Positions 1-28,949 of a DNA stretch of 28,949 nucleotides are shown piece after piece. The notes under the pieces are model-generated. The model saw only the letters and a list, made by a program, of their open reading frames with translations, searched no databases and was not told the origin of the DNA. The stretch spans positions 1-28,949 of IMG/VR virus record IMGVR_UViG_3300012964_000047; one strand, 5' to 3'. Source of the stretch: a virus. Positions within the stretch are counted from its first letter, which is position 1, and every line of letters starts with the position of its first letter. The position numbers and the translations under genes are program-made.

Positions 1-70
1 CATCGGTGCTGGCAGCGCGGAAATAGCGCTTCATCGCCTCCAGCGTGGTATAGCCGTGGGGGATGGTCAT
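1..70 (-). CDS. Head-tail connector-like protein, N-terminal fragment
   Basis: Only the first 23 codons lie in the window; the gene continues past the left edge. The start ATG (68-70) overlaps the TGA stop of the preceding gene (ATGA), so translation is probably coupled. The visible residues begin MTIPHGYTTLEAMKRYFRAA. An early short helix with a T-L-E-x-M-K-R-Y-F pattern resembles the start of small gp6-like head-tail connectors, and the position after the capsid and decoration genes fits that role. The fragment is too short to be sure of the family. Confidence 0.5.
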   Translation of the reverse strand, partial: MTIPHGYTTLEAMKRYFRAASTD

Positions 71-357
71 CGCTTATGGCCACGCCGCTTGGGAAGGGTC
101 TCGGTTTCTGAGGCCTCCACCTGCGGACCGAGGTACGCATCCTCCGGCACGATCGGCTCCGGTGGCGGACCCGACGTTTCCGTGGAAACGGCCTCGGCTA
201 TAGCCACCAGCTCGGCCTCCGGCACGACCGGCTCTGCCTGCCGATGCCCCACCAGCCGCCGGGCCACCTCGTCCGGCAGTTCGACCACCGAGCCCGCCTC
301 GTAGAAATGCTCGCCGGTTTCCCGCCCGCGAAAGCCGACCAGTAAACGGATCTTCAT
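67..357 (-). CDS. Small head-region protein, unknown function
   Basis: A 96-residue protein. The start is supported by a strong ribosome site (GGAGGTGATCG directly before ATG). Residues 1-45 have a compact beta-type pattern (KIRLLV...AGSVVELPDEVARRLV) seen in short phage proteins encoded between capsid and connector genes. Residues 45-96 are proline- and glutamate-rich and probably disordered, ending in a basic RRGHKR tail. Residues 57-61 (VSTET) are encoded by one of four dispersed palindromes. It sits between the decoration-like gene and the connector-like gene. I know no biochemical function for it. Confidence 0.75.
   Translation of the reverse strand: MKIRLLVGFRGRETGEHFYEAGSVVELPDEVARRLVGHRQAEPVVPEAELVAIAEAVSTETSGPPPEPIVPEDAYLGPQVEASETETLPKRRGHKR
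175..190. repeat. parS-like palindrome, copy 1
   Basis: CGTTTCCGTGGAAACG is a perfect inverted repeat with 7-bp arms around GT. Three related copies lie at 8683, 14781 and 22836. It fits GTTTC-N4-GAAAC, the outer core of bacterial parS (TGTTTCACGTGAAACA). This copy is inside a small head gene, where it encodes Val-Ser-Thr-Glu-Thr. Confidence 0.7.
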
Positions 358-416
358 CGATCACCTCCACGCTGCAGCGTCGAGGGCCGCCCACCCGAAA
401 GCGGGCGGCCTCTCCC

Positions 417-815
417 TCAGTCGACCAGGTACTCGATCTCGACATAGGCCAGACCGGCCTGCGTCGCCGCCACGCCGGTGTGGCGCACGATCACCGGCGT
501 GTTGGCCGGCACCGCCACCGCGACGAGCGTCATAGCCGTCACCGTGCCGACGGCTTTGGTGTTCTCGTAAGCCGTGGCCGCCACGATCTCGGCGCCGCCC
601 ACTGTCGTGCCGATCTTGGCGTTGCCGGCGGCGACCGTGCCGGTCGTGGCATCGCTGTAGACGATGCGCGCCGATCGCAGCGTCACCGGCTTGGTGTGGC
701 GCAAGATCACGTCGTCGATCGTGGCCGCCGCGCCGTTGTCCAGATTGAAGGCCTGCGAGCGGGCGATCAATGTGGCATGGTCGAGGCCCATCGATCCATA
801 GGTTCGCTTGCCCAT
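417..815 (-). CDS. Decoration-like or minor structural head protein
   Basis: A 132-residue protein immediately downstream of the capsid fusion gene. The ATG start is preceded by GAGGTG. The sequence is rich in alternating Val/Ala/Thr strands (VTLRSARIVYSDATTGTVAAG; TVTAMTLVAVAVPANTPV) and has no signal peptide, membrane segment or catalytic motif. Composition, size and position after the major capsid gene are typical of head decoration or capsid-stabilising proteins. The precise family is not recognised. It shares general style with the 112-residue protein at 6578-6916, so both may be virion surface or fibre-like small proteins. Confidence 0.6.
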   Translation of the reverse strand: MGKRTYGSMGLDHATLIARSQAFNLDNGAAATIDDVILRHTKPVTLRSARIVYSDATTGTVAAGNAKIGTTVGGAEIVAATAYENTKAVGTVTAMTLVAVAVPANTPVIVRHTGVAATQAGLAYVEIEYLVD

Positions 816-894
816 TGTTCACCTCGTGGGCAGGAGGGGAAGGGCGTTCCCCTCCCGCAAGAAGGCATTCCGGTAGGCTCCCATCCGCCAGCGC

Positions 895-3654
895 CTAGAC
901 GCCGACGTTGTAGGAGATGGCCGCGGCCTCGGTGTCGCGGTAGCTCAGCCCCACGCGCATCAGGGCCACGATCTCGGTGGCGTCGGCCCGCGGGATGCGG
1001 GTTGTCTCGATCGTCATCCGGCGCTGGTAGCCCAGGCGCCATTGATCCCAGCGGACAGCCAAGATGGCGCCGGTGGTGTTGTTGGCGGGCGTGGTCTGGT
1101 CGACCTTGCCGGCGGTGTTCGCCTTGCGGGCCGCGCTCTTGTAGTGCATGAAGGCGGAGACGTTGACCTTGTAGCCGAAGATCGCCGTGAGCAGGCCGTT
1201 CTCGATCGTCGGCTGGGTGAAGACATCCTTGGTCTTCACCTCGATCAGGTCCAGCGCCTTCCAGTGGACGTTGGCATCGATCAAGAAGTCGACCTTCATC
1301 CGATCCAGGGCATTGATTCCCGCCGTGCCCATCAGCTTCACCGTCTCGATGAAGTCGCTGGCCACCAGCGAGCCGCCGGCCGAGCGGCTGTTGGCGGGGT
1401 TGGTCACCAGCGCCACCTTGCGGAAGCCGTCATAGAGCAGGTAAAGATCCGTGGCTGCCGGCGTGCCCCCAATGTGGTTGATATTGGCCGTGGCGCCGGG
1501 CGCTGTGTCGCCGTCGATGATGGTGTGCTCGAACTGCTCGGCGCCGGCCCGCTCCAGCTGCTGGCGCAGCTGGCGGATGAAGGGCAGCACCGAGCCCTCC
1601 TCCATCTCGCCGGTCCAGACGACCCGCGCTCCCATCTTGGCCAGGTTCATCACTTTCTGGGCGGTCCCCAGCTTGCTCGAGGTGACGGTCGCCACCGGCC
1701 AGCCCGAGGCGCCCAGATCGGTCGTCTCGGCGACCTTGTAGAAGGTCGGGTCGGCGCTCTCCAATGGATCGATGATGCTCTCCGCGCCGCGCGGCACCTC
1801 GATCGACGAGATCTTGGCCGCCACCACCGTTCCGACGCGGATCGCCTCCCAGATGGCCTGGGAGTAGGCGATGCCGATCCACTCGTCGCCGTAGTTCGTC
1901 TGGGTCGAGTAGTTGAGCTCGTTGGCCTTGACCCCGGCCATCTTCATGGCCTTCTGACCCACAAGCCCGACTGGCCCCTTGTCTTCCTCCAGCTTGATCG
2001 CCAGGGCTTTCAAGGCTGGCTCGGAAATGCCGTGCTTGGAGATGCCCCTCCTCTGGGCCTCCATCAATACCCCGGCCAGGACCGCCTGATCCGCCGCGTC
2101 GAGGTTGTCGTAAGGGCTGAGCTCGCCGAACTTGGCGGCGTAAGGCACGCCGAATCCGGAGAGCCGATTGCTCTCGGCGAACTTCTTCTCCAGCTTCTCC
2201 CTCTCGGCCTTCACGGCCAAGTCGATGCGATCCTGCACCGCCTTTTCCTCCGCAGCCTTGGCGGCCGCGGCCTCATCTCGTTTCTTGAACTCATCGGCGA
2301 TGAGCTCAGCAACGGTCTTTTCGGTCATGTCACCCTCCGTAGATGGAATGGATTTCGACGTCGATCCCGCCGGAGCTCCGGGCGCTCGCTCTTCGCCTCT
2401 GGCCTTCGACCCCGTGGAATCATCGTCGGGAAACGTCAGTCCGGCCGCTGCGTACATGGCCTTCATCACGGGAAGCGCGACGGCATAGGCATTCGCCGGC
2501 TGTCGGTCGCCTTCCACGTCGAACAAGCTGATCTCCGCCACCGGCCAGTAATCGATGTGGCCGTCCTTACCGATGCGCCGCAGGTGCGCCACCGTGCCGC
2601 TCGAGGCCCGAGCCGCCTGGTTCTTGGCCGCCTGCCACACGCGCTTGGCGAAGTCACTCGCCTTGTCGAGCAGGACGCGATACCAGATGCCGTCCTTCTC
2701 GCGGTGGATCGACTTCACCTCGCCGATCAGCTCCGGAATGCCCTGGGGCTTGCCGTCCGGATCGAAGCCGTGGTAGTAGTGGACCGGCGGGCTGGGATAG
2801 TGCTCGAGGTCGAGCTCGGATTTCTCGTCGAAGAACTCGCCGTGGGTATCTTTGCCCTTCCGCGGTCCGCCGTAAGGCACCGCCAGAACGTCGAGCTCCC
2901 AGTCCTTGAGCGCCTTGACGGCGTGCTTGCCGAGCAGCGTCACGATGGAGATATCGGCGGCGGTGAGATAAGGCGCCTGGGCCTTGGCGACCCAGTCGCC
3001 GCGCACGACCTCCTCCCACTCGGAGGGGAGAGTTGCCTGAACGGATCCATCCTCGGCATAGGTGTAGGCCGCCCGGAAATACTTCTCACCGACGCGCAGG
3101 ATGACGAAGCCGTCGTAGACCTGCTCCACCCAGGCGTTTGCTGCTGATACCGGAGTTCCAATCAGTTGAGGCTCAAAGGCCATGCGAATCTTGGACAGTT
3201 TCTCCTCGAGGTTGAGATCCTGCGCCTTCCTCCGTTTCTCTCCTGGCCAGATTCCAAGGCACTCATGGTGCAGCCAAGCGCAGAAGGCGTCTTTGTCGTC
3301 GATTGGGATGTCCTTGTCGGTGCAGCGGCCGTGGAAACCCGGATCATCGCCGATCGAGTTGCACAGTCCGGCCAGCAGCGGCTCGGGCATCTGCTTGGCC
3401 GCCAGCAGCTCGAGGCGATCCAGACCCTTGCTCGCCATCTTCTGGGCGCAATCGGGGCAGAAGACGGCGATCTGCTCGCGGGTCAGCCACAGCCCGCCGG
3501 CGGCTTTCTGCTCATTCGCCCAGATGGCGGCGATCTGCGCCTCGGCCTCCTCCGGCGTCTTATGGCAGCCCAATGAATCGCCTTCCGGCTCGCCGTCAGG
3601 CCCCTTCTTGAAGACGCAGTGCTCGTTGTTCCGCTTCCGCACGATGTACGGCAT
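895..3654 (-). CDS. Prohead protease, scaffold and HK97-type major capsid protein fusion
   Basis: One 919-residue frame holds what many phages encode as two or three genes. Residues 1-50 (MPYIVRKRNNEHCVFKK...) are the leader domain common on fused capsid proteases, followed by a CPDC pair. About residues 245-430 are a protease: a His in VHYYHGFDPDG near 290 and a Ser in ARASSGTVAHL near 349 are probable catalytic residues, with YWPVAEISLFD closing the domain. Residues 443-540 are charged and helical (KKRDEAAAAKAAEEKAVQDR), like a scaffold delta domain. About 560-919 match an HK97-fold capsid subunit (NYGDEWIGIAYSQAIWEAIR; VSAFMHYKSAARK; PRADATEIVALMRVGLSYRDTEAAA). The ATG follows GAGGTGATCC. 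An internal start at 2328 could yield scaffold plus capsid without protease. Confidence 0.85.
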   Translation of the reverse strand: MPYIVRKRNNEHCVFKKGPDGEPEGDSLGCHKTPEEAEAQIAAIWANEQKAAGGLWLTREQIAVFCPDCAQKMASKGLDRLELLAAKQMPEPLLAGLCNSIGDDPGFHGRCTDKDIPIDDKDAFCAWLHHECLGIWPGEKRRKAQDLNLEEKLSKIRMAFEPQLIGTPVSAANAWVEQVYDGFVILRVGEKYFRAAYTYAEDGSVQATLPSEWEEVVRGDWVAKAQAPYLTAADISIVTLLGKHAVKALKDWELDVLAVPYGGPRKGKDTHGEFFDEKSELDLEHYPSPPVHYYHGFDPDGKPQGIPELIGEVKSIHREKDGIWYRVLLDKASDFAKRVWQAAKNQAARASSGTVAHLRRIGKDGHIDYWPVAEISLFDVEGDRQPANAYAVALPVMKAMYAAAGLTFPDDDSTGSKARGEERAPGAPAGSTSKSIPSTEGDMTEKTVAELIADEFKKRDEAAAAKAAEEKAVQDRIDLAVKAEREKLEKKFAESNRLSGFGVPYAAKFGELSPYDNLDAADQAVLAGVLMEAQRRGISKHGISEPALKALAIKLEEDKGPVGLVGQKAMKMAGVKANELNYSTQTNYGDEWIGIAYSQAIWEAIRVGTVVAAKISSIEVPRGAESIIDPLESADPTFYKVAETTDLGASGWPVATVTSSKLGTAQKVMNLAKMGARVVWTGEMEEGSVLPFIRQLRQQLERAGAEQFEHTIIDGDTAPGATANINHIGGTPAATDLYLLYDGFRKVALVTNPANSRSAGGSLVASDFIETVKLMGTAGINALDRMKVDFLIDANVHWKALDLIEVKTKDVFTQPTIENGLLTAIFGYKVNVSAFMHYKSAARKANTAGKVDQTTPANNTTGAILAVRWDQWRLGYQRRMTIETTRIPRADATEIVALMRVGLSYRDTEAAAISYNVGV
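2326..2338 (-). promoter_or_regulatory. Internal ribosome site and start inside capsid fusion gene
   Basis: On the minus strand GGAGGG (2333-2338) lies 4 bases upstream of an in-frame ATG (2326-2328), which begins MTEKTVAELIADEFKKRDE, exactly at the junction between protease and scaffold. Initiation here would give a 477-residue scaffold-capsid protein. This resembles lambda Nu3, made from an internal start within gene C. Use of the site is inferred. Confidence 0.6.
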
Positions 3655-3662
3655 GGATCACC

Positions 3663-4133
3663 TCACTGCAGCCCCAGATCGCGAATGAGTTTGTCGATCC
3701 AGGCTTGAAAGATCGCGACCAGCTTCGGTCGCTTTTCCTCGGCGACGTCGATCAGCCTGCGCCAGCCGATGCGGCCCATGTGCTTGGCCTGCTCTTCACC
3801 GGCGAGATGCTTGCCATAGGAGGCCCGGTTGCCGATCTTCGTCACGTAGCTGGATATGGTCGCGTAAAACTGGCTCCCGTACCGCTCGGAGCGGCGGTCG
3901 TTGTAGGCCGGCTTGCGCTTGCCGGCGCGCTCCATGCCGAGCCCGCGGATCCAGTACGGCGTCGGCGGCTGGTTGGCTTCCGTCTCGGAGGGATAGAGCT
4001 TCAAGCCACGCGTGATGATCACCTCCGAGCCGGCTTCCTTCCCGGCGGCTGCCAGGTAACGCGCCAGCTCTTTCCCCAGCCGCCCAATGTTCCGCATCAA
4101 GATATCAAGCCACTTTACCTGCAAAGAGATCAT
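3663..4133 (-). CDS. Neck or minor capsid morphogenesis protein (HK97 gp10-like)
   Basis: 156 residues, starting at the ATG (4131-4133) that overlaps the TGA of the MuF gene (ATGA) rather than the longer upstream frame. It opens with a long amphipathic helix (VKWLDILMRNIGRLGKELARYLAAAGKEAGSEVI), then a Pro-Tyr-rich middle (PPTPYWIRGLGMERAGKRKPAYNDRRSERYGSQFYATI), and ends in a helix (RPKLVAIFQAWIDKLIRDLGLQ). This layout resembles gp10-like/virion morphogenesis proteins that join head and tail, and the position between minor head and capsid genes agrees. The family assignment is from pattern only. Confidence 0.6.
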   Translation of the reverse strand: MISLQVKWLDILMRNIGRLGKELARYLAAAGKEAGSEVIITRGLKLYPSETEANQPPTPYWIRGLGMERAGKRKPAYNDRRSERYGSQFYATISSYVTKIGNRASYGKHLAGEEQAKHMGRIGWRRLIDVAEEKRPKLVAIFQAWIDKLIRDLGLQ

Positions 4134-4990
4134 GATGCCTCGACTCGGGTGCGCGTCTCGTTCCAGCACCGGCAGCGAACATGCGCCGGCGGATTCTCGT
4201 AATACTCGCCGTCGCCGCCCTTGAATGCTTCATCGATCTCCACCTCGACGCCGTCCAACGGGCCGCAGATGTCGCACACGCGGTCATCGTTGTTGGTGAA
4301 CCAGGTCTTGACCACGAGCACGCCCGGGAACTCGCGCGCCAGCTGCTCGCCGGCGGCCTGGTTGCCGAGGGCGTAGACCCGCGTGATCTCGGTGACGGCC
4401 ACGCGCTCGGCGCGGCTGTCATCAAATGGGAGCAGATCCATCACGTCGCCCACGGTGAATCCCGGTGTCTCGACGAATGACACCAAAGCTTCTCGGAGCG
4501 CCTGCCGGCTCGTTTTGTTCAGGCCCCGCAGCCAGGCGGTGTTGTATTTGCTCGCCCGGGCGGAGGCCTCGCGATTGCTGGCGGCGTAGTCGATGCCGAT
4601 CGGCACTTGCTCGCCGAAGAGCGCCACGCCGTCCCGCGCGCCGGCCGACAGAATCCGTGCCAGCTCGGCTTCGGCCGTCTCCAGGCCCTCCTGCCAGAAC
4701 TCATCGTCGAAATCGGCCAGCCAGCTGTTCATCACATCCTCGGTCGCTTTCCGCCCCGAGAGCCCGGCGCGCCATTCGAGGCGCTCCCGGATCCGCTGCG
4801 CCTGCTTTCGCCACAATCGGCGCAGCGCCACGAAGAGCTTGTGTTCCATCTGCTCCTTGCGCCGGCGCCCGGGTTCGCGTGGATCCCGCCGTTTGAGCGC
4901 CGAGGGCAGGGAAACCTCCAGCGCCTCGAGCCAGTCGGCGACGTCGAGGATGCAGGCATGCAATTGCTCGGTCCGCAGATCAAGGCTCAT
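4130..4990 (-). CDS. MuF-type phage minor head protein
   Basis: 286 residues. The ATG (4988-4990) overlaps the portal stop as ATGA, so I prefer it to a longer upstream start. The N-terminal 100 residues are helical (LEALEVSLPSALKRRDPREPGRRRKEQMEHKLFVALRRLWRKQAQRIRERLEWR). The C-terminal half has the hallmark of Mu gpF/SPP1 gp7 head morphogenesis proteins: a V-T-E-I-T-R-V-Y-A-x-G-N-Q segment, then KTWFTNNDDRVCDICGPLDGVEVEIDEAF and PPAHVRCRCWNETR, with the conserved Cys and His residues. Such proteins bind the portal and are packaged in small numbers. Order portal then MuF is standard. Confidence 0.85.
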   Translation of the reverse strand: MSLDLRTEQLHACILDVADWLEALEVSLPSALKRRDPREPGRRRKEQMEHKLFVALRRLWRKQAQRIRERLEWRAGLSGRKATEDVMNSWLADFDDEFWQEGLETAEAELARILSAGARDGVALFGEQVPIGIDYAASNREASARASKYNTAWLRGLNKTSRQALREALVSFVETPGFTVGDVMDLLPFDDSRAERVAVTEITRVYALGNQAAGEQLAREFPGVLVVKTWFTNNDDRVCDICGPLDGVEVEIDEAFKGGDGEYYENPPAHVRCRCWNETRTRVEAS

Positions 4991-6594
4991 GTCGTTTCCC
5001 TCACCGCCTTGATCGCGTCTGCCAGGGTCGCCGTCAGGCGGGCCATTTCCTCGGAGCGGGGCTCGAGGGCCCGACCCCCCAGGGCCGCCATCGGCGTCAG
5101 TTCGGCGTCGAACACCCGGCGCACATCGTCGATCGTCTTCGCCTTGCGCAGGCCGGCGGCGATGCGGGCATACTGGTAGGCGTCGATCTCGTCGCTGACG
5201 AAGCGCACCGAGGACGGCGCCTTGTCGTTCTCGATGGCGTTCACACACTTGCGCTGCCAGCGGATCAGGTCCCCCATCGCCTTGCCGGGAGAAGTTGGTG
5301 CCGGATTGCCCTCTGTCGCACCATCGGATGTCTGGCCCCCCAGGGCCGCTGGGGCCGAAGCGCGGGCAAGCTCGGCCGGAAGGAGCTGGCCGCGCTCGTC
5401 GCCCAAAGGTTTGTCGCCGTAATACCTCTGGCGCACCTCATCGATCGTGTGCGAGCGCTCGTAGGCCGCGTGCTCCTGCAGGTCTAGCACGCGGTTGCCC
5501 ACGCGGGGATCATCGAACGCGCCAACCAGGTTTTCCCCGTACAGCGGCAGGAGATCATTGGTGATCTTCTCGCCGACGCTTACCAGGAGCGGCCAGACGG
5601 CGTACTCCATCAAGGTCGCTTTGCCGCTCAGCGCGTTGGCCTCGGTGGCATTGACATCCAGTACCGACGCCAGGCCGGGAGCAAACAGTCCGAACATCTC
5701 CTCCTTTGTCGACCGCCGGCTCTCGAGGAACTCCATCTCCTTCTGGCTGAGCGCCATCTGGAGCCATTCCACGCCGCCTTTGCCGACGTTCCGCATCATC
5801 AGAGGACCCGATCGATGCGTGCCGCCCCATTGCTCCTTCAGGTCGGCCTTCATCAGCTTCCACTCAGGATCCGGGATCGGGTCGGCGTAGGCCAGCGCGC
5901 CGGGGACCTTGGCATTCTCGCGGCCGAAGTAGTTGGTGTTCCAGCGCTGCATGGCCAGATCACCTACCGCCACCGTATTGACTGCCTCGATCGCGGAGAG
6001 TCCGATGAATGGATTCATGGGATGGAAGCCCTTGAAATGGCAGATCGCCCAGGGAGGGATCTCGATCTTCGGCCCGATCTTCGAGTCGTACGCGTAGCCC
6101 TTGATGAACATCTTGTCGTCGGGCAGAGGCGTGATCATGTGGGTCGGGATGACCCAGATCTCGATGGGTGGCTCGTGCTCGTCCGGAGTATTCAGCCACC
6201 AATAGGCATTGGCAGTCAGCCGCAGATAGGAGAACGTCGCCAGCAGGAACTCGAAGCGGGATTGCAGGGGATTGGGGCGCTGCAGCTTCAGTTCGAAGGG
6301 ATGGTTGGGAACGTCCTCCGACTCCTCGCCCTGCAGCTCCCTCACGCTAAACTTCACCCCGGCCGCCGATTCGGCCACGTGGCTGATGCCAATCTGGATC
6401 CAGGTGAGCTTCTTGTAGAGATCACTCTGTTGCTCGACCGACCAGCCTTCGGGGATGGTGAAGCGCTCCCCGCCGGCCATTGCCGATAGGAGCTCGGGCA
6501 GCGGCCGCTGAGGCTGCACAGCCTTGCGAGGGATATAGCCGAGCGTCTGTGCGAGGCGATCGAGCCAGCTCATCGAGTCACTTGTAGAAGACAT
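4987..6594 (-). CDS. Portal protein
   Basis: 535 residues, forming the dodecameric DNA gate at one capsid vertex. Residues 60-430 match the HK97/Mu-like portal pattern: WIQIGISHVAESAAGVKFSVRE, NPLQSRFEFLLATFSYLRLTANAYWWL, then a Pro-rich crown loop (PPIEIWVIPTHMITPLPDDK), GLSAIEAVNTVAVGDLAMQRWNTNYFGRENAKVPGALAY and SQKEMEFLESRRSTKEEMFGLFAPGLASVLDVNATEANA. The C-terminus carries a low-complexity stretch (PAALGGQTSDGATEGNPAPTSPGKA) and a helical tail. A second in-frame ATG at 6573 (MSWLDRLAQTL) lies just after the upstream stop and may be the true start; neither start has a strong ribosome site. Confidence 0.9.
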   Translation of the reverse strand: MSSTSDSMSWLDRLAQTLGYIPRKAVQPQRPLPELLSAMAGGERFTIPEGWSVEQQSDLYKKLTWIQIGISHVAESAAGVKFSVRELQGEESEDVPNHPFELKLQRPNPLQSRFEFLLATFSYLRLTANAYWWLNTPDEHEPPIEIWVIPTHMITPLPDDKMFIKGYAYDSKIGPKIEIPPWAICHFKGFHPMNPFIGLSAIEAVNTVAVGDLAMQRWNTNYFGRENAKVPGALAYADPIPDPEWKLMKADLKEQWGGTHRSGPLMMRNVGKGGVEWLQMALSQKEMEFLESRRSTKEEMFGLFAPGLASVLDVNATEANALSGKATLMEYAVWPLLVSVGEKITNDLLPLYGENLVGAFDDPRVGNRVLDLQEHAAYERSHTIDEVRQRYYGDKPLGDERGQLLPAELARASAPAALGGQTSDGATEGNPAPTSPGKAMGDLIRWQRKCVNAIENDKAPSSVRFVSDEIDAYQYARIAAGLRKAKTIDDVRRVFDAELTPMAALGGRALEPRSEEMARLTATLADAIKAVRETT

Positions 6595-6916
6595 TCACGA
6601 CTACGTCGTTCGCCGTCGGGGCTCCGGTGTCCGCATCCGCAATGCCCGTGGTGGCGCCGATGCCGATGCCCAGAAGGAACTCGACTCCGTCATCGTCGAT
6701 CGGAAAATCCCGCTGGCTCGTCGCCGCTAGGGCGACCGTCATCTTGGGCGTGTCGGTGCCGACCGTCGGCGCCGTGGCCTTGTCGTATAGCTTCACGTAG
6801 CGAGCGGCCGCGGCCTGGTTGACGAAGTGCCAGCCCGTCAGGCGGCCGTAGCCGCCCTTGATCAGCTGGCCCGTCGCCAGCAGGTTGATGTTGCGATACA
6901 CCTTGTGACCCGCCAT
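6578..6916 (-). CDS. Small structural protein between terminase and portal
   Basis: 112 residues, between the large terminase and portal genes and overlapping the listed portal start by 17 bases. The sequence has short beta-type segments: NLLATGQLIKGGYGRLTGWHFVNQAAAARYVKLYDKA, then MTVALAATSQRDFPIDDDGVEFLLGIGIGATTG and DVVVNVFYK. This pattern (G-x-L-x-G-W-x-x-x-N, KLYDKA, PTVGTDTP) resembles small virion proteins thought to decorate heads or tails. There are no membrane segments. Position inside the packaging operon supports a virion role, but the exact function is unknown. Confidence 0.65.
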   Translation of the reverse strand: MAGHKVYRNINLLATGQLIKGGYGRLTGWHFVNQAAAARYVKLYDKATAPTVGTDTPKMTVALAATSQRDFPIDDDGVEFLLGIGIGATTGIADADTGAPTANDVVVNVFYK

Positions 6917-6931
6917 GCCTGCCTCCCTCGT

Positions 6932-8392
6932 CTATTCGTCGATGAAGTCCACCAGCTTGCTGGGGGTGAGCCGACCCTTGGCCGCCCACACCGCCAATGC
7001 CAGCGCCCAGAACTTGTCTCCGTGATGCCGCTCGCTCGCCTCCACATCGAAGACGGCGTGCTTGGTCTTCGACAGTCGCTTGCGCAGGCTGTGGATCTGA
7101 TAGCTCAGATCTCGATCCAGCGGCAGCGGCACCTCGCCCCGCTGCATCCGGACCTTGAGCTCGACCGCCCACAGCTCCTTGGTCGCGTTGGTAAAGTCCA
7201 CCCCTTCCGCCCGCACGCCGAAGCGCTTGTGCAGCTCCTCCGCCAGCTGCATGCCGAGGCCGTTGCGGTCGATCAACAGGCGGGTGACCGGCAACACCTC
7301 GAGCGCCTTGGCCGCCACCGCCTTCTGATCCTCGAACTCGGTGTTCACCAGGCTGATCCCGAGGCGGTACGGGGTCTGCGCCGTCGTCGTCTTGCCGGCG
7401 AAGACGAGCTCAGTCAGGTCCTTCTTGCGGCCGATATCCATGCCGCCGGCCAGGACGTCCTCGATGCGATGCTCCTGGATCAGGCCGGCCACCTCGTCGA
7501 TGGCCTGCAGCGCGCTTTCGACCGTGCGCGCCTGGCGGAACAGCAGCCGCTCGGCTTGCGCCTCGAGCTGGTTGCGCTTGATCTCGTCCCAGGAGATCCA
7601 GGCGACCGATTCGTCGACCCAGGCACACTCGTACTCCTGCTGGAAATCCTCGAGCGGCAGGTTGTCGAAGATCTCGATGAGGCGCGGTGTGCCGAAACGC
7701 CGCACCCGCTCCTCGGTGAGCATCGTCGGCGCTTGCTTGGCGGCCCGGATGGGATCCCGACACAGCGCCCGGATGTGCCACCAGGGGATCGAGGCCCGGC
7801 GGTAGCCCGGATACCTGCGCAGGCGCTGGCCGTAGATCTCCCAGAACAAGCCGCGCGCCCCGAGGGGAGAGCTGCCGATCCGCAGCCGGCCGCCACGCGT
7901 GACCACGGGCACGGCCGCGGCATAGATTTCGCGGTCCTTGGGATAGTGGGCGAACTCGTCCAGGTAGACGTCGGCCTTGGCTTTGCCGCGGGCGGGCCGG
8001 CAGGGATGTGATCGCAGGCGGCTGCCGTTGACCAGCTCGAGCTCGGTCTGGTTGTCGATGACGATGCCGGGCCGGACCTGCCGATCGAGCGCCTCGAGGA
8101 TCTGGCGGGCGTAGCGGATCTTCTCGCGCGCCTCGTCCTGGTTGATCGAGATGAAGATCGCCGTGTGGCGTTGGGTCAGACACGCCTGCGCCACCGCCTC
8201 CGCAGCAATGGTCCAGGACCAGCCGACCTGGCGCGCCTTGCGGTCGATGGCCAGAAGGGATGGATTGTTAAGGTGCGCGATCTGGAAGCCTTCCCAGTAG
8301 GCGTCGGCGTCACCCGTCGCGGCGGGCAGGTCCAGATGCTCGATCAGAAAGGTGAGCCGGTCGGACGCCGGGGCGGTCGCGAGGCCGTTCAC
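6932..8392 (-). CDS. Terminase large subunit
   Basis: 486 residues; the packaging motor and headful nuclease. ATPase: Walker A variant RKARQVGWSW at 51-60 (the Q-x-G-x-S form of Mu gp28-like terminases, lacking the usual GKT), Walker B VYLDE at 142-146, and the coupling motif IGSSPLG near 197. Nuclease: GGMDIGRKKDLTELVF (Asp near 317), LLIDRNGLGMQLAEEL (Asp near 372) and HHGDKFWALALAVWAA (Asp near 459), the expected three acidic residues of an RNase H-like fold. The ATG overlaps the stop of the small subunit (ATGA). Length and order small-large-portal are typical. Confidence 0.93.
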   Translation of the reverse strand: MNGLATAPASDRLTFLIEHLDLPAATGDADAYWEGFQIAHLNNPSLLAIDRKARQVGWSWTIAAEAVAQACLTQRHTAIFISINQDEAREKIRYARQILEALDRQVRPGIVIDNQTELELVNGSRLRSHPCRPARGKAKADVYLDEFAHYPKDREIYAAAVPVVTRGGRLRIGSSPLGARGLFWEIYGQRLRRYPGYRRASIPWWHIRALCRDPIRAAKQAPTMLTEERVRRFGTPRLIEIFDNLPLEDFQQEYECAWVDESVAWISWDEIKRNQLEAQAERLLFRQARTVESALQAIDEVAGLIQEHRIEDVLAGGMDIGRKKDLTELVFAGKTTTAQTPYRLGISLVNTEFEDQKAVAAKALEVLPVTRLLIDRNGLGMQLAEELHKRFGVRAEGVDFTNATKELWAVELKVRMQRGEVPLPLDRDLSYQIHSLRKRLSKTKHAVFDVEASERHHGDKFWALALAVWAAKGRLTPSKLVDFIDE

Positions 8393-9057
8393 GGCTCATC
8401 GGACTGGCTCTGCCGGGCGGCGGCGGCAAAGGCCGGGGCCGCCTGCTCCCAGCGGCGCTTGCGAATCTGCTCCAGGTCCTCGACGCCGACCTCGCCGCCG
8501 TGCTCGATTTTCACCGGCGCGTCCAGGCCCAATAGCTCGCAGCGGCGCGCCACGCAGCGCAGCGCCACCTCGAGGAAGCGCGGATCGCCGGCCTGGCCCT
8601 TGACGCTGCGGCTGTGCTTGGTCTGCTCGGCCGGCACTTCGAAGGCGTGCTTGCCGCGGCCGCCGCGCAGCTTGATCAGCGACGTTTCCGTAGAAACGGT
8701 CTCCGCATCGCGCAGGCTGCGCTCGTACGACTGCCAGGCGTGGTCCTCGATGCGGCCGACCTTACCCAGCTCGAGGGCGACCCACTGGTCGATGTTGTAC
8801 TTGTGCTCGGTCTGCCATTCGGCCAGGATCTGTTGGACGTCGTCGTGGACGGTCTTGGTCGAGCGGATCTTCAGCGCCTGGGCGATCTGGCGGTAGTTGC
8901 GGCCCTGGAGGAGCAGCTCGGAGATCGAGGCACGGCGGGCGGCAAGTCGGGCCTTGATTTGCACGCGCATATGGCCCACGTGGCCCTTGCCCTGTTTATC
9001 TCCCTCGCGTTTACTTTTCGATTTGCGCTTCACGGCCCCTCGGCTGGGCCGGGACAC
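8389..9057 (-). CDS. Terminase small subunit-like DNA-binding protein
   Basis: 222 residues from a GTG start; the start is uncertain because the first clear ribosome site (GAGGGGCC) precedes another in-frame GTG at 9033. Residues 35-85 form a helix-turn-helix (ARRASISELLLQGRNYRQIAQALKIRSTKTVHDDVQQILAEW), as expected for pac/cos recognition. The rest is helical and charged, with LEVALRCVARRCELLGLDAPVK, a segment common in small terminases, and an acidic tail. It lies directly upstream of, and overlaps, the large terminase. Residues 121-125 (VSTET) are encoded by a dispersed palindrome. Confidence 0.75.
   Translation of the reverse strand: MSRPSRGAVKRKSKSKREGDKQGKGHVGHMRVQIKARLAARRASISELLLQGRNYRQIAQALKIRSTKTVHDDVQQILAEWQTEHKYNIDQWVALELGKVGRIEDHAWQSYERSLRDAETVSTETSLIKLRGGRGKHAFEVPAEQTKHSRSVKGQAGDPRFLEVALRCVARRCELLGLDAPVKIEHGGEVGVEDLEQIRKRRWEQAAPAFAAAARQSQSDEP
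8683..8698. repeat. parS-like palindrome, copy 2
   Basis: CGTTTCCGTAGAAACG: perfect 6-bp arms around a CGTA centre, one base different from copy 1. It still obeys GTTTC-N4-GAAAC. It lies inside the small terminase gene and encodes Val-Ser-Thr-Glu-Thr there. Confidence 0.65.
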
Positions 9058-9060
9058 GCG

Positions 9061-9094
9061 AAAACGCCCGGCTCCTCGAGTGAGAAGCCGGGCG
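9061..9094 (-). terminator. Rho-independent terminator-like hairpin before terminase operon
   Basis: Read on the minus strand, CGCCCGGCT and AGCCGGGCG form a 9-bp perfect stem (arms at 9086-9094 and 9065-9073) with a 12-base loop containing CTCGAG, followed by TTTTCGCG. It lies between the promoter at 9156-9183 and the first terminase codons. It could stop early transcripts, or act as an attenuator that late transcription must pass, as at lambda tR'. Confidence 0.65.
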
Positions 9095-9149
9095 CTCAGT
9101 CCGGCAAAGCCCCCGTCTCCCGAACATGCGGGGGTGCGCAGGTCAGGTT

Positions 9150-9173
9150 GTTACAAATGTAACACCTGTTACA
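9150..9173. promoter_or_regulatory. Overlapping inverted-repeat operator
   Basis: Three half-sites make two overlapping perfect palindromes that share the middle half: GTTACA-AA-TGTAAC (9150-9163) and TGTAACA-CC-TGTTACA (9158-9173). The site covers the -10 and spacer of the promoter at 9156-9183, a position from which a bound dimeric regulator would block RNA polymerase. The regulator is not identified. Confidence 0.65.
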
Positions 9174-9183
9174 CGACTGTCAA
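9156..9183 (-). promoter_or_regulatory. Probable late promoter for packaging and head operon
   Basis: On the minus strand TTGACA (9178-9183) is followed after 16 bases by TACATT (9156-9161), giving a consensus -35 and a four-of-six -10. The predicted start, near 9149, lies about 90 bases upstream of the small terminase. The promoter sits at the junction of the early and structural gene blocks and is overlapped by operator-like palindromes. Confidence 0.6.
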
Positions 9184-9410
9184 GGCCAGCCTGATAATCG
9201 ATATCTCGATACCCATGTCCACTCGAATTCGCGGCCTTCAGTCTTGTGATCCGGACCGACGACCACGCAATCCAACCTCCGGCCCCTGACTTCCAGGATT
9301 AGGTAGCGCCGCCCCATCCTGGTGCGGAGCACATCATCAGGCTCGGGCTCCGGACCCTCCCAGAAGAGGCGCGTCAATGTGAGGAAGGAACCAACAGGCC
9401 GAGGCGGCAC
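9180..9410 (-). CDS. Small hypothetical protein
   Basis: 76 residues from a GTG start. The core reads DDVLRTRMGRRYLILEVRGRRLDCVVVGPDHKTEGREFEWTWVSRYR, a beta-rich pattern with a D-x-L-R-x-x-x-G-R-R-Y-L start that resembles small phage proteins of unknown role. The 3' end overlaps the -35 of the promoter for the terminase operon. It follows a 74-residue zinc-ribbon-like gene with a 12-base gap. No function can be assigned; the frame could be partly fortuitous. Confidence 0.5.
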   Translation of the reverse strand: MPPRPVGSFLTLTRLFWEGPEPEPDDVLRTRMGRRYLILEVRGRRLDCVVVGPDHKTEGREFEWTWVSRYRLSGWP

Positions 9411-9422
9411 TCCATCGATTCC

Positions 9423-9647
9423 CTAGATCTGTGGACGGCTGTTTACCATCTGCTCCAGCAGCTCTGCAATCCGCGTCAGCAGTCTGAGAATCTTGGGATC
9501 GGTCTCCGCCGCCGGCAGTTGCGGCAAAGACCTTCCCGCAATGGCGAACTCGATCAGGTCGCACTTCGGGCAGGAGCTGTAGGGGCTATCCCAGCCGTGC
9601 TTGGTACAGATGAAACGCCTCGATGCTGCGCCACTCGTGCTGTCCAT
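9423..9647 (-). CDS. Small Cys/His zinc-ribbon-like protein
   Basis: 74 residues. AGGAG six bases before the ATG supports the start, which follows the upstream stop directly (TGAATG). Residues 14-29 contain C-x2-H...C-P-x-C (ICTKHGWDSPYSSCPKC), a likely zinc-binding knuckle. The rest is one helix (DPKILRLLTRIAELLEQMVNS) that could mediate oligomer formation. No family name is known to me. It belongs to a run of small early genes. Confidence 0.65.
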   Translation of the reverse strand: MDSTSGAASRRFICTKHGWDSPYSSCPKCDLIEFAIAGRSLPQLPAAETDPKILRLLTRIAELLEQMVNSRPQI

Positions 9648-9872
9648 TCATTGCTCCTTTCTCTTCAGCCTTCTCACCAGCTCCCGGCTCGTCACCCGCT
9701 GCGCCCCGAGCCGATAGGCGCGCTCCGCTCGCTGGCGGAAGAGAATGTCGTAATGCGGATGGCGCGCGTGCCTCTGGAACGACCTCCGTTTCAGCCCGAT
9801 CTTGGCCGCGAAGCGATGGAGATCGTCTATGCCATCGGTCGAGACCAGGTGCATGCCGTCGCAGAGGATCAT
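9648..9872 (-). CDS. DUF4031 domain protein
   Basis: 74 residues. Ribosome site GGAAGG precedes the ATG. The sequence MILCDGMHLVST...IDDLHRFAAKIGLKRRSFQRHARHPHYDI is the DUF4031 signature, with an N-terminal strand ending in D-x-M/x-H, a F-A-x-x-I-G-L-x-R helix and the H-P-H-Y-D block; it ends in AYRLGAQRVTSRELVRRL. The family is widespread in phages and bacteria and has no established biochemical role. The conserved Asp and His residues suggest a metal or nucleotide site, which is only inference. Confidence 0.85.
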   Translation of the reverse strand: MILCDGMHLVSTDGIDDLHRFAAKIGLKRRSFQRHARHPHYDILFRQRAERAYRLGAQRVTSRELVRRLKRKEQ

Positions 9873-9910
9873 GATTCCTTCCGGGTGAGGGCGACATCAG
9901 CTTCCCGCCG

Positions 9911-10132
9911 CTATCGCACCTCCTCCTGAGTGGATCCCGGCTTCACAACCTGCGTGCACGGAGGCGCGTTGTCCAATTGCTCGGGCAGGAGCATCACGAG
10001 TTGCAGGTGGAAGCCAAGGGCCTCGGCCACGCGCCGAAGTTGGCCCGCGTGCTCGACGCACACGAAGGCCTCGTCCTTTCCCGGCCAGGTGTAGCGGAAC
10101 AGCGAAGGCGCACCGCATCGATGCTCGTTCAT
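9911..10132 (-). CDS. Small phage protein with His/Cys motif
   Basis: 73 residues. The ATG overlaps the previous stop as ATGA, and GGAGAAGGAG lies just upstream. The core is HRCGAPSLFRYTWPGKDEAFVCVEHAGQLRRVAEALGFHLQLVMLL: a Cys, then RYTWPGKDEAFVC-x2-H, then an amphipathic helix. Similar short proteins with R-Y-T-W-P-G-K-D-E-x-x-C occur in siphophage genomes next to replication genes. The Cys/His pattern suggests zinc binding. Function unknown. Confidence 0.7.
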   Translation of the reverse strand: MNEHRCGAPSLFRYTWPGKDEAFVCVEHAGQLRRVAEALGFHLQLVMLLPEQLDNAPPCTQVVKPGSTQEEVR

Positions 10133-10521
10133 ATCTCCTTCTCCTTCCCGGCCTCTTTCGGCCCCGGTGGGGTGAGGGCATCTTCCACATCGGCCCGCTC
10201 GCGAGCAAGACGAACCGCATAATCACTAAGCAGTTCGCCCTCCACATTTGCGCCAGCCATCGTATGACTGTCAAGATACTTCCTGACTGCCTTCTCCAGC
10301 CTCTCGCGGTCAGCCTCCAACTCGGCAATCCGCTTGCGTTGATCAAGCACAATCGCCAACCCCTGAGCACTATGGAGGTTGAGACATTCCCACTCCTTGA
10401 TGTCGACTTCCCAGGCGGAGAGAAAGCCAAACAGGACCGCCTGCTGGAGCACGCCGATGATGCCATCCCGCAGCAGTTCATTGATGTATCTCCTAGCGGT
10501 CTTTGGTGTCATCTGACTCAT
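10129..10521 (-). CDS. Hypothetical coiled-coil protein
   Basis: 130 residues from ATG, with AGGAAGAAG upstream. Residues 1-30 (KTARRYINELLRDGIIGVLQQAVLFGFLSAW) are helical and hydrophobic. Residues 58-85 (LDQRKRIAELEADRERLEKAVRKYLD) are a clear coiled coil. The C-terminus is charged (PPGPKEAGKEKEI). Coiled-coil spacing suggests a dimer. No homologous family is recognised. A 15-bp inverted repeat sits in its upstream gap. Confidence 0.65.
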   Translation of the reverse strand: MSQMTPKTARRYINELLRDGIIGVLQQAVLFGFLSAWEVDIKEWECLNLHSAQGLAIVLDQRKRIAELEADRERLEKAVRKYLDSHTMAGANVEGELLSDYAVRLARERADVEDALTPPGPKEAGKEKEI

Positions 10522-10536
10522 GGCTTCTTCTTCCTG

Positions 10537-10618
10537 GCGAGGGGCCGGGGATGGCTCAAGAGCGAGATCTCCCGACCGGCCTACTCCTTTTTGGAAATGG
10601 ATTTCCCCGGCCCCTCGC
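10537..10618. repeat. Long inverted repeat, 15-bp perfect arms
   Basis: GCGAGGGGCCGGGGA (10537-10551) is repeated exactly in reverse complement at 10604-10618, with 52 bases between. It fills almost the whole 96-base gap between the Gp37/Gp68-like gene and the coiled-coil gene; the outer arm touches the stop of the former. No T-run follows on either strand, so it is not a simple terminator. A large RNA hairpin or a remnant insertion is possible. Confidence 0.75.
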
Positions 10619-11430
10619 TACCCATCACAGATCGGGAACTGCTGGACCCGCAGCGAATCAGGCCACTCCAACATGCAGTCCCGTTTGTCGGGATGCCCAC
10701 CCAACTGCTTGACGAAAACCGGAACGCCAGGCTCCTGGCACTGCGCGACCAGCGAATAGCACCAATCGAGCTCCATCGGCCGGCAACCCGCCTGGCTCTC
10801 CCCGCCGACGATGACCCAATCCGGCGCCCGGGTCCACCAAGGGCTGTCATCGTCCCCAGCGTCGATCTCAGAAAGGACGTTCTCCAGGTCGATTGGCTCT
10901 AAGAGCGGTTCGGCTGAGAGAAAGAGGACTGCAGGCCTGAGGTAGTGCGTCTCGCTATCCAAGATGCTCCATCGCTCATCTAGCTGAGCCTGGCCCTCGG
11001 CGCTTACACCCATCCAGCTATTGCGTGGCAGGCCCTCGACGAACCAATCCCCAGGGAGCATCCCTCCGATATTCTCGGGCCGCTTGGTCAACAATAACCA
11101 ATCAAGCCAGGAGGTGCGCTCGATGAGATCGAAGAGCCTGGCACGCTGGCCATCCAGGCCGATGGCATCGTCGAAGACGTCACACATCGAGCCACAAAAG
11201 ACACGCTCACGTATCCCCTGCTTTGCCGCTCGCGTGTTGTAACGTTCAGGACTCTTCCAGTGACCGTCCGCGAAAAGGCGGCGCCCGGCCGCGGAGCCCC
11301 ACAAATCCTGGCCCGATCGCTTCGCGACAATCTCCGCGTAGCAGTGTGCACAGCCTTGAGATATTTTCGTGCATCCCCACCACGGATTGAAGGTGTGATG
11401 GGCCCAGGCAATCGTCGTATGTTCACCCAT
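10618..11430 (-). CDS. Phage Gp37/Gp68 family protein (DUF5131-like)
   Basis: 270 residues. The N-terminus TTIAWAHHTFNPWWGCTKISQGCAHCYAE carries the C-x6-C-x2-C cluster typical of the Gp37/Gp68 family. Other family blocks are VFCGSMCDVFDDAI, LLLTKRPENI, NSWMGVSAEGQAQLDERWSIL, LFLSAEPLLEPI, DWVIVGGESQAGCRPMELDWCYSLVAQC and VPVFVKQLGG. The three-Cys cluster and barrel-like strands suggest a radical-SAM-like [4Fe-4S] enzyme, but no reaction has been established that I can cite. Full length. The gene lies in the early minus-strand operon; the 15-bp inverted repeat begins at its stop. Confidence 0.9.
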   Translation of the reverse strand: MGEHTTIAWAHHTFNPWWGCTKISQGCAHCYAEIVAKRSGQDLWGSAAGRRLFADGHWKSPERYNTRAAKQGIRERVFCGSMCDVFDDAIGLDGQRARLFDLIERTSWLDWLLLTKRPENIGGMLPGDWFVEGLPRNSWMGVSAEGQAQLDERWSILDSETHYLRPAVLFLSAEPLLEPIDLENVLSEIDAGDDDSPWWTRAPDWVIVGGESQAGCRPMELDWCYSLVAQCQEPGVPVFVKQLGGHPDKRDCMLEWPDSLRVQQFPICDG

Positions 11431-11445
11431 CGCTCATGGTCCCTC

Positions 11446-11685
11446 TCAAGATTCACCCTGATATCGGCGCCGCGCCTCGAGTATCTCTTCCAGCCCGTCG
11501 CCGCCCACGTACCAGACCCGAAAGGTCCCGCACTCGGCGCACCAGATCTGGGCCGAGCCGGTGATCAGGTGGCCGCTGGAAAGCCGGAGGCGCTTGACCG
11601 AGGCGATGCTCACGACCTGGCCGAGCGTATGCGCTCCGGTCGCGCAGCGCCAGGGATGCAGACCATTGCCGCCATTCTCAGCCAT
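11446..11685 (-). CDS. Small hypothetical protein with CxxC
   Basis: 79 residues. AGGAG precedes the ATG at good spacing, and the gene overlaps the stop of the preceding one by 8 bases. The C-terminal half has QIWCAECGTFRVWYVGGDGLEEILEARR, a C-x2-C knuckle with aromatic residues, resembling one half of a zinc ribbon. A Cys at 14 might complete a metal site. No function is recognised. Confidence 0.6.
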   Translation of the reverse strand: MAENGGNGLHPWRCATGAHTLGQVVSIASVKRLRLSSGHLITGSAQIWCAECGTFRVWYVGGDGLEEILEARRRYQGES

Positions 11686-11893
11686 GCCGTTGCTCCTTCT
11701 TTCCCAGCTTTTCCCGTCGCAAGATGCGAGTCACTCGCATCGGATCGACGCCCAGCGGCCAGGTGGTCATCAGATTGCGCCATAGGCGATGGACCATCCG
11801 CCGGCGTTCCTTGCGACCAAAGGGCTTGCCCCGCAGATCGGCTTTCGCCTGCTCGAGCGTGACACGACGTCGGATCGCGCGTGAGATCCTCAT
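11678..11893 (-). CDS. Small basic hypothetical protein
   Basis: 71 residues starting at the ATG (11891-11893) that overlaps the upstream stop as ATGA; a longer upstream frame is a shadow of the neighbouring gene. The protein is strongly basic and helical: RISRAIRRRVTLEQAKADLRGKPFGRKERRRMVHRLWRNLMTTWPLGVDPMRVTRILRREKLGKKEQRHG. Net charge and helical pattern suggest nucleic acid binding. No family is recognised. Confidence 0.6.
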   Translation of the reverse strand: MRISRAIRRRVTLEQAKADLRGKPFGRKERRRMVHRLWRNLMTTWPLGVDPMRVTRILRREKLGKKEQRHG

Positions 11894-12804
11894 GGTTTCC
11901 GCCTCTTCCCCGTCAGACACGCGAATCGATAGGCGGCGCAGCGATCGCTGTAGCGCGGGCCCATCAGTCGGCTGATGTCTGCCCAGGTCTTGCCCTCGGC
12001 GCGGAAGCGCAGCAGGCAGGCATCGCCGGCAGGCGTCCAGAGGCCTCTCGATCTCCCCGGGCTTCCTCTTCCCGCGACGACGTGCAATTGCTCGACCTGC
12101 GATCGCAGCACCCACCAGTTGGCCCAGCGGCGCGCCGGCAGCTTGCCGCGCCGGATCCGCTGATGGATGCATCCGGAGACCTTCAGACCGAGCACGCGAG
12201 CCGCCTGGCCCGTCGTCAGCCATTCATCGGGCCAACGCTTGCGCGCCAGGTCAACCAGGCGGCGCAGCCGAGGATCTCGAATCCGCTGCACCTTGAAATA
12301 GATCCAGTTGGCCGGGCTAATCAGCCAGCACTCGAAGGTGATCCGGCGGACGACGTGGATGTTCCGACGACTCGGCAAAACCCGTCCAGGGAGAATGCCA
12401 AGATCGATCATGTGGATGATCGTCTTTACGCACTTTCCCAGGAGCTTACCGATTTGATGCGCCGTAAGTTCCTCGGGCTGCTTCGACGGCGCCGGCCAAC
12501 CTTGGCGCTGATACATGATCTTGACGGCGTTGGCCGAGCGTCCGAGATGCGCGCCGATGTCCTGCAGGCTGAGCCGGCCGAGGTGCTGCCGGACGTAACG
12601 CAACTCTTCGTCGGTCCAGCGATTGGCGTTTCCTGCGAGAGCCACATACCCGAGCTTTCGGCGAAGCACGGTAAGCGATCTAGACCCTTCGGGGGAAGCT
12701 CGAGAGAGGACCGACGGGGCAGTCCCGTTGGCCAGCAGCCCCTCGATCACGGCCAGGTCGATCATGGTCTCGAGGCGACTATTCGAATCGGCCATGCCGG
12801 TCAT
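11890..12804 (-). CDS. Modular DNA-binding protein, SANT-HTH-HTH-SANT
   Basis: 304 residues with four recognisable DNA-binding modules. Residues 62-103 are Myb/SANT-like (RWTDEELRYVRQHLGRLSLQDIGAHLGRSANAVKIM). Residues 112-165 (LTAHQIGKLLGKCVKTIIHMIDLGILPG...HVVRRITFECWL) and 193-242 (WLTTGQAARVLGLKVSGCIHQRIRRGKLPARRWANWWVLRSQV) look like MerR/excisionase-type winged helices. Residues 255-300 (LWTPAGDACLLRFRAEGKTWADISRLMG) are a second SANT-like repeat. GAGGAAGG precedes the ATG. It probably reads an extended DNA site as a transcription regulator or replication/partition accessory. No standard family name is known to me. Confidence 0.7.
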   Translation of the reverse strand: MTGMADSNSRLETMIDLAVIEGLLANGTAPSVLSRASPEGSRSLTVLRRKLGYVALAGNANRWTDEELRYVRQHLGRLSLQDIGAHLGRSANAVKIMYQRQGWPAPSKQPEELTAHQIGKLLGKCVKTIIHMIDLGILPGRVLPSRRNIHVVRRITFECWLISPANWIYFKVQRIRDPRLRRLVDLARKRWPDEWLTTGQAARVLGLKVSGCIHQRIRRGKLPARRWANWWVLRSQVEQLHVVAGRGSPGRSRGLWTPAGDACLLRFRAEGKTWADISRLMGPRYSDRCAAYRFACLTGKRRKP

Positions 12805-12806
12805 GC

Positions 12807-13586
12807 TTAGCCTTCCTCGGTTTGCATAGGTTCATCGATGACCTCCTCCGCGTATTCGCGGACGACTCTGCGCACGAGCGCGGCCACCATGCCCCACGTG
12901 GGCATGACCTCGCGCTCCTGGGCGCGCTTGACGATCCTTGACCGGCCGTTCTCCGCGACCCAGATGAGACCATATGGGCCAGGGACCTCTTTGGGCCTGA
13001 CTAGGTCCTTGGGGGTGACAAAGAAGAACCTGTGGCAAAAGAACGCTGACGCCTCACTCTTCTCGGGCTTTCGTAGTTCGCCGAGGAAGTCCGAACGGGA
13101 TACCTTGATCTCGTAGCCCACTGTGCCATACCCTTGGGACTGGTAGCAGTTGATGGCGTAGGCATCCATCCTGTGGTTATGGATGATGACCTCCGACAGA
13201 AACACCCATTCAGGCGGTTCGTGTCTGACACTGAGGGCGCGCATCATCCTGGCCGCCTCGCCGTCCACGGAAGTCTTCGGCGCGGAGGGCGTGGAAATGA
13301 AAGCCGTGTCGGGCAGGAGCGCAATCGCCTCCAGTCCCAATGGGCTGACGGCAAAGGCACTGACGGGCATGCCAGTCCAATTGTTGTACCATCTGACCGG
13401 GGTCTTCTCCAGCCAGCCCAATCGGGCGCAGGACATGACCGTCCTGCGATTGATGTCCCCGCGCCTCGTTACCCGGTCATCTCCCTTGACGAGACACGCC
13501 GTCCCGTACGCGATCTCGGCGGCCAACCCATCATCTCTCATCCGCCGGAGTAGGCGGGCCTGCGATGGCGTCGGTTTAGGCGGCAT
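12807..13586 (-). CDS. MmcB-like PD-(D/E)XK nuclease with winged-helix N-terminus
   Basis: 259 residues. Residues 1-95 look like a winged-helix: PSQARLLRRMRDDGLAAEIAYG, RRTVMSCARLGWLEK, MPVSAFAVSPLGLEAIAL. The C-terminal half has the nuclease pattern: an Asp in NHRMDAYAIN and the E-x-K of YEIKVSRSDFLGELRKPEK, followed by CHRFFFVTPKDLV and GLIWVAENGR. This matches MmcB-like/phage Holliday or repair nucleases, where E-I-K-V-S-x-x-D-F is the signature. Such enzymes cut branched or damaged DNA. It lies in the replication region, overlapping the ParB-like gene by 11 bases. Confidence 0.75.
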   Translation of the reverse strand: MPPKPTPSQARLLRRMRDDGLAAEIAYGTACLVKGDDRVTRRGDINRRTVMSCARLGWLEKTPVRWYNNWTGMPVSAFAVSPLGLEAIALLPDTAFISTPSAPKTSVDGEAARMMRALSVRHEPPEWVFLSEVIIHNHRMDAYAINCYQSQGYGTVGYEIKVSRSDFLGELRKPEKSEASAFFCHRFFFVTPKDLVRPKEVPGPYGLIWVAENGRSRIVKRAQEREVMPTWGMVAALVRRVVREYAEEVIDEPMQTEEG

Positions 13587-14592
13587 GCCGCTGCCTTGCG
13601 ATTGCGATTCGCCCTGGCTGAGTCCCGGCCCCCATCTTTGCCAGGCGCGTCAGCATCTCGGGCAAGGGGCAGCCGCCGCACGCGTTGCGGATCTCGACCA
13701 GGGAACACATCTGACAGGTATCGTCCGCCGCGTGGCATACCAGGGACCAGGCCGGCTCCAGCAGGTGAGGGAAGCTTTGCTGGCGGATGTCGCAGGCCGC
13801 ACATACGCCGCGCGCCGAGGCTCGCATGCGGCCCGGGGCGACGGTTTCCTGGCTCTCGGGCAGATCCGTCTCGAGCGCCTCCTCCGCCAGCAGCAGCGAG
13901 GGCATCCATCCCCGCCGGCGGGCCGCCTGCACCCGTCCCTCGCGGGCCGAGCTCGCCAGGGTCTCGCGCAGCCGGGCGCACGCGGCGAGGCAGGCCTTGA
14001 GCGTGGCGCGCCGCTTGGCCAGTTCACGCGCCAGGTGAAGCCGGATCTTGCTGTCCTCGATCGACAGCAGCGCGTCGACCAGGCGGGGATCCTTGGTGAG
14101 CTCGCCCTGCGCGACGAGCTCCTGAATCTCCGGATCCAGGTCGAGCAGGCGCAACCGTGCGGCCAGGTAGCCCTGCGAATGGCCCAGCTTTCGGGCCAGC
14201 GCCAAGCGAGTGAAACCCTCCTCGTCCAGCAGCTTGCGGTAATGCAGCGCCTCGCTGATGGCATCCTTGGCGAACCACAGCACCGAGGTGCGCGCCATGA
14301 CGAGCAGCACCTCCCGCCGCGACAGTGCCGGCCGGATCTCGCATTTGAGCCGTGGCGGCGCCGGAAGCGAGCGGGCGGCGGCCAGGCGGTAATTGCCGTC
14401 GACCACCAGGTACGCCGGCCGGCCGTCGGCCAGATGCCCGCCCGGCACCACGATGAGCGCCTGCTCCACCCCGTCCATTTCCTGGATGGACTGCGCCAGC
14501 GCCTCGATCTCCTCCGGCCGATAGAGCCGGCGCGGATTGTCCGGATGCGGCGACAGCTGATCGATCGAAAGCAGACACGTTTCAGCGGTCAT
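13576..14592 (-). CDS. ParB-like protein with C-terminal Cys cluster
   Basis: About 338 residues from the ATG at 14590-14592; an upstream TTG at 14601 is possible and neither start has a clear ribosome site. The N-terminal ParB/Srx fold has SIDQLSPHPDNPRRLYRPEEIEALAQSI and the nucleotide-binding block VVDGNYRLAAA (residues 64-73). A KorB-type HTH follows (LARKLGHSQGYLAARLRLLDLDPEIQELV). The C-terminal 80 residues carry seven cysteines as C-x2-C, C, C-x2-C and C-x2-C (GVCAACDIRQ, TCQMCSLVEIRNACGGCP), suggesting zinc or Fe-S. No ParA is encoded nearby. It may bind the dispersed palindromes. Confidence 0.8.
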   Translation of the reverse strand: MTAETCLLSIDQLSPHPDNPRRLYRPEEIEALAQSIQEMDGVEQALIVVPGGHLADGRPAYLVVDGNYRLAAARSLPAPPRLKCEIRPALSRREVLLVMARTSVLWFAKDAISEALHYRKLLDEEGFTRLALARKLGHSQGYLAARLRLLDLDPEIQELVAQGELTKDPRLVDALLSIEDSKIRLHLARELAKRRATLKACLAACARLRETLASSAREGRVQAARRRGWMPSLLLAEEALETDLPESQETVAPGRMRASARGVCAACDIRQQSFPHLLEPAWSLVCHAADDTCQMCSLVEIRNACGGCPLPEMLTRLAKMGAGTQPGRIAIARQRHAA

Positions 14593-14764
14593 GACCGCCA
14601 ACTTTCTTCGGCGGGCTCGAAGCCAGCAAATGATCCAATTCGCCGGTCTGCATCGCCTTGCACAGGCAACTCAGGCACAGGCCGCCGTTCGCGGCGCCCG
14701 GTTTGCCGCAGCGGGGGCAGGGCTGATCGAGATCGACGGTGATTCTTGGCGCGTCAATCGTCAT
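14582..14764 (-). CDS. Small zinc-ribbon protein
   Basis: 60 residues, starting 10 bases inside the end of the large ParB-like gene and overlapping the start of the small one. Residues 15-34 hold two C-x2-C pairs (CPRCGKPGAANGGLCLSCLC), a standard four-Cys zinc ribbon with a spare cysteine. The remainder is a short helix and a basic tail. Its position between two ParB-like genes, both with Cys clusters, suggests a shared pathway, but no function is known. Confidence 0.7.
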   Translation of the reverse strand: MTIDAPRITVDLDQPCPRCGKPGAANGGLCLSCLCKAMQTGELDHLLASSPPKKVGGHDR

Positions 14765-16541
14765 CGTCCGCCTCGCTTTCCGTGTCCGTGGACACGCTGG
14801 CCGGTTTGGGAACCAGCGCTTCAGCCCGGTCCTGCCAATCCGCCGGCAGCTTCACGCCCAGGCTCTTGGCCAGGCCGGTCAGGTGCTTGGCCGTGGCGAC
14901 CGGACCACGGCTCGCCAGCGCATGATCGAGCAGCGCTTCCAGCACCCGGAAGGCGAGGAGCTCACGCAGCCGGCCGCAGCGGGCCGCCCGGCCCTCGGGC
15001 AGACCGCGCTTCCAGTTTCGGTCCCGGACGAGCGCCTCGATGAGCGCCTCGAGCACGGCGGGGGAGACCAGGCCCTTGAAAGACACGGCGAACATCGGCG
15101 CCGCCTCCTGGCGCAGAAAGCGTTGCGTGGCCTCGCGCCGTTTCGCCTCCTGTGCCCACTCGCGCTGTTGGGCCTGCCAATCGATCCTCTGCTCACGGGG
15201 CTCGCGTGTCTTCTTTTCGGCGGCCTTCGCCTTCTCGGCCGCCGGACCCACCCGCACGAGCTCGACCACGTAGGAGCCCGTGCCGGCATGCGATTCGTAC
15301 TCGGGCGCGGTGCCCTTCAGCCGCAGGCTCTCGTCCCTGGCATCCAACAGCTTCTGCCAATGCGGCTCGAGACGACGCTGGTAGGTGTCGTTCTCCCATG
15401 CCTGAAAGATGGCGGCATGCACGAAGGCCTTGCCGTCCGCCGCCGGATCGTAGACGGGTATGGCCAGCTTGCGCGACAGCCGCCGGGTCTCCGAGGCGAT
15501 CCATGCCTTGCGCTTCTGATCGTAGCAGGCCTTCAGGCCGCAGTAGTGCACGCCGTCCAGCAGCTGATGCAACTCGCACGCGCTGCAGGGCGGCGGGCTG
15601 ACCATCTGGTGGATGAGCACGACGGCCGGTTCGACGATCCCGAAGAGCTCGACCACGCCCTGGACATCGGCGCCGGATGCCGCGGCGGTGATCATCTCCG
15701 AAAGTTTCACCTCCGGAACCTTGCGGTCTCGCTCCTCGAGCACTTTCAGGACCGCACCGGCGCTCGGCGTAGCGACGCTGCCTTTCCACGTCAGCGGCCA
15801 CAGGCCGGTCGCCACCCGACCCTTCGTCGGATCCTCTTCCTCGCCTGGCTCGGCGCGGGCGCGCGAGCCATAGCCCATCGTGAAGGCCTGCTTGCGCAGC
15901 ACCTCCGCGACGAGGTCCGTCACCGCCTCGGAGGTTTCGGCCTTCTCGGTCACGATGCTCTCGGCGACGGTTTCGATCTCTCGCGGGGCGATGTGCTGCA
16001 GCGCCAGGATCCGGCGGGCCACGCCCTCAGGAAGGACGTGCCCCTGCACTCTGTCCTGCACGGATGGCGGCAGATCCAGCAACCGCAGCTTGTTGCGCAC
16101 GGCCGAATCGCCCAGGCCGAAGAGCGTGCCGATCTCGGCCGACGTCTTGCCGAAGCTATCCCGGTAGGTCGCCATCGCCCGCGCCTCTTCGATCGGGCTC
16201 AGGTTCTTGCGCTCCAGGTTCTCCCGCACGGCCAGCTCGAAGAGCATCTCGTCAGAGAGATCGCGGATATCGACGGGCATCTGGTCGTAATCCCAGCGTT
16301 CTGTCTTGGGATCCGCATGCGCTTTATCTCTCAGCGCCCGGAATGCCCCCAGCCGTGTATGCCCGAAGGCCAGCTGGACCATGCCTTCCTGTTTGGGATT
16401 CAGCCGCCCGACGGGGATCTGCAGCAGGCCGATATCCGCAATGGATGCTGCCACGCGGGTGATATGTTCAAGGTCTTCGTCGAGCCGGACTTGAAAGGGA
16501 TTGGCTTCGATCTTTTCCAGGAGGATCTGTCGGATGGTCAT
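14754..16541 (-). CDS. ParB/Spo0J-like partition protein, large
   Basis: 595 residues; ribosome site AGGAGG lies 4 bases before the ATG. The ParB N-domain is clear: EKIEANPFQVRLDEDLEHI (box I), FGHTRLGAFRAL (GxRR-type nucleotide motif, residues 59-70) and the ENLERKNLSPIEEARAM block (107-123), then a HTH (SFGKTSAEIGTLFGLGDSAVRNKLRLLDLP). Residues about 317-345 have CSACELHQLLDGVHYCGLKAC, a four-Cys cluster not found in chromosomal ParB. The C-terminal 250 residues are helical and basic, ending SVSTDTESEADDDD. Such proteins bind parS-like palindromes and may spread as CTP clamps. No ParA partner is seen. Confidence 0.85.
   Translation of the reverse strand: MTIRQILLEKIEANPFQVRLDEDLEHITRVAASIADIGLLQIPVGRLNPKQEGMVQLAFGHTRLGAFRALRDKAHADPKTERWDYDQMPVDIRDLSDEMLFELAVRENLERKNLSPIEEARAMATYRDSFGKTSAEIGTLFGLGDSAVRNKLRLLDLPPSVQDRVQGHVLPEGVARRILALQHIAPREIETVAESIVTEKAETSEAVTDLVAEVLRKQAFTMGYGSRARAEPGEEEDPTKGRVATGLWPLTWKGSVATPSAGAVLKVLEERDRKVPEVKLSEMITAAASGADVQGVVELFGIVEPAVVLIHQMVSPPPCSACELHQLLDGVHYCGLKACYDQKRKAWIASETRRLSRKLAIPVYDPAADGKAFVHAAIFQAWENDTYQRRLEPHWQKLLDARDESLRLKGTAPEYESHAGTGSYVVELVRVGPAAEKAKAAEKKTREPREQRIDWQAQQREWAQEAKRREATQRFLRQEAAPMFAVSFKGLVSPAVLEALIEALVRDRNWKRGLPEGRAARCGRLRELLAFRVLEALLDHALASRGPVATAKHLTGLAKSLGVKLPADWQDRAEALVPKPASVSTDTESEADDDD
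14781..14796. repeat. parS-like palindrome, copy 3 (compensated variant)
   Basis: CGTGTCCGTGGACACG: perfect 7-bp arms. Relative to copy 1 it has one T-to-G change in the left arm and the matching A-to-C in the right arm, so the palindrome is preserved. It lies at the 3' end of the large ParB-like gene, encoding Val-Ser-Thr-Asp-Thr. Confidence 0.7.
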
Positions 16542-16550
16542 TCCGCCTCC

Positions 16551-16928
16551 TCACGCGTCCTGCTCAGGCGTCGGCAACGATTTCTGCCAGCGTCGGGGAT
16601 CCGCCTTGAGCGATGGGATGGTGATGCAGGAAAGCGCCGGCCCTTCGGGGGCCAGGCGCGAGGCACGATCGACGGCCAACACACAGTGCATCTGGCCCGG
16701 CGTGTTGAACTCGTAGACGTCGATGCCGGGAAGGGTCAACACTGGCTCGGTGATCGTCGGCCGGGCAGACGTCGAGGCCTCGGGCCTAGCGTAGATCGAG
16801 GCCAAAACGAGAATCAGGAATACGACGGCAACAACTGCGAGAACGATGACGGCATATTTCCAGGCCAGATCGAATGTCGATTCGGAAGTCTGCAGTATGT
16901 CTCCAACCAGAGGTTCGGGTCGTTTCAT
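16551..16928 (-). CDS. Small single-pass membrane protein
   Basis: 125 residues. The ATG is preceded by GGAGTG at 8 bases. Residues 23-47 form one strong membrane segment (AWKYAVIVLAVVAVVFLILVLASIY). The soluble part includes VYEFNTPGQMHCVLAVDRASRLAPEGPALSCITIP, a short beta pattern with two cysteines, as seen in several phage proteins of unknown role. The first 22 residues are likely cytoplasmic. It is cotranscribed with the ParB-like genes; function unknown. Confidence 0.75.
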   Translation of the reverse strand: MKRPEPLVGDILQTSESTFDLAWKYAVIVLAVVAVVFLILVLASIYARPEASTSARPTITEPVLTLPGIDVYEFNTPGQMHCVLAVDRASRLAPEGPALSCITIPSLKADPRRWQKSLPTPEQDA

Positions 16929-16948
16929 GACTCACACTCCTTTCTCTC

Positions 16949-17152
16949 TCACTCCAAATCCCGCCGAAACGGTGGGACGAATGGCGCCACCGAAGGCGCG
17001 GGCTCAGGCAACGGAAGGGGGCATGGCTCGGGAGGCAGGCTCGGGCCCTGCCACGGATCCGCCAGGGAATGCTCCCCGGTACAGGCCGGATCGTCGCAGA
17101 TGGCGCAGGTCAGGCTGCGGGGATAGCTATAGAGGTCATCCGGATCGGCCAT
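16949..17152 (-). CDS. Small Pro-rich protein with Cys motif
   Basis: 67 residues from the ATG at 17150-17152, which has GGGGAGG upstream; longer upstream frames are shadows of the initiator gene. Residues 12-26 are LTCAICDDPACTGEHSL, a C-x2-C...C...H arrangement that suggests zinc binding. The remainder is proline-rich (PLPLPEPAPSVAPFVPPF) and probably disordered. It overlaps the initiator stop by 17 bases. Function unknown. Confidence 0.6.
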   Translation of the reverse strand: MADPDDLYSYPRSLTCAICDDPACTGEHSLADPWQGPSLPPEPCPLPLPEPAPSVAPFVPPFRRDLE

Positions 17153-17879
17153 CGGGCGCCTCCCCCACGACAAACTCGACATGGATGTATTGGCCCATGA
17201 GTTGGGCCAGAAGGACCTCAGCCTTGTTTTGGACATTGGCGATCAGCCAGCGCCGGGTGTATTCATTGGCCGTGGCGATCCGCAGCACGCTGTTCTCGAG
17301 GCTGATCGCCGTAGTGGAGGCCAGCCAGGTATCGAAGGCGCTGCGTTTCATATGATCGCGGAGCCCGTCCAGCACCATCGACCAATGCATGATGTGGACA
17401 TTCTCTGGACCATGTGATATGTGATTCTGTGAGGATAATGGAAGGGGTGACGTTAGGACGTCACCCGACACGTCACCTTCGACGGAACCTTTGTCTTCCA
17501 AAGGTGACGTCTGGACGTCACCTTTATCGGCATCCCAGGCATCCCCCACATCTGCCGGTCGCGTCTCGGATCGGCTGGAGACCTCGCCGCTGTACTCCCT
17601 CGGGTTGGTCCAGTTGTGGATCTGAATCTCCAAAGCCTGACCGACCTGTCGACAACTGATGTAACCATAGCGCTCCAGACGCTGCCGCCAGTCGCGCGCC
17701 GTATTCGTTTTGATCCCGAGCTCCTGCGCTGCGCAGCTGTCTGTCCAGCCGGACACGATGCCCGTGCTCCAGTCGGCCTGGTCGATGATCAAGGCGAAAA
17801 TCCACACGGCGGGCCCGATTGCCTTCACGTGTCGGGGATCCAGCAGACCCCGCTTGAGCTTGATCCAGGTCTTCCTCAC
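17136..17879 (-). CDS. Replication initiator: winged-helix plus DnaA N-terminal domain
   Basis: 247 residues from GTG 17877-17879, chosen because it overlaps the HNH stop (GTGA) and has GAAAGGG upstream; an ATG at 17903 is less likely. Residues 1-95 form a winged helix (KRGLLDPRHVKAIGPAVWIFALIIDQADW...GIVSGWTDSCAAQELGIKTNTARDWRQRLERYGYI). Residues 166-238 match DnaA domain I (WSMVLDGLRDHMKRSAFDTWLASTTAISLENSVLRIATANEYTRRWL), used to contact helicase or loader. The two are joined by a 70-residue linker encoded by palindrome-rich DNA, the probable origin. No AAA+ ATPase domain is present. Like lambda O, it may recruit the host replisome at its own gene. Confidence 0.75.
   Translation of the reverse strand: MRKTWIKLKRGLLDPRHVKAIGPAVWIFALIIDQADWSTGIVSGWTDSCAAQELGIKTNTARDWRQRLERYGYISCRQVGQALEIQIHNWTNPREYSGEVSSRSETRPADVGDAWDADKGDVQTSPLEDKGSVEGDVSGDVLTSPLPLSSQNHISHGPENVHIMHWSMVLDGLRDHMKRSAFDTWLASTTAISLENSVLRIATANEYTRRWLIANVQNKAEVLLAQLMGQYIHVEFVVGEAPDGRSG
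17430..17525. other. Putative replication origin inside initiator gene
   Basis: Two perfect palindromes with 4-base spacers share the core GGTGACGT...ACGTCACC: arms of 9 bp at 17445-17466 (spacer TAGG) and of 11 bp at 17500-17525 (spacer CTGG). A single half ACGTCACC lies at 17470-17477. A further 7-bp repeat ACCTTTG...CAAAGGT spans 17487-17505. A DnaA-box-like TTATCCTCA (17430-17438, minus) and an AT-rich stretch (about 17408-17440) flank them. This resembles iteron origins embedded in initiator genes, such as lambda ori in O. Confidence 0.6.
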
Positions 17880-18301
17880 CGTGACCCTTTCTTCGAGTTG
17901 CATCGATTACAAAGCGTTTGGAGATTCTCTGGCACCGTCAATCCGCCCTTTGAACGTGGACGAATGTGGTCGATCACGAGCTGATGCCAGTCCCCACACA
18001 CTTGACAGCGATAGGCGTCTCTCTCAAGAATTTCCCTGCGTAATGCCTGTCCCTTACATTTCGGATCTAGACCCCAGCGCAACGTAGTCGGATCGGGAAA
18101 AGACAGCCCGGCCTTACCGAGTTCCTCAAGAAGCACTTGGATTACCGCACCACCAGAGCCATCACCCTCATGCCAAACGGGCCTTGCCTCTTGGGCAATC
18201 AAAGCCGCCAAATAGCGCAGGAGCAGCCAAGTCCTCTCCTCCTTCTTTTTCATTTCCTCCCACTCATCCTGCGTCACCTCTGCCCATGTATCATGATTCA
18301 T
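17876..18301 (-). CDS. HNH endonuclease
   Basis: 141 residues. The ATG overlaps the upstream stop (ATGA). The C-terminal 50 residues are a complete HNH fold: YRCQVCGDWHQLVIDHIRPRSKGGLTVPENLQTLCNRCNSKKG, with zinc Cys at 99, 102, 131 and 134, catalytic His in the DH pair at 111-112 and Asn at 126. The N-terminal 85 residues are helical and unrelated (EEMKKKEERTWLLLRYLAALIAQEARPVW). It is placed directly before the initiator, not beside the terminase, so a packaging role is less certain; it could also be a homing or replication-linked nuclease. Confidence 0.85.
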   Translation of the reverse strand: MNHDTWAEVTQDEWEEMKKKEERTWLLLRYLAALIAQEARPVWHEGDGSGGAVIQVLLEELGKAGLSFPDPTTLRWGLDPKCKGQALRREILERDAYRCQVCGDWHQLVIDHIRPRSKGGLTVPENLQTLCNRCNSKKGSR

Positions 18302-18507
18302 CGATGTGTCTCCGGTCGACTGTTGACCACCGCCGCCATCAAATGCGGCGTCGGCCGGGCTACGATCAGATCATGCAGATCCGTCGGCTGCCACACCAAT
18401 GCCGCGAACTGGACCGCCAGGAATCGCTCGCCTACGTGCCGAATACGGCGGACGGCGGCCACGCTGATCACCGGGACAAAGCCCAGCTCAGAAGGGGACG
18501 GCGTCAT
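18298..18507 (-). CDS. Small hypothetical protein
   Basis: 69 residues from the ATG at 18505-18507, which overlaps the stop of the 29-residue membrane peptide (ATGA) and stops inside the HNH start (ATGA). The sequence MTPSPSELGFVPVISVAAVRRIRHVGERFLAVQFAALVWQPTDLHDLIVARPTPHLMAAVV is mixed helix and strand with no cysteines and no membrane segment strong enough to call. No family recognised. The overlaps on both sides support it as a real gene. Confidence 0.55.
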   Translation of the reverse strand: MTPSPSELGFVPVISVAAVRRIRHVGERFLAVQFAALVWQPTDLHDLIVARPTPHLMAAVVNSRPETHR

Positions 18508-18593
18508 CCGAACACCGCCACGCACAACGCCAGCGAGCAGACAAGCATCCCGATCAGCACCGCCGCGCAATAGAAAAGCGCTGTCCATCTCAT
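18504..18593 (-). CDS. Tiny membrane peptide, 29 residues
   Basis: The ATG (18591-18593) overlaps the preceding stop, and the TGA overlaps the next ATG, both as ATGA. The peptide MRWTALFYCAAVLIGMLVCS... has one hydrophobic segment from residue 5 to 28 with three cysteines, and almost nothing outside it. GGGGAAG lies upstream of the start. Its position in a coupled string of genes is the main support; function unknown. Confidence 0.6.
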   Translation of the reverse strand: MRWTALFYCAAVLIGMLVCSLALCVAVFG

Positions 18594-19024
18594 AGGAGCT
18601 TCCCCTGTTCCATCGGCTTCATCTGCAGCGCGACCAGGCCCCGCTCCTTCTGGGCGGAGATCCGCTCCAGAAGGGACAGGGCCCGGTGATGGTCCTCGGC
18701 CAGCGAGGCCTCGAGCTCCTGGGCGTCCGCCGCCAGGAAGTAGCCGAGGCCGTTCGATGAACTGCAGATCAGAGCCCCCCGTTCGTCGCTGCGTCGAAGC
18801 TCCTCGATCGCTTTTCGAATCATGCGGTCGTATGGATGGATCCCCTGCGCATCCCCTTCGCCACCCCCCGGGGGGCCGGCGTGGAGAGCGCAGCGCACGC
18901 AGACCTCGTGCGCCAGCTGCCAGCGGCCGATGGCGTTCGGCTTGCCCACATGACCCGTGAGGACCCGCAGCACGGTATCAGATATCCCTTCGGGGATATC
19001 GCCCGTTCTCTGGACAGGACCCAT
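18590..19024 (-). CDS. Hypothetical phage protein with winged-helix-like C-terminus
   Basis: 144 residues. GGAGG precedes the ATG with good spacing. The C-terminal part reads RMIRKAIEELRRSDERGALICSSSNGLGYFLAADAQELEASLAEDHHRALSLLERISAQKERGL. The I-R-K-A-I-E-E-L-R...I-C-S-S...G-G-Y-x-L-A pattern resembles a small winged-helix, with helical wing extension, found in many siphophage early proteins. The N-terminal 60 residues include TGHVGKPNAIGRWQLAHEVCVRCALHAG. A DNA-binding role is plausible; no name is established. Confidence 0.7.
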   Translation of the reverse strand: MGPVQRTGDIPEGISDTVLRVLTGHVGKPNAIGRWQLAHEVCVRCALHAGPPGGGEGDAQGIHPYDRMIRKAIEELRRSDERGALICSSSNGLGYFLAADAQELEASLAEDHHRALSLLERISAQKERGLVALQMKPMEQGKLL

Positions 19025-19061
19025 AAGACCTCCGGCCTAACCTCCCCCGCAGGCGATTGAC

Positions 19062-19388
19062 TCAACGCGAAACGGGTGTACGCTTGGGGCGCGAGTTCGT
19101 CCTCCGGGGGGCCGCGGGCTGTTCCTCGCGGTAGCTGCCATTGCGGATCTGAGCCATCAAGCGCCGGCGATCCTCTTGGCGGCCCTCGACCACCGTCAAC
19201 GCATCACGGATCCAACACAGCATATCGGTGTCGATGGCCGACAGATCGTCCAGCCCACTGCGCAGCCAGTAGGGCAGATGCCGCTCGCCTTCGAGGCGGC
19301 GCAGCCGCGCGTCGAGATAGAACAACCCCATCAAGAAGGCGCACAACGTGAAGCCCAACAGAAAGCCGATCATCAGCAAGGCCGTCAT
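19062..19388 (-). CDS. Membrane protein with charged cytoplasmic tail
   Basis: 108 residues from the ATG at 19386-19388, which overlaps the stop of the preceding 34-residue membrane peptide (ATGA). One membrane segment at residues 2-27 (TALLMIGFLLGFTLCAFLMGLFYLDA) is followed by a soluble helical part (RRLEGERHLPYWLRSGLDDLSAIDTDMLCWIRDALTVVEGRQEDRRRLMAQI) and a basic tail. It is likely anchored at the inner membrane. Role unknown; holin-like function is possible but it is far from the lysis genes. Confidence 0.7.
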   Translation of the reverse strand: MTALLMIGFLLGFTLCAFLMGLFYLDARLRRLEGERHLPYWLRSGLDDLSAIDTDMLCWIRDALTVVEGRQEDRRRLMAQIRNGSYREEQPAAPRRTNSRPKRTPVSR

Positions 19389-19489
19389 AGACACCCCCGA
19401 GACAGAATCAAAGCTATGAGCAGAGCCAGCAGCCCCAGCGCTACGAGGTTGATCACGATCAGCAAGCGAACGACCCGTCGAATGTCCAT
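19385..19489 (-). CDS. Tiny membrane peptide, 34 residues
   Basis: The ATG is at 19487-19489 with GGGGGAA upstream; the TGA overlaps the next start as ATGA. The sequence MDIRRVVRLLIVINLVALGL... is a basic start followed by about 22 hydrophobic residues ending RGCL, a single membrane helix. It appears to be the first gene of the long minus-strand operon, and with its neighbour forms a pair of coupled membrane proteins. Confidence 0.6.
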   Translation of the reverse strand: MDIRRVVRLLIVINLVALGLLALLIALILSRGCL

Positions 19490-19704
19490 TGCGATTCCCC
19501 CGCCAGATCTGTGACGTCGGGCCGGAATCCAACTACGATGAGTGCAGAGGCCGGGGTGGGGGCCGGCCCGTCGACCCCCACCCTTCAGAAGGAGAAAGGG
19601 GTCCGCCAGTCGCGGAGCCCGCTGTGACCCGAAGGGGGCCGGCGTGGGGGAATCGCCAGCGGGGGGACCTCCGGATCACAGCGCGCACCGCGAAGGGGGA
19701 AGCC
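19490..19704. other. Intergenic region between early operon and integrase
   Basis: This 215-base region separates the minus-strand operon from the plus-strand integrase. It is GC-rich and contains an inverted repeat with 9-bp arms, GGGTGGGGG (19554-19562) and CCCCCACCC (19575-19583), and two direct copies of GGGGGCCGGC (19558-19567, 19634-19643). The promoters of both operons should lie here, but no convincing -35/-10 pair is visible. Arm sites for integrase or excisionase are possible. Confidence 0.5.
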
Positions 19705-20601
19705 ATGCACGAGCAGATCGAACGGTTCTTGTCGAATCAGGGGAGGCGCTGGTCGCCCTCGACGCTGCGCCAGTATGCTTGGTATCTCGAGGATCTTGGC
19801 CGATGGTTGGAGGCATCAAGCCCCCCCAGGGGCAGCGAGCCTGCCTCGGTTACGGTGGATGCCCTTGACGCCTGGCTGGCGGCTCGCCAGCACTGGGCGC
19901 CATCCACCCAGTACCTGGCGATCGTCGCGTGCCGCATGTTCTTCCGCTGGGCGCTGGGAGTGCGTCGCTCGCCAGCCGACGACGTCGTGATGCCGCGGCG
20001 GCTGACAAAACCTCAGCGCGCCCTGACCGAACTCCGGCTGCAGCAGCTGCTCGCCTCGCTCGATACCTCATCTGCCAAGGGGGTCCGCGATCTGTCCCTT
20101 ATCACGCTGTTGGTTGACACCGGTCTGCGCGCGGCCGAGGTGACCTCACTGCAGGTCGGTCACGTGAACGTGAACGACCGGACCTTCACCGCCAGGATCA
20201 AGGGGGGAACATGGGCGGATGGCGTGTTCGGGAGCTACACCGGCGCCTGCCTCGTCGACTGGCTCGGCACGCGCCGCGACTACGTGCGGCCGACAGTGCA
20301 GGAGGTGTACATCGGGCTGGGAGGCCTGACGCCCGGCTGCCGCATGACCGTCTGCGGCCTGCGCGCCATGTTCCGCGAGCTGGGCTGCAAGGTCGGCTTC
20401 CCCCTCAGCACGCACGATTTCAGGCGTACGTTCGCCACGCTGTCCCTCAAGGCCGGGGCGCCCACACGCCTGGTGCAGGTCGCCGGGCATTGGAAGGATC
20501 TCAGTATGGTCGAGCGCTACTCCCGCAGCCTGACGCCGGCCGACTTCGAGCGCTACAGCCCGGTCAACGCGCTGATGGGCATCCGGCCGCCGCCGGATTA
20601 G
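19705..20601 (+). CDS. int: Tyrosine recombinase / phage integrase
   Basis: 298 residues from the ATG at 19705, preceded by GAAGGGGGAAG. An N-terminal SAM-like core-binding domain covers residues 1-85 (MHEQIERFLSNQGRRWSPSTLRQYAWYLEDLGRWL). The catalytic domain shows all residues expected: Arg142 in TGLRAAEV, Lys166, His237-x-x-Arg240 in STHDFRR, His262 in GHWKD and Tyr272 in VERYSRS. It performs site-specific integration, and excision with a partner. No excisionase is evident nearby. The probable attP lies 32 bases downstream of the stop. Compact, XerD-like size with no arm-binding domain. Confidence 0.95.
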   Translation: MHEQIERFLSNQGRRWSPSTLRQYAWYLEDLGRWLEASSPPRGSEPASVTVDALDAWLAARQHWAPSTQYLAIVACRMFFRWALGVRRSPADDVVMPRRLTKPQRALTELRLQQLLASLDTSSAKGVRDLSLITLLVDTGLRAAEVTSLQVGHVNVNDRTFTARIKGGTWADGVFGSYTGACLVDWLGTRRDYVRPTVQEVYIGLGGLTPGCRMTVCGLRAMFRELGCKVGFPLSTHDFRRTFATLSLKAGAPTRLVQVAGHWKDLSMVERYSRSLTPADFERYSPVNALMGIRPPPD

Positions 20602-20632
20602 GAGTGGCGACCCCGATTACTCGACGCCTCGG

Positions 20633-20668
20633 CAGTTGGTTGGAGGTTCGAGTCCTCCGTGGGTCATG
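20633..20668 (+). other. Probable attP core resembling tRNA 3' end
   Basis: The segment GGAGGTTCGAGTCCTCC (20642-20658) is a perfect T-arm: 5-bp stem with the TTCGAGT loop, followed by GTGGGTCA, which would be the 3' acceptor strand and discriminator of a tRNA. No matching 5' half is present, so this is a fragment. Such tRNA-end identity directly after an integrase is the common form of attP. Confidence 0.7.
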
Positions 20669-20712
20669 ATAAGGAGACTCGTAAACTGTCAGTTGTTAAG
20701 GTGCGGGGCCCT

Positions 20713-20838
20713 TCAAGAAGAGAGCAAATTGATCATGACGATTGCCCAGACAGCCCCAACAAGGGTGCCAACACCAATCCCTGCAGCGAAGATGACTACA
20801 GCACAGCTGGCCAAGGTTAAGATGCCCCAGGCGTCCAT
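20713..20838 (-). CDS. Tiny membrane protein, 41 residues
   Basis: Starts at ATG 20836-20838, with GGAGG 8 bases upstream (clear ribosome site). The sequence is MDAWGILTLASCAVVIFAAGIGVGTLVGAVWAIVMINLLSS: residues 5-25 and 24-39 are hydrophobic, so one long or two short membrane helices with Gly-rich packing faces. It lies between attP and the XRE repressor, so it may be expressed from the prophage (moron-like or superinfection exclusion). That role is inferred only from position. Confidence 0.65.
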   Translation of the reverse strand: MDAWGILTLASCAVVIFAAGIGVGTLVGAVWAIVMINLLSS

Positions 20839-20891
20839 CGCAATAACCTCCGAGAAAAGCTTGGCATCCCCCACTCCCCGTGGAGCGGTGC

Positions 20892-20931
20892 TCCGGAACC
20901 GACCGGCCCTTGTGAACTGATCGGTTCCGGA
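20892..20931. repeat. Inverted repeat, 11-bp arms
   Basis: TCCGGAACCGA (20892-20902) and TCGGTTCCGGA (20921-20931) are exact reverse complements with an 18-base spacer. The repeat lies upstream of the tiny membrane gene and downstream of the repressor gene. A hairpin in the leader of the tiny gene, or a protein-binding site, is possible. Confidence 0.65.
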
Positions 20932-20966
20932 AAGACGGTCGTTGCCTATTGGCAGCGGCTCAGGAG

Positions 20967-21006
20967 GCCCCCCGTCATCGCATTCGCCTGCGATCCGCCG
21001 GGGGGC
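20967..21006. repeat. Compound hairpin downstream of repressor gene
   Basis: Outer arms GCCCCCCG (20967-20974) and CGGGGGGC (20999-21006) enclose a second repeat ATCGCA (20977-20982) / TGCGAT (20989-20994). It begins 10 bases after the repressor stop (minus strand). It could terminate the repressor transcript, but no T-run follows on that strand. Confidence 0.55.
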
Positions 21007-21016
21007 TTCAGTTCCC

Positions 21017-21247
21017 CTAGCCGCTGCGCTCGTCCACCTCTGTAAACAAAGCGCCGACAGGAACGCCAAGAGCCCTAGAGACTTTCTCCAGGGTCTCCAA
21101 AGTGACGTTCATGTCATGCCCGGCGGCGAGGCCTTGGGCCGTGGGCCAGGAGAGCTTCGCTTCCCTCATCAGCCAAGAGGCTGTGAGCCCACGATCCTTC
21201 AGCAGCTGGGGGACCCGAAGTTGGATCCCAGACGTCATTGTGATCAC
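21017..21247 (-). CDS. XRE-family transcriptional repressor (CI/Cro-like)
   Basis: 76 residues from a GTG (21245-21247) spaced 4 bases after GGGAGG; an ATG at 21238 is an alternative. The single domain is a lambda-type HTH: LRVPQLLKDRGLTASWLMREAKLSWPTAQGLAAGHDMNVTLETLEKVSRALGVPVGALFTEV, with helices 2-3 around LTASWLMREAKLSWPTAQ. There is no cleavable C-terminal domain, so induction would not follow the LexA/RecA route directly. It is transcribed divergently from the rightward early genes and presumably binds the repeats between them. Confidence 0.9.
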   Translation of the reverse strand: MITMTSGIQLRVPQLLKDRGLTASWLMREAKLSWPTAQGLAAGHDMNVTLETLEKVSRALGVPVGALFTEVDERSG

Positions 21248-21267
21248 TTTGCCTCCCGTCTGAGGTC

Positions 21268-21296
21268 AGCATAGCACAGGTGGAGAGGCCTGTCAA
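21268..21296 (-). promoter_or_regulatory. Repressor promoter
   Basis: On the minus strand TTGACA (21291-21296) is followed after 17 bases by TATGCT (21268-21273). The start would be near 21261, about 14 bases before the repressor GTG. Its -35 is one half of the 9-bp inverted repeat centred between the two promoters. Confidence 0.75.
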
Positions 21297-21335
21297 GTGG
21301 GACATATACATTGGGACTTGACAGACATATACATT
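21290..21335. promoter_or_regulatory. Lysogeny operator region
   Basis: Two exact direct repeats of GACATATACATT (21301-21312 and 21324-21335) are spaced 23 bases apart. They interleave with an inverted repeat CTGTCAAGT (21290-21298) / ACTTGACAG (21316-21324) that contains both -35 hexamers. The second direct repeat fills the spacer of the rightward promoter. This is the expected binding region for the adjacent XRE repressor. Confidence 0.75.
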
Positions 21336-21347
21336 ATGGTTTATACT
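21318..21347 (+). promoter_or_regulatory. Rightward early promoter
   Basis: TTGACA (21318-21323), 18-base spacer, TATACT (21342-21347). Its start near 21354 is about 11 bases before the first ATG, giving a very short leader. The spacer contains a GACATATACATT repeat, so repressor binding there would shut it off. Confidence 0.8.
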
Positions 21348-21364
21348 GGCAGCAGAGTAACCCA

Positions 21365-21736
21365 ATGCTCCAAGATGCCGCTCTCCTCTACCGAAAAGCC
21401 CGAGAAATCCTTGTCCAGCTCTATCCCCTCGAACCGGCAGCCTGGGACCAAGCCATTCCCGAAACGCATGTTCTACCCTATGGTTTCACCGGCGAGATCA
21501 ATCTGATCCAGTCCGGCGACTTCCTGGGCTTCGTGGCCAGGTTTTCGCCGGGCGGCCAGCCGTATCTCGAGTTCCGCAGCGTGCCCGTCCGACCGACCCG
21601 GCGTGAGGTCTACGGCAAGACGGCTGAGGGGCAGATCGAGTATGCCGGCTACCTAGTAAGCGACGTGGCCTGGAGGGCAGAGGAGCACCACGAGCGAGAC
21701 GCCACCTATCACCGCAACCACAGAGGCCGACCATGA
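21365..21736 (+). CDS. Hypothetical early protein
   Basis: 123 residues from the ATG at 21365, the first after the rightward promoter; a longer upstream frame would start inside the operator. The sequence is a mixed alpha/beta pattern (LYRKAREILVQLYPLEPAAWDQAIPETHVLPYGFTGEINLIQSGDFLGFVARFSPGGQPYLEFRSVPVRPTRREVYGKTAEGQIEYAGYLVSDVAW). No motif or family is recognised. As first gene of the early rightward operon it may act in lytic development. Confidence 0.7.
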   Translation: MLQDAALLYRKAREILVQLYPLEPAAWDQAIPETHVLPYGFTGEINLIQSGDFLGFVARFSPGGQPYLEFRSVPVRPTRREVYGKTAEGQIEYAGYLVSDVAWRAEEHHERDATYHRNHRGRP

Positions 21737-21984
21737 CCGAACATCGATCTACCTATCATGCTGTCGAGATGCTTCCCGAGAAGCGCGAGCAGGCGGCCAA
21801 GATCATCGCCGCCGAGGAGCGGGAGCGCCTGCGGACGGCTTACGGCCTCATGACCCGTGTCTTCTTCCACGTGCCGGCGCAGGTCCGCATCGAGACGATG
21901 CGCCTGCTGCGCCAGATGCACGACGGCATTTCCGAGCGCTTCGACTGGCCGCCGATCGATGGCACCACCGGACGGGGCGATTGA
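21733..21984 (+). CDS. Small hypothetical protein
   Basis: 83 residues. The ATG overlaps the previous stop as ATGA, so coupling is likely. The sequence is mostly helical and charged (MLPEKREQAAKIIAAEERERLRTAYGLMTRVFFHVPAQVRIETMRLLRQMHDGI). No known family. It precedes the Rad52-like gene by 14 bases and may be a partner of it. Confidence 0.65.
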   Translation: MTEHRSTYHAVEMLPEKREQAAKIIAAEERERLRTAYGLMTRVFFHVPAQVRIETMRLLRQMHDGISERFDWPPIDGTTGRGD

Positions 21985-21998
21985 GAGAGGAGAAAACC

Positions 21999-22832
21999 AT
22001 GACGATCGATCTTATCGGCCTTAGCAAGCCGTTTCCACCCGACGTCGTGAACTGGAAGCCGCAGACAATCTCTCAAGACAAGACGCGTGCCCTGGCTGTC
22101 GCCTACATCGATGCGCGGGATGTTGCCGAGCGATTGGATGAGGTGGTCGGTCCTGACAAATGGGCGGTCGACCACAAGCAGGTCAATGACCAGCTGCTCA
22201 CCGGGGTCGGTATTCTGACGGATACCGGCTGGGTCTGGAAGTGGGATTTGGGCATGGTGGAGCGAGAAGGGGATGAGGCGATGTCTGCCAAGGGATCGCT
22301 GTCGGATGGTCTCAAGCGCGCGGCGGTGCTCTGGGGAATTGGCCGCTATCTCTATCGCCTGCCCAAGACCTGGGTCAACTATGACGAACAAAAGCGCCGG
22401 CTGACAGAGACGCCAAGCCTGCCGAAGTGGGCTCTCCCCGAAACCGTGAAACCAGCCAATGGCACCGCATCCGCCAACGGCGCCCGCCCCTACACGCCGA
22501 TGCAGCTCAAAGCCCGCTTCGCCGAGCTCGTGGCCGAGTTCACCGCCAAGGCACCCAAGCCGCTCGAGGGCAAGGCACGTGATCTGGTCGCCGCCCATCT
22601 GGAGCTGTGCTTCGCCGGCGACGAGCAATCCAAGATGAAACGTCATGAATTGCAGCTCTTTCTGACCGGCAAGGCCAGCTTCACCGAGTGGAGCGATGCC
22701 GAGGTACGGGCGGCCAAGGCCTGGTTGAGCGTGAGCCAGGATAGCGGCGGCGCCTATGTCGTCCATCCGCTGGCCTGCGCCGAGGCGCGCAGCGCCGTGG
22801 ACGCGGCGATCACCGCCTCGGCGCCGTTCTAG
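21999..22832 (+). CDS. Rad52/Rad22-like single-strand annealing protein
   Basis: 277 residues from the ATG at 21999, with GAGAGGAG upstream. Residues 20-140 match the Rad52 annealing core: TRALAVAYIDARDVAERLDEVVGPDKWAVDHKQVND, LLTGVGILTDTGWVWKWDLG and MSAKGSLSDGLKRAAVLWGIGRYLYRLPKTWVNYD. The C-terminal half is a helical, less conserved extension. Phage Rad52-type proteins anneal complementary single strands and support recombination-dependent replication. No phage-encoded single-strand binding protein or exonuclease is visible in this operon. Confidence 0.85.
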   Translation: MTIDLIGLSKPFPPDVVNWKPQTISQDKTRALAVAYIDARDVAERLDEVVGPDKWAVDHKQVNDQLLTGVGILTDTGWVWKWDLGMVEREGDEAMSAKGSLSDGLKRAAVLWGIGRYLYRLPKTWVNYDEQKRRLTETPSLPKWALPETVKPANGTASANGARPYTPMQLKARFAELVAEFTAKAPKPLEGKARDLVAAHLELCFAGDEQSKMKRHELQLFLTGKASFTEWSDAEVRAAKAWLSVSQDSGGAYVVHPLACAEARSAVDAAITASAPF

Positions 22833-22835
22833 GAG

Positions 22836-22851
22836 CGTTTCCGTGGAAACA
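22836..22851. repeat. parS-like palindrome, copy 4 (intergenic)
   Basis: CGTTTCCGTGGAAACA: 6-bp perfect arms, identical to copy 1 except the last base. It is 3 bases after the Rad52-like stop and 40 bases before the next start, so here it encodes nothing. This shows that the sequence is not just a coincidence of a VSTET peptide. Confidence 0.7.
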
Positions 22852-22890
22852 GCGCCCGGGCCCGCTGAGATCCCCTCCGCAGGAGCACAA

Positions 22891-23247
22891 ATGCCTCTAC
22901 AAGGGTTTGTCCAGACTTTGGACAACCTTCAGAAGCGCTTGAATTGGCTCCACGGTAGCAAGATGACCTGGCGCCAAATTGCGGAGCAGTTTCCGGGCGT
23001 TTCGGCCGGAGCGCTCTGTTCAATTGCCAAGGGCCGGGAGCCCAAGGGCAACGTCGTCCGCCGGGCTCTCGGTCTGCCCCCGATTGTCCATGCCCGAACC
23101 GCCCCCGATATCGAGGTTGAGCCGGCGAGTCTTCTGCTCCACTCTTCGAGGGTCTGTGATTGCGGCTGCGGCCAGAGTTTCGTGCCTGGCCAGCATAATC
23201 AGAAGCGGATTCGCGGCCATCCCCGCCGCCGGCATCGATCGTCCTGA
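22891..23247 (+). CDS. HTH protein with C-terminal zinc ribbon
   Basis: 118 residues from the ATG at 22891, with AGGAG 5 to 8 bases upstream. Residues 18-55 are a HTH (LHGSKMTWRQIAEQFPGVSAGALCSIAKGREPKGNVVRRALGLPP). The C-terminal CDCGCGQSFVPGQHNQKRIRGH (residues 90-112) resembles the C-x-C-G-x-x-F-x-P-x-x-x-N-Q-x-Y-C motif of small zinc-ribbon proteins, but the final Cys pair is absent. It ends the rightward operon before a terminator. Likely a DNA-binding regulator. Confidence 0.75.
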   Translation: MPLQGFVQTLDNLQKRLNWLHGSKMTWRQIAEQFPGVSAGALCSIAKGREPKGNVVRRALGLPPIVHARTAPDIEVEPASLLLHSSRVCDCGCGQSFVPGQHNQKRIRGHPRRRHRSS

Positions 23248-23252
23248 AAGGC

Positions 23253-23283
23253 AGCCCCCGCCCGAACCCAGGTGGGGGCTTTT
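23253..23283 (+). terminator. Terminator between converging operons
   Basis: AGCCCCC (23253-23259) pairs with GGGGGCT (23274-23280), and the plus-strand copy ends in TTTT. It closes the rightward early operon 6 bases after its last stop. The same hairpin lies about 35 bases beyond the lysis operon stop on the minus strand and may serve both. Confidence 0.75.
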
Positions 23284-23317
23284 GATCTCCCTTCTCTGTG
23301 AGTGGAAATCACATCGC

Positions 23318-23713
23318 TCAGGGCGTCTGAGGCTGAGGGTTCAGCACCCTATAGACGAACTGGGCCATTGCCAGAATCATGGTAGCCACGATGAAGAAGT
23401 TGGGCCACGTCAGGTCGGCGATCCGCAGCCCACCTCCGATCAGCAGCGCCACAAAGGCCAGCAGGAAGGAGAACACATAGGCGAAGAGCAAGGCCGGCGT
23501 TTGATTCAGGCCGAACTTGTGTTTGAGCCAATCCACGAGTGGCACATTGATCAGCCCGAGAATCGCGCCTCCGATGAAGAGAACGATCTGCTCCGGGCTG
23601 AAGCCGATCCCTTCGACGAGCGGTCGGAAGGCGAGGGTGCAGAGCGCAAAGAGCGCGATGAGAAGAACGGCCGCTCGGCGGAAAACCGTCCATCGCTTGC
23701 GATTGAGAAACAT
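23318..23713 (-). CDS. Holin-like membrane protein
   Basis: 131 residues from ATG 23711-23713, which has GGAGGTT upstream; a long overlapping frame (463 residues) spans the endolysin in another reading frame and is a shadow. There are three or four membrane segments: about 14-32 (AVLLIALFALCTLAFRPL), 40-58 (PEQIVLFIGGAILGLINVPL), 73-94 (PALLFAYVFSFLLAFVALLI) and 103-122 (NFFIVATMILAMAQFVYRVL). It ends the tail-lysis operon directly after the endolysin. Holin function is inferred from position and membrane pattern. Confidence 0.75.
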   Translation of the reverse strand: MFLNRKRWTVFRRAAVLLIALFALCTLAFRPLVEGIGFSPEQIVLFIGGAILGLINVPLVDWLKHKFGLNQTPALLFAYVFSFLLAFVALLIGGGLRIADLTWPNFFIVATMILAMAQFVYRVLNPQPQTP

Positions 23714-23766
23714 GGCAACCTCCAAACAGATGAGACGCCGGGCCCAGGCTCTCTCCTCCGTCGTTG

Positions 23767-24444
23767 TTATTCGGCTACCTGATGTCCATAGGCAATCCTC
23801 CAAGCGCCGTTCCGGCCGCCATAGCCCCACTCGTTGCAGGCCCAGATCCAATGCGCCTTGTCGGCCCCCGGACCCCGGCAATGCTCGCGGAAGGCGAGCT
23901 GCATCCTCGGCAGCCAGAAGCCGAGCACGCGATCCGCGTAGGTGAAGCCTCCAAAGGGCAGGCAGCGATCCGCCTGGACGCTCTCCCATCCGCAGTTGTA
24001 AGCGGCCAGGGCCCGACGCACCTCGTGCCCGGGGTTGTGCTCCTGGTTGGCGATGGCATGCGACAGGATGTACTCGCCCCAGTAGACGTTGAGCGCCGGC
24101 TGGATCAGCTTCTTCTCGTCGGGGTGCGTCCAGCCCGTCGCCCGCACTTGCATCAGACCCACTGAGTGCCCGTCGTCCGCCCACTGGTAGCAGGCGCTCT
24201 CCTGTGCCGCAACGGACATCACGAGCGCCGGATCCAGATCCGGGAAATCTGGCGCCCAGCGGTGGGCCAGGGCGACAAACGGCAGACAGCGTCGGATCGT
24301 CATGCGCGCCGTGACCTCGGCGCCATCGGCCGTAGGGGCCGCCTCCAGCGTGGCCCCGAGGCGCTGCGGATCCGCCAGATTCCCGAACGAGCTCAGCGAG
24401 CCGACGAGCCCGATCAAGATGAACGCAGTAAGGATCTTCCTCAT
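23767..24444 (-). CDS. Transglycosylase SLT-domain endolysin
   Basis: 225 residues. An N-terminal segment (MRKILTAFILIGLVGSLSSF) looks like a signal peptide or signal-anchor. The catalytic Glu82 is in VMSVAAQESACYQWADDGHSVGLMQVRATGW, the E-S-x...G-L-M-Q pattern of goose-lysozyme/SLT-type enzymes, which split the glycan strand of peptidoglycan. Later blocks are VYWGEYILSHAIANQEHNPGHEVRRALAAYNCGW. Extra cysteines (85, 151) suggest export and disulfide use. It could be lysis or virion-associated; the place before the holin-like gene favours lysis. Confidence 0.85.
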   Translation of the reverse strand: MRKILTAFILIGLVGSLSSFGNLADPQRLGATLEAAPTADGAEVTARMTIRRCLPFVALAHRWAPDFPDLDPALVMSVAAQESACYQWADDGHSVGLMQVRATGWTHPDEKKLIQPALNVYWGEYILSHAIANQEHNPGHEVRRALAAYNCGWESVQADRCLPFGGFTYADRVLGFWLPRMQLAFREHCRGPGADKAHWIWACNEWGYGGRNGAWRIAYGHQVAE

Positions 24445-24450
24445 CGCATC

Positions 24451-24765
24451 TCACAATCTGCCATCGAGGATGCCATACGCCTCGAAGGTATTGCCCTCCT
24501 TGATCCACTTCACCTCGAGGCGATACTGCGTCCCCGCGACCAGCAATTTCACAACGGGCGTGGTGATGACGTTTCCCGAGACGCTCGGCGGGCCCTGCAG
24601 TTTGGTCGAGGATACATCCGTCAAGGCCGGGAGTTCTTTCAGCACCACGGAGACGGTGCCCGGATCTCCCGCGCCGGGCCACGTCACGGTATCGATGCGA
24701 TAGGCACAAAGCTCGTCGGCCCCTTGTTCGATCGGGCTGTTGGAGAATTCCCTTATTGATCTCAT
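24451..24765 (-). CDS. Virion-associated hypothetical protein
   Basis: 104 residues. The ATG overlaps the previous stop as ATGA with GGAGC upstream. It is beta-rich: FSNSPIEQGADELCAYRIDTVTWPGAGDPGTVSVVLKELPALTDVSSTKLQGPPSVSGNVITTPVVKLLVAGTQYRLEVKWIKEGNTFEAYGILDGRL. The layout (W-x-G-x-G...V-x-V...G-T-x-Y-R-L-E-V) resembles a small Ig-like or head/tail accessory domain common in phages of this type. No enzymatic motif. It follows tail fibre-like genes. Confidence 0.65.
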   Translation of the reverse strand: MRSIREFSNSPIEQGADELCAYRIDTVTWPGAGDPGTVSVVLKELPALTDVSSTKLQGPPSVSGNVITTPVVKLLVAGTQYRLEVKWIKEGNTFEAYGILDGRL

Positions 24766-24968
24766 GTCTTGCTCCCGAGCTCGAGATCCAGGGTGCGGGC
24801 GGTCAGCTTCAGATCGAGGCTCCGGCTGTCGAGCGCCAGGTCCAGCGTTCGATCCGCCAGATAGAGATCGACGATCCCGGCGAAGATGAACGCCAGCCCA
24901 TGCGACACGCCCAAAGGCGTGAAGGCCTGGCCGAAAGTGGTGATGGTCCGCCCGCGTCCCGCCGGCAT
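24762..24968 (-). CDS. Small hypothetical tail-region protein with LDL repeats
   Basis: 68 residues. It has a hydrophobic middle (GLAFIFAGIVDLYLA) and a C-terminal run of near-repeats: RTLDLALDSRSLDLKLTARTLDLELGSKT, that is five copies of S/T-L-D-L-x-L/A spaced seven to eight residues. This suggests a short stacked beta solenoid. The start shares the R-G-R-T-x-x-x-x-G-Q-x-F pattern with the next upstream gene (24970). No function known. Confidence 0.6.
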   Translation of the reverse strand: MPAGRGRTITTFGQAFTPLGVSHGLAFIFAGIVDLYLADRTLDLALDSRSLDLKLTARTLDLELGSKT

Positions 24969-24969
24969 C

Positions 24970-25209
24970 TCAGCTCCGCCATCGTTCGATCAAGCTGCTC
25001 AGCCAATCCAGCAAGCCGAACGTCAGGAGGGGAGGGAGCAGCATATTCCATTTGCCGGGTCGATCTCGCCAGCCCGGGCCCGTCGGGATCCCCCAGGTCC
25101 GGAGCATTGCCGGCTGACCCGCTCCGGCCGGCACGATTCCAGCATCGACCGTCAGGACCGCGAAGAGCTGGCCCATCGATCCCAGGGTCCGCCCGCGCTT
25201 GTAGGACAT
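24970..25209 (-). CDS. Small tail-region protein with RTxGIPTG motif
   Basis: 79 residues; ATG overlaps the preceding stop by one base (TGATG). Residues 1-30 are SYKRGRTLGSMGQLFAVLTVDAGIVPAG. Residues 31-53 (GQPAMLRTWGIPTGPGWRDRPGKWN) closely match the C-terminus of the 436-residue protein at 26855-28165. The end is hydrophobic (MLLPPLLTFGLLDWLSSL), perhaps a membrane segment. Function unknown. Confidence 0.6.
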   Translation of the reverse strand: MSYKRGRTLGSMGQLFAVLTVDAGIVPAGAGQPAMLRTWGIPTGPGWRDRPGKWNMLLPPLLTFGLLDWLSSLIERWRS

Positions 25210-26468
25210 CAGGCGGCTCCGGTCAGTTCATCGATCGGCGCGAGGCCCGCATCCGTAGTGATGGTCTGCGACGCGTGCAGCGTGCTGCCATCCGAGCGGT
25301 AGACCTTCAGCGTGCCGGCGTCGTCGAGGATCCGGTGGACCGCCTTCATGACCGCCGTGCCCAGGCTCTTCACCGGGGCGCTCGCCTCCCAGTTCGAGCT
25401 CGCCCGGGTGAAGATCCCATCGGCGATCTCATTCACCGCGTCGGCCGCCAGTTCGCTGGCTCCGATGGCATCGGCGGCAATCAGCGCCGCTGTCAAGAAG
25501 CCGGCGGTAAAGTCGCTCGTGCCGAGGGCGAAGCCCAGAGCGGAAAGCGTCCTGGTCGTTTCGGCCCACACCTCCAGCGGAACATCCCGGCTAGCCGAAT
25601 CCGTGACGCCCAGCAGCGCGTTCAGCGTGGGATTGTTCGCCCGGGTGGAGATCGCCGCGCCCAGGGCGCGAAGCAGGAGACCTCCCGTGCTTGCCGTGCC
25701 ATGCGCAGCGACAATGTCCTCATCCCACACGCCGTCTGCGATCTCCGCCACCGCGTCCGCGGCGACGGCATCCGCATCGACGGCGCCGGTCGCAATCGCA
25801 GCAGCAGTGATCGCGCCGGCCGCGAAGGTGGCTGCATCGATCGCGCCGTCCGCCACCGCAGCCGCGTCGATGGCGCCAGCCGCGAACTTGGCCGCCGTGA
25901 TCGCTCCCGTCGCGAGCGCCGCCGCGTTGATGGCGCCGGCCGCGAAGGCGGTCGAGCCGATGGCTCCTGTCGCGATCGCGTCGTCATCGATGGCGTCCGC
26001 GGCGATCGCCGCTGCCGTGATCACGCCCGCGGCCATCGCTCCATCGTACGCGTCGACACGGCCGGTCTGCAGCGCATTGGGCGTGCCCCCGACCCAGGAT
26101 CCCAGATCGACGCGGCCGTTCGCGTCGACGCCGAGCGATCTCCCTGTCACCGCCGGGTAGGCCAGATCGAGCAACTGACGCGTAGCGGTATACATCACGT
26201 TCACGGCCGTCTTGGCGCCCGAGGTGGAGGTCTTGGTGATCGTGCAGATGACGTCGCCATTCATCTCGGCGGCGACGAGGCTCAGGCGGTACACGCCGGA
26301 AGATGTCGCGATCTCCGTCGCCTCGTTGGTACAGTCCGTGAATGTACCGCCGTCGATGCTATACTCGCTGTCCAGCGCGGCGGCCGCCGAGACCAGGTCC
26401 CCATCGGCGTCGTAGATCGGGAACGTCACGACGAACGCGGCATTTTTCTTGGCAGGCCAGTCGGCCAT
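25209..26468 (-). CDS. Tail fibre-like protein with Ala-rich decapeptide repeats
   Basis: 419 residues; AAGGAGGTG precedes the ATG. Residues 1-130 are a beta-type domain (AKKNAAFVVTFPIYDADGDLVSAAAALDSEYSIDGGTFTD...). About residues 150-240 are nine near-repeats of ten residues, such as AAGAINAALA, TGAITAAKFA, AGAIDAAAVA and DGAIDAATFA, with hydrophobic residues at fixed places, as in trimeric fibre stalks. The C-terminal part repeats ADGVWDED / ADGIFTR (about 245-340) and ends TGAA. The repeated GAI(T/D)AA motif is well known in phage fibres. It probably forms the shaft of a receptor-binding fibre; the tip partner is not identified. Confidence 0.75.
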   Translation of the reverse strand: MADWPAKKNAAFVVTFPIYDADGDLVSAAAALDSEYSIDGGTFTDCTNEATEIATSSGVYRLSLVAAEMNGDVICTITKTSTSGAKTAVNVMYTATRQLLDLAYPAVTGRSLGVDANGRVDLGSWVGGTPNALQTGRVDAYDGAMAAGVITAAAIAADAIDDDAIATGAIGSTAFAAGAINAAALATGAITAAKFAAGAIDAAAVADGAIDAATFAAGAITAAAIATGAVDADAVAADAVAEIADGVWDEDIVAAHGTASTGGLLLRALGAAISTRANNPTLNALLGVTDSASRDVPLEVWAETTRTLSALGFALGTSDFTAGFLTAALIAADAIGASELAADAVNEIADGIFTRASSNWEASAPVKSLGTAVMKAVHRILDDAGTLKVYRSDGSTLHASQTITTDAGLAPIDELTGAA

Positions 26469-26479
26469 CTTTCACCTCC

Positions 26480-26845
26480 TTAGTGCTTGAAGAATCTCTC
26501 CAATCTCTTGAGCAAACCATGCTCCGGAACGGCCGGCTCGAGGGGCTTGGTGGCCTCCTCGGCCACCTTGATCTGGCGCAACCAGTCCTCGCCCTCGAGC
26601 TCTTCCATCCGGAGGACCAGCGACGGCCGCAGGTTGCTCACGCGGATGCTGTCCTTCCCGGGAGCGATGGCCAGGCCCACCTGGTCGGTCCCGGCGCGGA
26701 CGTCATACTTCATTGTCAGGAAGCAGTCGTCGGTCGTATCCCGTGGATCGGTGTCGACGACGTTGATCAGTTGCGCGACGAAAGTGCCTTTTCGCTTGTG
26801 GGTCACCCGGTAGACGTTTCCGATCTTCAGATCCAGTGTGTTCAC
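26480..26845 (-). CDS. Hypothetical protein of tail module
   Basis: 121 residues from a GTG with AGGAGG 6 bases upstream. The first half is an SH3-like beta pattern (KIGNVYRVTHKRKGTFVAQLINVVDTDPRDTTDDCFLTMKYDVRAGTDQVGLAIAPGKDSIRVSNLRPSLVLRME), and the second half is helical (EGEDWLRQIKVAEEATKPLEPAVPEHGLLKRLERFFKH). No metal or catalytic motif. A structural or chaperone role for the fibre is possible. No family is recognised. Confidence 0.65.
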   Translation of the reverse strand: MNTLDLKIGNVYRVTHKRKGTFVAQLINVVDTDPRDTTDDCFLTMKYDVRAGTDQVGLAIAPGKDSIRVSNLRPSLVLRMEELEGEDWLRQIKVAEEATKPLEPAVPEHGLLKRLERFFKH

Positions 26846-26854
26846 GTCGTCCTC

Positions 26855-28165
26855 CTAGAACTTCTGCGGCGCATTCCACGCGGCCGGGCGATCCCGCCGT
26901 CCGCTTCCGGTGGGCACCCCTTGCGTCCTGATCATTGTCGGCTGGCCCGCGGGAGGAGCGCCCTCCGCTGGCCCAAATAGGATGTACCAGAAGTACGCGG
27001 CTGCCGGATCCGCGTCGTCCATGACGAACGTCACGCCGCCATCGTCGACCGACTTCACATCCATCAGCCCTTCGATGGCGTCGGATGCGTCCATGTTCAC
27101 GTAGACGGCATCATGCTCGACCGCGGTCGTCACCTGGCTGTCGGCCAGGGCATCCGTATCTCTGACGCCATGAGCCACGCGCTCGGTTGCGCTGGTGAAT
27201 GCGCCGATGCTGGTTTCGTCATCGCGATCCAGCGTCGTTCCTACACTCTCGGCCTTGCAGTGGGAGAACACCATGCCCGCGGCGGGCATCCAGCCGAGGC
27301 CGCTCACCACGATATCATTGCCGTCCGTGCGGGTCAGGGAGTTGCCCACGATGACATTAGTGCAGTTTAGGGCGATGTAGATGGCAGGCATATTCTGGCT
27401 TATGGGCGCGGCACCATCAACTTTGGTCGCAAATCCATCTGCGTCGAACGCATCAAAGTCATTGCGATTGCTGATTGTGGTTCCAACCGTCGCGGCAATC
27501 AGTGCATATATTTGCTCATCAGTAGACCATGAAGCACAATCCATATTTGCGGAAGCGTCGTCACTGCCTGCCGATAAACACGCCTGATTTACACCGCTCG
27601 TTGCCGCACCGAGACAAAACACACCGTTCGTTCCATTGCCGGCAGGGGGAGTTAAGATTGTGCTACTGCCCACCAGCATTGCAAAGTTGGGCTGAAAACC
27701 CAACCCCGAAACGTCGAAGATCCCGCCACTCGTCGCCAACGATATCCCGCTGGCCGCGTTGACTACATCGCTGCCGCCTAAAGCCAGATAGTGCACCCTG
27801 AGGTCATAGGGCATCGTATCGTCGACAATGAGCGTGAAGGAGGTCGGCCCAATCGCCGAAATGTCAATTGCGCCGTTCAGAACTGCATCGGTATGCGCTA
27901 CGATACAGGCAGCATTATGTACGTAATGTGAACTGACAGCAGAAGTCTGTGCATCCAACGAGCGCGTGTCAATGCAGTATCGTGCGCTCGTGCTCGTTGC
28001 CACCCCAAAGCCGCGATGATGGTTTGCCCCGCCGCATGTGTCGGTAGCCTCCGCGCGCCCACTCCACCAGAAGAAGATCACCTTCGCCTCGAAGCCGATG
28101 GTGATTTCCTGGGTGCTGTCTACCGCTCCGGTGCCGGAGTTGAAAGAACCTGCTTTGGCGAGCAT
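26855..28165 (-). CDS. Probable tail fibre / receptor-binding-like protein
   Basis: 436 residues; GGGATAGAGG precedes the ATG. The sequence is beta-rich and repetitive in style: two or three copies of a unit with I-x-G-F-x-A-K-V-I-F-F-W-W-S, V-S-G-L-G-F-Q-P-N-F-A-M-L-V-G and V-S-G-L-G-W-M-P-A-A-G-M-V-F-S, each followed by charged D-D-(D/E) turns, as in fibre or spike proteins (a known type in tail modules). The C-terminus AEGAPPAGQPTMIRTQGVPTGSGRRDRPAAWN matches the motif of the protein at 24970. GC is lower in the middle (about 45 percent at 27481-27540), suggesting a foreign module. Confidence 0.7.
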   Translation of the reverse strand: MLAKAGSFNSGTGAVDSTQEITIGFEAKVIFFWWSGRAEATDTCGGANHHRGFGVATSTSARYCIDTRSLDAQTSAVSSHYVHNAACIVAHTDAVLNGAIDISAIGPTSFTLIVDDTMPYDLRVHYLALGGSDVVNAASGISLATSGGIFDVSGLGFQPNFAMLVGSSTILTPPAGNGTNGVFCLGAATSGVNQACLSAGSDDASANMDCASWSTDEQIYALIAATVGTTISNRNDFDAFDADGFATKVDGAAPISQNMPAIYIALNCTNVIVGNSLTRTDGNDIVVSGLGWMPAAGMVFSHCKAESVGTTLDRDDETSIGAFTSATERVAHGVRDTDALADSQVTTAVEHDAVYVNMDASDAIEGLMDVKSVDDGGVTFVMDDADPAAAYFWYILFGPAEGAPPAGQPTMIRTQGVPTGSGRRDRPAAWNAPQKF

Positions 28166-28168
28166 CCT

Positions 28169-28519
28169 CTATCCCGCGATCTGGAGATCCTCGAAGACCT
28201 TCGCCTTGATGAGCACGCCATCCACATCGTGATAGAGCCGGTCGGTGTGGTCCTCGACGCACATCATCACGCCCTCGATGCGCCCGACATAGATCACCTT
28301 GTTGAGAGGCCCGCTTCCGCCCGTGAAACTGTCGATCTTGTCGGCGATCTGCACGGCCTGGCGCTCCTCGTCGGCGTGACCGATGATGTCGAACTCCGCG
28401 GCGATCTGCGCCCGCGTCCACTCCCCCGCGGTGTAGAGCCGCTGGACGCCGATCCAGCGATGCAGGTTGATCTTGCGGGGCTTGTCGGCCCCGCTGATGC
28501 GGTCAATGAGATCGGCCAT
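28169..28519 (-). CDS. Hypothetical protein of tail module
   Basis: 116 residues from ATG 28517-28519, with GAGAGG upstream; a longer frame starting at 28708 is a shadow. The first half is helical (LIDRISGADKPRKINLHRWIGVQRLYTAGEWTRAQIAAEFDIIGHADEERQAVQIADKID). The second half is beta-type (LNKVIYVGRIEGVMMCVEDHTDRLYHDVDGVLIKAKVFEDLQIAG). Such helical then beta proteins next to fibre genes often act in tail assembly. No family name is known. Confidence 0.65.
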   Translation of the reverse strand: MADLIDRISGADKPRKINLHRWIGVQRLYTAGEWTRAQIAAEFDIIGHADEERQAVQIADKIDSFTGGSGPLNKVIYVGRIEGVMMCVEDHTDRLYHDVDGVLIKAKVFEDLQIAG

Positions 28520-28521
28520 CG

Positions 28522-28830
28522 TCAGCCTCTCTGGCCCTTTGGGCCGTTGTTCTTCTGGATCTCGACGATCTTGATGTAGCCTTCGGCGAGCCCCAGGCTG
28601 ATTCCCTCCTGCACGGCTCCCTTCACGCCGTCCGTCATCGCGTCGGCCAGCTTGGTCCCGATGATCTCGGCGCTCTTCTCCGAGGTCTCTTTCTGCTGGG
28701 CGATGCACTTCTCGACGGTGCTGCGCGGCCAGATGTTGCCTTTCATGAAACCTACGACGGCAATCACCAGAATGGCGATGACGCCGCCGGTGTTGATCAG
28801 CTGCAGCCAGTTCATTTCGACAGGATTCAT
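28522..28830 (-). CDS. Single-pass membrane protein of tail or lysis module
   Basis: 102 residues; GGAGG lies upstream of the ATG. One membrane helix at about residues 11-29 (INTGGVIAILVIAVVGFMKG) is followed by a hydrophilic helical part (STVEKCIAQQKETSEKSAEIIGTKLADAMTDGVKGAVQEGISLGLAEGYIKIVEIQ) and a basic tail. A class III-type holin or a membrane-associated tail protein are both possible. The membrane segment with a helical C-terminus is holin-like, but a second candidate holin exists at 23318. Confidence 0.65.
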   Translation of the reverse strand: MNPVEMNWLQLINTGGVIAILVIAVVGFMKGNIWPRSTVEKCIAQQKETSEKSAEIIGTKLADAMTDGVKGAVQEGISLGLAEGYIKIVEIQKNNGPKGQRG

Positions 28831-28832
28831 GC

Positions 28833-28949
28833 TCAGACCTCCGTAGTCGTCAGGATGATGGCGCCTGCCGGATAGCGGATCTCGACAGGCACCGGGCCGG
28901 CAGGGGGTGGCCCGTCAAGGGCGGGCGTTTCGAAGACCTCGTCGACCCA
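28833..28949 (-). CDS. Tail-module protein, C-terminal fragment
   Basis: Only the last 38 codons are present; the gene enters from the right edge. They read WVDEVFETPALDGPPPAGP... and end EIRYPAGAIILTTTEV, followed by TGA (28833-28835). The Pro-rich then beta ending suits a virion protein terminus, but nothing more can be said. The stop is 2 bases before the next start, typical of this operon. Confidence 0.55.
   Translation of the reverse strand, partial: WVDEVFETPALDGPPPAGPVPVEIRYPAGAIILTTTEV

Follow-up and report, generated by a model that had tools for sequence, protein, structure and literature searches.

The window analysed here is a linear IMG/VR virus contig of 28,949 bp that carries terminase and portal genes, and its central feature is a short intergenic region from which a repressor candidate would be transcribed leftward and an early operon (ORF1, ORF2 and an Erf-like recombinase) rightward. 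The features are as follows.

19705-20601, plus strand: tyrosine integrase of 298 aa (family match)
20632-20667, plus strand: probable attP core, covering the T arm and acceptor strand at the 3' end of a tRNA-like sequence
21017-21247, minus strand: 76-aa XRE-type repressor candidate (Pfam HTH_26), with a GTG start and a GGGAGG Shine-Dalgarno sequence
21268-21296, minus strand: repressor promoter TTGACA-17-TATGCT (-35 at 21296-21291, -10 at 21273-21268)
21276-21293, either strand: ACAGG-N8-CCTGT inverted repeat, spanning the repressor promoter spacer and -35
21290-21324, either strand: 35-bp element whose 9-bp arms (21290-21298 and 21316-21324) form an inverted repeat around core GGGAnnTATACAnTGGG, the best operator candidate
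21301-21312, plus strand: inner direct repeat GACATATACATT, between the promoters
21318-21347, plus strand: rightward early promoter TTGACA-18-TATACT (-35 at 21318-21323, -10 at 21342-21347)
21324-21335, plus strand: outer direct repeat GACATATACATT, in the rightward spacer
21365-21736, plus strand: ORF1, the first rightward ORF, 123 aa, of no known family
22002-22832, plus strand: Erf/Rad52-like single-strand annealing protein of the early operon (family match)

Alignment of the repressor, the integrase and ORF1 each returned the same contig, IMGVR_UViG_3300031999_000127 (L002/L123/L126), which is the sole relative found, with identities to the window of 84% for the repressor, 81% for the integrase and 61% for ORF1. 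The order integrase-att-repressor-promoters-ORF1 is common to both contigs, as is the whole half running from ParB to ORF1, while the window's terminase, portal and capsid proteins found no match in the relative; on these alignments the two phages therefore look like mosaic relatives. The tRNA-like stretch beyond the integrase scores 13.2 bits, below the cut-off and weak when taken alone, and no whole tRNA was detected in the window; nevertheless, because about 35 nt are identical in the relative and the flanking sequence diverges to either side, the stretch fits an attP core, which makes it a probable attachment site close to the integrase gene. Two different ParB-like proteins adjoin one another in this integrase-bearing phage (13576-14601 and 14754-16541, minus strand), and both are present in the relative. 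Moreover, the slot between the repressor hairpins and attP is occupied in the window by a 47-aa hydrophobic ORF (20713-20856, minus strand) and in the relative by a zinc-ribbon plus YbjQ-like protein (L002:4444-4914, plus strand), and looks like a cargo slot.

The repressor candidate was assigned to HTH_26 (PF13443) with 34.6 bits in the window and 33.9 bits in the relative, against a gathering threshold of 22. An AlphaFold2 model (mean pLDDT 84) predicts helices at residues 12-18, 23-29, 34-41 and 50-60, with helix 2 at residues 23-29 and the predicted recognition helix (helix 3) at 34-41; across residues 18-50, helices 2 and 3 of the HTH are identical in the repressors of both phages. The nearest solved folds in Foldseek are XRE-type HTH domains, namely SaPI2 Stl, DdrO, SinR, CylR2 and C proteins. 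SaPI2 Stl is the top match through its HTH domain only, and a link to derepression by annealing proteins was not drawn from it. The 76 residues hold an HTH only, with no cleavage or oligomerisation domain, so that direct RecA-type self-cleavage is unlikely. Searches of phage records with the repressor, and of phage and plasmid records with the control region, gave no match. Two hairpins were observed at the repressor gene, the first enclosing its stop codon, with fold z-scores of -4.9 and -4.4 in the window and -6.8 and -3.3 in the relative. At five pairs both partners differ between the phages, and the hairpins are a possible terminator or RNA control element.

The control region of the window reads CCTGTCAAGTGGGACATATACATTGGGACTTGACAG. 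Scanning the window for TTGACA-N16-18-TATNNT gave two matches in 28,949 bp, both of them the switch promoters, where 0.03 were expected by chance and two matches arose in 0/100 shuffles; in addition, TGTGC precedes the -10 of the repressor promoter as an extended -10. By this pattern, the two are near-consensus sigma-70 promoters lying back to back. The first-pass annotation had described these promoters as facing apart, with both -35 hexamers inside the arms of an exact 9-bp inverted repeat, and every one of these coordinates was reproduced. Specifically, it should be noted that the hexamers make up 6/9 bp of each arm (12/18 arm bases), and the 9-bp repeat is therefore less striking than it may look: given the hexamers, at least three further paired bp would arise with a chance of about 0.03. 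The arm centres are 26 bp apart, about 2.5 turns, a distance too great for one small dimer to reach across both arms on straight DNA, which suggests either bending or the binding of a pair of dimers. The ACAGG-N8-CCTGT arms are present in both phages around a diverging middle, and this repeat is a possible second candidate site on sequence grounds, partly overlapping the extended -10, with one such match near chance.

An IMG/VR pattern search built on the 35-bp element matched only the relative. A looser inverted-repeat pattern was set aside, there being no homologues among the matches listed; of those listed loci that have two strong -10s, the majority precede a small-terminase-like gene in another phage group. 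In a broader view, back-to-back promoters of the TTGACA/near-consensus -10 kind, in which 14-20 bp separate TGTCAAGT from ACTTGACA, were seen at no fewer than about 30 IMG/VR loci (L006, L008, L013, L026, L028, L058, L104 and others), most of them upstream of a small-terminase-like ORF in the other phage group. Within the window, a third exact ACTTGACAG occurs at 18000-18008 (plus strand), probably by chance, inside an HNH endonuclease gene (17876-18301, minus strand) whose best NCBIfam match is the HNH part of IscB, below the cut-off.

The relative's control region, CCTGTCAAGTGGGATGTATACACTGGGACTTGACAG, permits a position-by-position comparison of the two candidate operators, although one that rests on two genomes only. 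Both divergent promoters keep their consensus matches there, with the -10s (12/12), both -35s and the arms (18/18) identical and the core retained at 14/17 positions (CTGTCAAGTGGGAnnTATACAnTGGGACTTGACAG), against 11/17 and 12/16 in the promoter spacers and 70% in ORF1. The direct repeats, by comparison, are not maintained. Their two exact copies, at 21301 and 21324 and 23 bp apart, are present in the window as first described, with no further copy within two mismatches or fewer elsewhere in the window; the probability of a 12-bp direct repeat in a 116-bp local Markov sequence is about 0.001, an estimate that is conservative because the repeats formed part of the model's training sequence. The relative reads GATGTATACACT at the inner copy (9/12), and the outer copy aligns at 8/12 with a 1-bp deletion, owing to which the rightward promoter spacer is 17 bp there and 18 bp in the window. 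No direct repeat of at least 6 bp was found in the relative's control region, and an IMG/VR DNA pattern search with the outer repeat plus -35 gave no matches.

Consequently, the proposal that the GACATATACATT repeats are conserved operators is not supported by the comparison: in the one relative available they are not conserved with the repressor, despite its 84% identity and identical recognition helix, and no P2 C-type operator of conserved direct repeats was found. Two repressor dimers, bound to the inner and the outer repeat respectively, would have a precedent in small phage repressors such as P2 C, which use direct repeats at about such spacing (PMC4752584), and the exactness of the copies is beyond chance in the window; yet the repeats were not kept while the recognition helix remained unchanged, and we consider this arrangement unlikely. 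The associated claim that the two dimers would share nearly the same helix face holds loosely, in that 23 bp is near two turns but amounts to 2.19 turns at 10.5 bp per turn, about 70 degrees off. A model in which the inverted repeat belongs to the XRE protein and the direct repeats to another, lineage-specific protein (e.g., a host factor or the product of ORF1 or ORF2) would agree with repeats that are real in the window and absent from the relative, where repressor and arms are conserved, but the rightward cluster yielded no further recognisable DNA-binding protein, and this model appears very unlikely. Because the repeats were lost while the recognition helix is identical, the 35-bp inverted repeat is the better operator candidate. 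Arms and direct repeats differ in conservation (18/18 vs 17/24; Fisher p = 0.014), although -35 bases fill most arm positions. Once the hexamers are excluded, the element (20/23) and the spacers (23/33) do not differ significantly (Fisher p = 0.2), and statistics alone are therefore no proof of an operator.

The rightward cluster was examined for the counterpart of the repressor. Neither ORF1 nor the second ORF (ORF2, 83 aa, of no family) carries a Cro-like or HTH family in Pfam, PHROGs or NCBIfam, and the ORF1 fold model (pLDDT 42) is too poor for use; a very divergent Cro-like protein may have escaped recognition. Neither a pattern search nor tblastn found a match to the Erf/Rad52-like protein in the relative. 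The switch had been called complete, a description that goes too far for a locus with no recognised Cro-like gene and a repressor devoid of cleavage and oligomerisation domains. Its temperate setting is supported, with the tyrosine integrase, the probable attP and an XRE repressor facing early genes that include Erf; the divergent promoters between integrase, probable attP and repressor on one side and ORF1 on the other are kept in the relative. No lysogen was found when genome contigs were searched for the repressor patterns and for the tRNA 29-mer. The XRE protein could instead be a local regulator of the early operon, with immunity set elsewhere, in keeping with its small size, the missing regulatory domain, a best NCBIfam match to TrbA that falls far below the cut-off, and the lack of both a Cro and an observed lysogen. 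Its gene, however, lies near the integrase and probable attP and diverges from the early genes in two phages with different structural halves, which makes a purely local role improbable.

Compared with known systems, the locus resembles lambda-type CI/Cro control in that the repressor and early operon diverge from one short intergenic region in which control elements overlap, but here there is no recognised Cro, no cleavable C-terminal domain and no set of three related operators, and both promoters are near consensus. P2 C (99 aa) is likewise a small repressor and recognises a pair of 8-bp direct repeats with a 22-bp spacing (PMC4752584), against 23 bp in the window; the P2 repeats flank the early promoter -10, whereas those of the window lie on either side of the early -35 and have not been retained in the relative, and no Cox was recognised in the window's rightward cluster. 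Mycobacteriophage BPs has a similar layout, with divergent Prep and PR between the repressor and the first early gene and an integrase adjoining the repressor region (PMC4557955), although the BPs attP lies inside the repressor gene and the probable attP here lies beyond its 3' end. Restriction-modification controller (C) proteins, which are among the Foldseek matches, are likewise small XRE dimers and share the length of the candidate operator, C.Esp1396I binding a 35-bp composite operator as two dimers (PMC4041747); they activate their own promoter as well, unlike the autorepression proposed here, and among the proteins scanned, which are part of the window's ORFs, there were no restriction endonuclease or methyltransferase genes.

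Taken together, we regard it as reasonably probable that the locus serves as the immunity and early-promoter control region of a temperate tailed phage, with the XRE repressor acting on the 35-bp inverted repeat. Most likely, the repressor would bind the element so as to cover both -35 hexamers; in doing so it would switch off the early operon and hold back its own promoter, an autorepression rather than a lambda-style activation. A Cro-less symmetric switch, in which a composite 35-bp operator would shut two similarly strong promoters and the covarying hairpin at the stop codon would set repressor output, seems quite improbable. The design itself is familiar, as in the divergent repressor/early switches of many temperate phages. 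For an uncultured phage group, the locus supplies a candidate operator that can be tested, and the comparison shows that an exact repeat may stand out in a single genome without being the functional site, since the relative points instead to the inverted repeat over the -35s.
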